64,000 nt of DNA from Janthinobacterium sp. (lineage in GTDB: Bacteria > Pseudomonadota > Gammaproteobacteria > Burkholderiales > Burkholderiaceae_D), in assembly GCF_009923995.1 (NCBI RefSeq), contig NZ_RFSK01000025.1:1-64000 (forward strand). The letters run 5' to 3'. Under the pieces are notes generated by a model. That model was given only the letters and a program-made list of their open reading frames with translations. It did not search any database and had not been told where the DNA came from. Below are positions 1-64,000 of this stretch, piece after piece (position 1 is the stretch's first letter; the number at the start of each line of letters is the position of its first letter). The translations under genes and the position numbers were made by a program.

Positions 1-126
1 GTGGCCACGCGCTACCTGCCGAACTACCTGGGATGGCGCTGGATACTCGACGCCGGGCGCATCCGCTCGCCAGAAACCTTATTGAAGGCAACATTGGGAG
101 CGTTCCCACACTTGATGGTGACATAG
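1..126 (+). CDS. C-terminal end of an unidentified, transposase-like protein (partial)
   Basis: An open frame enters from the left edge and ends at a TAG at 124-126, giving the last 41 residues of a protein. The tail contains a YLPNYLGWRW stretch and ends in FPHLMVT. This resembles C-termini I associate with some insertion-sequence transposases, but I cannot name the family from 41 residues. No terminal inverted repeat is visible downstream before the hairpin at 132-157. It could instead be the end of an ordinary gene. Confidence 0.4.
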   Translation: MATRYLPNYLGWRWILDAGRIRSPETLLKATLGAFPHLMVT

Positions 127-130
127 CCAA

Positions 131-158
131 AAAAAACGGCCCGCAAGGGCCGTTTTTG
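131..158. terminator. Bidirectional intrinsic terminator between the left-edge gene and proB
   Basis: Perfect hairpin AAAACGGCCC-GCAA-GGGCCGTTTT with an A-run on the left and a T-run on the right, so it can end transcription from both sides. It lies between two convergent stop codons (126 and 180). Confidence 0.85.
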
Positions 159-179
159 TCATTCGCAGCAAGCGGACGC

Positions 180-1298
180 CTACAGCAAGACCATATTGTC
201 GCGGTGGATCAGCTCATGGCCTTCCATGTAGCCGAGAATGGACTCGATCTCAGTGGACGGCTTGCGCATGATGCGGCGCGCTTCGCCGCTCGTGTAGTTG
301 GACAGACCGCGCGCGACCGGATGCCCGTCGGCGTCGACGCAGGTGATCACGGCGCCGCGGCCGAACTCGCCATTCACGCCCGTCACGCCGATCGGCAGCA
401 GGGACTTGCCTTCCTGGCGCAGCTTTTGCACGGCGCCCGCGTCCAGCACGACGGCGCCGGCCGTGTGCAGATGATCGGCCATCCACTGCTTACGCGCCGT
501 CAACTGCCCCGTTTGTGCCCGCAATTCCGTGCCGATGGCTTCGCCCTTGGCGAGGCGGCTGAGCACGTCGCTGTCGCGGCCCCAGGCGATGATGGTATGG
601 GCGCCGGACTTGGCGGCGCGCCTGGCGGCGAGGATTTTCGTCAGCATGCCGCCCCGGCCCAGGCTGGACCCGGCGCCGCCGGCCATCGCTTCCAGGGCCG
701 GGTCGCCGGCGATGCCCTGTGTGATCAGGTAGGCGCTGGGGTCCTTGCGCGGGTCGGCCGAGAACAGGCCGTGCTGGTCCGTCAGGATGACGAGCGCGTC
801 GGCCTCGATCAGGTTGGCCACCAGGGCGCCCAGGGTATCGTTGTCGCCGAACTTGATTTCATCCGTGACGACGGTGTCGTTTTCATTGATGATCGGCACC
901 ACGCCCAGGCGCAGCAAGGTCGTCAGGGTGGAGCGGGCGTTCAGGTAGCGTTCGCGGTCGGCCAGGTCGGCGTGCGTCAGCAGCACCTGCGCCGTGCCCA
1001 GGCCGTGGGCGCGGAAGCTGCTTTCATAGATTTGCGCCAGGCCCATCTGTCCGACGGCGGCGCAAGCCTGCAATTCGTGGATATCGGTGGGACGCTGCTC
1101 GAAACCGAGGCGCAGCATGCCTTCGGCGATGGCGCCGGAGCTGACGAGCACGACTTGCTTGCCCAGGGCGCGCAAGCCGGCGATCTGCGCGGCCCAGCGG
1201 GCGATGGCGGCATGGTCGAGTCCGCGGCCATCGTTGGTGACCAGCGAGGAGCCGACTTTGATGATGATGCGGGTTGCTTTTTGAATCACGGAATCCAT
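180..1298 (-). CDS. proB: Glutamate 5-kinase ProB
   Basis: Catalyses ATP-dependent phosphorylation of glutamate to glutamyl-5-phosphate, the first step of proline synthesis, in the cytoplasm. The 372-residue product has the amino-acid-kinase fold from about residue 10 (IKVGSSLVT near residue 14, the INENDTV substrate motif in the middle, and a GTGGM-like glycine loop near 210) and a C-terminal PUA-type RNA-binding-like domain from about 280. This is the usual two-domain length. It is the last gene of the rplU-rpmA-obgE-orf-proB row, 27 bp after the preceding small gene, and is followed by a strong terminator. In most Oxalobacteraceae proB sits directly behind obgE. Confidence 0.96.
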
Positions 1299-1325
1299 GG
1301 GGCGGCGCTCTTCACTTGATAGACG

Positions 1326-1736
1326 TCAGCGCGCAGGACGCAGCAGCAGCAAGGCCAGCCCTGCCAGCAACTCCATTGCGCACATGAACAACACAAAACC
1401 CTGGGGCAAGCCAAAGCTGATGGCCGAAAACAACCGGCCGGCGGGCTGCGCCAGGACCAACATTGCAGTGAGATCGCTGTAGACGGGCGGTTCGCCCTGC
1501 CGTGCTGCGAACAGCGCCAGGAGCGCGGTGGCGCCCCAGAGGCCGACATGGGAGGCGTAGAACTGGCTGTAGCCGTTGACGCCATTGAGGAAGATGCCCA
1601 TGCCGGCCGCCATCTCGTCGGCGAACAGCAAACAGGCGACCGCGCTCAGCCCGTAAGCATACGCGATCAGATGCAATACACGGCGCTGCCACGCTTGCTT
1701 GCGCGCTGGCGCGACAGCGGCCGCTTGTACCGACAT
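1326..1736 (-). CDS. Small four-helix membrane protein (DUF4345-like)
   Basis: A 136-residue protein with a short basic N-terminus followed by about four hydrophobic helices (roughly residues 22-42, 58-79, 88-108, 113-133), predicted to lie in the inner membrane. Helix count, size and the GR-LSAISFG-type turn recall DUF4345 proteins, but I assign this only loosely. It lies 12 bp after obgE and 27 bp before proB on the same strand, so it is probably co-transcribed. No functional link to either neighbour can be seen. Confidence 0.7.
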   Translation of the reverse strand: MSVQAAAVAPARKQAWQRRVLHLIAYAYGLSAVACLLFADEMAAGMGIFLNGVNGYSQFYASHVGLWGATALLALFAARQGEPPVYSDLTAMLVLAQPAGRLFSAISFGLPQGFVLFMCAMELLAGLALLLLRPAR

Positions 1737-1748
1737 CAGGATAATGCC

Positions 1749-2876
<1,128 letters not shown>

Positions 2877-2878
2877 CT

Positions 2879-2907
2879 AAAAAGGCTCTACCTTGGGCAG
2901 AGCCTTT
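2879..2907 (-). terminator. Intrinsic terminator or attenuator between rpmA and obgE
   Basis: On the minus strand the stem AAAGGCTCT / AGAGCCTTT is followed by a run of T. It sits after rpmA and before obgE in a same-strand row, so it probably reduces rather than abolishes read-through to obgE. Confidence 0.75.
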
Positions 2908-2966
2908 CGATTGAAGGCTTGCGCCTTACATCATGCGATCATGCGGAGCACGCGCTCCGCGATGAA

Positions 2967-3239
2967 TTACGCTGGTACTGCTTCGTTTGGTACAACGGTC
3001 ACGAATTGCTTCGAGCCAGCACCTTTGACAACGAACTTCACTTTGCCAGCGATCAACGCGAACAGAGTGTGGTCCTTGCCCATGCCTACGCCTTCGCCGG
3101 CGCGCACTGGGGTGCCGCGTTGACGAATGATGATGCCGCCAGCGTTGATAGCTTGGCCGCCGTAGACTTTAACGCCCAGACGTTTTGATTCTGAATCACG
3201 GCCGTTTCGCGTTGTGCCGCCGCCTTTTTTATGTGCCAT
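2967..3239 (-). CDS. rpmA: 50S ribosomal protein L27
   Basis: Structural protein near the peptidyl-transferase centre. The 90-residue sequence begins [20 protein letters not shown], the typical basic L27 N-terminus without the cleavable Firmicute extension, and contains the expected RQRGT and G-G-HTLFA core motifs. It is 40 bp downstream of rplU. Length and order match the universal bacterial rplU-rpmA pair. Confidence 0.98.
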
Positions 3240-3279
3240 TTAAGACTCCTTGATAGCTGATTAATTCAAACAGCGGCGA

Positions 3280-3591
3280 TTAGCCGTTGATCGAAACGAT
3301 TTGGATTTCGGTAAAATTCTGGCGATGGCCTTGATGCTTCTGGTAGTGCTTACGACGACGCATCTTGAAAATTTTGACCTTATCATGGCGACCATGCGCC
3401 ACAACCGTAACCAGTACCGTTGCACCTTCGACCAATGGCGCACCAAATTTAATGGTGTCGCCCGCGCCTACTGCGAGAACTTGATCGATGGTGATTTCGG
3501 AACCAATGTCTGCCGGTATCTGTTCTACTTTAAGTTTTTCGCCAGCGACAACTTTGTATTGTTTGCCACCGGTTTTTATGACCGCGTACAT
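3280..3591 (-). CDS. rplU: 50S ribosomal protein L21
   Basis: Binds 23S rRNA in the large subunit. I place the start at the ATG at 3591, giving 103 residues ([14 protein letters not shown]), the exact family length. A GAGGT ribosome-binding site stands about 7 nt upstream. The open frame extends 30 codons further, but that extension has no L21 similarity and would cover the ribosome-binding site. First gene of the operon, with a near-consensus promoter at 3673-3701. Confidence 0.98.
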
Positions 3592-3672
3592 GATTTGAAA
3601 CCTCATCAAATGTTGAAAGAATTTGTCCCGACGCCGTGCAAAGCAAGCCGTACACAACAGGGGGAACCAGCG

Positions 3673-3701
3673 ATTATACACGGACTGAGAAATTGCGTCA
3701 A
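3673..3701 (-). promoter_or_regulatory. Sigma-70 promoter for rplU-rpmA
   Basis: Read on the minus strand: TTGACG (-35, 3701-3696), a 17 bp spacer, then a perfect TATAAT (-10, 3678-3673). It lies 82 bp upstream of the rplU start in the 304 bp divergent gap to ispB (3592-3895). Confidence 0.85.
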
Positions 3702-3858
3702 AAAGTATTCACAAAGCTTGACGATCGTGGTATGTCGACAACCTGGACACGATGTCAGGCTTGCGCGGGGCAGACAGGAAAACGCGCGCCAATGACAATA
3801 AGAACAATCAATTGCTCGACAGCCATAGCCAAACATCACGCGCGTGCAAGCCATGTCG

Positions 3859-3864
3859 TATAAT
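3859..3864 (+). promoter_or_regulatory. -10 element for the prenyl synthase gene
   Basis: A perfect TATAAT 31 bp upstream of the proposed TTG start. No good -35 hexamer is seen at 16-18 bp, so the promoter may depend on other contacts. The rest of the 3592-3895 gap holds only this element and the divergent rplU promoter. Confidence 0.55.
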
Positions 3865-3895
3865 CGCGGCACCCACAATCTATTGCAGGTTCGCC

Positions 3896-4885
3896 TTGTC
3901 TGACGCTAACAAACACGTTAACCAAAACACCATCGTGCAAACGATTGCCGCCGATATGGACGCAGTCAACACGGTGATCCGCCAAAAACTGCACTCCGAT
4001 GTGATTCTGATCAACCAGATCGCCGAATACATCATCAGCGCTGGCGGCAAACGCATCCGCCCCGTGCTGATCCTGCTGGTGGCCAATGCCCACGCGTATC
4101 GTGGCACGGCCCACCATGAACTGGCTGCAGTGGTCGAATTCATCCATACCGCCACCTTGCTGCATGACGACGTCGTCGATGAATCGTCGATGCGCCGCGG
4201 ACGCCAGACGGCCAATGCCCTGTTCGGCAATGCCGCCTCCGTGCTGGTGGGCGATTTCCTGCACTCGCGCTCGTTCCAGCTGATGGTTTCGCTGAACAAT
4301 ATGCGCGTCATGCAAATCCTCTCCGACGCCACCAACGTGATCGCCGAAGGCGAAGTGCTGCAGTTGCTGAACATGCACGATCCGGACGTGACGCAGGAAA
4401 GCTACCTGAACGTCATCCGCTCGAAGACGGCCAAGCTGTTCGAAGCGTCGGCGCAACTGGGCGCCCTGATCGCCGGCGCCAGCGAAGCCGACATCGAAGC
4501 GGCGGCCGAATACGGCCGCTCGCTGGGCACGGCCTTCCAGCTGATCGACGACGTGCTCGACTATGCCGGCGACGCCGCCGAAATCGGCAAGAACGTGGGC
4601 GACGACTTGCGCGAAGGCAAACCGACGATGCCGCTGATCTGGCTGATGGAAAACGGCACGGCGGAACAGCGCGAGCTGGTGCGCAGCTGCATCGAGCAGG
4701 GCGACGAGCAGCATTTCGACGCCATCCTGGCCGCCATCACCAACAGCGGCGCCCTCGACTACACGCGCCAGCAGGCGGAAATCGCCGGCCAGCGCGCCGC
4801 CGATGCCATTGCCGGCTGGCCGGACAGCGTCTACAAGCAATCCATGCTGCAACTGTGCTCGTTTGCCGTGGACCGCAATCACTGA
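3896..4885 (+). CDS. ispB: Long-chain polyprenyl diphosphate synthase (octaprenyl type)
   Basis: Condenses isopentenyl diphosphate units to make the ubiquinone side chain. The protein has both aspartate-rich motifs of trans-prenyltransferases: DDVVDE in LLHDDVVDESSMRR and DDVLD in LIDDVLDYAGD, plus the GGKRIRP motif near the N-terminus. I chose the TTG at 3896 (329 residues), which follows the TATAAT at 3859 and gives the family length. The frame is open further upstream, but that part would start before the promoter. The exact chain length of the product cannot be read from sequence. The position next to rplU-rpmA matches ispB in many proteobacteria. Confidence 0.93.
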   Translation: MSDANKHVNQNTIVQTIAADMDAVNTVIRQKLHSDVILINQIAEYIISAGGKRIRPVLILLVANAHAYRGTAHHELAAVVEFIHTATLLHDDVVDESSMRRGRQTANALFGNAASVLVGDFLHSRSFQLMVSLNNMRVMQILSDATNVIAEGEVLQLLNMHDPDVTQESYLNVIRSKTAKLFEASAQLGALIAGASEADIEAAAEYGRSLGTAFQLIDDVLDYAGDAAEIGKNVGDDLREGKPTMPLIWLMENGTAEQRELVRSCIEQGDEQHFDAILAAITNSGALDYTRQQAEIAGQRAADAIAGWPDSVYKQSMLQLCSFAVDRNH

Positions 4886-4910
4886 TCGCGGTTTGCGCTG
4901 CAGCAAAGAC

Positions 4911-4934
4911 AACGGCGCCGATGGCGCCGTTTTT
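4911..4934 (+). terminator. Intrinsic terminator after ispB
   Basis: Stem AACGGCGCC-GAT-GGCGCCGTT followed by TTTT, 26 bp after the ispB stop codon. It also separates ispB from the convergent arsH. Confidence 0.85.
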
Positions 4935-4951
4935 CATGCACTGCCGAACAG

Positions 4952-5689
4952 CTACTTGCGCTCATGCTCCATGGCCGCGCCCGCCAATTCCTGCACGATG
5001 GCCGGTTCCGCTTCCAGCCGCTCGCTGTAGCGGCTGCCCAAATAATCGCGCCGGTCGCGCACCAGCAGGGTGAATTTGTACAACTCTTCCATCACGTCGA
5101 CCAGGCGCTCATAGTACGGCGACGGCTTCATGCGGCCATCGTCGTCGAACTCCTGGTAGGCCTTGGCGACGGACGACTGGTTCGGGATCGTCACCATGCG
5201 CATCCAGCGTCCCAGCACGCGCAAGCCGTTGACGGCATTGAACGATTGCGAGCCGCCCGACACTTGCATCACTGCAAGAGTTCGCCCCTGCGTGGGGCGC
5301 ACGCTGCCCGTCTCCAGCGGCAGCCAGTCGATCTGCGACTTGAACACGCCCGTGACGGCGCCATGGCGCTCGGGACTGCACCACACCTGCCCTTCCGACC
5401 ACAGCGACAGCTCGCGCAGTTCCTGCACTTTCGGATGCTCGGGCGACACGCTGTCGACCATAGGCAAGCCGTGCGGGTCGAACACGCGCGTGTCGGCGCC
5501 GAAATGGCGCAGGATGCGCTCCGCCTCCAAGGTCAGCAGCTTGCTGTACGAGCGTTCGCGCAAGGAGCCATACAGCAGCAGGATGCGCGGCGCGTGCGTG
5601 GACAACTGCGCCGGCGCCAGCTTGTCCAGATCCGGCACGTCCAGGTGCGCGGCGCTGATGTTGGGCAACTCATTGGGTAAATCACTCAT
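4952..5689 (-). CDS. arsH: ArsH, NADPH-dependent FMN reductase of arsenic resistance
   Basis: ArsH flavoproteins oxidise trivalent methyl- and aromatic arsenicals and reduce other substrates with NADPH. The 245-residue protein has the flavodoxin-like fold with the FMN loop [12 protein letters not shown] (about residues 42-53) and the family-typical [21 protein letters not shown] region. It is last in the arsR-arsC-arsH row, with its start codon directly next to the arsC stop. No arsB or acr3 efflux gene is near it. Confidence 0.94.
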
Positions 5690-6112
5690 TCAGGCCACCG
5701 GCTTGCCGTCGGCGCCCACCACGGGCTGGCCATCTTCCTTGGCAAATGCACCCCGTTGCGGCAGCGGCAGGATCTCCAGCACCTTTTCCGACGGCCGGCA
5801 CAGGCGCACGCCCAGTTCCGTGACGACGATGGGGCGATTGATCAGGATCGGATGGGCTTGCATGGCGTCCAGCAGAGCCGCGTCGGACAAGTCCGGATTG
5901 GCCAGGCCCAGTTCCTCGTACAGGGCGCCCTTGTCGCGCATGACGGCGCGCACGGACAGGCCCGCGCGGGCGATCAGGTCCAGCAGTTCCTCGCGCGAAG
6001 GCGGATGCTTGACGTAATCGATGATGACGGGCTCGACGCCCGTGTTGCGGATCAGGGCCAGGGTGTTGCGCGACGTGCCGCAGGCCGTGTTGTGATAAAT
6101 GGTGATGCTCAT
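5690..6112 (-). CDS. arsC: Glutaredoxin-dependent arsenate reductase
   Basis: Reduces arsenate to arsenite with glutathione/glutaredoxin. The 140-residue protein begins MSITIYHNTACGTSRNTLAL, and the CGTSRN loop carries the catalytic Cys11 of the E. coli plasmid R773 ArsC type. The HPILINRPIV motif with its conserved arginine is also present. The ATG at 6112 overlaps the arsR stop codon by 4 bp (ATGA), so translation is probably coupled. A longer GTG start at 6157 would lie inside arsR and is rejected. Confidence 0.95.
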   Translation of the reverse strand: MSITIYHNTACGTSRNTLALIRNTGVEPVIIDYVKHPPSREELLDLIARAGLSVRAVMRDKGALYEELGLANPDLSDAALLDAMQAHPILINRPIVVTELGVRLCRPSEKVLEILPLPQRGAFAKEDGQPVVGADGKPVA

Positions 6113-6483
6113 GTCGTGGTTTCCTTCGGTAAAGTGGTGGTGCCCGGCAGGCAGCACGACGCGCCCGCGCAGCAGTTCTCGGTCAGGAAGGCCAGCAAGC
6201 CGTTCATGCCCGCGTAATTGGCCGCGTAGATGATGGAACGCCCCGCCTTGCTCGCCGTCACCAGATTGGCATGCGCCAACTCTTTCAAGTGAAACGACAG
6301 GGACGACGGTGCAATGGCCAGCGCCTCGGCGATTTTCGTGGCGGCCATGCCTTCCGGCCCCGCCTGCACCAGCAGGCGGAACACGGCCAGCCGCGATTCC
6401 TGCGCCAGCGCGGCCAGGGCCGCAATGGCTGCCGTGCTGGTCAGCGGCGCTGACGGCACAGCGCTTGTCTTTTCATTTTCCAT
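6109..6483 (-). CDS. arsR: ArsR-family metalloregulatory repressor
   Basis: A 124-residue winged-helix repressor that should leave DNA on binding As(III)/Sb(III). The HTH lies around residues 45-75 (AATKIAEALAIAPSSLSFHL). The classic metal site ELCVCDL in that helix is absent. Instead the C-terminus carries ENCCAGASCC, a cysteine cluster like the C-terminal three-cysteine site known from Acidithiobacillus ferrooxidans ArsR. It is first in the arsRCH operon, and a small palindrome lies 10 bp upstream. Confidence 0.93.
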   Translation of the reverse strand: MENEKTSAVPSAPLTSTAAIAALAALAQESRLAVFRLLVQAGPEGMAATKIAEALAIAPSSLSFHLKELAHANLVTASKAGRSIIYAANYAGMNGLLAFLTENCCAGASCCLPGTTTLPKETTT

Positions 6484-6492
6484 ATTTCAATA

Positions 6493-6505
6493 ATAATCGA
6501 ATTAT
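6493..6505. promoter_or_regulatory. Candidate ArsR operator
   Basis: Perfect inverted repeat ATAAT-CGA-ATTAT, 10 bp upstream of the arsR start, in an AT-rich patch. Position and symmetry suit autorepression; assignment is by context only. Confidence 0.5.
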
Positions 6506-6607
6506 GGAATTAATACCAGACTTCATCTGCGCCTACGTAACCCAGCGCACCGACCGGCATGGCCAATCGGCCTACCTTGATAAAAAAATCATTGCGATTG
6601 GCTACCC

Positions 6608-8701
6608 ATGACACGCTCGACACCCCTGAAAATCCTCGGCTGGAGCCTGGCCGCCCTGCTCGCCCTCCTCGTCATCCTCGTCATCCTCGTGTTGACCTTC
6701 GACTGGAACCGCGCCCGCCCCTACATCAACCAGAAGGTGTCGGACAGCACGGGACGCAGTTTCGTCATCGCCGGCGACCTGAAAGTGCAATGGCAGCAGG
6801 GACTGAAGACGGAACCGGGCTGGCGCCGCTACGTGCCCCGCCCCCGCATCAGCGCCGAGGATGTCCGCATGAGCAACCCGGACTGGGCCACGGCCGGCCC
6901 GCAGATGGCCAGCGCCAGGCGCATCGACGTGGCCCTCCACCCGCTGCCCCTGCTGCAGCACAAGGTGGTGCTGACGGACCTGGCGCTGGACGCGCCGCAG
7001 ATCGCCCTGCAGCGGCGCGCCGACGGCAGCAACAGCTGGACCTTGAAGGACAATGGCCCGTCGCCATGGGAGGTGGAAATCCAGCGCATGGCCTTCGGCG
7101 ACGGGACCATCCGCTACCTCGACGAAGGCATCGCCCTGGACGTGCACGCCAAGGTCAGCTCGACGGCACCCGACGCCACGCCGGGCGACGCGCAAGGCAA
7201 TACCCCCGTGCAAAAATACGGCATTGAATTCACCCTGGGTGGCAGCTACCGCAAGGCGCCCGTGACGGGCGGCGGCAAGGCCGGTGCCGTGCTGTCCCTG
7301 ACCGACAACAACACTGTCTACCCCGTGCAGGCGCACGCCGTGCTGGGCAAGAACAAGGCCAGCATCGCCGGCACCCTGACGGACCCGCGCTCGCTGTCCG
7401 GTATCGATCTGCAGCTGAGCCTGGCAGGCGCCAGCATGGCCGACCTGTATCCGCTGACGGGCGTGCTGCTGCCGGAAACGCCGGACTATGCCACCAAGGG
7501 CCGCCTGCTGGGCAAGAAGGATGGCGACGCCTGGAACTGGACCTATCAAGACTTCAAGGGCACGGTGGGACAGAGCGATCTGGCCGGCACCCTGCAATAC
7601 CTGCCGCGCCAGCCGCGTCCCCTGCTGCGCGGCGAAGTGACGTCGCAGCAACTGCGCCTGGAAGACCTGGGCCCCACCATCGGCGCCGACAGCAATGCGC
7701 AGAAACAGGCGCGCGGCAAGGCACCCGTGCAGCCCGATGACAAGGCCTTGCCCGTGGAACAGTTCAACACGGCCAAATGGAATGCGCTTGACGCCGATGT
7801 GAAATTTACGGGCAAGAAACTCGTGCGCACGCACGACATTCCCTTCAACGACATCGTTGCGCATATCCACATGAAAGACAAGGTGCTCAGTTTGACGCCG
7901 CTCAACTTCGGCATGGCGGGCGGCGACATCACCTCGAACATCACCCTCGACGGCCGCCAGAAAACCATCGCCGCGCAAGCCAAGGTGGCGGCGCGCCACC
8001 TCAAAATTCGCGAACTGTTTCCCAAGCTGCAATCGATGCAAGCCAGCTTCGGCGAAGTGTATGGCGACGCGGCGCTCACGGGCCATGGCAATTCCGTCTC
8101 CGCCATGCTGGCCAGCGCGAATGGCGAACTGGCCGCCACCGTCAGCGAAGGCTCCGTCAGCCAGTTCATGCTGGAACTGGCGGGCCTGAACCTGGCCAAC
8201 GCCGTCTTCGTGAAAATCTTCGGCGACAAGCAGGTGCACCTGAACTGCCTGGCCAGCGACTTCGCCGTGACGAATGGCCAGGCCGACGTGCGCCGCTTCG
8301 TGCTCGATACGGACACGGCCGTCGTCAACGTCACGGGCAACGTCAACCTGGCCCATGAAACCCTGGACCTGGACGTGCGGCCCCGTACCAAGGGCGCGCG
8401 TATCATCACCCTGCGCACGCCGCTGTACGCGAAAGGCACGTTCAAGAACCCGGACGTGGGCCCGCAAAAAGGCCCGCTGGCCTTGAAGGCGGGCGCCGCC
8501 GTGGCCCTGGCCACCGTCGTCACGCCGCTGGCGGCCCTGCTGCCCCTGGTCAACGTCGACAAGGCCCCCGACACGGACTGCGCCGCCGTCATGGCCCAAG
8601 CGAACGCCACACGCAAGGCCCCCACTTCGCCGGCGACAAATGCACCCGCGAAAAAGGTCAGCGAGGCGGACATCAAGAAAGCGCAGCAAGAAAAGAAATA
8701 G
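6608..8701 (+). CDS. AsmA-family envelope protein
   Basis: A 697-residue protein with one N-terminal membrane anchor (about residues 8-32, very Leu/Val/Ile-rich) followed by a long, mostly beta-rich periplasmic part typical of AsmA/AsmA-like proteins. The FDWNRARPYINQKVSDSTGR segment just after the helix is the AsmA N-terminal signature. Family members are bridge-like proteins linked to phospholipid movement and outer-membrane assembly; the specific role here is unknown. A Lys-rich tail (VSEADIKKAQQEKK) ends the protein. It stands alone between arsR and the tRNA gene. Confidence 0.9.
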   Translation: MTRSTPLKILGWSLAALLALLVILVILVLTFDWNRARPYINQKVSDSTGRSFVIAGDLKVQWQQGLKTEPGWRRYVPRPRISAEDVRMSNPDWATAGPQMASARRIDVALHPLPLLQHKVVLTDLALDAPQIALQRRADGSNSWTLKDNGPSPWEVEIQRMAFGDGTIRYLDEGIALDVHAKVSSTAPDATPGDAQGNTPVQKYGIEFTLGGSYRKAPVTGGGKAGAVLSLTDNNTVYPVQAHAVLGKNKASIAGTLTDPRSLSGIDLQLSLAGASMADLYPLTGVLLPETPDYATKGRLLGKKDGDAWNWTYQDFKGTVGQSDLAGTLQYLPRQPRPLLRGEVTSQQLRLEDLGPTIGADSNAQKQARGKAPVQPDDKALPVEQFNTAKWNALDADVKFTGKKLVRTHDIPFNDIVAHIHMKDKVLSLTPLNFGMAGGDITSNITLDGRQKTIAAQAKVAARHLKIRELFPKLQSMQASFGEVYGDAALTGHGNSVSAMLASANGELAATVSEGSVSQFMLELAGLNLANAVFVKIFGDKQVHLNCLASDFAVTNGQADVRRFVLDTDTAVVNVTGNVNLAHETLDLDVRPRTKGARIITLRTPLYAKGTFKNPDVGPQKGPLALKAGAAVALATVVTPLAALLPLVNVDKAPDTDCAAVMAQANATRKAPTSPATNAPAKKVSEADIKKAQQEKK

Positions 8702-8755
8702 ACCTTGACGCAGCCGCTTGAAACCCGTCCCGCCATCTGCTGTAATACCAGTAAG

Positions 8756-8832
8756 CGGGGTGTGGCTCAGCCTGGTAGAGCGCTGCGTTCGGGACGCAGA
8801 GGCCGGAGGTTCGAATCCTCTCACCCCGACCA
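8756..8832 (+). tRNA. tRNA-Pro (anticodon CGG)
   Basis: The 77 nt gene folds as a standard cloverleaf: acceptor CGGGGTG/CACCCCG, anticodon stem CTGCG/CGCAG around the loop TTCGGGA (anticodon CGG, reads CCG), T-loop GGTTCGAATCC, and an encoded 3' CCA. Its last 45 bp double as the left attachment site of the insert that follows. Confidence 0.97.
8788..8832 (+). repeat. Left attachment repeat (attL) inside tRNA-Pro
   Basis: The 45 bp from the anticodon loop to the CCA of tRNA-Pro recur without mismatch at 11500-11544. Anticodon-loop to 3'-end duplications are the usual footprint of tyrosine-recombinase integration into tRNA genes. The intact tRNA stays on the left side. Confidence 0.9.
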
Positions 8833-9027
8833 AGATTTTGTTGAAAATCAGGGCCGAGGGAACTAATGGTCAAGTTTGGCTACTGCCGAAGCAATAGCCT
8901 ACGATATCTCATAATACTTCCGAGCCGAGATTTTTTCTCCCATTGTCGGTTTGGCCGACGCTAAATAACGCGCCCGAAATATCACAAAATCCGCCACTAA
9001 TAACTTCACGTAACTTCGGGCTGTGAA

Positions 9028-9054
9028 AGGCCTCAATCAGTCGAACTGAGGCCT
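9028..9054 (-). terminator. Terminator-like hairpin at the end of the 680-residue gene
   Basis: AGGCCTCA / TGAGGCCT arms (9028-9035, 9047-9054) flank the stop codon at 9037-9039. On the minus strand the stem is followed by TTTC, a weak T-run. Confidence 0.55.
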
Positions 9055-11079
9055 GTCTACCTCCTCCAACGTTGCCGCGAAACTGCATTCCCTCAAGCGT
9101 TTTTCGAGCATCTCCTGAGGAGGAAAGTCCATTTCCAAAGCGCGATAATAACCTTCAACGTCCGTGTCATCGAATCCCTTCACTCGATAGTCGACAGAGA
9201 CTATACATCGCGCAAAAAACTCTGCCTTGGGCGACTTCCTTAGAGCAGCAATAACACCGTCCGCCACGTTGCCATGCGAACCTATTTGAATTGGTGCCAT
9301 CAGGGTGAAATCTTCCACTCCGCGCGTCAGACCAAAATACATCGCCCCAGAAATCACATTAATTAGCGTATCCCAGTGGCAGTAGCATATATCATCGCTG
9401 TACAGACCATCGCGCAAATATGAATTAGTGACAACCAAACCAAATACTCTAGTCACTTTCCCACGCAAGCTTTCATCGTTCGCCCATTCGGCAATTTGGT
9501 TTAGGTCATGCTTTAGGGCGATACATTGCTTACGGCATTGCCCAGCTTTTTTCTCTAGCCGTGCTTCGGTCTCATGAAACTCATAAGCCTCAGCTGGAGA
9601 AGGAATCGAGGCCGTTTCAATAACAAACGCAGTGTCATCGATTACGATCAGCAAGTCGATATCCTCGTCCGGTTTGTGGCGCGGACTTAATGCCATCCCG
9701 ACAAAATGCATGTGACTCTGATGCAAACTTTTTACGATTGCGCTACGTATCGCCTCTGCCAATATCGCTTCGTTAGCGGGACCTTTGCTATCAAAGGCAA
9801 TCGCGAGTTTTTTATGATTTTTGGCCCAGGCGCTCAGCAGGCGAGCATGGTGCACTCCTTGCAGGGGCCACCAAAGTAACATCACATCATCCCCTGCAGA
9901 CAGCAACGGCTTGTCCCACAACGTAACGCCTTTGGCGGATGTGAAGCAGAGAAAATCAATACATTCCCTTAGCTTATCTGAAGATAACACCACACATTCT
10001 CTAAGTGTGTTGATTAATTCATGTTTCGAGATGCGGCTTGCGACTATCATCGATAGTTTCTTCTTATCCGCGAGTATATCTAGCGACTGTGCCAAGGTGT
10101 GAAGTTGGCCAGCTATCGTCGCCAGCTCACCCCAAATAACCATGATCTCGCTGACACACAGTCCCACTTGAGGATGAATCTCTTGGATAAAGTTTCCCAG
10201 CGTGGCGTCTTGCAGAATACCGTGCGAGCGACGTGCTTCCAGTAAAACCTCACGCTCCTCCTCCGGTACCAGAAAAGCGGGCAGAGCCTGCAAGGTCAAG
10301 CGGCCATCACACAGGCGTATGTATGGAATTAAAACGTTGTTGTTGGGAGTAACCGAATTGGCACCTTGGGAGTTCTCGAAGGCTCGTGCCATCAAGGCTG
10401 GGCGTCGCGCAAGATCGACAGTAGCACGCGATACCAAATCACTGTCACGTTCATCAACAACGTAGCTTCGACCATCCGGGGTGACCACAACAGCCGCTCT
10501 CCACCAAACCACCGAGTTCCAAACCCTCTGGATCGACAAACTGTGCTGGGCGAGGGCCATAAGTTGGTTCATTGTATCGTCTAAGGGGAACTCCTCTCGC
10601 CGTTCGCCCCCCAGATTTCCCAGCCCACCTGTCCGCCCCAGCAGTTTCAATGCACTACCGATGGCGTCCACAATTGCTTCCATAGGCACTTGTAAAGAGT
10701 GAGAGTTACCGGCTCCATCGGTAAAGCACCGCATTTCATGCATTCGCTCACTGGAAATAGCTTCTACCCCCTCCAGAGCTTTTTTAAAACTATTGAATAC
10801 AGTTAGCTGTACTTCGTTTATACGTGTGGAGAAAAACGGGGAAAGTTCGTCAATTTTTCGAAAGTGAAGGTTTGATGCAAGGTGCTCAACACTCCCCTGC
10901 ACGCGCTCAGTCTGATGAGCTAGCACAAGCCCTAGTAGATAGACGTGATAATCTGCCGGGCTACTATCATGTTGCGCCAGATAGGCTTGATGCCAGACAT
11001 CTCGGTCGAAACCGTAGCCGGTAGGATTAGGTAAGGAAGTAGGCGCCTTCCTGAGAGTTTCAGCAAAATTTAGTTTCAT
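9037..11079 (-). CDS. Uncharacterised 680-residue protein with a possible PD-(D/E)xK-like C-terminal domain
   Basis: I do not recognise the family. The protein is soluble (no signal peptide or membrane helix). Residues 1-420 are mixed alpha/beta with no motif I can name. From about residue 432 the order of elements recalls the restriction-endonuclease-like fold: a helix with Glu437 and Glu442, a strand EDIDLLIVI with Asp475, a strand AFVIETA with Glu488, then a Lys/Arg-rich helix with KKAGQCRKQ, and a strand RVFGLVVTNS. The usual lysine two residues after the catalytic Glu is Ala490, so the site is either altered or inactive. It is the only gene of the tRNA-bounded insert. An AAAGG ribosome-binding site precedes the ATG at 11079, and a candidate promoter lies at 11172-11200. 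Its position suggests a stand-alone defence or satellite cargo gene, but this is inference. Confidence 0.8.
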   Translation of the reverse strand: MKLNFAETLRKAPTSLPNPTGYGFDRDVWHQAYLAQHDSSPADYHVYLLGLVLAHQTERVQGSVEHLASNLHFRKIDELSPFFSTRINEVQLTVFNSFKKALEGVEAISSERMHEMRCFTDGAGNSHSLQVPMEAIVDAIGSALKLLGRTGGLGNLGGERREEFPLDDTMNQLMALAQHSLSIQRVWNSVVWWRAAVVVTPDGRSYVVDERDSDLVSRATVDLARRPALMARAFENSQGANSVTPNNNVLIPYIRLCDGRLTLQALPAFLVPEEEREVLLEARRSHGILQDATLGNFIQEIHPQVGLCVSEIMVIWGELATIAGQLHTLAQSLDILADKKKLSMIVASRISKHELINTLRECVVLSSDKLRECIDFLCFTSAKGVTLWDKPLLSAGDDVMLLWWPLQGVHHARLLSAWAKNHKKLAIAFDSKGPANEAILAEAIRSAIVKSLHQSHMHFVGMALSPRHKPDEDIDLLIVIDDTAFVIETASIPSPAEAYEFHETEARLEKKAGQCRKQCIALKHDLNQIAEWANDESLRGKVTRVFGLVVTNSYLRDGLYSDDICYCHWDTLINVISGAMYFGLTRGVEDFTLMAPIQIGSHGNVADGVIAALRKSPKAEFFARCIVSVDYRVKGFDDTDVEGYYRALEMDFPPQEMLEKRLRECSFAATLEEVDRPQFD

Positions 11080-11499
11080 GAGATAGGCCTTTCTAAAGAG
11101 AAATAAGGACGCACAGCTTAATTCTGTAGTGAGGTGGAGTAACCTACTAACTTAACTACGTGAACCGCCAAATAATTGCCCAATCCATTGTTATTTTCAA
11201 CATTAAATTCTTGAGAAAATTTACGATGAAGTATCTATACAAATTCGAAATTAATCAATTGGCAAGAGAGCGAAGATTTTACGCTAATACACATCAGATG
11301 AAGGCTGGCTATAGTCTTGCGCGCTCCTTTGAAAATAGTAATTTAAATCACCACTAAAAATAGCGCTATGACAATAAAGACATTCTGCAGGCTAATTGTC
11401 TTCGCTTATCGATTTATCAGCAAAGTGTAGAGTGTCGAAATTTTAATCAAAATGGCCAAGATCCGTACGAGTACTGGCTCATAGAATATGAGCTCGTTA
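11080..11499. other. AT-rich leader of the insert, no convincing gene
   Basis: These 420 bp lie between the start of the 680-residue gene and the right attachment repeat. They are the most AT-rich part of the window. A plus-strand frame (11160-11357, GTG start, 65 codons) exists, but it has no ribosome-binding site and no recognisable sequence, so I do not call it. The stretch contains the candidate promoter described separately. Confidence 0.6.
11172..11200 (-). promoter_or_regulatory. Candidate promoter of the insert's gene
   Basis: On the minus strand TTGAAA (11200-11195), a 17 bp spacer and AATTAT (11177-11172) precede the start codon by about 93 bp. The match is moderate (both hexamers imperfect) in an AT-rich background. 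Confidence 0.35.
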
Positions 11500-11544
11500 T
11501 TCGGGACGCAGAGGCCGGAGGTTCGAATCCTCTCACCCCGACCA
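11500..11544 (+). repeat. Right attachment repeat (attR), tRNA-Pro 3' end
   Basis: An exact 45 bp copy of 8788-8832, from TTCGGGACGC to CCCCGACCA. The 5' half of a tRNA (acceptor, D arm) is missing in front of it, so it is not a functional tRNA gene. It marks the right edge of the insert. Confidence 0.9.
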
Positions 11545-11610
11545 GCCCCTTCCGCCTGGTCCGGCCAACATCGACTGCTGATACCTTGACCTGTGCGTTG
11601 GTGTGTTGCT

Positions 11611-11656
11611 GAGAAGTATGATATTAATTGAGCAATTAATATCCTGTACACTTCTC
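11611..11656. promoter_or_regulatory. Palindromic operator-like site upstream of the GntP permease
   Basis: Two nested inverted repeats: outer GAGAAGT/ACTTCTC (11611-11617, 11650-11656) and inner GATATTAATT-GAGC-AATTAATATC (11620-11643). A TATGAT -10-like hexamer overlaps it at 11617-11622. Such a symmetric AT-rich site just in front of a permease gene is a likely repressor site; the regulator is not in the window. Confidence 0.5.
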
Positions 11657-11674
11657 GCGCGAGGGCCTGGTCAT

Positions 11675-13069
11675 ATGTCTTTCCTGATAGTTCTGGCCGC
11701 TCTGGCCTTCCTCATGCTGGCCGCCTACCGCGGCTACAGCGTGATCCTGTTTGCGCCCGTGGCCGCACTGGGCGCCGTGCTGCTGACCGATCCGTCCGCC
11801 GTGCCGGCCGTGTTCAGCGGCATCTTCATGGAAAAGATGGTGGGCTTCATCAAGCTGTATTTCCCCGTCTTTTTGCTCGGTGCCGTGTTCGGCAAACTCA
11901 TCGAACTGTCCGGTTTTTCCCGCTCCATCGTCGTAGCCGCCATCCGCTATATCGGCAGCGCGCGGGCGAATGCCGTCATCGTGGCCGTGTGCGGTGCCCT
12001 CACCTATGGCGGCGTGTCGCTGTTTGTGGTGGTGTTTGCCGTGTATCCGTTCGCGGCGGAACTGTATCGGCAAAGCAATATCCCCAAGCGGCTGATGCCG
12101 GGTGCCATCGCCCTGGGCGCGTTTTCGTTCACCATGGATACCTTGCCGGGCACGCCGCAGATCCAGAACATCATCCCCACCACCTTTTTCAATACCACGG
12201 GCTGGGCCGCACCGTGGCTGGGCACCATCGGCGCCATCCTGACGGTAGTGTCTGGCCTGGCTTTCCTCGAATGGCGGCGCCGCTCCGTCATGGCGACAGG
12301 CGAAGGCTATGGGGCCGAGGCCGAGCAGTCCACGGCCGACGCGGGCGACCTGCCCCATCCGCTGCTGTCGGTGGCGCCCCTGGTGCTGGTGGGCGTGGCC
12401 AACTTTGCGCTGACCAAGCTGATTCCCCACTGGTATGGCGACAGCTATGTGCTCTCCGCCGACGCGCTGCCGGGCCTGCATGCGCCCGTGTCGACGGCCA
12501 TCGCTTCCGTGACCGGCATCTGGGCCGTGGAAGGCGCCTTGCTGCTGGGCATCCTGCTCGTGTGCGTGACGGCCTTCGGACGCATCCGCGCCGCCTTTGC
12601 CGAAGGCACCAAGGCGGCCGTGGGCGGCGCCTTGCTGGCGGCCATGAATACGGCATCCGAATATGGCTTCGGCGGCGTCATCGCCGCCCTGCCCGGCTTC
12701 CTCGCCGTCAGCAATACCTTGCGCAGCGTGCCCGACCCGCTCGTCAACGCCGCCGTGTCCGTGACGACCCTGGCCGGCATCACGGGATCGGCCTCGGGCG
12801 GCATGAGCATCGCGTTGGCCGCCATGTCCGACAGTTTCATCCAGGCGGCCCGGCAGGCGCACATCCCGCTGGAAGTGATGCACCGCGTGGTGGCCATGGC
12901 CAGCGGCGGCATGGATACCCTGCCGCACAACGGCGCCGTGATCACCCTGCTGGCCGTCACGGGCCTGACGCACCGCCAGTCCTACCGCGACATCTTCGGC
13001 ATCACCATCATCAAGACCGTCATCGTGTTTTTCGTGATCGGCATCTATTACATGACGGGCCTGGTCTAA
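11675..13069 (+). CDS. GntP-family permease
   Basis: A 464-residue polytopic inner-membrane protein with about 12-14 hydrophobic helices. It has the GntP-family layout, including the paired motifs FSFTMDTLPGTPQIQN and ASGGMDTLPHNGAV in the two halves, which suggest the inverted-repeat architecture of the ion transporter superfamily. Substrates of relatives are gluconate and related hydroxy acids or 3-hydroxybutyrate. The substrate here is unknown and no catabolic gene adjoins it. I use the ATG at 11675, preceded by GAGGG; the frame extends 24 codons upstream into the palindrome at 11611-11656 and is not used. Confidence 0.85.
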   Translation: MSFLIVLAALAFLMLAAYRGYSVILFAPVAALGAVLLTDPSAVPAVFSGIFMEKMVGFIKLYFPVFLLGAVFGKLIELSGFSRSIVVAAIRYIGSARANAVIVAVCGALTYGGVSLFVVVFAVYPFAAELYRQSNIPKRLMPGAIALGAFSFTMDTLPGTPQIQNIIPTTFFNTTGWAAPWLGTIGAILTVVSGLAFLEWRRRSVMATGEGYGAEAEQSTADAGDLPHPLLSVAPLVLVGVANFALTKLIPHWYGDSYVLSADALPGLHAPVSTAIASVTGIWAVEGALLLGILLVCVTAFGRIRAAFAEGTKAAVGGALLAAMNTASEYGFGGVIAALPGFLAVSNTLRSVPDPLVNAAVSVTTLAGITGSASGGMSIALAAMSDSFIQAARQAHIPLEVMHRVVAMASGGMDTLPHNGAVITLLAVTGLTHRQSYRDIFGITIIKTVIVFFVIGIYYMTGLV

Positions 13070-13242
13070 GTAGGTCGTGGGAAATGATTGTGAAGTTATG
13101 ACGAACAGAGCCGGATGCGCTGCAAGGCGCCCGTTGCGATGCAGTGCGGGCACTGCTAGCAGCGGGCAAGCCTCGTCGGCCACCTTGCAGGGCGCCGGTT
13201 ATGGAACTCAGAAATCACCATAATTTATTGCGACCTGCTTAG
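13066..13242. repeat. 177 bp imperfect inverted-repeat element between convergent genes
   Basis: The ends CTAAGTAGGTCG and CGACCTGCTTAG are inverted copies with one mismatch, and similarity between the arms continues inward for about 60 bp (for example CTGCAAGG...CCTTGCAG near the centre). The element fills the whole gap between the GntP stop codon (which it contains) and the symporter stop codon. It has no coding capacity. It may be a non-autonomous repeat or a dispersed intergenic family, and as RNA it would fold into a long hairpin that could end transcription from both sides. Confidence 0.65.
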
Positions 13243-13243
13243 C

Positions 13244-14647
13244 CTACTGCCGCGGGGACGGTGCCGGTTCCACCATGGCGTGCGCCGGCTTGAACAGGTG
13301 GCTGATGCCCATGGTCAGCAGCGGGCCGGCCAGCGCCAGATAGGAACTGTCGACGCCGTACGGATTACCTGCCAGGAACCAGCCGATGGTGGCGATCACG
13401 GACACGATCACGCCGATGAAGGCGCCGCGCGGCGTACCGAACTTCGGCGCATAGAAGGCCATCAGCACCAGCACGGCCAGGGTGGCGCGCAAGGCCTTGC
13501 CGAGGAAGGCGATCATCAGCAGTTTTTCCGCATACAGGGCCAGCACCAGCGGCAGCAGGCCCGCCACGACGATGGCGATGCGCAGGAACAGCATCGATTT
13601 CGCGTCGTTTTTTGCCTTGTTGAACCACGGATCGTAAAAATCCTTCATGGCCAGAGTGGCCGATGCCAGAGTGGTGGCGGAAATGCCGCCGAACAGGGCG
13701 CCGGCCAGGCCGACCACCATGATGCTGGCGGAAAACGCAGGCATGTGGGCGATCAGTGTCGGGAAGGCATCGATGGATTTCATGCCGGGATACAACACGG
13801 AACTGCACATGCCGATCAGGGCCGCCATCAGGCCGAACGGGATCATCAAGGACGACACGTAGTAGCAGGCGCGCTTGGCGACGGCTGGATTGTCCGTGCT
13901 CACCAGCGCCTGGATCACATATTGCGTGGCGAAGATGGAACCGATGCCGCCGATCATCCAGGCGATGATCTGGCCCCAGCCGATTTCCACCCAGTTGAAC
14001 ATCTTGGCCGGCAGCTGCGCCTGCAGCGCGCCGATGCCGCCCGTCGCTTCCAGCGCATACGCCAGCGCCAGGATCACGCCCAGGTACTTGACGATGGAAT
14101 GGGCGAAATTCGTGTACACCACCGAGCGCATGCCGCCCAGGCTGACATAGATCACGGTAATGGCGCCCACCAGCAAAATAGCCACGGTTTTATTGATGTG
14201 CAACACGGCGGCCAGCACGGCGCCGCCGCTCGCATACAGGGCGACGGCGACGATGCCCAGCGCGACGATGGTGAGGATGGATGCCGCATAACGCACGGGC
14301 TCGCCATACGTTTGCGCCAGGATGCCGGAAATCGTCGACTGCCCGCTTTCCTTGTATTTTTTGACCAGCACGAGGGCCAGCAGCAAAAAGCCCAGCGACA
14401 GCGCCACCAGGTTCCAGGCGGCGGAAATGCCCAACTCATAGCCCTTCTGCGCCGTGCCGATGCTGACGGAACTGCCGATGAATTCCGACAGCAGCAAGGC
14501 GCCGATCAGGAAGGCGGGATAATTGCGCCCGCCCGCCGTCATGCCTTCGCTGCTGTTGGCATGCTTGCGCACGCTGTACGTGATGTAGCTCATGAGGGCA
14601 AAATAGCCCACCGTGACCCCGGCGATAATCATCAATCTGTTTTCCAT
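13244..14647 (-). CDS. Sodium:solute symporter (SSS family)
   Basis: A 467-residue transporter with about 12-13 membrane helices. SSS signatures include the GGRNYPAFLIGALLLSEFIG region (helix 1 and loop) and the SLGGMRSVVYTNFAHSIV stretch in the middle. It is the last gene on the minus strand behind catB-catC-pcaD, 137 bp after pcaD, so it probably serves the muconate/protoadipate pathway, for instance by importing an aromatic acid or dicarboxylate. That substrate is a guess from context. The gap in front of it ends in a T-rich and A-rich stretch that may weaken read-through. Confidence 0.85.
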   Translation of the reverse strand: MENRLMIIAGVTVGYFALMSYITYSVRKHANSSEGMTAGGRNYPAFLIGALLLSEFIGSSVSIGTAQKGYELGISAAWNLVALSLGFLLLALVLVKKYKESGQSTISGILAQTYGEPVRYAASILTIVALGIVAVALYASGGAVLAAVLHINKTVAILLVGAITVIYVSLGGMRSVVYTNFAHSIVKYLGVILALAYALEATGGIGALQAQLPAKMFNWVEIGWGQIIAWMIGGIGSIFATQYVIQALVSTDNPAVAKRACYYVSSLMIPFGLMAALIGMCSSVLYPGMKSIDAFPTLIAHMPAFSASIMVVGLAGALFGGISATTLASATLAMKDFYDPWFNKAKNDAKSMLFLRIAIVVAGLLPLVLALYAEKLLMIAFLGKALRATLAVLVLMAFYAPKFGTPRGAFIGVIVSVIATIGWFLAGNPYGVDSSYLALAGPLLTMGISHLFKPAHAMVEPAPSPRQ

Positions 14648-14784
14648 CTGTCTACTCCAAGTCTGCTTTTCTTATTATTATTTTTTAAAAAAGCTTCCCC
14701 TGCCGCATACCGGTCTTGCCGATGGCGGTGTCCAGGGGCAAAGCAAATTCTCGCCGCACCGATACGGTACAGCAAGCCTTACCC

Positions 14785-15588
14785 TTACAATAAAAATGCC
14801 CGCAGTTGCGCCGTGAACAAGTCCGCCGCCTCGACGTTCGAGATGTGCGAGGCCGGCAGGCTTGCCAGGCGGCTCCCCCCGACCTGCTGCTGCAGCCAGC
14901 GCGCATCGTCCAGCGTGGTGACTGGATCTTGCTCACCAGCAATAACCAGGGTCGGTACGCCCAGCGTGCCGACGCAGGCACGCAAGTCAGCCTGCGCCAG
15001 CGCCTCGCAGCAGGCCGCATAGCCGCCCGCATCCTGTCCGCGCAGGATGGCCACCATGCGCGCTACCGTGTCCGGCTCCCGCCCGATGAACTGCGGCGTG
15101 AACCAGCGCCCGGCGGCGCCATCGGCCACCGCGGCCATGCCGTCGCGGCGCACCAGCGCCGCCCGCGCCAGCCAGGCCTCGGCGCCGCCGATGCGCGCCG
15201 CCGTGTTCGCCAACACCAGCTTGTGCAGGCGCTGCGGCTGGTGGATGCCCAGCCACTGCCCCGTCAAGCCGCCCATGGAGATGCCGCAGAACGCGGCGCG
15301 GGCGATCTCCAGGTGGTCGAGCAGCGCCACCACGTCCAGGCCCAGGCGTTCGATGCCGAATGGCGCGCCGCCGCCGGCGGACAGGCCATGGCCCCGCGTG
15401 TCATAGCGCACGACAAAAAATCGGGATGCCAGCGCAGCGGCCTGGGCGTCCCACATGGACAAGTCCGTGCCCAGGGAATTCGACAGCACCAGGCAGGGAT
15501 TGCCGCGCTGGCCATCGGTGCGGTAATGCAGGAGCGTATCGTTCCCGTTCGAGGTGGTCACGACAATTCCGGTGTCCGTCTGTTTCAT
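14785..15588 (-). CDS. pcaD: 3-oxoadipate enol-lactonase
   Basis: Hydrolyses 3-oxoadipate enol-lactone to 3-oxoadipate, the shared step after the catechol and protocatechuate branches. The 267-residue alpha/beta hydrolase has the oxyanion region SNSLGTDLSMWD (about 36-47), the nucleophile elbow GISMGG (Ser near 102), the acid in AGEQDPVT, and the terminal His in ASHISNVE. Substrate call rests on these family-typical sequences plus location after catB and catC. The product would enter acetyl- and succinyl-CoA production through pcaIJF genes that are not in the window. Confidence 0.92.
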   Translation of the reverse strand: MKQTDTGIVVTTSNGNDTLLHYRTDGQRGNPCLVLSNSLGTDLSMWDAQAAALASRFFVVRYDTRGHGLSAGGGAPFGIERLGLDVVALLDHLEIARAAFCGISMGGLTGQWLGIHQPQRLHKLVLANTAARIGGAEAWLARAALVRRDGMAAVADGAAGRWFTPQFIGREPDTVARMVAILRGQDAGGYAACCEALAQADLRACVGTLGVPTLVIAGEQDPVTTLDDARWLQQQVGGSRLASLPASHISNVEAADLFTAQLRAFLL

Positions 15589-15621
15589 GGCATGGGTCCT
15601 TGGCTCGCGCCGTATCGCGGC

Positions 15622-15912
15622 TCAGGCATCGCCGTCGCGCACGGACGACGGATGGCGGCACAGCGGCATCACGTCGATCTGCATGTAGGGGAACAAGGGC
15701 AGCGAGGTGAGCAAATCATGCAGTTCGTCCACGCTGTCCACGTCAAAGACGCTGATGTTGGCGTACTGGCCGGCGATGCGCCACAGGTGGCGCCACTTGC
15801 CCTCGTGCTGCAGGCGCTGCGCCAGTGCCTTTTCCGTCTGTTTCAACTGGGCCGCCTGCTCCGCCGGCATGGTGACGGGCAGGTTCACGTTCATGCGTAC
15901 ATGAAATAACAT
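15622..15912 (-). CDS. catC: Muconolactone delta-isomerase
   Basis: Converts muconolactone to 3-oxoadipate enol-lactone. The 96-residue protein (MLFHVRMNVNLPVTMPAEQA at the start) has the family length and the W-R-HLWRIAGQYANISVFDV core; members form decamers of ferredoxin-like subunits. The start is the ATG at 15912. A longer open frame upstream runs through catB and is rejected. It is 11 bp behind catB and 33 bp before pcaD, within one operon. Confidence 0.96.
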   Translation of the reverse strand: MLFHVRMNVNLPVTMPAEQAAQLKQTEKALAQRLQHEGKWRHLWRIAGQYANISVFDVDSVDELHDLLTSLPLFPYMQIDVMPLCRHPSSVRDGDA

Positions 15913-15923
15913 TGCATTCTCCT

Positions 15924-17033
15924 TTATTGACGCTGCAGGGAACGCAGCTTGTCCATATCGATCTCCACGCCCAGGCCCGGGCCAGTCGGCACCTGCAGCA
16001 TGAAGTCGCGGTACACGAGCGGTTCGCGCAGCACTTCCTGCGTCAGCAGCAGTGGCCCGAACAGTTCCGTGCCCCAGGCCAGTTCCGCAAACGTAGAGCA
16101 GACATGGGCCGTGGCGGCCGTGCCAACGCCGCCTTCGAGCATGGTGCCGCCGTACAGGCCCACGCCGGCCAGACGCGCCACGGTGGCCACCTCCAGCGCC
16201 GGCAGCAAGCCGCCGGACTGGGTGATCTTCACCGCGTACACGTCGGCCGCGTCGGCCTGCGCCAGCGCCAGCGCATCGGCGGGACCGTGCAAGGCTTCGT
16301 CGGCCATGATAGCCACGTCGAAGCGCTGCTTCAGGCGCGCCAGCGCGGCGCGGTTGCCCGCCTTGACGGGCTGCTCGATCAGGTCGATGCCGCCCGCTTC
16401 CAGCGCGGCGATGCCGCGCACGGCGTCCGTCTCGCTCCAGGCCTGGTTGACGTCGACGCGCACGCTGGCCCGGTCGCCCAGCGCCCGCTTGATCTCCAGC
16501 ACGTGGGCCACGTCGTCCATCACGTCGCGCAAGCCGATCTTCAGCTTGAAGATGCGGTGGCGCCGCAGCTCCAGCATCTTTTCGCCTTCGGCGATATCGC
16601 GCACGGTGTCGCCGCTGGCCAGCACCCAGGCCACGGGCAGCGCGTCGCGCACCCGGCCGCCCAGCAGTTCCGACAGCGGCACGCCCAGGCGGCGCGCCTG
16701 CGCGTCCAGCAGCGCCGTCTCGATCGCGCACTTGGCGAAGCGGTTACCCTGGATAACCTTGCGTACTTTGGCCATGGCCTTCGCCACCTGGCTCGCGTCC
16801 ATGCCGGCCAGCAGGGGCGCGATATAGGTGTCGATATTCGTCTTGATGCTTTCCGGGCTTTCGCCGCCGTAGCTCAAGCCGCCGATGGTCGTGGCTTCGC
16901 CCCAGCCCGTGATGCCATCGGCGCAGCGCACGCGCACCAGCACCAGGGTTTGCGTATTCATGGTGGCGACGGACAGCTTGTGCGGACGAATGGTTGGCAC
17001 ATCGACCAGGAAGGTCTCGATATTTTGAATCAT
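15924..17033 (-). CDS. catB: Muconate cycloisomerase
   Basis: Cycloisomerises cis,cis-muconate to muconolactone. The 369-residue protein has the enolase-superfamily plan: an N-terminal capping domain, then a barrel with the catalytic KLKIG motif (Lys-x-Lys, about residue 164-168), metal ligands in VDVNQAW, DLIEQP and ADEAL, and the second base Lys in VYAVKITQSGG. It is first in catB-catC-pcaD-symporter and divergent from catR. No catA (catechol dioxygenase) is present, so muconate must come from elsewhere in the genome or from outside. Confidence 0.95.
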   Translation of the reverse strand: MIQNIETFLVDVPTIRPHKLSVATMNTQTLVLVRVRCADGITGWGEATTIGGLSYGGESPESIKTNIDTYIAPLLAGMDASQVAKAMAKVRKVIQGNRFAKCAIETALLDAQARRLGVPLSELLGGRVRDALPVAWVLASGDTVRDIAEGEKMLELRRHRIFKLKIGLRDVMDDVAHVLEIKRALGDRASVRVDVNQAWSETDAVRGIAALEAGGIDLIEQPVKAGNRAALARLKQRFDVAIMADEALHGPADALALAQADAADVYAVKITQSGGLLPALEVATVARLAGVGLYGGTMLEGGVGTAATAHVCSTFAELAWGTELFGPLLLTQEVLREPLVYRDFMLQVPTGPGLGVEIDMDKLRSLQRQ

Positions 17034-17043
17034 ATTTATTCCG

Positions 17044-17049
17044 TATAAT
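17044..17049 (+). promoter_or_regulatory. -10-like element in the catB-catR gap
   Basis: A perfect TATAAT on the plus strand, 86 bp upstream of the catR start. No strong -35 is visible at the expected distance. On the other strand the same AT-rich patch is near the catB start. Confidence 0.35.
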
Positions 17050-17104
17050 TCTGTGGAGTGGTGACACGATATGCCCCCAAAGTCCCCACGTCCAACACCG
17101 AGTT

Positions 17105-17131
17105 GGTATCGAACCTATACCTGAAAGGTAT
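17105..17131. promoter_or_regulatory. Triple half-site CatR operator candidate
   Basis: Three alternating half-sites GGTAT (17105-17109), ATACC (17117-17121) and GGTAT (17127-17131). The last pair forms ATACC-N5-GGTAT, a perfect LysR-type T-N11-A site, and it overlaps the catR ribosome-binding site and start. This arrangement fits autorepression of catR together with control of the divergent catB operon. Confidence 0.65.
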
Positions 17132-17135
17132 GAAG

Positions 17136-18050
17136 ATGGAATTACGCCACTTGCGCTACTTCGTCGCGGTCGCCGAAGAAAGGAACTTTACGCGTGCTGC
17201 CGAGCGCCTGCATATCGCGCAGCCGCCGCTGAGCCGGCAGATGCAGCAGCTGGAAGAAACCCTGGGCGTGGCGCTGATCGAGAAAGGATCGCGGCCCCTG
17301 CGGCTGACGGAAGCGGGCGAGTTTTTCCTCGCCCACGCGCGCCCGCTGCTCGACCAGGTGCGCGACCTGAAGGCGATGACGCAGCGCATCGGCAAGCTGG
17401 AACGCACCCTGTCGATCGGCTTCGTCGCCTCGACCCTGTACGGGGAATTGCCCGATGTGGTGCACCGCTACTGCGAGCGCCACCCCGCAGTGGACGTGAC
17501 CCTGCACGAGATGACGACGGTGGAGCAGATCAAGGCGCTCAAGGAAGGCCGCATCGACGTGGGCTTCGGACGCCTGAAAAGCGAGGACCCCAGCATCCGT
17601 CGCATCCTGCTGCGCGAAGAGCGCCTGGTCGTGGCCCTGCCGCCCGGGCATCGGCTGGCCCATGGCGAGGGCGGCCTGCGCCTGACGAACCTCACGCATG
17701 AAACCCTGCTGGTCTACCCGAAGGCGCCCCGCCCCAGCTTTGCCGACCAGGTACTGGCCATGTTCAGCGATGGCAATGTCACGCCGGGCCTCGTCACCGA
17801 GGTGCGCGAGCTGCAGATTTCCATGGGACTGGTGGCGGCCGGCCAGGGGATTTCCATCGTGCCGGAAAGCGTGCAAGCCATGCATCACCGGAACGTCGTG
17901 TACCGCAAGCTGGACGACACTCATGCGTTTTCCCCCATCTTCTTCAGCGTGCGCCACATGGACCGCGCGCCCGAGCTGGAAAACATCCTCGCCGCCGTGT
18001 ACTCGATCTACGATGAACACGGCATCGCGCACGTCAAGGAAAGCCTGTAG
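17136..18050 (+). CDS. catR: LysR-family activator of the cat operon
   Basis: A 304-residue LysR regulator: winged HTH at residues 1-60 (MELRHLRYFVAVAEERNFTRAAERLHIAQPPLS) and a two-lobed effector domain from about 90. The MELRHLRYF start and IAQPPLSRQMQQLE helix are typical of CatR/BenM-type regulators that sense muconate. I use the ATG at 17136 with AAGG 8 nt upstream; an ATG two codons earlier is also possible. It is divergent from catB, with operator-like repeats over its own start. Confidence 0.92.
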   Translation: MELRHLRYFVAVAEERNFTRAAERLHIAQPPLSRQMQQLEETLGVALIEKGSRPLRLTEAGEFFLAHARPLLDQVRDLKAMTQRIGKLERTLSIGFVASTLYGELPDVVHRYCERHPAVDVTLHEMTTVEQIKALKEGRIDVGFGRLKSEDPSIRRILLREERLVVALPPGHRLAHGEGGLRLTNLTHETLLVYPKAPRPSFADQVLAMFSDGNVTPGLVTEVRELQISMGLVAAGQGISIVPESVQAMHHRNVVYRKLDDTHAFSPIFFSVRHMDRAPELENILAAVYSIYDEHGIAHVKESL

Positions 18051-18067
18051 CGGAAATCCGGCTACAG
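18045..18067. terminator. Hairpin spanning the convergent stop codons of catR and its neighbour
   Basis: CTGTAGC (18045-18051) and GCTACAG (18061-18067) pair across 9 nt and include both stop codons. There is no T-run, so its strength as a terminator is doubtful. Confidence 0.4.
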
Positions 18068-18448
18068 CGGCGCGTCGGCCAGCAGTTCGGGGCGCAGCGC
18101 GCGGATGCGCAGTTCCGTGAAATAGCCGCCCGCCTCGTTGTAGCGCAGGTAGTGGCGGCCGCAACCCAGGCAGCGGGCCACCTGGCTCAGGTTGGCAGGA
18201 TAGTAGCGCGGCGCGATGGGCGCGTCGGCACTGTCATAGCGCGTTCCCTGCGGGTGATACTCGGCGAAGGTCGGTTCCTCGTACGGATCTTCGCGCAGGG
18301 TGCCGATTTCTGCAAAGCGGTCCAGCTCCAGCGAGGTGGGAAGGCGCTGCCAGGCATCGAGCGGGACGGCGCAGCAGCTGCATTTCTGGGTAACCGCGGC
18401 CGACGCGGCGGCCAGGGTGGACAAGGCGGGGAAATCGATGAATTTCAT
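18062..18448 (-). CDS. Uncharacterised 128-residue protein with cysteine pairs
   Basis: I do not recognise the family. From the ATG at 18448 the protein runs MKFIDFPALSTL and has a cluster CSCC near residue 23-26 and CLGCGRHYLRYNE about 70 residues later. Two such pairs suggest a zinc-ribbon. No signal peptide or membrane helix is seen. The frame extends 11 codons upstream, but the ATG at 18448 gives a cleaner start. It is convergent with catR and stands alone. Confidence 0.7.
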   Translation of the reverse strand: MKFIDFPALSTLAAASAAVTQKCSCCAVPLDAWQRLPTSLELDRFAEIGTLREDPYEEPTFAEYHPQGTRYDSADAPIAPRYYPANLSQVARCLGCGRHYLRYNEAGGYFTELRIRALRPELLADAPL

Positions 18449-18522
18449 GTTCAGCCAGTGCAAAGGTGCGGCCCTTGGCAACGAGCCTGGCCGCGCCTTG
18501 GCATTCTAGCGGAATGCGTCTT

Positions 18523-19701
18523 TCAGTGCCCCATGAAGTCGTTCCACTGCGGCAGCAGCACGATGCTGTTCGGATTGAGGCCCCTGTCTTTCAGGGTATC
18601 GACGCTGCGTACCACCGCCTCCTTTTTCAGGTCGATGACGGTGATGCTGCCATCGCTCATGCCGGGCAGATTGAGCAGCGCATTCTGCACGAAGGCATAG
18701 CGGCCATCCTTCGTGAACGCCACGTGGTGCGCGCCTTCGGCGGCGGGTATCGATTTCACCAGCCTCGGCTTGCCGATGCCGTCCGTCAGGTCGAAGATAT
18801 GCAGGTGGCCCGGCTTGGCCGTCGTCAGGTACAGCCGCGTGGCGCCCTTGTTGAAATACAGTTCCAGCGGCACGCCCGCCTTTTGTTCGGCAAAATCATG
18901 CACCTGGGCCGTGACAAAATCCTTCGTTGCCGGGTTCCACGTGGCCGTCCACACGGTGCCGCCGTACATATTGGCGATGTACGCCACGGGCGGATGGCTG
19001 CCCGGGACGAACAGCACCTCCACTGGCGCCTCGCCCGACGGTGATGGCTTTTTCGACAGCTTGTGCGTGCCCAGCACCTTCCCCGTGCTCGTTTCCAGCA
19101 CGCTGATCACTTCACCCGCATCGCCCAGGTCCGTGGGGCGGATGGTGCTCGTCAGCAGCGTGCGGTCGATGCCATCGTGGACCGCCAGGCCGTGCGGATA
19201 CGGCGCCGGCAATTTGACGGTGCGCCCCGGCTTGTCGTGCACGGCATCGCCTTCCAGCACGGCCTGCGAGCCCATGCAGCTCAAATACCAGCGCTTGTGG
19301 TCATCCGAAAAGACGATGTCCTCCCCTACCTGACAGGTGGGCACCTCGATCACCTTGATGGGCAAGTCCTTGTGGCGCATGTCCATCACGCGCAGCTGCG
19401 TCTTGCCCAGCGCCGTGATGTAGGCCTTGCTCATGTCATGGTTGTAGAAAATGTGGTGCGCCACCAGGTCCGGCGGCAGGGGAATATCGCGCACGATCCT
19501 GCCGAAGTGTTTCGACTCCGGATCGACGTCGATGATGGCGATGCCCTCCTTGCGCGAGGGCGGCGCGACGGGGCTTTTCAGCGACTTCAGTGATTCGGGC
19601 GACTTGCTTTCGTAATTGACCATGGCCAGGATTTCGGCCCGTGCGGGCGGCGCGGCCAGGCAGGCCAGCGCCAGTGCAAACAGCATTTTTTTATTCTTCA
19701 T
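18523..19701 (-). CDS. Exported YncE-like beta-propeller protein
   Basis: A 392-residue protein with a signal peptide (residues 1-22, ending ARA) and a set of WD/YVTN-like blades such as GIAIIDVDPESKHFGRIVRD, TSTGKVLGTHKL, HLHIFDLTDG and SITVIDLKKEAVV. Homologues of YncE are periplasmic propellers, some linked to metal limitation. The ATG at 19701 has GGGGAG upstream; the 7-codon longer start is less likely. It faces away from the cupredoxin-like gene and could share its metal-related regulon. The substrate is unknown. Confidence 0.8.
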   Translation of the reverse strand: MKNKKMLFALALACLAAPPARAEILAMVNYESKSPESLKSLKSPVAPPSRKEGIAIIDVDPESKHFGRIVRDIPLPPDLVAHHIFYNHDMSKAYITALGKTQLRVMDMRHKDLPIKVIEVPTCQVGEDIVFSDDHKRWYLSCMGSQAVLEGDAVHDKPGRTVKLPAPYPHGLAVHDGIDRTLLTSTIRPTDLGDAGEVISVLETSTGKVLGTHKLSKKPSPSGEAPVEVLFVPGSHPPVAYIANMYGGTVWTATWNPATKDFVTAQVHDFAEQKAGVPLELYFNKGATRLYLTTAKPGHLHIFDLTDGIGKPRLVKSIPAAEGAHHVAFTKDGRYAFVQNALLNLPGMSDGSITVIDLKKEAVVRSVDTLKDRGLNPNSIVLLPQWNDFMGH

Positions 19702-19851
19702 CGTCTCCCCTGCCTCTTTCAAGTGTCATTGGATAGGCCAGACCGGCGGCGCTTGTCGCCAGTGCGCGCCGATCATTCTACGGCGGCACTTTTTCAAACT
19801 GGCGTTTTTTTTCAGATGGCCAATGCTGGAAATCTTTCCTAAAATTTAAGG

Positions 19852-20271
19852 ATGAAAAATACTCCATTTCACCTTCCCCTTGCCAGCCTGGGTCTGGCCA
19901 TTTTTCTGCTGTGCGCATCGGCGCAAAGCCAGGCGCAGGGCGGCCCGGCGGCCAGCCAGCGGCAACCGGAACGGCATGTGGCGCTGGCCATCGCGCAGCG
20001 CAAAATCGCGCCAAGGCCGCCGACGATACGGGTGCGGCAGCACGACATCATCACGCTGGATTGGACTACCGACGAGGAAGTCAGTATCCACTTGCACGGC
20101 TACGACCAGCTGCTGACGGTCAAGCCGGGCGCCCCGCAAGCCATGCGTATCGACGCCAGCGTGCCGGGCCGCTTCCCCGTTTCCGCGCACGGCTACGGCG
20201 CGCAGACGGAGCACAAGGGCAAGCATCACCGCGAAGCGCCGCTGATGTACCTGGAAGTGCTGCCGCGATGA
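19852..20271 (+). CDS. Exported cupredoxin-like protein
   Basis: A 139-residue protein with a signal peptide (about 1-29, ending SAQSQAQ) and a single cupredoxin-type beta sandwich. Potential metal ligands are His in SIHLHGYDQ and the terminal region SAHGYGAQTEHKGKHHRE, which is unusually His-rich. The classic Cys of blue copper sites is missing, so it may bind metal rather than carry electrons. It overlaps the following membrane protein gene by 4 bp (ATGA), so the two are probably translated together and work on the same metal. Confidence 0.75.
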   Translation: MKNTPFHLPLASLGLAIFLLCASAQSQAQGGPAASQRQPERHVALAIAQRKIAPRPPTIRVRQHDIITLDWTTDEEVSIHLHGYDQLLTVKPGAPQAMRIDASVPGRFPVSAHGYGAQTEHKGKHHREAPLMYLEVLPR

Positions 20272-21665
20272 TGCGGCGCGCCGCCGCTCTCGGCCTGCTG
20301 GCCGCGCCAGGTCTTGGGCACGCCCACGGCTTCGGCCAGCGCTACGACCTGCCCCTGCCGCTCTGGATGTACCTGCTGGGCGCGGGGCTGACGGTGGCGC
20401 TGTCGTTTGCCTTCCTGGCCCTGTGGCGCCGCGACGATACAGCGCCCTATCAGGGCGACTATGCGCGCCTGCTCGTGCGGCACTTCCCCGCTGCGCGTGC
20501 CATCAACCTTGCGCTGCGCCTGCTGGTGCTGGCGCTGTATGTCCTCGTGATCGTGGCCGGACTGGTGGGCGTGCAGAACCCCGTGAAAAATATCGCCCCC
20601 GCCATGGTCTGGGCCATCTGGTGGGTAGGCATGGCGTATGTCTCGGCACTGGTGGGGGACCTGTGGGCGCTCGTCAATCCGCTCGACAGCGTGGCGCGCG
20701 CGGCGGCGCAGCTGTGGCCCCGCTGGCGCGCACCGCTGGCGTGGCCGCGCTGGCTCGACGGCTGGCCGGCCACCGTCCTGTTTTTCTGCTTTATCTGGAT
20801 GGAACTGAACTGGGAAGGCAGCGAACAGCCGGCCAGCCTGGCCTGGACCATGCTGCTGTATTCCGCCTGCACGTGGACAGCCATGGCCCTGTTCGGCCGT
20901 GAAACCTGGCTGCGCCACGGCGAAGTGTTCCACGTCGTCTTCGGCCTGCTGGCGCGCTTCGCACCTTTCACAGTGCGCGACGGCGCCTTGTACGTGCGCC
21001 CGTATGCGGCGGGACTGCTGGCGACAGAGCCCGTGCGCCCCGCCTGTCTGGTGCTGGTGATCCTGATGCTGGCCTCCGTCAGCTTCGACGGCATGATGGA
21101 AACGCAGGCATGGTACGACATCGTCGACGTCGTCTTGGCCGTGGCACCGGGCGCGCTGGCGTGGATCACCACGGCCGCCCTGCTGCTGATGCCGGCCCTG
21201 TTCCTGGCCATCTTCCTGCTGTTTTGCGCACTGATCGCCCGCTGCGGCGCGGGCGATGGCCAGCCGGCCCTGCCCCTGCTGCGCGTGGCCGGGCACTTCG
21301 TGCTGACGCTGGTGCCGATTGCCATCGCCTACCATTTCGCCCATTACCTTTCCTTCCTGGCGATGGCGGGCCAGTACCTGATTCCGCTGGCGTCGGACCC
21401 GCTGGGCCTGGGCTGGGACTTGTTCGGCACGAAGCTGTACTTCATCCGCCTCGGCATCGTCGACGCCAAGGTGGTGTGGTACGTGTCGCTGTTTGCCATC
21501 ATCGCCGGCCACGTGGCGGCCGTCTGGCTGGCCCACGTCTGCGCGCTGCGCCTGTACGCCAGCCGCCGCGCCGCCCTGCGCAGCCAGTATCCGATGCTGG
21601 CCCTGATGATCGCCTACACCTTGCTCAGCCTCTGGATCATCGCCCAGCCTATCGTCGGCGGCTAA
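20268..21665 (+). CDS. Polytopic inner-membrane protein of unknown function
   Basis: A 465-residue protein with about 11-12 hydrophobic helices spread over the whole length. I do not recognise a named family. Its start at 20268 overlaps the stop of the cupredoxin-like gene (ATGA), giving a membrane partner for it. Conserved-looking charged residues within helices (FIWMELNWEGSEQP; HFAHYLSFLAM) could line a path for a metal ion. Its 3' end runs 17 bp past the stop of the convergent PepSY gene, so the two overlap tail to tail. Transporter function is an inference from context. Confidence 0.75.
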   Translation: MMRRAAALGLLAAPGLGHAHGFGQRYDLPLPLWMYLLGAGLTVALSFAFLALWRRDDTAPYQGDYARLLVRHFPAARAINLALRLLVLALYVLVIVAGLVGVQNPVKNIAPAMVWAIWWVGMAYVSALVGDLWALVNPLDSVARAAAQLWPRWRAPLAWPRWLDGWPATVLFFCFIWMELNWEGSEQPASLAWTMLLYSACTWTAMALFGRETWLRHGEVFHVVFGLLARFAPFTVRDGALYVRPYAAGLLATEPVRPACLVLVILMLASVSFDGMMETQAWYDIVDVVLAVAPGALAWITTAALLLMPALFLAIFLLFCALIARCGAGDGQPALPLLRVAGHFVLTLVPIAIAYHFAHYLSFLAMAGQYLIPLASDPLGLGWDLFGTKLYFIRLGIVDAKVVWYVSLFAIIAGHVAAVWLAHVCALRLYASRRAALRSQYPMLALMIAYTLLSLWIIAQPIVGG

Positions 21666-22995
21666 GCCGCTGTCGCCGCGCCAGGGCCAGCTCCACCAGC
21701 ATCAGCAAGCTGCCGGAAATAAGCAGCAGCGGCATCAGTGCGCACATGATGGCCGCCACCAGCCAGGCCAGCGCGGAGGGCGAAGTCCAGGCGCCTGGCA
21801 GCAGCTTGGGCAAGCCCAGCGAGCCTGGCAGGCGCCGCTTGAAGTACATCAGCCAGCCCGACACCAGCGAAAACAGCACGCTGGCGCCAAACAGCAGCAG
21901 CAAGGCCTGGTTCCACCAGCCGAATTCGCCGCGATGGAAAGGGATGCCGATGGCCGTGGCCTTGCCGAACGCCGTTTGCGCCTCCCACCCCGCGTAGTAC
22001 AGGGGCTTGCCGCTGTAGGCGTCGAATTGCAGGTCGAAGCGCAAGGTGGGCCGGCTGCGGTCGGCCATGGTGGCGCGCCACACATCGTCCTGGCTGGCCG
22101 GTGCCGTCAGCTGCACGGCAATGGCCGGCGCATGGCTGCGCGCCACTTGCCAGGCGCCCTGCCAGTCCAGCGGGCCGCCAGCCGCGTCCTCGCTCGAATG
22201 CAGGCCGCGCGGCGCGGGCGGCGATGCCTGGCCGCTGATGTCGCGCAGCGCGCGGATGCGCCCTCCCGCCTGCTGGCTCCACGTCAGCCCCGTGGTCAGG
22301 ATCACGACACTCACCAGCCCCAGCGCCACGCCGAGGAAGGCATGCCACTGGCGCCAAGCATTGCGGCCCCGCGCACCGCGCTTCGGCACGGCCGCCTGCG
22401 CGCCGCGCGGCCACCACAGGATCACGCCCGTCACCAGCATCACCATCAGCCAGCTGGCCGCCAGCTCGATCATCCAGCGCCAGCCATCGTTCTGCAGCAG
22501 CCGCGAATGCAGTCTTTTCGCCCAGTTGCCGAAACGCTCGCTGCTGGCCAGGCTGCCCAGCACGCGCGCGTCATACGGATTCACGTACACGACGATGGCT
22601 TGCGCGGGCAGGCCGAATTTCGGCTTGACGACGGCGGCATGCCCGCCATGGCCCGCATGTTCAGCATGTTCACCTTGCGCGCCGCCAGACGGCGCAAACG
22701 CCACCTGCACGGCGTCATCCTTTTCAAACGGCGGCACCACGTGCTGCACTTCCCAGCCACGCGGTGCCGTCCGTTCCGCCGCTGCCACGGCGGCATCCAG
22801 CGGCAGCATGGCGCCCTGCGGCGTCACATGGTCAAGGTGGGCGTACAGCGCCGTTTCAATCTGCGGCGTGAACACGTACAGCATGCCCGTCAAGGTCGCC
22901 AGCAAGGCGAACGGCGAAGCGATCAGTGCGGCCCAGAAGTGGATGCGCCAGTACAGGCTTTTGCGGCGTGCGATGAGAAAGGTGTGATCGTCCAT
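21649..22995 (-). CDS. PepSY-associated membrane protein with a His-rich insert
   Basis: A 448-residue protein of the PepSY-TM (iron-uptake-associated reductase-like) family with four membrane helices: about residues 14-38, and three in the second half around WLMVMLVTGVILWW, FLGVALGLVSVVILTTG and ALLLLFGASVLFSLVSG. The first periplasmic PepSY part carries GEHAEHAGHGGHAAV near residue 105, a His-rich patch suited to binding metal. It starts 8 bp after the TonB receptor stop, so receptor and PepSY protein form an operon. The role is probably reduction or handling of a metal complex imported by that receptor. Confidence 0.82.
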   Translation of the reverse strand: MDDHTFLIARRKSLYWRIHFWAALIASPFALLATLTGMLYVFTPQIETALYAHLDHVTPQGAMLPLDAAVAAAERTAPRGWEVQHVVPPFEKDDAVQVAFAPSGGAQGEHAEHAGHGGHAAVVKPKFGLPAQAIVVYVNPYDARVLGSLASSERFGNWAKRLHSRLLQNDGWRWMIELAASWLMVMLVTGVILWWPRGAQAAVPKRGARGRNAWRQWHAFLGVALGLVSVVILTTGLTWSQQAGGRIRALRDISGQASPPAPRGLHSSEDAAGGPLDWQGAWQVARSHAPAIAVQLTAPASQDDVWRATMADRSRPTLRFDLQFDAYSGKPLYYAGWEAQTAFGKATAIGIPFHRGEFGWWNQALLLLFGASVLFSLVSGWLMYFKRRLPGSLGLPKLLPGAWTSPSALAWLVAAIMCALMPLLLISGSLLMLVELALARRQRLSRRR

Positions 22996-23003
22996 GCTGT
23001 GCC

Positions 23004-25127
23004 TCACAGTGCGCTGTAGGTGTAGGACAGGCCCAGCATCACGCTGCGCGGCGCGCCTGGCGTGTACTGGTTCTGCGTATTGGCCACGTAGCTGCCCACG
23101 CCTGAATAGCTGCTGCTGGCCGAATCGGCGTAGCGCTTGTCTGCCACATTGCGCAGCTGCGCCCACGCTTCCAGGCCGCGGCCGATCCGGTAGCTGGCGC
23201 GCAGGTTCAGCAGCGCGTGACCGCCATACTCCACCGTGTTGGCGTTGTTCATCCAGTAGCGGCCCTGGTGCACGGCTTCGAGCGCCACCCTGGCGCCGGC
23301 CACGGGCTGGTAGCCGATCTCGACCGAGGTGATGTCGCGCGGCGCCTGCGGCATGGTGCGGCCGCTGTAATCGAGGCTGGCGGAGACCTGGTAGCGCAGG
23401 TAGCGGTGGCGCGCGACGGCCGTGGCGAAGCGCGCGTCGAACGGGCCGCTGGCGTAGTTCAGGCCCAGCTCCAGTCCTTCGCTGCGCGTGCGGCCCGCAT
23501 TGCGGTTTTCGCTGTTCCCCGGCGAGACGGTATAGCTGACGATGGTGTCGCGCCCGTCAAGGCGGTACAGGGCCGTATCGAGTTTCAAGCGCCCCTGCAA
23601 AAAGGCCCAGCGCAGGCCGATTTCATAGTTGTTGTACACGGACGGCCGCAAGTCGGCGATGCCCGTCTTGCCATACAGCTGGCTCACTTCGGGCGGGGTA
23701 AAACCCTGGCTGACGTTCGCATACGCGCTGCCGGCATGGCCGATGGCATGGGTGGCGCCCAGCTTCGGGCTGGCGTGCGAAAAACTGCGCGCCTCGTCGG
23801 GCGCGCCGTAATCAACGCTGCCGCCGGGCGCCAGATGGTTATGGTAATCGTAGCGGATGGCGTCCGAACGGCCGCCCAGCACCACGCGCGTGCCGGCCAG
23901 CGGAGAAAATTCCCACTGCGCGAAGACGGCCGTGTTGAGGATATCCGTCCGGTAGTCGCGTACGCCCTGCGGATTGCTCGCATTGGCCACGCTGTAGCGC
24001 AAATACCGGCCCGTGGCCGCATCGCGCACGATGGACAGGTTGTCGCTGACAAAGGGATTGTCGCTCTTGTCCACGTACACCCCGGCGACCAGGCGCGAGC
24101 GCAGCCAGGCGAATTCCTGCTGGTGTTTCACGTCCAGCCCCAGCGAATCGACGTGGTTGTTGTTGATGACGCCCTTGCACAGCATGCCTGCGCAGCTGCC
24201 GATGGAATACGCGGGTATCTGCCCATGGTCGTTCTTGCGCGTAAATACGGTAACGGTGCTCGTGCCCCGTTGCGTCGTCGCACCTTCCCACGCCAGGTTC
24301 ATGCGCGTCGTCTTGTCCTTGCGATAAGTGAACGTGTTCAGGCTCTTGCCAGGATCATTGCGGTAATCGTTCTCGAACAGGCTGCCCGTCATGGCCGCAT
24401 CGAGATCCGTGTGGACGATGGTGGCGCGCAGCTGCGACGTGGGACTGAGCGCATAGTCGGCGCGCAGCGAGAATGAATCCTTGTCGCCATAGCTGTACTC
24501 TTGCCAGTTGTCGCGCGAACGGCGCGAACTGTAATGGGAGAAGCGCAGGCCCAGCGGGCCCCAGGTATCGCTGGCGGAGGTGTCGTAGCGCGTGTAGCCG
24601 GCCACATTGTCGCGCCGCACGCCCACCTTGGCCGTCGGCGTGGCGCTGGCACCGGCCGTGAGGAAATTGACGGCACCGCCCACGGCATTGCTGCCGTACA
24701 GCGACGATGCGGCGCCCTTCACCACTTCCATGCCGCTGGCCCCGGCCATGTTCATCTCGTTGAGCGAGTTGTGGTTGAAGACGCCCAGCGGACGGATGGG
24801 AATACCGTCCTCCAGGTACTGGTACACGGCATTCGTGCCGATGGGCTGGCGGATGCTCATGCTGTGCTGCTCGTTGCCCAGGTCATTCCAGTACACGCCG
24901 GCGATGCGGTTGAGGATATCGCCCATGGTCTTCGGCTTGTCGCGCTCCAGCGTCTGGGTATTGACCACGCCGATGGCCTGCGGCGTCTCGGACAGCCACG
25001 ATTGCACGCGCGAGCCGGAAACGACGACGGTGTCGATGGCGTGGTCGGTTTTGTCAAGTTGCTGCGCCTGCGCGCAGGGGTAGGCCAGGGTGATGGCCAC
25101 GGCCAGCACCAACAGTTTGTTGTTCAT
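23004..25127 (-). CDS. TonB-dependent outer-membrane receptor
   Basis: A 707-residue receptor with a signal peptide (1-21, ending AQA), a TonB-box region (DTVVVSGSR), a plug domain (about 40-150) and a 22-strand-type barrel to the end. Such receptors import scarce nutrients, usually iron or copper complexes. The VEVVKGAASSLYGSNAVGGAVNF-like stretch is the standard plug end. The last residue is Leu rather than the usual aromatic. It leads a receptor-PepSY operon and has a DUF2946 gene 76 bp upstream on the same strand. I see no clear Fur box, so the metal is open; copper is favoured by the neighbours. Confidence 0.92.
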   Translation of the reverse strand: MNNKLLVLAVAITLAYPCAQAQQLDKTDHAIDTVVVSGSRVQSWLSETPQAIGVVNTQTLERDKPKTMGDILNRIAGVYWNDLGNEQHSMSIRQPIGTNAVYQYLEDGIPIRPLGVFNHNSLNEMNMAGASGMEVVKGAASSLYGSNAVGGAVNFLTAGASATPTAKVGVRRDNVAGYTRYDTSASDTWGPLGLRFSHYSSRRSRDNWQEYSYGDKDSFSLRADYALSPTSQLRATIVHTDLDAAMTGSLFENDYRNDPGKSLNTFTYRKDKTTRMNLAWEGATTQRGTSTVTVFTRKNDHGQIPAYSIGSCAGMLCKGVINNNHVDSLGLDVKHQQEFAWLRSRLVAGVYVDKSDNPFVSDNLSIVRDAATGRYLRYSVANASNPQGVRDYRTDILNTAVFAQWEFSPLAGTRVVLGGRSDAIRYDYHNHLAPGGSVDYGAPDEARSFSHASPKLGATHAIGHAGSAYANVSQGFTPPEVSQLYGKTGIADLRPSVYNNYEIGLRWAFLQGRLKLDTALYRLDGRDTIVSYTVSPGNSENRNAGRTRSEGLELGLNYASGPFDARFATAVARHRYLRYQVSASLDYSGRTMPQAPRDITSVEIGYQPVAGARVALEAVHQGRYWMNNANTVEYGGHALLNLRASYRIGRGLEAWAQLRNVADKRYADSASSSYSGVGSYVANTQNQYTPGAPRSVMLGLSYTYSAL

Positions 25128-25203
25128 GTGATTCTCGTTGAAATATGCGGATGCGGCCCGTCACGCCGGTGGGCGGACAGGTCGAACTTGACAATGCAAA
25201 AAC

Positions 25204-25602
25204 TCAGACGAGGGCGGGCGGTGCGCGCGACTGCGCGGTGCTCCAGATGAACAGCGGTGCGGGGGACTGGTAGTACAGGGCGGGGAAGATGGCCGTGCCG
25301 CTGGCCACGGGCAGCGGCATTATCGGGCTGGGTGGCAGGCCCACGGAACCCGCATGCGTGGAGCAGAAGGCGCAATGCTCCATCTGCATGGCCTTGCCGG
25401 CGGACTTGCCGTCATCGGTCGCGCCGGCATCGACCTGGACAAAACGGATGCCGGCCACCGAGCAGATTTCCGCCCAGCCGGAGCCAGACTCCTGCTTGGC
25501 GTTGGCGACGGCCTGGGAAATCGATGGCGCGAGCGCCGCCAGCAGGATCGCGAAACAGGCGATCCAGGCGGCAAAGCGGCGCGTGAACAAGGTCATTCCC
25601 AT
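25204..25602 (-). CDS. DUF2946-family exported protein
   Basis: A 132-residue protein with an N-terminal hydrophobic signal or anchor (about 8-30), then the HCAFCSTHAG motif (a His-Cys-x-x-Cys metal-type site) and a Pro-rich C-terminal half. DUF2946 proteins often sit beside copper-related TonB receptors. It is the first gene of the locus with the receptor and PepSY protein. Function is not known. Confidence 0.78.
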   Translation of the reverse strand: MGMTLFTRRFAAWIACFAILLAALAPSISQAVANAKQESGSGWAEICSVAGIRFVQVDAGATDDGKSAGKAMQMEHCAFCSTHAGSVGLPPSPIMPLPVASGTAIFPALYYQSPAPLFIWSTAQSRAPPALV

Positions 25603-25649
25603 GGCCGCATTTTACCAGCGGCCGCGGGGCGTGGCTAGCGCAAGGCCGT

Positions 25650-26246
25650 TCAGGCAGCCGGGCAGGCGACGCTGCCGTTGTCAAAGGAACGCACGACAGC
25701 GGCCATGTCGGCGGCGATGCGATTCACGGCGCGACGGTGGCCCAGCACCAGTTCATCGTAGCCGGTGCCCACCTTTTCATTGGCGATGGTGCGGCACGTG
25801 ACCACCTTGTTGCTGGAGAGCTGGCGCACGCTCCATACGGCGTCGATCAGCGCATACTGCCCCATGACCGATTCGAAGCGCTGCACATTGGTGCTGATGC
25901 GGTACACGGGCAGGTTGTCCGGATGCGGCGTGCGGAACACGTCGATGGCGCCCAGGTCGTTGGTCACGGCCGTGGACAGGGACTGGCCGATTTCGCCGGC
26001 CAGCGGTCCCGCCCAGCGCTGCTGCTCCAGCAGTTCGATGCGCCCCGATGGCGCCGTCACGACGAACTGGTTGCGGCTCACCTGCTGCGGCACGCTGACG
26101 GCCAGCACCTCGACATAGTATTTCACGGGCTTGGCCGGCTGCGCGTCGGCGCCGCCCGAGAGCGTATAAAAATGCTCGGGTTGGGGCGTGGAGCATCCGC
26201 CCAGCAGGATGGCGGCCGCCAGTAGCGCGAAAATGGGCTTCTTCAT
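25650..26246 (-). CDS. pqiC: PqiC outer-membrane lipoprotein
   Basis: A 198-residue ABC-type transport auxiliary lipoprotein. The signal peptide ends in the lipobox LLGGCS, so Cys17-18 would be lipidated. It matches E. coli PqiC in size and in the PQPEHFYTLS start after the Cys. It completes the PqiABC lipid-transport bridge from the outer membrane side. It overlaps pqiB by 4 bp and is the last gene of the operon. Confidence 0.93.
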   Translation of the reverse strand: MKKPIFALLAAAILLGGCSTPQPEHFYTLSGGADAQPAKPVKYYVEVLAVSVPQQVSRNQFVVTAPSGRIELLEQQRWAGPLAGEIGQSLSTAVTNDLGAIDVFRTPHPDNLPVYRISTNVQRFESVMGQYALIDAVWSVRQLSSNKVVTCRTIANEKVGTGYDELVLGHRRAVNRIAADMAAVVRSFDNGSVACPAA

Positions 26247-27874
26247 TTTTGTTCATCTCCTTTTTTGCCGCGGATCAGGGACTCGGGATGGCGTTCCAGG
26301 TAGTCCGACAGGGCATTGAGCGATTGCAGGGTTTGCGTCAGCTGTTGCAAGGCCTGGCGCACGTCCGACTGCAGCGGCGAATCCTTTTGCAGCACCTGCT
26401 CGGCCGTGCCGAAGGTCTGCTTCGCCGCCGTCAGGGTATCGCGCATCTCCGGCACCACCTGGCCATCGAGCTGCTTGAACAGGGTATTGGCCTGCTTGAT
26501 GGTGGCGTTCAGGTTGTTGCCGATCTCCGCGTACGGCACCTGGTCGAGCTTCCTGGCGATGCTGGCGATCTGCGTCTGCAATTCATCGAGGGTATTGGGC
26601 ACGGTCGGCACTTCCAGCGGATACTTGTTCAGCTCCAGCGCCACTTTCGGCGCTTTCGGGAAGAAGTCCAGCGCGATGTACAACTGGCTGGTGAGCAAAT
26701 TCCCTGTGCGCAGCTGCGCCCGCAAGCCACGGCTGACCATGCGTTCGAGCAACTGGTGCCCGGCCGAGCCTTCCGCATCGTCGACGGCCGTCTTGAAACG
26801 CATGCCCAGTCGGGCCGGATACAGGTTGACGGTGACGGGCATGCGGAAGTTCTTCTTCACGGGATCGAATTCGATACCCACCGAACGCACCTCGCCCAGC
26901 ACGATGCCCCGGAAATCCACCGTGGCGCCGGGCTGCAGGCCGCGCAGCGACTGGTCGAAATAGAACACCGTGGTAATGGCTTCGCCATCGGGTTCGCGCA
27001 TGGCGCTGGCCTCGTCGGCCGCCAGACGGTAGCTGGTGCCGGCCGGCGCCGGCTCCTCCGGCTTGCGGCCGTTTTCCGCCTCGAAGGCGATACCGCCCAC
27101 CAGCATGGCGGCCAGCGATTGCGTATTCAGCTTGAAACCATTGGAATCGAGGCGCACGTCGACGCCGCTGGCATGCCACCAGCGCGCGTTCTTGCCGACG
27201 AACTGGTCATACGGCGCATTCACGAAGACCGACATGGTGATGCCGTGGCCGTCCTTGTCCAGCGCGAAGCTGACCACCTTGCCCACCCGCAGGCGGTGGA
27301 AGAACAGGGGCGAACCCACGTCGACGGAGCCGAGGCTGTCCGCATGCAGGGTGTACAGCTTGCCCTTCTGGTCGCCTGCCACGGCGGGCGGATCTTCCAT
27401 GCCGACGAAGCTCTCCTTTTTCTCTTCCGACTTGCCCGTGTCGACGCCGATGTAGGCACCGGACAGCAAAGTGCCCAATCCCGTCACGCCACTGGCGCCG
27501 ATCTGCGGACGCACCACCCAGAAGCGCGTATCCTTGGTGGCGAAGCGGCGCGCTTCCTTGCTCATGTCGATCGTTACCAGCACCCTGGTCAGGTCCTCAT
27601 CGAGGGTGATGGTACGCACCTGGCCAATGTCGACATCCTTGTATTTGACCTTGGTCTTGCCCGGCTCCAGGCCTTCGGCGCTCTTGAAGCTGACCGTCAC
27701 CGTGGGCCCCTGGTCAAGGATGGACTTGGCGGCCAGGCCGGCGCCGATCAGCGCGGCCAGCAGCGGAATGAGCCACACCAGAGAGGGTAGCCAGCGGCTG
27801 CCCTGCTCCACCTCCGGTTCCGGCAATGACCGTCCGCCCGTTTCGGCAAGGTCGCCCGCTTCTTTGTCAGACAT
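26243..27874 (-). CDS. pqiB: PqiB, MCE-domain intermembrane lipid transport protein
   Basis: A 543-residue protein with one N-terminal membrane helix (about 35-55) and tandem MCE domains (about 60, 175 and 290) followed by a coiled-coil C-terminal half, matching the PqiB syringe-like hexamer. MCE signatures such as VKYKDVDIGQV and VDFRGIVLGEVRSVGIEF are clear. I use the ATG at 27874, with GGAG 6 nt upstream; a TTG four codons earlier is less likely. It overlaps the pqiA stop by 8 bp. The complex moves lipids between the two membranes. Confidence 0.93.
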   Translation of the reverse strand: MSDKEAGDLAETGGRSLPEPEVEQGSRWLPSLVWLIPLLAALIGAGLAAKSILDQGPTVTVSFKSAEGLEPGKTKVKYKDVDIGQVRTITLDEDLTRVLVTIDMSKEARRFATKDTRFWVVRPQIGASGVTGLGTLLSGAYIGVDTGKSEEKKESFVGMEDPPAVAGDQKGKLYTLHADSLGSVDVGSPLFFHRLRVGKVVSFALDKDGHGITMSVFVNAPYDQFVGKNARWWHASGVDVRLDSNGFKLNTQSLAAMLVGGIAFEAENGRKPEEPAPAGTSYRLAADEASAMREPDGEAITTVFYFDQSLRGLQPGATVDFRGIVLGEVRSVGIEFDPVKKNFRMPVTVNLYPARLGMRFKTAVDDAEGSAGHQLLERMVSRGLRAQLRTGNLLTSQLYIALDFFPKAPKVALELNKYPLEVPTVPNTLDELQTQIASIARKLDQVPYAEIGNNLNATIKQANTLFKQLDGQVVPEMRDTLTAAKQTFGTAEQVLQKDSPLQSDVRQALQQLTQTLQSLNALSDYLERHPESLIRGKKGDEQK

Positions 27875-29243
27875 GCTGTTCTCCAATCACAGTATTGTTT
27901 CCGGTATTTGCTATCACCACGGGTTCTTCCTCGCCGGGAGCCTGTTCGTCGACGGGATCCCAGATCAGACGCGGGTCGAACTGCATCGCCGCCAGCATGG
28001 TCAGCACCACCACGGCGCCGAAGGCCAGCGCGCCGGGACCTGCCGTGATCACCGCCAGCGACTTGAAGCGCACCAGCGCCACCGTCAGGGTGACGACAAA
28101 GATGTCGAGCATGGACCAGCGGCCGATGAATTCGACCATGCGGTACAAAACGGTGCGCTGGCGCGGCCGCCAGCGCGAACGCCGCTGCACCGTCCAGGCC
28201 AGCAACGCCAGCACGCCCAGCTTCAGCATGGGCACGACCACGCTGGCGATGAAAATGATGATGGCCAGGCCCTTCGAGCCGCTGGTCCAGAACAGCACCA
28301 CGCCGCTCATGATGGTGTCGTTCTGCGCGCCAAACAGCGTGTACGTCACCATCACGGGCAACAGGTTGGCGGGAATATAGAGAATCATGGCGGCGATCAG
28401 CAGGGCCCAGGTACGGCTGATGCTGTTTGGTTTGCGCACATGCAGGGTCGAACCGCAGCGCACGCACGCCAGATGCCTGCCCTTGCCCAAGGGAGGCGCC
28501 ACCAGGCCGCAGGCGTGGCAGGGCACGACTTTTTCACCGGGCGCGAAAGCCTTGTAGCGCATGCCGGGCAACGCCTGACGGGTCAGGTCGTCGCCCAGGT
28601 TCCACAGTGCCTTCGGGTCGAAGGAAACAACGATCGCCAGCAGCAAGGTCAACGCGCCAAACGCGAACAACCCCGGTTGCGGCACCACGGTGGCCAGGCT
28701 GGTCATCTTGACGACGGTGATCAGGATGCCGATCATCAGCACTTCCGTCATGCCCCACTCACGAGACGTCTGCACGGCGCGCAGCACGCGGTTAAAACCG
28801 GGCACCTTGACGCCGCCGCGCAAGCCCAACGCCACGTACAGCAGGGAGCCCAGTTCGATGGCGGGAAACAGTATGGTAAACAGGAACACCATCGTCGCCA
28901 CCACCTGCATCTGCTCGGACCACAGCACGCGGATGGAACCGAGCAAGGTGGCGCTGGACGTCAGGCCATTGACCTCGAGTTCGACGATGGGGAAAAACTG
29001 GGCGATCAGGAAGACCAGGGCGGCGCCCAGGGTCAGCGCCACCACCTTGTCCAGGCCGGCGGGCGCGCCGCGGCCTGACGCGGCCCGGCCTGACGCGGCC
29101 CGATACAGCACCGAGCGGCAACGGATGCAGCGCGCCTTTTCGCGTGGACGCAGCGGACGTTTGCGGTACAGCACGCCGCAGTCATGACAGCTAATCAGGT
29201 CGTATCGTTGCACAGTGTGAAATTTGCCGGCGCGGGAAGGCAC
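27867..29243 (-). CDS. pqiA: PqiA membrane protein with two zinc ribbons
   Basis: A 458-residue inner-membrane protein with two similar halves, each with a cytoplasmic zinc ribbon (CHDCG...CIRC in the first, CHACG...CVRC in the second) and about four helices. It partners PqiB in lipid transport. It is first in pqiABC. In the linker after the first ribbon a 15 bp tandem duplication gives AASGRAASGR, a small length change that should not disturb the fold. Confidence 0.93.
   Translation of the reverse strand: MPSRAGKFHTVQRYDLISCHDCGVLYRKRPLRPREKARCIRCRSVLYRAASGRAASGRGAPAGLDKVVALTLGAALVFLIAQFFPIVELEVNGLTSSATLLGSIRVLWSEQMQVVATMVFLFTILFPAIELGSLLYVALGLRGGVKVPGFNRVLRAVQTSREWGMTEVLMIGILITVVKMTSLATVVPQPGLFAFGALTLLLAIVVSFDPKALWNLGDDLTRQALPGMRYKAFAPGEKVVPCHACGLVAPPLGKGRHLACVRCGSTLHVRKPNSISRTWALLIAAMILYIPANLLPVMVTYTLFGAQNDTIMSGVVLFWTSGSKGLAIIIFIASVVVPMLKLGVLALLAWTVQRRSRWRPRQRTVLYRMVEFIGRWSMLDIFVVTLTVALVRFKSLAVITAGPGALAFGAVVVLTMLAAMQFDPRLIWDPVDEQAPGEEEPVVIANTGNNTVIGEQHV
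29071..29100 (+). repeat. 15 bp tandem duplication inside pqiA
   Basis: CGGCCTGACGCGGCC occurs twice end to end. It is in frame and encodes an extra AASGR block in a linker. Confidence 0.85.
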
Positions 29244-29307
29244 GCCGATCTCTTGTCAATGCCAGCCATCATGACAGAGTTGGCATTTTCCTGCACTACA
29301 GCATTAT

Positions 29308-30651
29308 CTATTCACGCGTGCCCAGCATGGCCTCCACCGCCCGGCCAATCTGCAGCACCCGCGCATCCTTGCCTGCCAGCGCGCAAATGCCCAGTCCCAC
29401 GGGCAGCTCCCCTTGCGCCTGGCAAGGCACGGACAGCGCACAGCCGTCGAGGAAGTTGATCACGCTGGCATTGCGCAGCACCAGGCCATTCGTGGCGAAG
29501 AAGCTCGCGTCATCCGCTTCCAGCGGCCCGACTTGCGGCGCCAGGATCGCCACGCTGGGCATCAGCCAGGCGTCGAATGGCGCCAGGCGCCGCTCTGCCG
29601 CCGCGATCAGGCGCGCACGCGCGTCGAGCAGGTCGATGTAGTCGGCCGCGCCCTGCTGCTGGCCGCGGCGGATGCGCGCCGCCAAGCGCTGGTCGTACTG
29701 CCCGCCCTTCTCTTCCAGCAGCGCCCTGTGCCAGTGCCACGCTTCGGCCGCTACCAGCCCGCCGCCGCCATTGATCACGGGCAGCTCCAGCAATTCAGGG
29801 AAATCGAACTGTTCAACCTGCGCCCCGGCAGCGCGCAGCATGTCCAGCGCGCGCTCAAACGCCTGCCGCACCTGCGGCTCGACATGGGTGCCGACATAAT
29901 CGGTGGTAAAGCCTAAGCGCAGTCCCTGCAACGAAGGCGCACCGTCGGCAATCTCCTGGCCGGACAGCGCCGCGTACAGAATCGCGCAGCAATCGACGCT
30001 GCGCGCGATGGGGCCGGCAGAATCGAGGGAGCGCGACAGCGGTACCGTGCCTTCCAGAGAAATGCTGGCTGCCGTCGGCTTGAAACCCGTCAAGCCGCAA
30101 AAGGCGGACGGGATGCGGATCGAGCCGCCCGTGTCCGTCCCCAGCGCGCCGGCCGCCATGTCCAGCGCCACCGTCACGGCGCCGCCCGAGGTGGAGCCAC
30201 CCGCCACCCTGTCGCGGTCCAGCGGATTGCGCGGCGTGCCGTAATGGGGATTCAAGCCCAGGCCGGAAAACGCGAATTCGCTCATATTGGTGCGTCCCAG
30301 CAGGACGGCGCCGGCCGCGCGCAGACGCGCCACGGCTTGCGCATCGGCAGCGGCGGGCGGCGCGTCGGCCAGCGCCAGCGAGGCCGCGCTGCTCACTTGC
30401 CCCTTGACGTCGAACAGGTCCTTGATGGACAAGGGGATGCCCGCCAGGGGCGACGGCACGAGACCGGCGGCGCGCGCCGCGTCGCTGGCACGCGCTTCGG
30501 CCAGCGCCTGTTCGCCATCGAGGCTGACATAGGCGTGGCCGCCCTGCGCCCGGTGTGCCTCGGCGCGCGCCAGCATGCGCTGCGTCAGTTCCACGCTGGT
30601 GATGCGGCCGGCGGCCAGGTCGGCGGCCAGTTCACGGATGGTCTTGTTCAT
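29308..30651 (-). CDS. Amidase-signature hydrolase
   Basis: A 447-residue enzyme of the amidase signature family. The Ser-cisSer-Lys triad is visible: Lys in GIPLSIKDLFDVKG (near 85), the cis-Ser and nucleophilic Ser in GTDTGGSIRIPSAFCGLTG (near 165-175). The ATG at 30651 (MNKTIRELAADLAAG) is chosen over a longer start because the extension is low-complexity. It is last in an operon, 4 bp after a DUF2848 gene. The natural amide is unknown; biuret, allophanate-like or aryl amides are possible for such clusters. Confidence 0.9.
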   Translation of the reverse strand: MNKTIRELAADLAAGRITSVELTQRMLARAEAHRAQGGHAYVSLDGEQALAEARASDAARAAGLVPSPLAGIPLSIKDLFDVKGQVSSAASLALADAPPAAADAQAVARLRAAGAVLLGRTNMSEFAFSGLGLNPHYGTPRNPLDRDRVAGGSTSGGAVTVALDMAAGALGTDTGGSIRIPSAFCGLTGFKPTAASISLEGTVPLSRSLDSAGPIARSVDCCAILYAALSGQEIADGAPSLQGLRLGFTTDYVGTHVEPQVRQAFERALDMLRAAGAQVEQFDFPELLELPVINGGGGLVAAEAWHWHRALLEEKGGQYDQRLAARIRRGQQQGAADYIDLLDARARLIAAAERRLAPFDAWLMPSVAILAPQVGPLEADDASFFATNGLVLRNASVINFLDGCALSVPCQAQGELPVGLGICALAGKDARVLQIGRAVEAMLGTRE

Positions 30652-30655
30652 TGCC

Positions 30656-31333
30656 TTATCCTTCCACGGGCAGGGTTTGCACGGCATAGCGGTGCTGCAA
30701 GCGGCGCTGCAAGGCTGGATCATACAGCTCCAGCTCGAAAGCGTCGCCATGGCCCATCTCGCCGATGATCGGCTGCGTGCCGCAGAACATGGCACTGCCC
30801 ACGGGCAGGCTGGCCTGCCCCGTGTAGCGCGCGATCAGGTCTTCAGGCGACAGCATGCGCGTCACGGGACCGTCCTGGTACAGGGCCGGCACGCCGGCCC
30901 GTTCGCGCCAGGAGCGCATCTGCAGCTGGTCCCAGTGGCCGGCCACGTCGGCATAGCGCCACAGGGTATCGCCCACGGGCTTGCCGCACATCTGCTTCGA
31001 CACCGTCACGCCATAGCTTTCCACCTTGCGGTCCGTATGGTCGGAACCGATGCCCACCAGCAGGCCGTATGCCGTGGAGAACAGCACGAATTCCGCCTCG
31101 CCGGACGAATCGCCTCCCGGCACCTCGATGGCCGCATCGCTGGACAGCAGCGCCGCCGCCACGCGGTAAAAGGTCGGCACGCTTTTCGGGCGCGCCACGC
31201 CGATGGCTTCCAGTTCGGCGATATGGTGTTCCACCATCGCCATGTCGCGCCCCGTCCAGCCGGCGATGATGAGGTGATCGATGTCGAAAGTGACGGGGCC
31301 GTGGCCGGCCAGGTTGAAGGTATGGGTAGTCAT
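30656..31333 (-). CDS. DUF2848 family protein
   Basis: A 225-residue soluble protein. DUF2848 proteins have a fumarylacetoacetate-hydrolase-like fold, often next to amidases and decarboxylases. The VEHHIAELEAIGVARPKSVP stretch near residue 34 and SSGEAEFVLFST are family-typical. It lies 8 bp after the MHS transporter gene and 4 bp before the amidase gene, so the three are surely co-transcribed. Its reaction is not established. Confidence 0.85.
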   Translation of the reverse strand: MTTHTFNLAGHGPVTFDIDHLIIAGWTGRDMAMVEHHIAELEAIGVARPKSVPTFYRVAAALLSSDAAIEVPGGDSSGEAEFVLFSTAYGLLVGIGSDHTDRKVESYGVTVSKQMCGKPVGDTLWRYADVAGHWDQLQMRSWRERAGVPALYQDGPVTRMLSPEDLIARYTGQASLPVGSAMFCGTQPIIGEMGHGDAFELELYDPALQRRLQHRYAVQTLPVEG

Positions 31334-31341
31334 GATTTTCC

Positions 31342-32688
31342 TTATTCTTCGAGGGGGCCGCGGCCCGTTTCGCGTGCAGCAAAAACAGCGACGCCGGTGA
31401 TCAGCAAGGCCGCCGCCACGTACAGCGAGACGGCCATGCTGCTGTTGTACGAGCGATACAGGCTGGCGATGACGAGGGGCGCGAAGCCGCCGCCGATGAC
31501 GCCGGCCAAGGTATAAGCCAGCGAGGAACCCGCATAGCGCACCTTGGTGGGAAACTGCTCGATGACGAAAGCCGCTTGCGGACCATACATGACGGCGTGG
31601 ATGACCAGGCCCACGACAACGGCGATGACGATGGCGGCCGGACTGGCGGTGTCGAGCAAGGTGAAGAAGGCAAACGCCCACACGAGTCCCAGGATCGCGC
31701 CCAGCGCATACACCGGGCGGCGGCCGATCTTGTCCGACAGCGCGCCAAACATGGGCACCGCCAGCGCATTGCAGGCCGTGCCGATCATGATGGCGGTGAG
31801 CGCGAGGGTCGACGACAGGTGCAGCACCGTCGTCACGTACGTCAGGGTAAATACCACCACCAGCGCATACAGCACGTCCGAGCCGATGCGCACGCCGCCG
31901 GCGATCAGCAGACGGCGCCAGTAGACCCGCAGCACGTCGCCGATCGGCGCTTCCGCCTTCGCGTCTTTCTGGTCGAGTTCCTTGAACAGCGGGGTTTCAT
32001 CGATGCCGCTGCGTATCCACATGCCAAACGCCACCAGCAGCAGGCTGGCGATGAACGGCATGCGCCAGCCCCACTCCATGAATGCTTCGTGCGGCAGCAG
32101 ATACGTGATCAGGCCGATGCAGCCCGTCGCCAGCAAGGTACCGAAGGACGGCCCCACCTGCGTCCACGAAGCGTTGCGGCCCCGTTTGTCCGCTGCTCCG
32201 TGTTCGACGGAGATCAGCACGGCGCCCGCCCATTCGCCACCGAGCGCGATGCCCTGCACGAAGCGCAGCGCCACCAGCAGGACGGGACTCCAGATGCCGG
32301 CCGTCGCGTATGTGGGCAGGAGGCCCATCAGGCCCGTCGTCACGCCCATCAGCATCAGGGTCACCACCAGCACCCAGCGGCGTCCCAGCTTGTCGCCCAG
32401 GTGGCCGAAGATCACGCCGCCGATCGGGCGCGAGATATAGCCTACCGCATAGGTGGAAAAAGCCAGGATGGTGCCCGTCAGCGGGTCGAATGAAGGAAAG
32501 AACAGGTGGTTGAAGATCAGCGCGGCCATGGTATTGTAGACGGTGAAGTCATACCATTCCAGGGTCGTGCCGACCATGCTGGCCGTGGCCAGGCGGCCCG
32601 TCCTGGGTTTCTCGCCCGGCGCGGCGGCATGCGCATCGGGACGCAGGCGGCCCTGCGCGGTGGCGTGTGCCGTGGTGTGTGTGGTCAT
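31342..32688 (-). CDS. MHS-type major facilitator transporter
   Basis: A 448-residue permease with 12 membrane helices and the metabolite:proton symporter marks: TTLEWYDFTVYNTMAA near the start of helix 1, and the loop 2-3 motif GHLGDKLGRRWVL. Relatives take up organic acids such as shikimate, benzoate or 2-oxoglutarate. It is the second gene of the EthD-like, transporter, DUF2848, amidase row, so it probably imports the substrate of that pathway. Confidence 0.9.
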   Translation of the reverse strand: MTTHTTAHATAQGRLRPDAHAAAPGEKPRTGRLATASMVGTTLEWYDFTVYNTMAALIFNHLFFPSFDPLTGTILAFSTYAVGYISRPIGGVIFGHLGDKLGRRWVLVVTLMLMGVTTGLMGLLPTYATAGIWSPVLLVALRFVQGIALGGEWAGAVLISVEHGAADKRGRNASWTQVGPSFGTLLATGCIGLITYLLPHEAFMEWGWRMPFIASLLLVAFGMWIRSGIDETPLFKELDQKDAKAEAPIGDVLRVYWRRLLIAGGVRIGSDVLYALVVVFTLTYVTTVLHLSSTLALTAIMIGTACNALAVPMFGALSDKIGRRPVYALGAILGLVWAFAFFTLLDTASPAAIVIAVVVGLVIHAVMYGPQAAFVIEQFPTKVRYAGSSLAYTLAGVIGGGFAPLVIASLYRSYNSSMAVSLYVAAALLITGVAVFAARETGRGPLEE

Positions 32689-32796
32689 AGCCTACCTCTC
32701 TCGTCAGTTTTATTGCAGGTGCGGCGCAGGATGCTTTGTCCCGCGCCGTCGCCCGTGTCTCGTGTTATCGGTGCCGGCAAGGTGTGCGTGCCGGCC

Positions 32797-33471
32797 TCAG
32801 GCTGCCTGCAGATCGCTCTCGCGCAATTGCCAGGACAGTTGCAGGATGGCCGCCTCGGCGCCATCGAGGCCCAGCGCCGCGCTCGCTTCGCTGGCGGCCG
32901 CCACGGCGGCGCTTTCCGACGACGCGTCGATCAGGAAAATGGGATCGAGCACGCGGCCTTCCTTCCGCTCCGCCGGCAGGGGACCGGACAAATTGGCGTC
33001 GGGCGTGAGCAAACGCGTGGCGATCACGCCATCGATATGCAGCAGTTTTTCTCCCAGCGCCGCCATGCCGGCCTTCGCTTCGGCATCCTGGCCGATGGCT
33101 GATGCGCCCAGGCGCAGCACGGCCAACCAGGCGCCCGTGCCCATACCCGTTTCCGCCTCGATGGCGCAGACGCGGCGCATGGGATCCACCATGCGCTGCA
33201 AATTCGCCATCGACCATGGTGTCTGCTGGCCGAAGGCCTTGAAGTAGTCCGGCGTCTGGAAGGCGTCGAGCGAGACGGTGCGGTACAGGCCCAGGTATTT
33301 GCGGGGACCGCGCACGCTCTGGTAGCGCGTGCCGCTGACGAAACCGGGAATGCGCACGCGCTCTTCCACGTGCTCGCGGTCGTACCAGCGGTTGAAATCA
33401 AGTTCGTGTTCCGGGTCGGCGCTGGTCCAGACGAACAGGATGCCGGGCAAGGTAGTGGTGGACGTCGTCAT
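32797..33471 (-). CDS. EthD-like dimeric alpha-beta barrel protein
   Basis: A 224-residue protein whose first half has the HELDFNRWYDREHVEERV motif typical of EthD/ferredoxin-like alpha-beta barrel enzymes (stress-response or aromatic-pathway oxygenase-like). The second half is a second, weaker copy. The ATG at 33471 is used; a longer start adds 20 non-homologous residues. It leads the operon with the MHS transporter. The reaction is unknown. Confidence 0.8.
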   Translation of the reverse strand: MTTSTTTLPGILFVWTSADPEHELDFNRWYDREHVEERVRIPGFVSGTRYQSVRGPRKYLGLYRTVSLDAFQTPDYFKAFGQQTPWSMANLQRMVDPMRRVCAIEAETGMGTGAWLAVLRLGASAIGQDAEAKAGMAALGEKLLHIDGVIATRLLTPDANLSGPLPAERKEGRVLDPIFLIDASSESAAVAAASEASAALGLDGAEAAILQLSWQLRESDLQAA

Positions 33472-33500
33472 GATGGTTCCGTTGTGCGTTGTAAATGGTG

Positions 33501-33550
33501 TGCCAACCCAGAATAGGCGGCACGCCATCACTTGGCAAACGGGTTATTCT
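33501..33550. promoter_or_regulatory. Candidate operator upstream of the amidase operon
   Basis: Two inverted repeats in series: TGCCAA (33501) with TTGGCA (33532-33537) and AGAATA (33510-33515) with TATTCT (33545-33550). It is between the LysR gene and the EthD-like gene, a fit place for control by that LysR protein. Confidence 0.45.
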
Positions 33551-33600
33551 GAACGCGACTGATAAGTTTTTCTTGTGGGTCGAGGCGATTACAGCAACTC

Positions 33601-33623
33601 AATTGTCACGTTAATTGTCACGT
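33601..33623 (+). repeat. Short tandem repeat at the LysR gene end
   Basis: AATTGTCACGT occurs twice in 23 bp (33601-33611, 33613-33623). The second copy overlaps the stop codon of the LysR gene. It may be a recent duplication or a double protein-binding site. Confidence 0.7.
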
Positions 33624-34544
33624 CCGTGCACCGGCACCATAGTCCTCGCCCAGGCCCAGGGTGAACCTGGCAGCCTCCTCGCACGCCAGCATGGCGACCA
33701 ATTGAATCGCTTCCGTGGTGAGGTCTTCGCTGTAGCTGATGACGATGCGCTGCGGCGCCAGGCTGCTGGCACACGGGATCAGGGCGATGTTGCCCTGCTC
33801 GATTTCCTCGCGCAGGGGCGCCAGCGGCAGCACGGCGATGCCGAAGCCCGCCTTCACGAGGCGCACGATGGCCGAGATCGAGCTGACGCAATGCACCCTG
33901 CCCAGCTGCACGCCCTCGTCCTGGCACAGTGCTTTCAATGCGGAATGGGGCTGCGAGCCGCGGTTCATGGTGATGATCGGGTGTTGCGCCAGCTGCGCCA
34001 CCGTGAATGGCGTGCCCGTGTCGGGCCAGTCGGCGGCCCTACCAGCCCAGCCCATGGCAATGGCGCCGCTGCCCGTGCTGCGGATATGGTCGCCCGTCAG
34101 CATGTCCGTCTGCAGCGCGATATCGAGCTCGCCCTGCTGCAGCTGCTCATGCAGGCGGCGCGTCGATTCGGACGTCAATTGAATCTCGATGCCCGGATAG
34201 CGCTCCTGCACGCGCTGCAAAAACGGAATCAGCCAGGTATGCACGATGGTTTCGATGACGCCGATGCGCACTTCGCCCGTGATATGCGCGGGCGAGGAAT
34301 TGGCCGCATACATGTCGCGGCACAGTTCCAGCATGCGCTCCGCATAGCCTAGCAGGTTGCGCCCGGCGAAGGTCAGGCGGATTTCACGCGCGTCGCGGTC
34401 GAACAGGCGCGTACCGAAGTCCTGCTCCAGCGAGGCGATGCGGTTCGAGATGGCTGCCTGCGTGATGTGCAGCTTGTCGGCCGCCGTGCGGAAGCTACCC
34501 AGCCGCGCAGCCCAGACAAACGCTTCGAGAAAACGGGTATTCAA
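33618..34544 (-). CDS. LysR-family regulator of the amidase operon (inferred)
   Basis: A 308-residue LysR protein: HTH at residues 1-60 (MNTRFLEAFVWAARLGSFRTAADKLHITQAAIS), effector domain from about 90. It precedes, on the same strand, the EthD-like, MHS, DUF2848, amidase row by 146 bp that contains the inverted repeats at 33501-33550. Local control of that operon is likely. The inducer is unknown. Confidence 0.9.
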   Translation of the reverse strand: MNTRFLEAFVWAARLGSFRTAADKLHITQAAISNRIASLEQDFGTRLFDRDAREIRLTFAGRNLLGYAERMLELCRDMYAANSSPAHITGEVRIGVIETIVHTWLIPFLQRVQERYPGIEIQLTSESTRRLHEQLQQGELDIALQTDMLTGDHIRSTGSGAIAMGWAGRAADWPDTGTPFTVAQLAQHPIITMNRGSQPHSALKALCQDEGVQLGRVHCVSSISAIVRLVKAGFGIAVLPLAPLREEIEQGNIALIPCASSLAPQRIVISYSEDLTTEAIQLVAMLACEEAARFTLGLGEDYGAGART

Positions 34545-34613
34545 TGGAGCTCTTCTTCACCTAGAGTGTGGTCGGCCCATTGTAAGCCAAACTGCCTTGC
34601 CTTATTTCCTGCC

Positions 34614-35849
34614 CTATTTCTTGCCCAGGAAATCGAGCAAGGTGAGGGCGACGATCTTGCTGGCCTTGCGCAAGTCGTCCAGCGCCAGTCGCTCGTCGGC
34701 CTTCTTCGCATTCGATTCGGGCACCGTGCGCGGACCGGCGCCATACAGCACGGCCGGGATGCCACGCTCGCCATACAGGCGCGCATCCGCATACAGGGGC
34801 GTGCCGACGGCAGGGATGCTTTCGCCGAGGATGACCTGCGCATTCTTTTGCAGGCTGCCCACCAGCTGCTCGGAGCCTGGCAAGGGGCGCAGCGCGTGCG
34901 ACAGCAGCAGGCGGCGGATCTCGATGCGGATGCCAGGCTCGCCCCGCACGGCGTCCTCGATCAGCGCCCGCACCTGCGCTTCCACCGCCACCGGGTCTTC
35001 TTCCGGGATCATGCGCCGGTCCATCTTCATGACGACTTTTCCTGGCACCACATTGGTATTCGTGCCGCCGTCGATGCGTCCCACCAGCATGGTGGGCGAA
35101 TCGATGCCAGCCACTGTCGATTTGATCTTTTTCAGTTCGGGCAGCTGGCCATAGATGGCGTTGAGGATCTTGTTGGCCGCCTGCAGCGCGTCATGGCCCG
35201 TTTCCGGCATGGAGCCATGGCCCGACTTGCCGTGCACGGTGATTTCCAGCTGCAGGCAGGCGTTGTGCGCAGTGACGATGCCGTAGCTGAAGCCGGCCGC
35301 AATGACGAAATCGGGCTTCGTCAGATTTTGCTCCAGCAGCCAGCCCGGCCCCAGCAAGCCGCCGAATTCCTCGTCGTACGTGAAGTGAAGTTCCAGCTGG
35401 CCCTTGAGCGGTATGCCCAGTGCTTCGAGCGCGCGCGCGGCAAATACATAGGTGGCGAAGTCGCCTTTTGAGACGGCCGTCGCGCGGCCATACATATAGC
35501 CGCCGTCGATCTGCCCGCCATATGGCGGATAGGTCCAGTTGTCACCCGGTGGCACCACGTCGCCGTGCGCATTCAAAGCCACGGTCGGACCGCCGGCAGC
35601 ATACGGCCGGCGCACGATCAGGTTGGTGATGCTCTGCATGCCGTACGCCTCCACCTGGTCCCTTGGTACGGCGTGCTTTTCCGCCTGCCAGCCATAGGTC
35701 TGCAGCAGCTGCGCCACCAGGTCCGCATGCGGCGCGTTGTTACCGGGCGGCGTATCCGTCGGCTGCTGCACCACCTTTTGCAAAAAGGCGACTTCCTCGT
35801 CGAAATGGCTGTCGATCCAGGCCGTGATCTGTTCCGTGTGCGTCGTCAT
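34614..35849 (-). CDS. M20-family metallohydrolase (ArgE/DapE-like)
   Basis: A 411-residue zinc amidohydrolase/peptidase. Metal and catalytic motifs are LNAHGDVVPPG (His, Asp), the FTYDEEFGG pair of Glu, and HALRPLPG. The dimerisation domain lies in the middle (residues 190-300, HGKSGHGSMPETGHDA). It overlaps the end of puuD by 4 bp, so it is part of the ureide locus; it may act on a purine-derived N-carbamoyl or acyl compound, which is inference. Confidence 0.9.
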   Translation of the reverse strand: MTTHTEQITAWIDSHFDEEVAFLQKVVQQPTDTPPGNNAPHADLVAQLLQTYGWQAEKHAVPRDQVEAYGMQSITNLIVRRPYAAGGPTVALNAHGDVVPPGDNWTYPPYGGQIDGGYMYGRATAVSKGDFATYVFAARALEALGIPLKGQLELHFTYDEEFGGLLGPGWLLEQNLTKPDFVIAAGFSYGIVTAHNACLQLEITVHGKSGHGSMPETGHDALQAANKILNAIYGQLPELKKIKSTVAGIDSPTMLVGRIDGGTNTNVVPGKVVMKMDRRMIPEEDPVAVEAQVRALIEDAVRGEPGIRIEIRRLLLSHALRPLPGSEQLVGSLQKNAQVILGESIPAVGTPLYADARLYGERGIPAVLYGAGPRTVPESNAKKADERLALDDLRKASKIVALTLLDFLGKK

Positions 35850-37078
35850 TTTTTTCCTTGCATGGTCTGTTGTAGCCAGGCGCCCAATTCGCTGCGCTCG
35901 GCGTCCGTCATATTGGTTAGATTCCCGATCGGCATGGCTTTCAGCTCGATGGCCTGTTTGTAAATCTGCGCCACGTGCTGGCGGATTTCCGTTTCATTAT
36001 CCAGCATCATGCCGGCTGGCGCCGTGGCAAAGCCCGGCTGCGTGGGCTGGGCCGAATGGCAGGTGGCGCAGCGCTGGGCGATGATGGCATGCACGGCCTT
36101 GAATTGCGCTACCGGGTCCACGGCCGGTGCGGCCGCCACGGCCACGGGCGCTTTCGGCGCGATGGCCACGGCCACCGCCACCAGCAAGGCCACGCCGAGG
36201 GCCGGATAGCGCCACTCGACGCGCCCCTTGTGGCGCAGGTTGAAGAAATGGCGGATGAAGACGCCGGCCGCCATGATCAGCGCCAGCACCAGCCAGGCGT
36301 GGTCGTTGCGGTAGGTCATCGCGTAGTGGTTGCTGATCATGATGAACAGCACCGGCAACGTAAAATAATTGTTATGCACGCTGCGCTGCTTGGCCTTCAG
36401 GCCATGTTTGGGATCGGGCAGCTTGCCGGCGGCCATGGCCTCGACCATCTTGCGCTGGCCGGGAATGATCAGCATCAGCACATTGGCCACCATGATGGTG
36501 CCGATCATGGCACCCACGTGGATGTAGGCGGCCCGTCCGCTCAGCAAGTGCGTGAGCACATACGCGGCGCCGACGATCAGCGCAAACACCGTCACGCCGA
36601 ACCACAGTTCATGCTTCGCCAACGGGGAGCGGCACAGCAGGTCGTACACGGTCCAGCCGATGACGAGGGTGGCGATGCCGATGCCGATGGCCTGGCCGCT
36701 GCTAATGTCGGCGACGGATTTGTCGATCATCATGGCCTGGGCGTTGAAGTAATAGGCGATGGTCAGCAGGGCAAAACCGGACAGCCAGGTGGAATACGCT
36801 TCCCACTTGAACCAATGCAGTTCCTTCGGCAGTTCGGCGGGCGCCACCAGGTATTTTTGCGGGTTATAGAAGCCGCCGCCGTGCACGGCCCACAGTTCGC
36901 CCGACACGCCCTTCTTCGCCAGCTCGGAACCGGGCGCGGGCGGACGGATGGAGTTATCGAGCCAGACAAAATAGAAGGAAGCGCCGATCCAGGCGATGCC
37001 CGTGATGACGTGCAGCCAGCGGACGATCAGGTTCAGCCATTCAAGGCCATACGGAATCAGGTAGGCAAATACTTCCAT
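35846..37078 (-). CDS. puuD: Urate hydroxylase PuuD with cytochrome c domain
   Basis: Membrane enzyme that oxidises urate to 5-hydroxyisourate. The 410-residue protein has eight to nine helices (residues 10-310) with HVITGIAWIGASFYF and VHNNYFTLPVLFIMISNHY motifs of the DUF989 family, then a C-terminal cytochrome c domain with the heme motif CATCH near residue 340 and a Met ligand (likely in AGMM or KAMP). It links urate oxidation to the respiratory chain. It is divergent from a LysR gene with operator-like sites between, and overlaps the M20 gene by 4 bp. Confidence 0.94.
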   Translation of the reverse strand: MEVFAYLIPYGLEWLNLIVRWLHVITGIAWIGASFYFVWLDNSIRPPAPGSELAKKGVSGELWAVHGGGFYNPQKYLVAPAELPKELHWFKWEAYSTWLSGFALLTIAYYFNAQAMMIDKSVADISSGQAIGIGIATLVIGWTVYDLLCRSPLAKHELWFGVTVFALIVGAAYVLTHLLSGRAAYIHVGAMIGTIMVANVLMLIIPGQRKMVEAMAAGKLPDPKHGLKAKQRSVHNNYFTLPVLFIMISNHYAMTYRNDHAWLVLALIMAAGVFIRHFFNLRHKGRVEWRYPALGVALLVAVAVAIAPKAPVAVAAAPAVDPVAQFKAVHAIIAQRCATCHSAQPTQPGFATAPAGMMLDNETEIRQHVAQIYKQAIELKAMPIGNLTNMTDAERSELGAWLQQTMQGKK

Positions 37079-37158
37079 AAATTTCCTCTAGTCAGACCGA
37101 ACCAATATTCGTGCCAATCTACACAAGATAAACGGATTTACCGCCCGTCACATGAAAA

Positions 37159-37190
37159 ATATCGTATATTTGACATATTCAATTCGATAT
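37159..37190. promoter_or_regulatory. Inverted-repeat LysR site between puuD and the LysR gene
   Basis: ATATCG (37159-37164) and CGATAT (37185-37190) face each other in a very AT-rich 131 bp gap. A TTGACA hexamer (37170-37175) lies between the arms. The placement suits control of both divergent genes. Confidence 0.5.
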
Positions 37191-37209
37191 ACAACAAAGC
37201 CACCTCCCC

Positions 37210-38148
37210 ATGTCCAGCCTGCCGCAACACCTCGATTTGCACCTGATCCGCATCCTCTACCTGCTGCTGGTGGAAAAAAATGTCTCGCGCGTGGCACTGA
37301 AACTCAACCAGCCCCAGCCCTCGATTTCCGCCTCGCTGCGCAAGCTGCGCGAACTGACGGGCGATCCGCTGCTGGTGCGCGGCGCGCGCGGCATGGTGCC
37401 CACGCAGCATGGCGAAAGCCTGCTCAACCCTGCCAAGCGCATCCTCGACCAGACAGAGAGCCTGTTCGTCAAGAAGACACCGTTCGTGGCACAGGAAGAG
37501 GCGCGCACCTTCCACATCGCCGCGCCCGACTACCTGGACAGCCAATTCCTGCCCAACGTGGTGGCGCTGCTGCGCCGCGGTTCGCCGAAAAGCCGCGTGG
37601 TGCTGCACAGCCTGGGACCGGGCATCGACCATATCCGCCAGCTCTCCGATGGGGGCCTGGACCTGGTGATCGCCAACTGGGACGAGCCGCCGGCGCACCT
37701 GCACATCTCGAAGCTGTTCGAGGATCCCATCATCTGCGCCATGCATGCGGAAAACGCCTATGCGCGGCGCACGGCCAGCGACGCCATGACCCTGGACGAC
37801 TATCTGAGCCTGCCTCACGTGGCGCCGTCACAGATGATGCCAGGCTACCATGGCGTCATCGATTCCTTCCTGGAGCGGCAAAACCTGCAGCGCAACGTGG
37901 TGGTGGAATCGGCGTATTTCGGCCTGATTCCCTACATGCTGACGCAGACGGACCTGGTCCTCACCACGGGCCGCCAGTTCATGCGCTTCTATGAAAAGAC
38001 CCTGCCGCTGAAAACATATACCGTGCCCTTGAAATTCCCGCCCATGCGTTTTTACCAGTTGTGGCACCAGCGCGTGCACCAGGCGCCCGAGCACAAATGG
38101 CTGCGCGACCAGGTCAGCGCGGCGGCCAAGGCGCTGGTACAGCGATAG
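37210..38148 (+). CDS. LysR-family regulator of purine degradation (inferred)
   Basis: A 312-residue LysR-type protein: HTH within residues 1-65 (SLPQHLDLHLIRILYLLLVEK, VALKLNQPQPSISASLRKLREL), effector domain 90-300. It lies between puuD (divergent) and the fused uraD-allC gene downstream, so it very likely controls both. The MSSLPQHLDLH start follows a weak ribosome-binding site. The effector may be urate or a product of it. Confidence 0.9.
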   Translation: MSSLPQHLDLHLIRILYLLLVEKNVSRVALKLNQPQPSISASLRKLRELTGDPLLVRGARGMVPTQHGESLLNPAKRILDQTESLFVKKTPFVAQEEARTFHIAAPDYLDSQFLPNVVALLRRGSPKSRVVLHSLGPGIDHIRQLSDGGLDLVIANWDEPPAHLHISKLFEDPIICAMHAENAYARRTASDAMTLDDYLSLPHVAPSQMMPGYHGVIDSFLERQNLQRNVVVESAYFGLIPYMLTQTDLVLTTGRQFMRFYEKTLPLKTYTVPLKFPPMRFYQLWHQRVHQAPEHKWLRDQVSAAAKALVQR

Positions 38149-38166
38149 CCGCTATCAGCGCGCGCA

Positions 38167-38172
38167 TATAAT
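38167..38172 (+). promoter_or_regulatory. -10 element and palindrome before uraD-allC
   Basis: A perfect TATAAT stands 49 bp upstream of the start at 38221. A palindrome GATAGC-C-GCTATC (38144-38156) lies just ahead of it, overlapping the LysR stop codon, in a place where a -35 or regulator site would sit. Confidence 0.45.
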
Positions 38173-38220
38173 GGGCGCAGGACAGGGCGCTATCATCACC
38201 GCTTGCATGATCGGATAACC

Positions 38221-39984
38221 ATGACCACCCTTTCAGACCTGAACACCAGCAGCCAGGCAGACTTCATCAAGCACCTGCACGGCATTTATGAACACTCGCC
38301 CTGGATACCCCAGCGGGCGGCAGCGGCCATGCCGTTTGCCAGCCTGACGGCCCTCAAGACGGAACTGCAGCGCGTGCTGGCCCTGGCCTCGCCTCAAGAG
38401 CAGCTGGGACTGATCCGTGCCCATCCCGAGTTGGCAGGCAAGGCGGCCATCGCGGGCCAGCTGACGGCAGAGTCGACGCGCGAGCAGGCCAAGTCCGGCC
38501 TGAACCTGTGCAGTCCCGAGGAATTTGCCACCCTGCAGCGCCTCAACAGCGAGTACAACGCCAAATTCGGCTTCCCCTTCATCCTGGCCGTCAAGGGCCC
38601 GACGGGCGAAGGCTTGACGCGCCAGGACATCATCGCTACCTTTGCGCGCCGCCTGAAAAACCGGCCGGCCGATGAACTGGCCGAATCGCTGCGGCAGATC
38701 AAGCGCATTGCCGAGCTGCGCCTGAACGACCTGTTCGACGTGCGCCTCGACTTCGGCCCCGCCATCATGCAGCATGCGGAAACCCTGGCCGGCTGGAGCG
38801 ACAGCGATTACAACCTCACCTGCGCCTACCTGACCCCAGCGCACCGGAACACGGCCGCGCAGCTGGCCGAATGGATGCGGGAGGCGGGCATGCAGGTGCA
38901 CATCGACGCCGTCGGCAATGTGGTCGGCCGCTACCTCTCCGACGTTCCCGGCGCAAAGACCCTGATGACGGGTTCGCATTACGACACGGTGCGCAATGGC
39001 GGCAAGTACGACGGCCGGCTGGGCATCGTGCTGCCGATTGCCGTCGTGCGCCACCTGCACGAACGGGGCGAGAAGCTGCCCTTCCACCTCGAGATCGTCG
39101 GCTTCGCCGAGGAAGAAGGCGTGCGCTTCAAGAGCACTTTCCTGGGCAGCACGGCCGTCACGGGCAAGTTCGACGTCTCGCTGCTCGACAAGGTCGATGC
39201 CGATGGCGTGAGCATGCGCGAGGCGCTGGCCGCCGCCGGCCACGAAGCGAGCGCCATCGGTGCCATCGCGCGCGATCCGGCCGACTTGCTGGGCTACGTG
39301 GAAGTGCATATCGAACAAGGCCCCGTGCTGCTCGAACGCGACCTGCCGCTGGGGATCGTCACGGCCATTGCCGGCAGCTCGCGCTACCTGGTCAGCCTGG
39401 GCGGCGTGGCCAGCCATGCGGGTACGACTCCCATGACCATGCGCAAGGATGCGGCCGGCGCGGCCGCGGAAATCATCCTGCTGGTGGAACAGCGTTGTAA
39501 CCTGGGCGAGGCGCTGGTGGGTACCGTGGGCCAGCTGCACGTGCCCAACGGTTCCGTCAACGTGATCGCCGGCGCCTGCACCCTGTCGCTCGACATCCGC
39601 GCCGCCGTGGATGCCGTGCGCCTGGCCGCCGTCGACGATATTCTGGAGGGCATCGCTGCCATTTGCGCGCGGCGCCAGATCGACTACCAGATCGAGCTGC
39701 TGCTGTCCGCGCCCGCAGCACCCTGCGCACCATGGCTGATGTCCCAGCTGGCGCAAGCCGTGGCATCGGTCGGCATTACACCGTACGCGCTGCTGTCAGG
39801 TGCCGGCCACGACGCCATGGCCATGGCCGCCATCACCGACGTGGCCATGCTGTTTACGCGCTGCGGCAACGGGGGCATCAGCCACAATCCGCTCGAGACC
39901 ATGACGGCCGACGACGCCGATATCGCGGCGCAGGCGCTGCTGGCGTTCCTCCGGCATTTCCAGCCCAAACCGGCACTGGCCTAA
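38221..39984 (+). CDS. uraD-allC: Fused OHCU decarboxylase - allantoate amidohydrolase
   Basis: Two enzymes of urate breakdown in one chain of 587 residues. Residues 1-172 are the OHCU (2-oxo-4-hydroxy-4-carboxy-5-ureidoimidazoline) decarboxylase UraD with catalytic His68 in AHPELAGKAAIAGQ and Glu88. Residues 176-587 are an M20/hydantoinase-type amidohydrolase with GSHYDTVRNGGKYDGR, EEEGVRF and HIEQGPV, which fits allantoate amidohydrolase (releasing ureidoglycine and ammonia). I use the ATG at 38221; a TTG six codons earlier is less likely. The two halves act at non-adjacent steps, as the allantoinase step in between is missing here. Confidence 0.92.
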   Translation: MTTLSDLNTSSQADFIKHLHGIYEHSPWIPQRAAAAMPFASLTALKTELQRVLALASPQEQLGLIRAHPELAGKAAIAGQLTAESTREQAKSGLNLCSPEEFATLQRLNSEYNAKFGFPFILAVKGPTGEGLTRQDIIATFARRLKNRPADELAESLRQIKRIAELRLNDLFDVRLDFGPAIMQHAETLAGWSDSDYNLTCAYLTPAHRNTAAQLAEWMREAGMQVHIDAVGNVVGRYLSDVPGAKTLMTGSHYDTVRNGGKYDGRLGIVLPIAVVRHLHERGEKLPFHLEIVGFAEEEGVRFKSTFLGSTAVTGKFDVSLLDKVDADGVSMREALAAAGHEASAIGAIARDPADLLGYVEVHIEQGPVLLERDLPLGIVTAIAGSSRYLVSLGGVASHAGTTPMTMRKDAAGAAAEIILLVEQRCNLGEALVGTVGQLHVPNGSVNVIAGACTLSLDIRAAVDAVRLAAVDDILEGIAAICARRQIDYQIELLLSAPAAPCAPWLMSQLAQAVASVGITPYALLSGAGHDAMAMAAITDVAMLFTRCGNGGISHNPLETMTADDADIAAQALLAFLRHFQPKPALA

Positions 39985-39988
39985 GGCC

Positions 39989-41263
39989 ATGGACAAGGCC
40001 ACCGAACTACGGCGCAGCAAGCGCCTGGCACTGGCCTTCCTGCTGGCCGCCAGCGCCCTGTTTGTCGTCACGGCCTTCCTGCCGCGCAGCCTGTGGGTCG
40101 ATGCGTTGAAAGCGGTATCGGAAGCGGCCATGGTCGGGGCGCTGGCCGACTGGTTCGCCGTCACCGCCCTGTTCCGCAAGATTCCCATTCCCTTCATCTC
40201 GCGCCATACGAACATCATCCCCAAGGAAAAGGACAGGATCGCCGTCAACCTGGCCGCCTTCGTCAAGGACAAGTTCCTCGACACGACATCGCTGCTGGCC
40301 TTGATCGAGAAACACGATCCCGCCAGGATGATAGGCGAATGGCTCACGGCGCCGGCCAATACCAGCCTGCTGGGCAGCTACCTGACTAAGCTGCTGGGCA
40401 CCGCCCTGGACATGACGGACGATGAGCGCATACGCCCTTTCATGAAAAAGGCGTTTGACGCGGCGCTGGACAAGGTGGACCTGTCGCAATCGGCAGCGGC
40501 GCTGCTGGAGACGCTGACCGCCGATGGACGCCACCAGGCCTTGCTCGACGACGTCATCGACAAGCTGGTGAGCGTGATGCGCGAACCGCACAGCCGGGAA
40601 CTGATCGCCGACAGCATCGTCAACTGGCTCAAGACCGAACACCCGCGCAAGGAAAAGGTCTTGCCGACATCATGGCTGGGAGAGAATGGCGCGGAGCTCA
40701 TCGCCAGTGCACTCGACACCACCTTGCGCCGCATCGCCCAGGATCCCGCCCACCAGTTGCGGCACAAGCTCGACGAAGCCATGCAGCGGCTGGTCATGCG
40801 CCTGAAAACCGATCCTGCCTTTCTGGCGCGGGGTGAAGCGATCCGCGCACAGCTGCAGGACGACACGCTGCTGACGCAATACCTGTACGGCCTGTGGGAA
40901 CAATTGCGCTCCTGGCTGAAACGGGATCTCGAGGCCAGCGACTCCGTGCTGCATGCGCGGGTCGCCGGCATGGGCGCATGGATCGGCAAGGAGCTGGCAC
41001 ACAACGCGCAGCTGCGCGCCTCGCTCAATGAACGCATGCAGGATGCGGCCCGCAACATGGCCCCCGACTTTGCCCAGTTCCTCACCCGCCACATCGGCGA
41101 CACCGTGAAGAACTGGGACCCGCAAGACATGTCCCGCCAGATCGAGCTGCAGATCGGCAAGGACCTGCAATACATCCGCATCAACGGCACCATCGTAGGC
41201 GGCGCCATCGGCCTGCTGCTGTTTGGCAGCTCGCAGCTGATCGCGCTGCTGCGCGCCATGTGA
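39989..41263 (+). CDS. DUF445-family membrane-associated protein
   Basis: A 424-residue protein with helices near the N-terminus (about 14-35) and the C-terminus (about 400-418) and a long alpha-helical middle. DUF445 (YjiN-like) proteins have this layout; their function is unknown. The motif ALADWFAVTALFRKIPIPF near residue 55 is the family mark. It starts 4 bp after the uraD-allC stop and may be read through from it, but no functional link is evident. Confidence 0.88.
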   Translation: MDKATELRRSKRLALAFLLAASALFVVTAFLPRSLWVDALKAVSEAAMVGALADWFAVTALFRKIPIPFISRHTNIIPKEKDRIAVNLAAFVKDKFLDTTSLLALIEKHDPARMIGEWLTAPANTSLLGSYLTKLLGTALDMTDDERIRPFMKKAFDAALDKVDLSQSAAALLETLTADGRHQALLDDVIDKLVSVMREPHSRELIADSIVNWLKTEHPRKEKVLPTSWLGENGAELIASALDTTLRRIAQDPAHQLRHKLDEAMQRLVMRLKTDPAFLARGEAIRAQLQDDTLLTQYLYGLWEQLRSWLKRDLEASDSVLHARVAGMGAWIGKELAHNAQLRASLNERMQDAARNMAPDFAQFLTRHIGDTVKNWDPQDMSRQIELQIGKDLQYIRINGTIVGGAIGLLLFGSSQLIALLRAM

Positions 41264-41266
41264 CGA

Positions 41267-42502
41267 TTACACGGCCACGGCCCGTTCCAGCATGGCGTGC
41301 AGCAGCACATTGCAGCCCGCTTCCAGGTGCTCGGGCTTGGCGTCCTCGATTTCATTGTGACTGATGCCGTCCTTGCAGGGCACGAAGATCATGCCGGCCG
41401 GCGCCAGCCTGGCCGCATAGATGGCGTCATGGCCGGCGCCGGACACGACATCCATTACGGAGTAGCCCAGCTTGGCCGTGGCGTTGCGCACGGCGCCCAC
41501 GCAGTCCGGGTGGAACGGACATGGCGGGTAGTAGGACACGCGCTCCAGCGCAATGCCCAGCCCTGTTCTTTCGCGCGTGGCATCGATGAAGGCCGTGATC
41601 TCGCCATGCATGGTGTTGAGCAGTTCGTCGTTCACATTGCGCAGGTCGATGCTGAATTTGACTTCGCCGGGAATCACGTTGCGGCTGTTCGGGAAGACCT
41701 GCACCATGCCCACCGTGCCACGGCCGTACGGCGGATAGCGGTTGGCGATGGCGACGACTTCCTGCATGATGGTGGTGGCCACCTGCAGCGCATCCTTGCG
41801 CAAGCCCATGGGCGTCGGTCCCGCATGCGCTTCCATGCCCGTCACCACGCAGTCGTACCACGACAGGCCCATCACGGCCGGCACCACGCCGATGATTTTA
41901 TCCGCGTCTTCCAGCACCGGGCCCTGCTCGATGTGCGTCTCGAAGTAGGCGCCGATGGGGTGATCACCCGGCACCTGTTCGCCCTTGTATCCGATGCGCG
42001 CCAGCTCTTCGCCCACCGTTTTGCCTTCCGTGTCTTTCGCCGCATACGCCGTCTCCAGCGAGAAGGCGCCGCAAAATACGCCGGAGCCCATCATCACGGG
42101 CACGAAGCGCGAGCCTTCCTCGTTGGTCCAGAAGGCCACCTCGATGGGGGCCTGCGTCTTGATTTTCAAATCGTTCAAGGTGCGCACCACTTCCAGGCCG
42201 GCCAGCACGCCGTAATTGCCATCGAACTTGCCGCCCGTCGGCTGCGTGTCGATATGGCTGCCCGTCATCACGGGCGGCAGGCTATTGTCCGTGCCGTCGC
42301 GGCGCATGAAGACATTGCCGATCTGGTCGACGGTAATGCTCATGCCCGCCTCCCTGCCCCAACCCACCACCAGGTCGCGCCCCTGCTTGTCCAGATCCGT
42401 CAGGGCCAGGCGCTTGACGCCACCCTTGGGCGTGGCGCCAATTTTTGCCAGTTCCATCAGGGCTGCCCACAGGCGCTCGCCATTGATACGCAATTCATCC
42501 AT
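41267..42502 (-). CDS. N-carbamoyl-beta-alanine amidohydrolase (hydantoinase/carbamoylase family)
   Basis: Third step of reductive pyrimidine degradation: hydrolyses N-carbamoyl-beta-alanine (or the beta-aminoisobutyrate analogue) to the beta-amino acid, CO2 and ammonia. The 411-residue protein carries the family motifs GSHIDTQPTGGKFDGNYGV (metal His and Asp), NEEGSRF and HIEQGPV. The ATG at 42502 has AAGGAG upstream; the 97-codon longer frame is a read-in from the gene before. It is 10 bp behind the dihydropyrimidinase gene. A hydantoinase-type L-carbamoylase is an alternative, but the neighbours favour pyrimidines. Confidence 0.92.
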   Translation of the reverse strand: MDELRINGERLWAALMELAKIGATPKGGVKRLALTDLDKQGRDLVVGWGREAGMSITVDQIGNVFMRRDGTDNSLPPVMTGSHIDTQPTGGKFDGNYGVLAGLEVVRTLNDLKIKTQAPIEVAFWTNEEGSRFVPVMMGSGVFCGAFSLETAYAAKDTEGKTVGEELARIGYKGEQVPGDHPIGAYFETHIEQGPVLEDADKIIGVVPAVMGLSWYDCVVTGMEAHAGPTPMGLRKDALQVATTIMQEVVAIANRYPPYGRGTVGMVQVFPNSRNVIPGEVKFSIDLRNVNDELLNTMHGEITAFIDATRERTGLGIALERVSYYPPCPFHPDCVGAVRNATAKLGYSVMDVVSGAGHDAIYAARLAPAGMIFVPCKDGISHNEIEDAKPEHLEAGCNVLLHAMLERAVAV

Positions 42503-42512
42503 CGTCAACTCC

Positions 42513-43916
<1,404 letters not shown>

Positions 43917-43929
43917 TTATGCGAAAAGA

Positions 43930-45414
43930 TCAGGATTGCGGCGCCTGCTGCACGTGCGCCGCCACCTTGCCCTTCATCATGACGCCGTAGACGACAGCGG
44001 CGATGGCCACGCCCACGAACCAGGCGTAGGTATAGACGGTCTTGAAGCCTTCGGCCACGTCGGGGAATGACGCGGGAAAGGCCGCGTTCAAAAAGCCCGG
44101 GATATTCGGCAGCACGGCGATGACAAAGGCGATCAGGGCCGCCATGTTCCAGCCGCTGCCATAGGAATAGACACCGTCATCGCGGTACAGCTGCTTCACG
44201 TCCAGCTGCGTCTTGCGCACAAAATAATAGTCGACGATGAGAATGCCGGCGATGGGGCCCAGCAGGGCCGAATAGCCGATCAGCCAGGTAAAAATGTAGC
44301 CCTGTGTCGATTCGAGCACCTTCCACGGCATCATGACGATGGCGATGAAGGCCGTGATGTAGCCGCCCATCTTGTACGAAATCTGCTTCGGCGCCAGCGA
44401 GGAAAAATCGTAGGCCGGCCCCACCAGGTTGGCGGCCAGGTTGACGCTGACGGTGTCGATCAGCAGGATGATCAGAGCGATCAGCACGGCGGCGCCCGTC
44501 ATGCGGCTGGCCAGGTCGACGGGGTCCCAGATGGCCTTGCCGTACATGACGACGGAGCCTGCCGTGACGATGACGGCCAGCATGGCGAGCAATCCCATGG
44601 GTACGGGGAGGCCGATCGACTGGCCGATCACCTGGTCGCGCTGCGTCTTGGCGAAGCGCGTGAAATCGGGAATGTTCAGCGCCAGCGTGGCCCAGAAACC
44701 CACCATGGCCGTCAGCGATGGCCAGAAGACGCTCCAGAACTGGCCCGCTTTTTTACCGCCGGGGATGAATTGCGACGGCTGGTCCAGCAGCGCGCTCACG
44801 CCGCCAGCCTTGCTGTGTACCCAGTACAGCAGCACGAAGCAGATGAGGATTTTCAGGGGCGCCGTGTAGGTTTCCAGCTTGCGAATCGACTCCATGCCAT
44901 GCAGAATGTAATAGAACTGGATGGCCCAGAAAGCCAGGAAGCACAGCAGCTGGCTGCCGTTGATACCCAGGCCCGCGATCTTTTCGCCGCCCAGTTCATG
45001 GCCCATTAACACACCCATGAGGGTGTAGATCATCTGGCCGCCGAACCAGGTCTGGATGCCGTACCAGCCGCAGGCGACAATGGCGCGCATCAGCGCCGGC
45101 AGGCGCGCGCCCATGGTGCCGAACGAGGCGCGCGCCAGCACCGCATACGGAATGCCGTACTTGGTGCCGGCATGGCCGATCAGCAGCATGGGCAGGAGGA
45201 CGATGGCGTTGGCGAGAAATACCGTGAGCACGGCCTGGTAGCCGGACATGCCGCTGTCGATCAGACTGGCCGACAAGGTGTAGGCGGGGATGCACATCAC
45301 CATGCCGACCCACAGCGCGGCGAAGTGATACCAGCGCCACGTGCGCTGCGCCGCCGTAGTGGGCGCAAGGTCTTCATTCCAGAGTTGCGTGTTACCTGAG
45401 TAGTCGTGGTTCAC
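43930..45414 (-). CDS. NCS1-family nucleobase/hydantoin transporter
   Basis: A 494-residue importer with 12 helices. The NEDLAPTTAAQRTWRWYHFAALWVGM start is typical of NCS1 transporters for uracil, allantoin or hydantoins. In this cluster uracil/thymine uptake is the natural role. The start codon is GTG at 45414, with GGAG 7 nt upstream. It lies 25 bp before hydA, so transporter, hydA and carbamoylase form one operon. Confidence 0.92.
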   Translation of the reverse strand: MNHDYSGNTQLWNEDLAPTTAAQRTWRWYHFAALWVGMVMCIPAYTLSASLIDSGMSGYQAVLTVFLANAIVLLPMLLIGHAGTKYGIPYAVLARASFGTMGARLPALMRAIVACGWYGIQTWFGGQMIYTLMGVLMGHELGGEKIAGLGINGSQLLCFLAFWAIQFYYILHGMESIRKLETYTAPLKILICFVLLYWVHSKAGGVSALLDQPSQFIPGGKKAGQFWSVFWPSLTAMVGFWATLALNIPDFTRFAKTQRDQVIGQSIGLPVPMGLLAMLAVIVTAGSVVMYGKAIWDPVDLASRMTGAAVLIALIILLIDTVSVNLAANLVGPAYDFSSLAPKQISYKMGGYITAFIAIVMMPWKVLESTQGYIFTWLIGYSALLGPIAGILIVDYYFVRKTQLDVKQLYRDDGVYSYGSGWNMAALIAFVIAVLPNIPGFLNAAFPASFPDVAEGFKTVYTYAWFVGVAIAAVVYGVMMKGKVAAHVQQAPQS

Positions 45415-45438
45415 AGGGTTGCTCCATCGGTTAGACCG

Positions 45439-45459
45439 CTGGCGTCGCGAAGACGCCAG
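45439..45459. promoter_or_regulatory. Hairpin upstream of the NCS1 transporter gene
   Basis: Perfect CTGGCGTC-GCGAA-GACGCCAG stem, 25 bp upstream of the GTG start, in the 143 bp gap after preA. No T-run follows, so it is more likely a leader structure or processing site than a terminator. Confidence 0.5.
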
Positions 45460-45557
45460 GGATACGGCAATATGGAAACGGCTCGGCTTTTAAGTAATCT
45501 AGCTTACTGCAAAGACGCGCCGCTGTTTATAAAATAAACGCACGCAATAACCGTGCC

Positions 45558-46838
45558 CTATGCCGTCTCCGCCAACGCCCGTGGATTCCTGGGATCCTGC
45601 GCCCAGTTCATGTACGGCTTGCCCGTGGTTTGCGGCACCATCGTGATGCAACCCTGCACCGGACAGGTGATTTCACACAGGTTGCAGCCCACGCATTCGT
45701 CCTTGATGACTTCATAGCTGCGCGTGCCAGCAGCATCGATCAGCTGCGCAATGGCCTGGTGCGAGGTATCTTCGCAAGCCACATAGCACTTGCCGCACTT
45801 GATGCAGTCGTCCTGGTTGATCTGCGCGATGACCTGGTAATTCATGTCCAGGTATTTCCAGTCCGTCGTGTTGGCCACGGCCTTGCCGGAAAAGTCGCTG
45901 ATACGTTCATAACCCTTCTCGTCCATCCAGCGCGACAGGCCATCCTTCATCTCTTCGACGATGCGGAAGCCATGCAGCATGGCGGCCGTGCACACCTGCA
46001 CGCAGCCGGCGCCGAGGGCGATGAATTCGGCCGCGTCGCGCCAGTTGCCGATGCCGCCGATGCCGGAAATGGGCAGGCCCCGCGTCTGCGGATCGCGGGC
46101 GATTTCCGCCACCATGTTCAGGGCGATGGGTTTGACGGCCGCGCCGCAATAGCCGCCGTGCGTGCTGGCGCCGCCCACGATGGGCAAGGCCACCATGCGG
46201 TCCAGGTCCAGCGAAGTAATGGAATTGATGGTGTTGATCAGCGAGACGGCGTCGGCGCCGCCCGCCTTGGCCGCGCGCGCCGGCATGCGCACGTCCGTGA
46301 TGTTGGGCGTCAGCTTGACGATGACGGGCAGGCGGCTGTGCTTCTTGCACCAGGCGGTTACCATCTGCACGTATTCGGGCACCTGGCCCACGGCCGCGCC
46401 CATGCCCCGCTCCGGCATGCCGTGCGGGCAGCCGAAATTGAGCTCGATACCGTCGGCACCCGTCGCTTCCACCTTGGGCAGGATGTCGGCCCAGTAGTGC
46501 TCTTCACACGGCAGCATCAGCGAGACGACGATGGCGCGGTCGGGCCAGTCCTTTTTCACCTGCGTGATTTCGCGCAGGTTGATGTCCAGCGAGCGATCGG
46601 TGATCAGCTCGATGTTATTGAAGCCCACCACTTCGCGGTTCTTGCCATACAGGGCGGAATAGCGCGAGGAGACGTTGACGGCGGCCGGGTCTTCACCCAG
46701 GGTTTTCCACACGACACCGCCCCACCCCGCTTCAAATGCCCGCACCACGTTATAGGCCTTGTCGGTGGGCGGCGCGGAGGCCAGCCAGAAGGGGTTTGGC
46801 GACTTGATGCCGCAAAATTCGATGCTGAGATCAGCCAT
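45558..46838 (-). CDS. preA: NAD-dependent dihydropyrimidine dehydrogenase, PreA subunit
   Basis: First step: reduces uracil and thymine to the dihydro forms. The 426-residue subunit has the FMN barrel (residues 1-320; NPFWLASAPPTDKAYNVVRAFE, LNFGCPHGMPERGMGAA, with the active-site region near 130) and a ferredoxin-like C-terminus with two 4Fe-4S motifs, CIKCGKCYVAC and CVGCNLCEITC. Works with PreT, whose stop overlaps its start (TAATG). Together they match the mammalian DPD split into two chains. Confidence 0.95.
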   Translation of the reverse strand: MADLSIEFCGIKSPNPFWLASAPPTDKAYNVVRAFEAGWGGVVWKTLGEDPAAVNVSSRYSALYGKNREVVGFNNIELITDRSLDINLREITQVKKDWPDRAIVVSLMLPCEEHYWADILPKVEATGADGIELNFGCPHGMPERGMGAAVGQVPEYVQMVTAWCKKHSRLPVIVKLTPNITDVRMPARAAKAGGADAVSLINTINSITSLDLDRMVALPIVGGASTHGGYCGAAVKPIALNMVAEIARDPQTRGLPISGIGGIGNWRDAAEFIALGAGCVQVCTAAMLHGFRIVEEMKDGLSRWMDEKGYERISDFSGKAVANTTDWKYLDMNYQVIAQINQDDCIKCGKCYVACEDTSHQAIAQLIDAAGTRSYEVIKDECVGCNLCEITCPVQGCITMVPQTTGKPYMNWAQDPRNPRALAETA

Positions 46839-48205
46839 TATGCAGCCTCCAGTTTGGTCAGTAAATCGGCGTGGATGGCCAGTGCGGCCAGCTTGCCATG
46901 CTGGACGGCCTGCACCGTCAAGTCCTGCCCCGGTGCCACGCAGTCACCGCCCGCGTAAATTCCCGGCAGCACCGTGCGAAAGCCCCCATCGACGGCGATC
47001 TTGTCACCCTCACGCTTCAGGAGCGACGCCATCGGGTCATGCAGCACCCCGGTGTCGAGGCTCTGGCCGATGGCCTTGAAGATGGCGTCGGCCGCCACGT
47101 CGAAGGTCGCGCCCGTCCCGGCCAGGCGCGTGCCCTGCATGGACGTCTTCTCGAAGCGCATGCCGGCCACCTTGCCCTCGCTATCGAGCAGCACCTGCTG
47201 CGGCTGGGCCCACGTCAGCATGCGTACCTGGTTGGCCTTGGCGATCTCCTGTTCGTGATGCGTGGCCGTCATGGCGTCGAAACCGCGCCGGTAGACCAGG
47301 GTGACTTCCTCGGCGCCCAGGCGCTGGATCTGCACGGCCATGTCGATGGCCGTATTGCCGGCACCGATGACGATGGCGCGTTTCGGCACGGGCAGCGCGG
47401 CCAGGTCGTCCGCCTGGCGCAGCGCGGCGATGTAATCGACGGCGGCCAGGAGACCCGGTGCCTCTTCGCCCGTCAGACCCAGCTTGCGGCTCGCGCCCAG
47501 GCCCAGACCGAGGAACACGGCGTCGTACTGCGCGTGCAGGTCGCGCAGGTGCACATTCTCGCCCAGCACCTGGCGACATCGAATCTCGATTCCGCCGATG
47601 TCCAGCAGGAAGTCGATTTCCTTTTGCGCGAAATCGTCCGTCAGCTTGTACTTGGCGATGCCGTATTCATTCAGGCCGCCCGCCTTGCCTTCCTTTTCAA
47701 AGATCACCACGTCGTGTCCCAGCATGGCCAGGCGGTGCGCGCACGACAGGCCGGCAGGCCCCGCGCCGACGATGGCGATCATCTTGCCCGTGCTTGCCGC
47801 CCGTTTGAACGGGTGCGCAGCGAAATGCATATGGTCGACGGCGTAGCGCTGCAACAGGCCGATTTTCACGGGCTGGCCTTCCGCGTCGTGGTTGCGCACG
47901 CAGACGTCCTCGCACAGGATTTCCGTCGGACAGACGCGGGCGCAGCTGCCGCCCAGGATATTCTGCTTCAGGATGCCGGCGGCAGCGCCGTTGATGTTCT
48001 TGTCGTGGATATTGCGGATGAAGCTGGCCACGTCGATTTCCGAAGGACAGATGCGGCTGCACGGCGCGTCGTAGCAATACAGACAGCGGGCGCTTTCGAT
48101 GGCCGCCTGGCGCGCGCTCAAGGGCGGCGCCAGGTCCGTGAAGTGGCCCGCCAGTTCTTCGCTGGGCAGGGCGGGATGCGGCAAATAGTTCAAAGACTCG
48201 ATCAT
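46838..48205 (-). CDS. preT: NAD-dependent dihydropyrimidine dehydrogenase, PreT subunit
   Basis: Electron-input partner of PreA. The 455-residue protein has N-terminal Fe-S cysteines (CLYCYDAPCSRICPSEID and GGSCARVCPTEILCEDVC), an FAD motif (GAGPAGLSCAHRL near 150) and a NAD(P) motif (GAGNTAIDMAVQIQRLG near 285). The layout equals the glutamate-synthase small-subunit-like part of DPD. First gene of preT-preA; its start faces the 47 bp gap to mmsA. Confidence 0.94.
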   Translation of the reverse strand: MIESLNYLPHPALPSEELAGHFTDLAPPLSARQAAIESARCLYCYDAPCSRICPSEIDVASFIRNIHDKNINGAAAGILKQNILGGSCARVCPTEILCEDVCVRNHDAEGQPVKIGLLQRYAVDHMHFAAHPFKRAASTGKMIAIVGAGPAGLSCAHRLAMLGHDVVIFEKEGKAGGLNEYGIAKYKLTDDFAQKEIDFLLDIGGIEIRCRQVLGENVHLRDLHAQYDAVFLGLGLGASRKLGLTGEEAPGLLAAVDYIAALRQADDLAALPVPKRAIVIGAGNTAIDMAVQIQRLGAEEVTLVYRRGFDAMTATHHEQEIAKANQVRMLTWAQPQQVLLDSEGKVAGMRFEKTSMQGTRLAGTGATFDVAADAIFKAIGQSLDTGVLHDPMASLLKREGDKIAVDGGFRTVLPGIYAGGDCVAPGQDLTVQAVQHGKLAALAIHADLLTKLEAA

Positions 48206-48252
48206 CGCGTTTTCCTCTTGTTATGTACTGCGGATGTTTAAGCTTGAGACCC

Positions 48253-49755
48253 TTACTTCATCTGGGGAAAAGCAAATTCCACACCAGCACTGGCCGTGTT
48301 GGGCCAACGCTGCATCACGGCCTTGTGGCGCGTGTAAAAGCGCACGCCTTCGGGACCGTAGGCGTGGTGGTCGCCAAACAGGCTGCGCTTCCAGCCGCCG
48401 AAACTGTTGAAGGCCATCGGCACGGGCAAGGGCACGTTGACGCCCACCATGCCGACCTGGATCTGGCGCACGAATTCGCGTGCCACGCCGCCGTCGCGCG
48501 TGTAGATGGCCACGCCGTTGCCATACTCATTGGCGTTGATCAGGTTCACCGCATGCACCACGTCGGGCGAACGCATCACGCACAGCACGGGACCGAAAAT
48601 CTCTTCCTTGTAGATGCTCATGTCGGGCGTTACGTGGTCGAACAGGGTGCCGCCGACGAAGAAGCCGTTCTCGCGCCCGGCCACCACATGGTTGCGGCCA
48701 TCGACGACCAGGGTGGCGCCCTGCTCCACGCCTTCTCCGATCAGCTTTTCAATGCGCTGCTTCGCCGCGCCGGACACCACTGGCCCCATTTCCGCGCCAT
48801 CGGCCATGCCGTCGCGCACTTTCAGTGCGGCCGTGCGCGTTGCCAGTGCATCGATCAATTTGTCGCCCGCGTCGCCCACGGCCACGACGACGGAAATGGC
48901 CATGCAGCGCTCGCCCGCCGAACCGTAGGCCGCGCCGATCAGCGCGTCGACCGTCATGTCCATGTCCGCATCGGGCATCACCACCATGTGGTTCTTCGCG
49001 CCGCCCAGCGCCTGCACGCGCTTGCCGCTGGCGCTGCCGCGCGCATAGATGTATTCGGCGATCGGCGTGGAACCGACGAAGCTGATGGCCTGTACCACGG
49101 GATGGTCGAGCAAGGCATCGACCGTCACCTTGTCGCCCTGCACCACGTTGAAGACGCCGTCGGGCAATCCCGCATCCTTCAGCAGTTTGGCGTGCAACAG
49201 GGAGGCGGACGGATCTCGCTCGGACGGTTTCAATACGAAGGTATTGCCGCAGGCGATGGCCACGGGGAACATCCACATCGGTACCATCACGGGAAAATTA
49301 AATGGCGTGATACCGGCCACCACGCCCAGCGCCTGGCGCATGGACCAGGCATCGATGCCGCGCGAAATCTGGTCCGTGAATTCGCCTTTCAGTAATTGCG
49401 GGATGCCGACGGCAAACTCCACCATCTCGATGCCCCGCGCCACCTCGCCCTGTGCATCGGCAAAGGTCTTGCCATGCTCGCGCGTGAGCATGGCGGCAAA
49501 GTCGTCCGTGTGCTGCTGGCACAACTGCAGGTAGCGGAACAGCACGCGCGCACGCGTCAAGGGCGGCGTGGCGGACCAGGAAGGAAACGCGGCGGCGGCC
49601 GCCTGCACGGCCGCGTCGACCTCTTCCGCCGTGCCCAGGGCCACGCGTGCTACCGGCTCGCCCAGGGCGGGGTTGTAGACATCGCCGTAGCGGCCGCTGG
49701 TGGTGTCGACTTTGCTGCCGTTGATGTAGTGGGTGATGGTGTCGAGAGTGTTCAT
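48253..49755 (-). CDS. mmsA: CoA-acylating methylmalonate-semialdehyde dehydrogenase
   Basis: Converts malonate semialdehyde or methylmalonate semialdehyde with CoA to acetyl- or propionyl-CoA, the last steps of beta-alanine and beta-aminoisobutyrate breakdown. The 500-residue ALDH has the [12 protein letters not shown] cysteine motif (about 285), the [14 protein letters not shown] stretch (near 150) and a KPSERDPS segment typical of MmsA. It lies between the transaminase and preT on the same strand, in keeping with the pathway. Confidence 0.95.
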
Positions 49756-49826
49756 GATGCGCTTTCTATTGTTAAACCCGAATCAACCGCCGGGGTAGGA
49801 CGGAGACGCCGAGTCCCTCAGGGTCC

Positions 49827-49849
49827 GACCCCAGGTTTTTCTTGGGGTC
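49827..49849. repeat. Hairpin repeat between transaminase and mmsA genes
   Basis: GACCCCAGG-TTTTT-CTTGGGGTC. On the minus strand no T-run follows, so it is not a standard terminator. It shares the GGGTCxGACCCC core with the repeat at 59091-59154, which suggests one dispersed intergenic family. Confidence 0.5.
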
Positions 49850-49854
49850 GCAGT

Positions 49855-51171
49855 TCAATCGAGATTCTTTAATACCTTGGCCAGCTTGCCAAACAGCTCA
49901 TCGACATGCTGTTTTTCCAGCACCAGCGGCGGCGACAGGGCGATGATGTCGCCCGTCGTGCGTATCAGCACGCCGTCGGCGAAAGCCTGTTTGAAGGCAT
50001 TGAAGGCGCGCGTCCCCGGCTTGCCCGCGATGGGATCGAGCTCGATGCCGGCGATCAGGCCGATGCTGCGCAGGTCTATCACGTGCGGCAAGCCTTTCAG
50101 CGAGTGCACGGCGTCGCTCCAATATGCCTGCATCGCTTTGGCGTGGCCCAGGATGTCCTGTTCCTCGAATACTTGCAGGGTGGCCAGCGAGGCGGCGCAA
50201 GCGAGCGGGTGGCCGGAATACGTATAGCCGTGGAACAGTTCGATGCCGGCCGGCGCATCCATGAAGGCGTCGTGGATGTACTGTTTGCTGAACACGGCGC
50301 CCATCGGCACCATGCCATTGGTCAGGCCCTTAGCCGTCGTCATCAGGTCCGGCTCGACGTCGAAATAGTCGGCCGCGAACGGCGTCGTCATGCGGCCGAA
50401 ACCCGTGATGACTTCATCGAAGATGAGCAGGATGCCGTGCTTGGTGCACAGGTCGCGCAAGCGTTTCAGGTAGCCTTTCGGCGGGATCAGCACGCCCGTG
50501 GAACCGGCCACGGGTTCGACGATGACGGCGGCAATGGTGGAGGCATCGTGCAGGGCGACGATGCGCTCCAGTTCATCGGCCAGGTGCGTGCCGTATTCCG
50601 GCTCGCCCACCGTGTAGGCGTTCTTGTCGAGGTTATGCGTGTGCGGCAGGTGGTCCACGCCCGGCAGCAAGGGGCCGAAGGTCTTGCGGTTGCCGCCGAT
50701 GCCGCCTACGGAAATGCCGCCGAAACCCACGCCGTGGTAGCCGCGTTCGCGGCCGATCAGCCGCGTGCGCGCCCCCTCGCCGCGCGCCCGGTGATAGGCC
50801 AGAGCGATCTTCAGGGCCGTGTCGACGGCTTCGGAACCGGAGTTGGTGTAGAAGACGTGGCCGAACTTGTGGCCCGTGTAGTCCATCAGTTTTTCCGCCA
50901 GATCGAAGGCGGCCGGATGGCCCATCTGGAAGGTGGGCGCGAAGTCGAGCTGGCCCACCATTTCGCGGATGGCACCGACGATCTTCGGCTGCGCATGGCC
51001 GCACGGCACGCACCACAGGCCGGCCGTGCCATCGAGGATGGCATTGCCATCGACATCCTTGTAGTACATGCCTTCGGCCGACACCAGCAGGCGCGGATGG
51101 GCCTTGAAATCGCGGTTGTTCGTAAACGGCATCCAGAATGCCGACATCGATTCCGGCCTTGTTTCGTTCAT
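49855..51171 (-). CDS. Omega-amino acid:pyruvate (beta-alanine) transaminase
   Basis: Moves the amino group from beta-alanine or beta-aminoisobutyrate to pyruvate, giving the semialdehyde for MmsA. The 438-residue fold-I, class III aminotransferase has FYTNSGSEAVDTALKIA, the IFDEVITGFGR metal/PLP contact, and the PLP lysine in TTAKGLTNG. ATG at 51171 with AAGGAG upstream; the frame extends 19 codons further without support. It is divergent from the MocR regulator, the usual pairing. Confidence 0.94.
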   Translation of the reverse strand: MNETRPESMSAFWMPFTNNRDFKAHPRLLVSAEGMYYKDVDGNAILDGTAGLWCVPCGHAQPKIVGAIREMVGQLDFAPTFQMGHPAAFDLAEKLMDYTGHKFGHVFYTNSGSEAVDTALKIALAYHRARGEGARTRLIGRERGYHGVGFGGISVGGIGGNRKTFGPLLPGVDHLPHTHNLDKNAYTVGEPEYGTHLADELERIVALHDASTIAAVIVEPVAGSTGVLIPPKGYLKRLRDLCTKHGILLIFDEVITGFGRMTTPFAADYFDVEPDLMTTAKGLTNGMVPMGAVFSKQYIHDAFMDAPAGIELFHGYTYSGHPLACAASLATLQVFEEQDILGHAKAMQAYWSDAVHSLKGLPHVIDLRSIGLIAGIELDPIAGKPGTRAFNAFKQAFADGVLIRTTGDIIALSPPLVLEKQHVDELFGKLAKVLKNLD

Positions 51172-51371
51172 GACCTTCTCCTTGGAATGGGCTGCCGCGG
51201 CGCCAAGATCGTTTTTGACGAAGCGCAAAATAATTTACCAGTTGGCAAAAAGCTGATGTAATAATAGACAGGCCATCCCCAATGGCACAGATACACAAAC
51301 GGCAAAGTATCCCAACCGTACAGGTCGAAAAAACACTACAGTTTTGTGCAAGGCAGCATAAGGAGCCACCG

Positions 51372-52829
51372 GTGACGCACAGCGTGAAGCAGGACGAAGG
51401 CGAAGGTAACGCCAGTGGCTGGCCCGTGCTGGACATTGACCGCCAGAAAAAGGGCGGCCTGGTCGAGCAGATCGTCATCGCCATCAGCGTCATGGTGGGC
51501 AGCCGCGCCCTACGCATCGGCACGCGGATGCCGTCCGTGCGCCAGTTTGCCAGGTGCAATGGCGTATCGACCTTTACCGTCGTCGAATCGTATGACCGCC
51601 TGGTCAATCTCGGCCTGCTGTCCTCGCGGCGCGGCTCCGGCTATTTCGTCGCGCGCCATGATGTCGCCGCCTCGCCGCAGGCTGCCATCCACGCCAGTCC
51701 CACGGCCATCGACGCCCTCACGCCGGACCTGTATTCGGGCGTCTCGGAGGCGTTGCCCGTGGGCGCGGGCTGGCTGCCGCCGGAAATGTATGGCGAAGCG
51801 ACGGTGCTCGAGGCCGTGCGCCAGGCCATGCGCATTCCCGCCAGCCGCCTGCGCGGCTATGGCCACCCGCTGGGCTTTCCTTCGCTGCGCCAGCACCTGG
51901 CGGCCAGCCTGTCGGAAGACCTGTTCCAGGTCGAGCCGGACCAGGTCCTGCTGACGCATGGCGCCACGCACGCGTTTGACTTGATCCTGCGCAGCCTGAC
52001 CAAGCCGGGCGACACGGTGCTGGTGGAAGACCCCGGCTACAGCAATTTGCAGTCGCTGATACGCCACCACGGCTGCATCCCCGTGGGCATAGCGCGCGGC
52101 GAGGCAGGCCTCGATCTCGAGGCGCTGGCCTTCGAAGCGGCCCGCACGCAACCGAAGCTGATGTTCGTCAACACGGTGCTGCAAAATCCGCTGGGCACCT
52201 CGCTCAGCCAGGCGCAGACCCACCGCCTGCTCGCACTGGCCGAACAGTTCGATTTCTGGCTGGTGGAAGACGATATCTACCGCGAACTGGCGGCGCGCGG
52301 CGAAGCGTCGCTCGCCGCCATGGATGGCTTGCGCCGCGTGATCCGCGTGGGCAGCTTTTCCAAGACCCTGTCGCCCGTGCTGCGCGTGGGCTCGATCTGC
52401 GCCTCGCCATCGCTGGTGGCCGAGCTGGTGCGCGTGAAGATGCTGGCGGGGCTGACGACGTCGGAAATCAACGAGCGCGCCGTCTACCACGCCATCTCCG
52501 CGCGGCCCTACAAGCGCATGGTCGAGCGGCTGGTGGCGCAGCTTGACGCGGCCCGCGAGCGCAGCATCGACTGCCTGGGGCAGGCGGGCATGGCGCCCGT
52601 GGCGCGTCCCCGTGGCGGCATGTTCGTCAGCGCCGGCTGGCCCGATATCCAGACGCCGGAATGGAACGGCAAGTTCGTCGCCGACATGGCATTGAAGGCC
52701 GGCATCCTGCTGTCGCCCAACGAATTCTTCATGCTGCGCGCGCCAGAGACGGTATGGTTCCGCTTCAACGTGGCCTACACCGATACCCCGGTGCTGCAAG
52801 CCTTCCTGCAATCGATCCGTCCACGCTAA
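51372..52829 (+). CDS. MocR-type (GntR-aminotransferase) regulator
   Basis: A 485-residue PLP-binding regulator: N-terminal GntR winged HTH (about 25-95, SVRQFARCNGVSTFTVVESYDRL) and an aminotransferase-fold C-terminal part with the PLP lysine in SFSKTLSP. I use the GTG at 51372, which has AAGGAG 6 nt upstream; an ATG 30 codons earlier lacks a ribosome-binding site. Divergent from the transaminase, so it probably senses a beta-amino acid and controls the degradation genes. Confidence 0.9.
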   Translation: MTHSVKQDEGEGNASGWPVLDIDRQKKGGLVEQIVIAISVMVGSRALRIGTRMPSVRQFARCNGVSTFTVVESYDRLVNLGLLSSRRGSGYFVARHDVAASPQAAIHASPTAIDALTPDLYSGVSEALPVGAGWLPPEMYGEATVLEAVRQAMRIPASRLRGYGHPLGFPSLRQHLAASLSEDLFQVEPDQVLLTHGATHAFDLILRSLTKPGDTVLVEDPGYSNLQSLIRHHGCIPVGIARGEAGLDLEALAFEAARTQPKLMFVNTVLQNPLGTSLSQAQTHRLLALAEQFDFWLVEDDIYRELAARGEASLAAMDGLRRVIRVGSFSKTLSPVLRVGSICASPSLVAELVRVKMLAGLTTSEINERAVYHAISARPYKRMVERLVAQLDAARERSIDCLGQAGMAPVARPRGGMFVSAGWPDIQTPEWNGKFVADMALKAGILLSPNEFFMLRAPETVWFRFNVAYTDTPVLQAFLQSIRPR

Positions 52830-52839
52830 AGAACCCACC

Positions 52840-53496
52840 ATGGCCAGCGACAAATCCTCCCCCCCGTCCATGAAGAATGCCAGTGGACGGCGTTTGCAGA
52901 ACCGCGACCGCCTGGAAGCGGACATTCTCGAGCAGGCCGTGCGCGTGTTCGCGGAAAACGGCTACGAGGGCGCATCGATCGCCACCATCGCCGAGCGGGC
53001 GGGCCTGTCGAAGCAGAACCTGATGTACTACTTCCCGTCCAAGCAGCTGCTGTACCAGCGCGTGCTCGACGACGTGCTCGACGACTGGCTGGCGCGCATG
53101 GACATGCTGGCCAATGAGCACGATGAACCGCGCGACGTGCTGCGCGCGTATATCGGCGCCAAGTTGCGCTTTTCGCGCGAACAGCCGTGGGCGTCGCGCG
53201 TCTATGCGCTGGAAGTGATCAACGGTGCGCCCCTGTATGGCGCGCAGATACGCGACCGGGTCGTGCCCCTGCTGCGCAAGGATATCGCCGTATTTGAGCA
53301 GTGGATCGCGGCCGGCAGGATCGCTCCCGTGAACGCCACGCACCTGATGTTCGCCATCTGGGCCATGACGCAATCGTATGCGGATTTTTCAGCGCAGATG
53401 GCGCTGGTGCTGGACCGCAAGGAGCTTACGCGCAAGGACTACGAGGACGCCGACACAATGGTCGTGCAAATGGTGCTGGCCGCCGTCAAGGTGTAA
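52840..53496 (+). CDS. TetR-family regulator, RutR-like
   Basis: A 218-residue TetR protein with the HTH at about 35-75 (ASIATIAERAGLSKQNLMYYF) and a C-terminal domain like RutR of E. coli, which binds uracil or thymine. It starts 10 bp after the MocR gene in the same direction, so the two are co-transcribed. A second, pyrimidine-sensing control of the cluster is likely; direct proof is not in the sequence. Confidence 0.88.
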   Translation: MASDKSSPPSMKNASGRRLQNRDRLEADILEQAVRVFAENGYEGASIATIAERAGLSKQNLMYYFPSKQLLYQRVLDDVLDDWLARMDMLANEHDEPRDVLRAYIGAKLRFSREQPWASRVYALEVINGAPLYGAQIRDRVVPLLRKDIAVFEQWIAAGRIAPVNATHLMFAIWAMTQSYADFSAQMALVLDRKELTRKDYEDADTMVVQMVLAAVKV

Positions 53497-53502
53497 GGAG
53501 AC

Positions 53503-53535
53503 GAAAAAAAACCGCCGTGCTGGCGGTTTCTTGCA
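53503..53535. terminator. Bidirectional terminator after the RutR-like gene and PEP-CTERM gene
   Basis: Stem AAACCGCC-GTGCT-GGCGGTTT with an A-run before and T-rich sequence after, between convergent stop codons. Confidence 0.85.
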
Positions 53536-53547
53536 TGCTCACGGCGC

Positions 53548-54492
53548 TCAGGCCACGGTCTTGCCCTTGCGGCGGCGCGCCATGAAGCCGACCAGGCCCA
53601 GGCCTGCCAGCAGCATCGCATAGGTTTCCGGTTCCGGCACGGCCGACACATAACCGGCCACGTTGGTGGCGCTGAAATAATGGTTGGCATTGACCTGGAT
53701 GTTCGAGGCCCAGCTCCCCACCACCACGTTGCCGTTGATCTGGCCATTGCCGCCCGCCAGGGTCGCCAGGGGCGCCAGCACGCTGCCGTACAGGCCTACG
53801 CCGTTCAGCGTCACGTTCTGCGCCTCATAGAAGTTATACAGCACGTTGTACTTGCTGAAATCGCCATAGCCGCCGGACAGATTCACATTCGTGCCGCTGA
53901 TATTGAGGATCAGGGTGTCGTTCGTGTGCAGGTTGCTGAATTTAAAATTGTTCACCGAACCCAGCGCAGCCGCCGTCAGGTCGAACACTTGCACATTGCC
54001 CGTGCCGCCCGTGAGGGTCATGCCGCCGTAGGCTACCGAGCTGCTGCCCGTGGCCGCCACTTTCGCCAGCGAGGTCGAGGTATTTTTCAGCTGCGCCGAC
54101 GTCGCGGCGAACGATACGGGCGACGTCGTGGTCTTGGTGGCCGTATTCAGGCCCACGCTGCTCGTCGTCGTCGTGCCGCCCACGTAGTAATTGCCGTTCT
54201 TGATCGAACCGGAGCTGTAGTTCAGGTTGCCGCCGACGACCAGTGCATACCCCGTATTGCCATGCGTAACGTAGGCATCCTTGTTCTTCTCATTGATCGA
54301 ATAGCTCGATGCGTTGAGGTTGCCGGCAACCAACACGCCGCCTTCGACATCGCTGCCGGACGCGCTGAAGTTGCTCAGCGAATATAAATTGGCGCCGCCG
54401 ATCCCCAGATCGACCACACCGGCTTGCGCGGCGCCGGCAGTCAACACGGTTGACAGAACGAAGAGGAGTGGCAATTTAGGCATGCTTGACAT
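53548..54492 (-). CDS. Choice-of-anchor A family PEP-CTERM exported protein
   Basis: A 314-residue exported protein: signal peptide (residues 1-24, ending AAQA), a Ser/Thr/Asn/Gly-rich repeat-like body with beta-helix-type segments (GGNLNYSSGS, GGYGDFSKYN), and a PEP-CTERM sorting tail with VPEPETYAMLLAGLGLVG and the basic end RRRKGK. It would be attached through the EpsH-type exosortase. The ATG at 54492 has GGAA upstream. It may be an extracellular matrix protein; function unknown. Confidence 0.85.
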   Translation of the reverse strand: MSSMPKLPLLFVLSTVLTAGAAQAGVVDLGIGGANLYSLSNFSASGSDVEGGVLVAGNLNASSYSINEKNKDAYVTHGNTGYALVVGGNLNYSSGSIKNGNYYVGGTTTTSSVGLNTATKTTTSPVSFAATSAQLKNTSTSLAKVAATGSSSVAYGGMTLTGGTGNVQVFDLTAAALGSVNNFKFSNLHTNDTLILNISGTNVNLSGGYGDFSKYNVLYNFYEAQNVTLNGVGLYGSVLAPLATLAGGNGQINGNVVVGSWASNIQVNANHYFSATNVAGYVSAVPEPETYAMLLAGLGLVGFMARRRKGKTVA

Positions 54493-54768
54493 TTTATTTC
54501 CAAAAAGAAAATTAACTTGACGACAGGTTATCACATTCATTGATCTTGAGATGTCGCAAACCAACAACTTTTATAACAATAATGAAAACATAGTTTCCAA
54601 TTTGGAATTATTCAACAGCCGCGATCCGCCACCTGTCTCCATCCTCCGGGTTGGGCGGCGGCAGCGCCGCCTTGTAATAGTGCTTATAGCCCATGCCAAC
54701 TTGGTGATACGATCGCGGCTGCGCCAGACCAGGCAAGAACAGCTCACAAGTTAAAGGATGATGCACGC

Positions 54769-55251
54769 ATGAAACGATTGTCATTAGGCGCACTGATGCT
54801 GGCGTATGCCTGCGGCGCGCAAGCCGATGTCTTCAACATGATCGAGAACCAGCCGCTCAGCGAGACCTGGCTCAATGCCGGCTTTTATTCGTATCATTTT
54901 CAGCGCGACAAGGGCCTGAACGACAGCAACCCTGGCCTAGGCGCCGAGTACCGCTTTTCCACCGTCGCCTCGGCCACGGCCGGCCGTTTCTACAATAGCG
55001 ACCGCGCCTATTCGAACTACCTGGGCGTGTACTACCAGCCTATCCAGATGGGGCCGTTCCGCGTAGGTGCCGTCGTCGGCGGCTTCAGCGGCTATCCAAA
55101 GATGCGTGACGGCGGCTGGTTCCCCGCCCTCGTGCCCACCATCAGCTATGAATACCAGCGCGTGGGCGTGAATCTCGCCATCGTGCCATCCTACAAGGAC
55201 CGGCTGTATGGCGCCCTCAGCTTCCAGTTGAAACTCAAGGTCTTCGACTAG
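54769..55251 (+). CDS. Small outer-membrane beta-barrel protein
   Basis: A 160-residue protein with a signal peptide (1-19, ending AQA) and about eight amphipathic strands rich in Tyr/Phe (LNAGFYSYHFQ, GAEYRFST, YLGVYYQPI, FQLKLKVF). Size suits an 8-strand barrel, like PagP or OmpX types, but no catalytic motif is clear. The family is not recognised. It stands apart, with a 276 bp gap in front. Confidence 0.6.
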   Translation: MKRLSLGALMLAYACGAQADVFNMIENQPLSETWLNAGFYSYHFQRDKGLNDSNPGLGAEYRFSTVASATAGRFYNSDRAYSNYLGVYYQPIQMGPFRVGAVVGGFSGYPKMRDGGWFPALVPTISYEYQRVGVNLAIVPSYKDRLYGALSFQLKLKVFD

Positions 55252-55397
55252 CCGTTCGTCCAGGCATGTCGCCGTTCGGCCTGCCATTCCTGCCGTTCGT
55301 CGCAGAGCCGATGCACGCCTGCAAGCGCCTGGCTATAGTGCAGTCATCGCCAGGCCATCACGACGGCAACGGCACTCAACGACGACAGGAGAGCACC

Positions 55398-55670
55398 ATG
55401 AAAGACATCAATTCGGCCCCGGGCAACACATCCTTTACCGCCTTCTGGAGCGAACTGTGCGCGTATGCGCGCCAGGGCCTGGAAGCCCTGTCGGCCATGT
55501 CCTGGCCCATGCTGCTGGCCTGTGCCATCGGCCTGGCCTTCGTCATCACCATCCTGCCGCTGGCGATCACCCTGTTCGTCATCTTCGTGCTGCTGAAGTG
55601 GGCGGGCAATGCGGGCGGCTTCAGCTGGGAAAAAAAAGCAGCCCAACCGGAACAGCCCCCTCAGGCGTGA
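55398..55670 (+). CDS. Small single-helix membrane protein
   Basis: A 90-residue protein with one long hydrophobic helix (about residues 40-65, LLACAIGLAFVITILPLAITLFVIF trimmed) and a short charged tail. The ATG at 55398 has AGGAGAG upstream. No family recognised. Confidence 0.65.
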   Translation: MKDINSAPGNTSFTAFWSELCAYARQGLEALSAMSWPMLLACAIGLAFVITILPLAITLFVIFVLLKWAGNAGGFSWEKKAAQPEQPPQA

Positions 55671-55814
55671 CGCCCTTGTAGGGGGGACGGGAGTGGCCTA
55701 TAGTGAAGCGCGGCCATGACAGGTATCAACACCACAACCTTGAATACCCGTCCTGGTGAACGCTGCGCACCATTCATGATCGAAACTACTCCATCCCCCT
55801 ACAGGAGTTTCCAT

Positions 55815-56237
55815 ATGACCACGACAGCAAAAGACACCAGGGCCACCACCATTCCCTGCCTGCGTTATCACGATGCACCGGCGGCCATCGACTGGCTATG
55901 CAAGGCATTCGGGTTCGAAAAACAGCTGGTCGTCCCCGACAGCGACGGCGGCATCGCCCATGCCCAGCTCAGTTATGGCAACGGCATGATCATGCTCGGC
56001 TCCGTGGTCGACAGCGAGTATGGCCGCCTGATGAAGCAGCCGGGCGACATAGGCAATGCCAACACGCAAAGCTGCTACCTGGTCGTCCACGACGCCGATG
56101 CCGTCTACCGTAGCGCGCGCGAGGCTGGCGCCGACATCGTGCTCGATATCAAGGATGAAGAATACGGCGGACGCGGCTTCACGTGCCGCGATCCGGAAGG
56201 CCACATCTGGAGCCTGGGCACCTACGACCCATGGTGA
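55815..56237 (+). CDS. VOC (glyoxalase/bleomycin-resistance) family protein
   Basis: A 140-residue protein of the vicinal-oxygen-chelate superfamily, PhnB-like: a beta-alpha-beta fold repeat with IPCLRYHDAPAAIDWLC at the start and GHIWSLGTYDP at the end. Metal or substrate residues are not fixed by sequence. ATG at 55815 with CAGGAG upstream. Overlaps nothing, but the dipeptidase gene starts 11 bp after it and they may be co-transcribed. Confidence 0.85.
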   Translation: MTTTAKDTRATTIPCLRYHDAPAAIDWLCKAFGFEKQLVVPDSDGGIAHAQLSYGNGMIMLGSVVDSEYGRLMKQPGDIGNANTQSCYLVVHDADAVYRSAREAGADIVLDIKDEEYGGRGFTCRDPEGHIWSLGTYDPW

Positions 56238-56248
56238 AACGGAGAACA

Positions 56249-59057
<2,809 letters not shown>

Positions 59058-59090
59058 TTTTTCTGCAATACCTTTGAAATCATTAAGGCC

Positions 59091-59154
59091 GGGGTCAGAC
59101 CCTCAACACCGCTGACACATAGCTCGACGCTATCGCAAGCGGGGGTCTGACCCC
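59091..59154. repeat. Inverted repeat between deoA and cdd
   Basis: GGGGTCAGACCC and GGGTCTGACCCC arms 40 bp apart in the 106 bp gap. No coding capacity. The core is shared with the hairpin at 49827-49849; this looks like a dispersed palindromic repeat of the genome. Confidence 0.7.
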
Positions 59155-59163
59155 AGTTGTCAA

Positions 59164-60486
59164 CTACGGTCGAATGGTACGATAAATCACCGGATTGGCC
59201 GTCAGCGCCACGGCGCTGATGGCATACGCTTCCTGGATTTCCTTGACGGCTTGCTGCGCCGCCGCTTCCGTGCGCGCGTGCACCATGGCCAGCGGCTGGC
59301 CAACGGCCACCTGCTCGCCCAGTCCCACCAGGTCCGTCAGCCCGACGGCGAAATCGATGCTGTCGCTCGGACGGCGGCGGCCACCGCCCAAGGCGACGAC
59401 GGCCAGGCCGATGGCGCGGCAATCGCGCACATTGGCAAAGCCGGCCGACAGCGCTGGCGCCGGCACGACGAACGGCGCTTTTTCCAGGTGCTTGTCCGGA
59501 TTGTCGACCAGGTCTGCAGGGCCGCCCAGGGCGGACACCATGCGCGAAAAGCGCTCGGCCGCTTCGCCCGAATCGAGCGCCGCCATCAGTTTCACGCGCG
59601 CCTCTTCCTCGGTGGCGGCCAGGCCGCCCAGCACCAGCATCTCGGCGCACAGCGCCAGCGTGACTTCGTGCAGGCGCGCGGGACGCGAACGGCCCGTCAG
59701 GTAATCCATGGCGCCCCGCACTTCCAGCGCATTGCCGGCGTACGGCGCCAGCGATTCGTTCATGTCCGTCAGGATGGCCGACGTCTGCATGCCCGCGCCA
59801 TTGCCCACGGCGACAATGCTCTCGGCCAGCTCCACCGATTTGTCGTAGGTCGGCATGAAGGCACCCGTGCCCACTTTGACGTCCATCACCAGCGCGTCCA
59901 GGCCGGCCGACAGCTTCTTCGACAGGATGGAACCGGTGATCATGGCCACCGATTCCACCGTGGCGGTGACGTCGCGGATGCTGTAGAAGCGCTTGTCGGC
60001 CGGCGCCAGCTGCGCCGTCTGGCCGATGATGGCCACGCCGATCTCCTGTACCACCTTGCGGAACAGTTCATTGTCCGGCACGGTGCAGTAGCCGGGAATG
60101 GCGTCGAACTTGTCCAGCGTGCCTCCCGTGTGGCCCAGGCCGCGGCCCGAGATCATCGGCACGTAGCCGCCGCACGCGGCCACCATGGGGCCCAGCAGCA
60201 GCGATACCACGTCGCCCACGCCGCCCGTGGAATGCTTGTCGACGACGGGACCCGGCAGATTCAGCGCGCGCCAGTCCAACACGTGGCCGGAATCGCGCAT
60301 GGCCAGGGTGAACGCCACGCGCTCGTCCATGTTCATGTCGTTGAAAAAGACGGCCATGCCCAGCGCCGCGATCTGGCCTTCGCTGACGCTGCCGTCAGTG
60401 ATGCCGCGCACGAAAAACTGGATTTCCTCGGCGCTCAGCACACCCTTGTCGCGCTTCTTGCGGATGATTTCTTGGGTCAAAAACAT
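59164..60486 (-). CDS. deoA: Thymidine phosphorylase
   Basis: Phosphorolysis of thymidine and deoxyuridine to base and deoxyribose-1-phosphate. The 440-residue protein has the [15 protein letters not shown] phosphate-binding signature and [14 protein letters not shown] typical of the family, with length equal to E. coli DeoA. Upstream neighbours in the operon direction are ALDH16 and deoC. Confidence 0.97.
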
Positions 60487-60575
60487 GGAATAACTCCAAT
60501 AAATGAATGACTTAGGGGCCGCCCCCCGATCGCCTTTGCGATGGAGTTGCGGCCCCGGCAGTACTGCGATTTACA

Positions 60576-62957
60576 TTAGACGCCGTAAGGAATCCACACG
60601 TTTTTCACTTGCGACGCATGTGCCAGCACGGCACGGCCACCGCTCTGCGCGGCGCTGTACCAGTCGCGGCCCTTGGCGCCGCCGACCCAGGTACGCTTCA
60701 GGGTGCCGGCCGACAGGCGCTCGACTTCCGCGCAGCCTTCCGCCGAACCGTCATGGCGCCACACGGCGTCGATGTCGGCGTGCGTGGCCAGCGTGCGCGC
60801 CAGTTCATCGGCGTTGCCGCTGATGATGTTGACGACGCCGCCCGGCAAATCGGACGTATCGAACACCTGGTACAGGTCCAGCGCGGACAGCGGATGCGCT
60901 TCGGACGGCACCACCACCACGCGGTTGCCCAGCGCGATGGCCGGTGCCACCAGCGAAATGAAGCCCAGCAAAGGCGCTTCGTTCGGGCAGACGATGCCGA
61001 TCACGCCGACCGCTTCGTTCAGCGCCACGGTGATGCCCTTGGTTGGCGGCTGGTGCGCCAGGCCGTCGTACTTGTCGGCCCAGGCGGCGTAGTAGAACAG
61101 GCGTTCGATCGATGCCTGCACTTCCTTCTCCGGGTTCTTGTTGCCCGTCATGGCGGCGATGCGGGCGGCGAATTCGTCGGCGCGCGCCGCCAGGTTCTCG
61201 GCGATGTAGTACAGCACTTGCGCGCGGTTGTGCGCCGTGGCGCCGGTCCAGCCGGACGCCTTGTGCGCCGCTTCGACGGCGTTGCGGATGTCCTTGCGGC
61301 TACCCACGCCCACTTCGGCCAGCAGGGCGCCGTTCGCGCCGAACACGGGAGCGCTGTAGGCGCTGTCAGGGCGCGCCTGCTTGCCGCCGATGTACATCTT
61401 GGCCGTGCGGTCGATGGCGAAGGGATCGGCTGCCGCCGGCTTCGCCGCCGCCTTGGCCTTCGCTTCCACCACCGGCAGGGCCGGACGCGCATCTTCGGCC
61501 AGGGCCGTCATGTATTCCAGCATGCCTTCGCGGCCACCTTCGCGGCCGAAGCCCGATTCGCGGTAGCCGCCGAAGCCGCAGGCCGCGTCGAACTGGTTGG
61601 CGCTGTTGATCCACACGACGCCAGCCTTGATGGCGGGCGCGATGTCCAGCGCCAGGCTGATCGACTCGGTCCACACGCTGGCGGCCAGGCCGTACACCGT
61701 GTTGTTCGCCAGCTGCACCGCTTCAGGCGGCGTGCGGAAGCTCATCGCCACCAGCACGGGGCCGAAGATCTCAGCCTGCGCCACGGCGGCCGACGTCGAC
61801 GCGCCCGTGATCAGGGTGGGCGGGAACCACGAGCCGTCGGCCGGCAATTCGCACGCGGGTTGCCAGACGTCGCAGCCTTCGGCACGGGCCGAATCGACCA
61901 GCGCGGCGATGCGCTGGCGCTGTACCGGGTCAACCAGCGCGCCCACGTCCATCGATTTGTCCAGCGGCGAGCCGAGACGCAGGTTTTCCATGCGCGCGCG
62001 CACCTTGTTCAGGAAGCGCTCCTGGATCGATTCCTGCACCAGCAGGCGCGAACCGGCGCAGCACACCTGGCCCTGGTTGAACCAGATCGAATCGACCAGG
62101 CCTTCCACGGCGCCGTCCAAGTCCGCGTCTTCAAAGACGATGAATGGCGACTTGCCGCCCAGTTCCAGCGACAGCTTCTTGCCGCTGCCGGCCGTCGCTT
62201 CGCGGATCAGACGCCCCACTTCCGTGGAACCCGTAAAGGCGATCTTGTCGACGCCGGGGTGGTTGACGATGGCCGAACCCACGCGGCCGTCGCCGGTGAC
62301 GATGTTGACCACGCCGGCTGGCACGCCCGCCTGCAGGCACAGTTCGGCGAACAGCATAGCGGTAAGCGACGTGAATTCGGCCGGCTTGAAGACGACCGTG
62401 TTACCGGCCGCCAGGGCCGGGGCGATTTTCCACGACAGCATCAGCAGAGGGAAATTCCACGGCACGATCTGGCCCACCACGCCCACGGCGCGGTAGTCGG
62501 CGAATTCTTCCGACTGCAGCTGCGCCCAGCCGGCATGATGGTAGAAGTGGCGCGCGGCCAGCGGCAGGTCGATATCGCGCGTTTCGCGGATGGTCTTGCC
62601 GTTGTCCAGGGTTTCCAGCACGGCGAACAGGCGCGAATGCTTTTGCAGCAAACGGGCCAGCGCATACATGACCTTGGCGCGGCCATGGCCGCCCATGCCC
62701 TGCCACACGGGCAGCGCGCGGCGCGCCGCTTCCACGGCGCGTTCCACGTCAGCATCGGTCGCCTGCGTCAGTTCGGCCAGTTGCGCGCCGTCGGCAGGAT
62801 TGGTCGAGGCGAACAGTTCGGCCGGCTCGCTCCAGGCGTTGTCGATGAACAGACCGAACTTGCGCTGGTGGCCGTCGAGCCACGCCTGTGCTTCTTTTTG
62901 ACTTTCGGGAGCTGGGCCGTAGTCCATAGTATTGAGAATCTCGTTAATTGTAGGCAT
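60576..62957 (-). CDS. Double-domain aldehyde dehydrogenase of the ALDH16 type
   Basis: A 793-residue protein with two ALDH-like halves. The first (1-500) is complete: PWNFPLLMLSWK with Asn168, Glu265 in LELGGKS, and Cys300 in QGQVCCAGS. The second (about 530-793) has the fold (VCPNEAPLLGFISLVAPAIALG trimmed) but no catalytic cysteine or QGQVC. This matches ALDH16. Its place between deoC and deoA suggests oxidation of acetaldehyde from the DeoC reaction, which would fit the pathway; this is inference. Confidence 0.9.
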   Translation of the reverse strand: MPTINEILNTMDYGPAPESQKEAQAWLDGHQRKFGLFIDNAWSEPAELFASTNPADGAQLAELTQATDADVERAVEAARRALPVWQGMGGHGRAKVMYALARLLQKHSRLFAVLETLDNGKTIRETRDIDLPLAARHFYHHAGWAQLQSEEFADYRAVGVVGQIVPWNFPLLMLSWKIAPALAAGNTVVFKPAEFTSLTAMLFAELCLQAGVPAGVVNIVTGDGRVGSAIVNHPGVDKIAFTGSTEVGRLIREATAGSGKKLSLELGGKSPFIVFEDADLDGAVEGLVDSIWFNQGQVCCAGSRLLVQESIQERFLNKVRARMENLRLGSPLDKSMDVGALVDPVQRQRIAALVDSARAEGCDVWQPACELPADGSWFPPTLITGASTSAAVAQAEIFGPVLVAMSFRTPPEAVQLANNTVYGLAASVWTESISLALDIAPAIKAGVVWINSANQFDAACGFGGYRESGFGREGGREGMLEYMTALAEDARPALPVVEAKAKAAAKPAAADPFAIDRTAKMYIGGKQARPDSAYSAPVFGANGALLAEVGVGSRKDIRNAVEAAHKASGWTGATAHNRAQVLYYIAENLAARADEFAARIAAMTGNKNPEKEVQASIERLFYYAAWADKYDGLAHQPPTKGITVALNEAVGVIGIVCPNEAPLLGFISLVAPAIALGNRVVVVPSEAHPLSALDLYQVFDTSDLPGGVVNIISGNADELARTLATHADIDAVWRHDGSAEGCAEVERLSAGTLKRTWVGGAKGRDWYSAAQSGGRAVLAHASQVKNVWIPYGV

Positions 62958-62969
62958 GACGAATGTTCT

Positions 62970-63929
62970 TTAAGGTTGTGCGTGACGATGATTGGCCGAG
63001 TAGCTGCCGGTGACGTAGTGCTCGAGCTGGCGCTCGATGTCGGTCAGCAGGCTGGAAGCGCCGATGCGGAACAGGTGCGGCTGCAGCCATTCGTTGCCCA
63101 GTTCTTCCTTCATCAGGGTCAGGTATTGCAGGGCGCTCTTGGCCGAGCTGACGCCGCCGGCCGGCTTGAAGCCCACCTGGAAACCTGTCTGCTCGTGGTA
63201 TTCGCGGATCGTGCGCACCATCGTCAGGGCCACGGGAATGGTGGCGTTCACGCCCTCTTTACCGGTGGAAGTCTTGATGAAATCGGCACCGGCCATCATG
63301 CACACCCACGAAGCCTTGGCCACGTTTTCCAGGGTCAGCAAGTCGCCCGTGGCGAGAATCGCCTTCACGTGCGCTTCGCCGCAGGCCTTGCGGTAGGCCA
63401 GCATTTCGTCGTACAGCACTTGCCAGTTGCCGTTCAGGACGTGCTGGCGCGTGATGACGATATCGATTTCCGTGGCGCCGGCAGCGACCGACAGTTCGAT
63501 CTCGCGCAGCTTCGTTTCCATGCTCGTCAGGCCGGCCGGGAAACCCGTCGACACGGCGGCGATGGGCAGGCGCCCCTGGATGACTTTCACGGCTGGCTGG
63601 ATCATCTCGTGGTACACGCACACGGCGCCGGTGCTCAGGTCGGTCAGGCCCAGTGCTGCCATCAGGTCGGCGCGCAGCGGGCGCATGGCCTTCATGCACA
63701 GGCGCTCTACGCGGCCCGGCGTATCGTCGCCGCCCAGGGTGGTCAGGTCGATCATCTGGATGGCTTTCACCAGCCAGGCTGCCTGGTATTCCTTTTTCAC
63801 CGTGCGGCGGTTCGCCAGGCTGGCCGCGCGGCGGTCCGTCGCGGCGCGGTTGACGCGGATCTGGTTGATCCAGCCCAGGTCGAGGCCAACGGCCTCGTTA
63901 CGCTTGAATTCGGGGTGCATGAGTGTCAT
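62970..63929 (-). CDS. deoC: Deoxyribose-phosphate aldolase
   Basis: Splits deoxyribose-5-phosphate into acetaldehyde and glyceraldehyde-3-phosphate. The 319-residue barrel enzyme has the Schiff-base region FIKTSTGKEG and the KAILATGDL strand. Its length, longer than E. coli DeoC, reflects an N-terminal extension common in this group. The start overlaps the deoB stop by 4 bp (ATGA). Confidence 0.95.
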   Translation of the reverse strand: MTLMHPEFKRNEAVGLDLGWINQIRVNRAATDRRAASLANRRTVKKEYQAAWLVKAIQMIDLTTLGGDDTPGRVERLCMKAMRPLRADLMAALGLTDLSTGAVCVYHEMIQPAVKVIQGRLPIAAVSTGFPAGLTSMETKLREIELSVAAGATEIDIVITRQHVLNGNWQVLYDEMLAYRKACGEAHVKAILATGDLLTLENVAKASWVCMMAGADFIKTSTGKEGVNATIPVALTMVRTIREYHEQTGFQVGFKPAGGVSSAKSALQYLTLMKEELGNEWLQPHLFRIGASSLLTDIERQLEHYVTGSYSANHRHAQP

Positions 63930-64000
63930 AACAAGCTGGTTCCATTAGCAAGTGGTGGTACGCCAAGGTGCTTGGCGAGGGTTTGGCCAATATCGGAGAA
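63926..64000 (-). CDS. deoB: C-terminal end of a probable phosphopentomutase (partial)
   Basis: The last 24 residues of a protein entering from the right edge (FSDIGQTLAKHLGVPPL...). FSDIGQT is the C-terminal signature of phosphopentomutase, which fits the deo neighbours. Only this short tail is visible. Confidence 0.7.
   Translation of the reverse strand, partial: FSDIGQTLAKHLGVPPLANGTSLL

Follow-up and report, generated by a model that had tools for sequence, protein, structure and literature searches.

A single tRNA gene, tRNA-Pro(CGG), the only one that ARAGORN calls in the window (the whole 64-kb stretch of DNA analysed here), is followed by a segment that ends in a second copy of the tRNA's own 3' end, with a conserved neighbour beyond it. 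The features are as follows:

8756-8832, plus strand: tRNA-Pro(CGG), the integration target (ARAGORN; Rfam RF00005, 67 bits)
8788-8832, plus strand: attL, the proximal att repeat, comprising the final 45 bp of the tRNA from anticodon loop to CCA
8833-11499, no strand: the insert, 2,667 bp, GC 0.472, bounded by the repeat and by the empty sites of 13 relatives
8833-9036, no strand: left non-coding arm, 204 bp, without an integrase arm motif or a 9-mer shared by left and right arms
9037-11079, minus strand: P0001, 680 aa, the only convincing gene, with a weak C-terminal NERD / PD-(D/E)XK-like pattern
9526-9771, minus strand: P0001 residues 437-518, with E437, D475, E488 and Q514 conserved in a 9-sequence alignment (coordinates by arithmetic)
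11080-11499, no strand: right non-coding arm of 420 bp with 36% GC, lying upstream of P0001
11500-11544, plus strand: attR, the distal att repeat, assigned by repeat identity as the displaced tRNA 3' end
11675-13069, plus strand: downstream neighbour, 464 aa, transporter-like by eye and conserved, marking the far side of the empty site

Direct comparison bears out the sequence-only reading of this locus, which had stated that the end of the tRNA recurs exactly: positions 8788-8832 and 11500-11544 are identical at 45 of 45 bp. The pair is the sole exact direct repeat of at least 24 bp in the window, and the assembly (6.18 Mb, 154 contigs) holds no other exact copy of the 45-mer. The repeat begins within the anticodon loop, at position 33 of the tRNA. 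ARAGORN called no tRNA at the 11500-11544 copy and the 5' half of the tRNA is absent there, so that this copy is not a duplicated tRNA gene, the alternative that the earlier reading had itself raised. The DNA between the repeats is AT-richer, also as claimed, with a GC content of 0.472 (47%) compared with 0.645 and 0.631 in the adjoining 3 kb and 63% in the window. Across positions 8700-11700, promoter and terminator matches are no more numerous than in shuffled sequences, and Rfam returns, besides the tRNA, one match only, far under its gathering score.

The site is empty in 13 of 40 congeneric genomes (one genome per species): upstream gene, tRNA and transporter form a continuous junction. 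Joining the window's flanks at either repeat copy reproduces this junction, colinear across the joint, with an identity to the 13 empty sites right of the joint of only 0.49-0.78, with indels. Another 18 of the 40 genomes enter neither the empty nor the occupied count, because the transporter there is missing, inverted, split or unlinked. One gene block recurs in the spacers of G002, G035, G029, G005, G031 and G011, and by eye we took its genes as chromosomal. The P0001 gene went undetected in the other 39 genomes (1 of 40 overall), and the empty sites show that the segment is not one that all relatives share at this place.

Relatives also carry other cargo at this tRNA with nearly the same tRNA ends, a comparison that the earlier reading had proposed. 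Three inserts with exact repeats have no recognised integrase (G022, 2.0 kb; G366, 2.2 kb, with a PAAR gene; G290, 0.6 kb); in G366 and G290 the bases following both repeat copies are alike, and these ends may therefore have another history. PF00589 integrases are found at this tRNA as well, adjacent to it in G033 and G387 and at the far end in G266. The insert of G010 probably carries an integrase as well: a protein of 496 aa next to its tRNA, whose matches to integrase domains are all weak. In G019 a G033-type integrase is truncated and accompanied by a single frame of 407 aa that matches nothing in Pfam, and weak integrase fragments occur in G006 and in 2 of 40 extra loci (L123, L153). The longest exact agreement between the two repeat copies of G033 spans positions 31-47 of the tRNA, an indication that crossover took place in the anticodon region. 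A trailer motif just past the tRNA, AAATCA, roughly 13-18 nt beyond CCA, at first resembled an integrase site common to occupied loci; we dropped it as evidence because similar trailers lie at L123, L156 and L157, which have no intact integrase.

The earlier reading had counted one gene and no integrase between the repeats, and both counts stand. The P0001 ORF covers 77% of the insert; the remaining ORFs of at least 50 aa lying wholly within it reach at most 93 aa and are treated as chance. PF00589 has 10 matches across the assembly and none on the window's contig (C72), and a tblastn search with four integrases or integrase-like proteins, taken from this tRNA in related genomes, found no match in the insert at E<=0.1. 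Against Pfam, NCBIfam and PHROGs, the single convincing ORF matched neither a relaxase nor a conjugation protein. The insert DNA is unmatched in phage and plasmid collections, and a tblastn search with P0001 against plasmids and phages was likewise empty.

Elsewhere in this genome, the PF00589 proteins nearest to the integrases of this site are L111, 33% identical to the G266 integrase over 296 aa and located near a tRNA-Leu, and L107, 32% identical to the G033 integrase over 177 aa, with no tRNA in the 3.5 kb at its locus. PF00589 alone could miss a G010-type protein, since that protein does not reach the model; a direct search for it gave no match in this genome (G000) at E<=1e-10. It was also undetected in G022, G366 and G290, and is intact in 1 of 61 genomes searched. 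No close relatives of the integrases known at this tRNA elsewhere were detected in this genome. Two arm sequences of integrase-bearing islands, TGTAGTACT and AGTGGCAAAT, are absent from the arms of the window insert (at most 1 mismatch, 300 bp each side), and no exact 9-mer is common to its left and right arms; the 9-mer test is a weak one, because integrase-bearing G033 (1) and G266 (2) do not rise above the shuffle maximum either. The G366 insert does contain TGTAGTACT, on the same strand and 68 nt from the distal core, the distance being 69 nt in the island of Massilia sp. Root335. Outside the Root335 group it occurs in one of seven right arms, against 0.001 expected, for a motif picked after it had been seen.

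That Root335 island, 11.8 kb long and likewise at tRNA-Pro, holds the nearest relative of P0001 (67%), in the same orientation at the distal end, one gene from the distal repeat. Next to its tRNA lies a fragment that resembles the integrase-like protein of G010; the island also has a PDC-S11 match and T6SS-type genes, and we recognised no conjugation gene in it by eye. The P0001 gene is maintained, under constraint relative to its Root335 counterpart (dN 0.22, dS 2.6, with dS near saturation). The protein resembles NERD (PF08378) proteins in a weak profile match, found in 6 of the 9 aligned sequences, and in its acidic motif pattern; it differs in scoring 15.1 bits, under the curated cut-off of 22.1, and in lacking the lysine expected in the ExK motif. 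In the 9-row alignment P0001 reads E488-T-A490, with alanine at that position also in its two nearest relatives, arginine in one and lysine in five of the nine rows. P0001 is probably a nuclease-like conflict (defence) protein. No PADLOC family matches it at E<=10, no NCBIfam model covers it, and AlphaFold2 with P0001 and its Root335 relative gave a mean pLDDT of 33 with all 680 residues below 50. A solved-structure profile search produced two matches (E 0.37 and 0.81), which were taken as chance, and phmmer returned no match at E<=5. P0001 was found in 9 of 392 genomes of the family including this one, the other eight comprising three strong and five weak matches; a profile search of genomes drawn from the class found 2 of 369, namely this genome and one partial match. 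An IMG/VR scan with P0001 patterns, which reaches close relatives only, was empty.

Taken together, the segment is very probably a small integrated islet of the CIME type, placed by a tyrosine recombinase that the islet does not encode and carrying a conserved NERD-like gene. The repeats, the empty sites and the anticodon crossover class support the tyrosine-recombinase footprint that the sequence-only reading had seen here. A circular molecule with the 3' half of a tRNA-Pro(CGG) gene would have undergone recombination with the gene in the chromosome around the anticodon, presumably the crossover point of the window's own copy as well; the tRNA would then be restored by the half that the element brought, and the original 3' end of the host gene would be displaced to 11500-11544. 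The reaction would be of the tyrosine integrase type, with an integrase either supplied by another element or lost as a larger island shrank; any present mobility of the islet is conjectural. A chance repeat or plain tRNA duplication with no insert is almost certainly wrong: the empty sites contradict it, as does an exact 45-bp pair unique in the assembly.

These two sources of the enzyme correspond to the alternatives of the earlier reading, a remnant or movement in trans, which remain the right pair, and the data favour neither for this insert. The remnant account, with a little less than an even chance, supposes a larger integrase-bearing island at tRNA-Pro from which an internal deletion took the integrase and most of the cargo, leaving the gene near attR. 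The Root335 island, with its distal gene and broken integrase-like gene by the tRNA, argues for such a history, as do the truncated integrase and lone frame of G019 and the weak fragments in G006, L123 and L153; however, the window insert shows no integrase trace at E<=0.1, and exact repeats have been kept by three inserts, 2.0-2.7 kb long, whose cargo differs and in which no integrase is recognised. It is also quite conceivable, at rather less than even chances, that the islet had no integrase on arrival and that a different element, sharing its target, supplied the enzyme for integration. The repeats are exact even though the attR copy has no obvious function, G022 and G366 share the format with different cargo, and G366 keeps TGTAGTACT at nearly the Root335 distance. 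Both arm motifs are nevertheless absent from the window's arms, the G010-type protein is as scarce as described above, the arm site of G366 could equally have been left by deletion, and the G366 and G290 ends may differ in history.

The last transfer poses a separate question: this strain may have acquired the insert ready-made, by homologous recombination of flanking DNA from a carrier relative, for example through transformation. In favour of this route, the flanks are conserved genus-wide; it accounts for the last transfer only, not for the first insertion, and no second carrier appears among the 40 genus genomes, making it improbable as the explanation. An unlikely but wider idea is that tRNA-Pro(CGG) in this family is home to a standing population of islets that lack an integrase. 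These would measure 0.6-2.7 kb and comprise att ends with no more than three conflict genes (the NERD-like protein, the PAAR gene set or an unknown pair), and the integrases of visiting islands would shuffle them in trans as cassettes via kept arm sites. They would rather resemble the cassettes of integrons, except that they would dock at a tRNA gene. The probable CIME-type islet sits at a site where inserts with an integrase, with a broken one and with none have nearly identical tRNA ends, and one of those without an integrase retains an arm sequence; this mixture makes the question of trans-mobilisation directly testable.

Among known systems, CIMEs, in the part of the literature consulted here, have att sites at both ends and no integration or transfer genes, and are seen as decayed ICEs or IMEs that join others by accretion (PMC5704250). 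The window insert is alike in keeping attL and attR with no integration or transfer genes found, and in a target common to integrase-bearing elements in related genomes; it differs in that no ICE or IME ancestor was identified and no tandem element was observed in this genome. In Dehalococcoides, 15 islands at one RNA gene, ssrA, have no integration module, and the genomes concerned contain module-bearing islands too (PMC3146451), with serine recombinases and a tmRNA target there and tyrosine integrases and tRNA-Pro here. The additive flexible genomic islands of Methylophilaceae, in the section describing them, likewise have tRNA 3'-end repeats accompanying inserts, in their case tRNA-Lys end repeats with variable inserts of 330 bp-42 kb and 1-63 CDS; their repeats are 20 bp long and vary in number, in contrast to the one 45-bp pair here (PMC10872708). 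The Islander description, in the passages relevant here, lists the anticodon region as one crossover class for tyrosine integrases, states its algorithm for integrase-encoding islands, and mentions that certain islands lack an integrase of their own and depend on host Xer (PMC4383910). Because finders such as Islander start from the integrase, islands without one are easily missed by them. The window insert resembles Islander's tRNA islands in its restored tRNA, displaced 3' fragment and anticodon crossover class, and differs from a tyrosine-recombinase tRNA island in that no cognate integrase was found on board. An integrase-free tRNA insert is a known kind of element, and this tRNA site shows several.

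The window has a single tRNA called by ARAGORN, tRNA-Pro(CGG), and the last 45 bp of this gene recur at 11500-11544, in a copy that is not accompanied by the tRNA 5' half. The repeat claimed in the sequence-only reading is exact, with no mismatch; it is the only exact direct repeat of at least 24 bp in the 64 kb window, and its two sites are the only occurrences of the 45-mer in the assembly (6.18 Mb, 154 contigs). The 2,667 bp insert between the copies was also correctly described as AT-richer with one gene: its GC content is 0.472, compared with 0.633 for the window and 0.645 and 0.631 for the adjoining 3 kb, and one convincing gene is present, encoding the NERD-like protein P0001.

Features of the tRNA-Pro locus in the window
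8756-8832, tRNA-Pro(CGG), called by ARAGORN
8788-8832, proximal repeat, last 45 bp of the tRNA (exact repeat)
9037-11079, minus strand, P0001 gene, 680 aa
11500-11544, distal repeat, 45 bp without mismatch to 8788-8832

To class this site across the genus, we used the position of tRNA-Pro relative to the transporter-like gene that stands beyond the distal repeat of the window, in 40 genomes, one per species (genomes are numbered G, loci taken from them L). The gap is only 92–151 bp in 13 genomes, which we call empty sites (G004, G009, G016, G017, G018, G020, G023, G025, G028, G030, G036, G061 and G063), and 2.8–25.5 kb in nine, the window's genome (G000) among them; this gap gave no class for the remaining 18, which stand outside both counts. 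Joining the window flanks at either repeat copy gives one identical sequence, and this aligns with all 13 empty sites over a stretch that begins where the upstream gene ends, includes the tRNA and runs towards the start of the transporter-like gene, with identities of 0.76–0.94 up to the tRNA end (highest for G030) and 0.49–0.78, with indels, to its right. Because the joined flanks match these sites, the insertion in the window is real and precise; the empty sites that the sequence-only reading proposed to look for in relatives are present in 13/40 genomes. At two insert-free sites, L100 (G061) and L101 (G017), tRNA-Pro is altered at 4–5 positions, and the G017 gene has some of its changes in common with the tRNAs of G033 and G019, which might be the scar of a lost island. 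In L090 (G011) and L092 (G031) the best tRNA-Pro(CGG) match starts near tRNA position 14, and ARAGORN detects no tRNA in the sequence retrieved for either locus.

Other cargo on the same ends, which that reading also proposed to look for, is found in both genus and family, for example in G022 and G366. In four other genomes of the genus, a further copy of the tRNA 3' end bounds an insert, of 1,991 bp (G022), 15.1 kb (G010), 11.7 kb (G033, with six mismatches between copies) and 9.3 kb (G008, copies imperfect). No integrase was found in the G022 insert in ORFs or by tblastn, and family searches gave no convincing match for its two genes; the G008 insert holds transposase-like genes, named by eye. 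In G033 the tRNA is followed by a frame of 664 codons that contains a PF00589 domain (6.3e-17), and the island carries a type III-A retron-like pair of RT and PRTase (L066 3804-6140; PADLOC 1.4e-108 and 1.3e-87). We take the 496-aa protein beside the tRNA in G010 for a putative integrase: a catalytic pattern is visible by eye, its Pfam matches, to the N-terminal and central domains of integrases, are weak (best E 0.0028, under the cut-off), and Pfam gave no PF00589 match. In G019 the start of a G033-type integrase runs into an IS110-type-like transposase frame (L086 1073-1612, by eye), which would be an example of integrase loss at tRNA-Pro.

In the family, the exact 45-mer (C or T allowed at one position) occurs in 249 of 392 genomes, at least twice in 28 of these. 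Setting aside G000, G010, G022, Massilia sp. Root335 (G381) and G160, whose copies lie on two contigs, we examined 23: copies are in tandem, 110–161 bp apart, in 17, on different contigs in two, and around an insert in four. These inserts, examined whole except for about the last 0.9 kb of G387, measure 2,213 bp (G366), 627 bp (G290), 20.5 kb (G387) and 19.4 kb (G266). The integrase follows the tRNA in G387 and lies at the far end in G266. No integrase was seen in the G366 insert, whose three genes, a PAAR protein (PF05488, 2.4e-19) and two without Pfam match, possibly include a T6SS effector and immunity pair (L114 1449-3174); the G290 insert has no convincing gene. Because the bases beyond both copies are also alike in G366 and G290, their ends may extend past the tRNA. 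In a hand-picked set of 40 more tRNA-Pro loci, weak integrase fragments lie within 2.6 kb at two, L123 and L153.

A scan of genome contigs revealed a single P0001 relative, 67% identical over 680 aa, in Massilia sp. Root335, which belongs to the same family as the window's genome. The tRNA 3' end is found there at C8:73523, 85315 and 85429, the last two, 114 bp apart, looking like a partly masked tandem tRNA pair. The relative lies between 73523 and this pair, at the distal end and in the orientation, relative to the tRNA, that the P0001 gene has in the window, followed before the distal copy by a DUF4268 protein matching PADLOC PDC-S11 (1.5e-120). The island also encodes a VgrG-like protein, a Tdi1-type immunity protein and an Ntox15-domain protein; beside its tRNA lies a fragment resembling the integrase-like protein of G010 (48% over 116 aa). 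Since this relative sits in a tRNA-Pro island, the gene has arrived at this one tRNA in two genera.

The single Pfam match of P0001, to NERD, is weak (E 0.035, 15.1 bits, cut-off 22.1), and PADLOC and NCBIfam gave none; at E≤1, NERD matches six of nine aligned sequences, P0001 included (best 0.00058). Conserved in the alignment are E437, D475, E488 and Q514, which we take to be the pattern expected of a PD-(D/E)XK fold. In the ExK motif (window 9610-9618, minus strand), five more distant sequences have the lysine, whereas P0001 and the two relatives nearest to it have alanine and one sequence has arginine; a catalytic residue has apparently been lost or shifted within the family, and because of this alanine P0001 may be inactive or may use another lysine. 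Judged from comparison with the Root335 gene, the P0001 gene is under constraint, because dN is 0.22 against a dS of 2.6, with 169, 102 and 371 substitutions at codon positions 1, 2 and 3. We infer that P0001 has a role in conflict or defence. Members of its family are rare in the sets searched (1/40 in the genus, 9/392 in the family and 2/369 drawn from the class, counting the window's genome each time); in G287 a relative lies near defence-like genes, recognized by eye.

Position 33 of the tRNA, within the anticodon loop, is where the 45-bp repeat starts. The longest exact agreement of the copies in G033 spans tRNA positions 31–47, and exchange probably took place in the anticodon region, because the 3' halves of element and host diverge after 47. 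The integrases at tRNA-Pro form two groups, one of the G010-type protein (found in 2/61 genomes searched, G010 and Root335) with the Root335 fragment, the other of G033 with G387 (49%) and the distant G266 (30%). Islands of the first group have copies of TGTAGTAC in both arms, the insert DNA beside each end. Overlapping exact 9-mers common to both arms number 15 in G010 (30 shuffles: mean 0.03, maximum 1) and five in Root335 (mean 0.30, maximum 4). The integrase-bearing islands G033 (one; shuffle maximum 1) and G266 (two; maximum 2) do not exceed shuffles; G022 and G008 have one each (maximum 2), and G000, G366 and G290 none in this test of weak power. For the second group, G033 and G019 have AGTGGCAAAT 57–58 nt past the tRNA, as does G387 with one mismatch; it recurs in four loci with no recognised integrase, at 69–71 nt in G005, G002 and G035 and at 73 nt, again with a mismatch, in G024. 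It is absent from the left arms of G029, G006, G032 and G008 and from seven control sites, of which five belong to the 13 empty sites and two are unclassified. On the same strand, TGTAGTACT precedes the distal core (the far tRNA 3'-end copy) by 68 nt in G366 and by 69 nt in Root335; it is in one of seven right arms outside the first group, with 0.001 expected, and one against 0.010 over all 23 arms outside that group, counts that are descriptive since the motif had caught our attention ahead of the test.

In agreement with the suggested tyrosine-recombinase footprint, integration of the islet by such an enzyme into the anticodon region, which would restore tRNA-Pro, is well supported. The islet may then have shrunk in place and lost its integrase by decay, as is visible at tRNA-Pro in G019 and Root335, or it may have arrived already without one. 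Three inserts of 2.0–2.7 kb with exact ends and different cargo (G000, G022, G366) speak for arrival in that state and against decay. However, neither integrase-arm motif was found in the window insert arms, which match no integrase known at this site; this counts against arrival without an integrase, and because of it we give slightly more weight to decay.

Our literature search found no paper joining Janthinobacterium, genomic islands and tRNA-Pro. The kind of element is already known. Islands at one RNA gene without an integration module are described for Dehalococcoides (PMC3146451), and inserts accompanying repeated tRNA ends, down to 330 bp, for Methylophilaceae (PMC10872708). ICE or IME ancestry and mobility aside, the islet fits the published definition of cis-mobilizable elements (PMC5704250).
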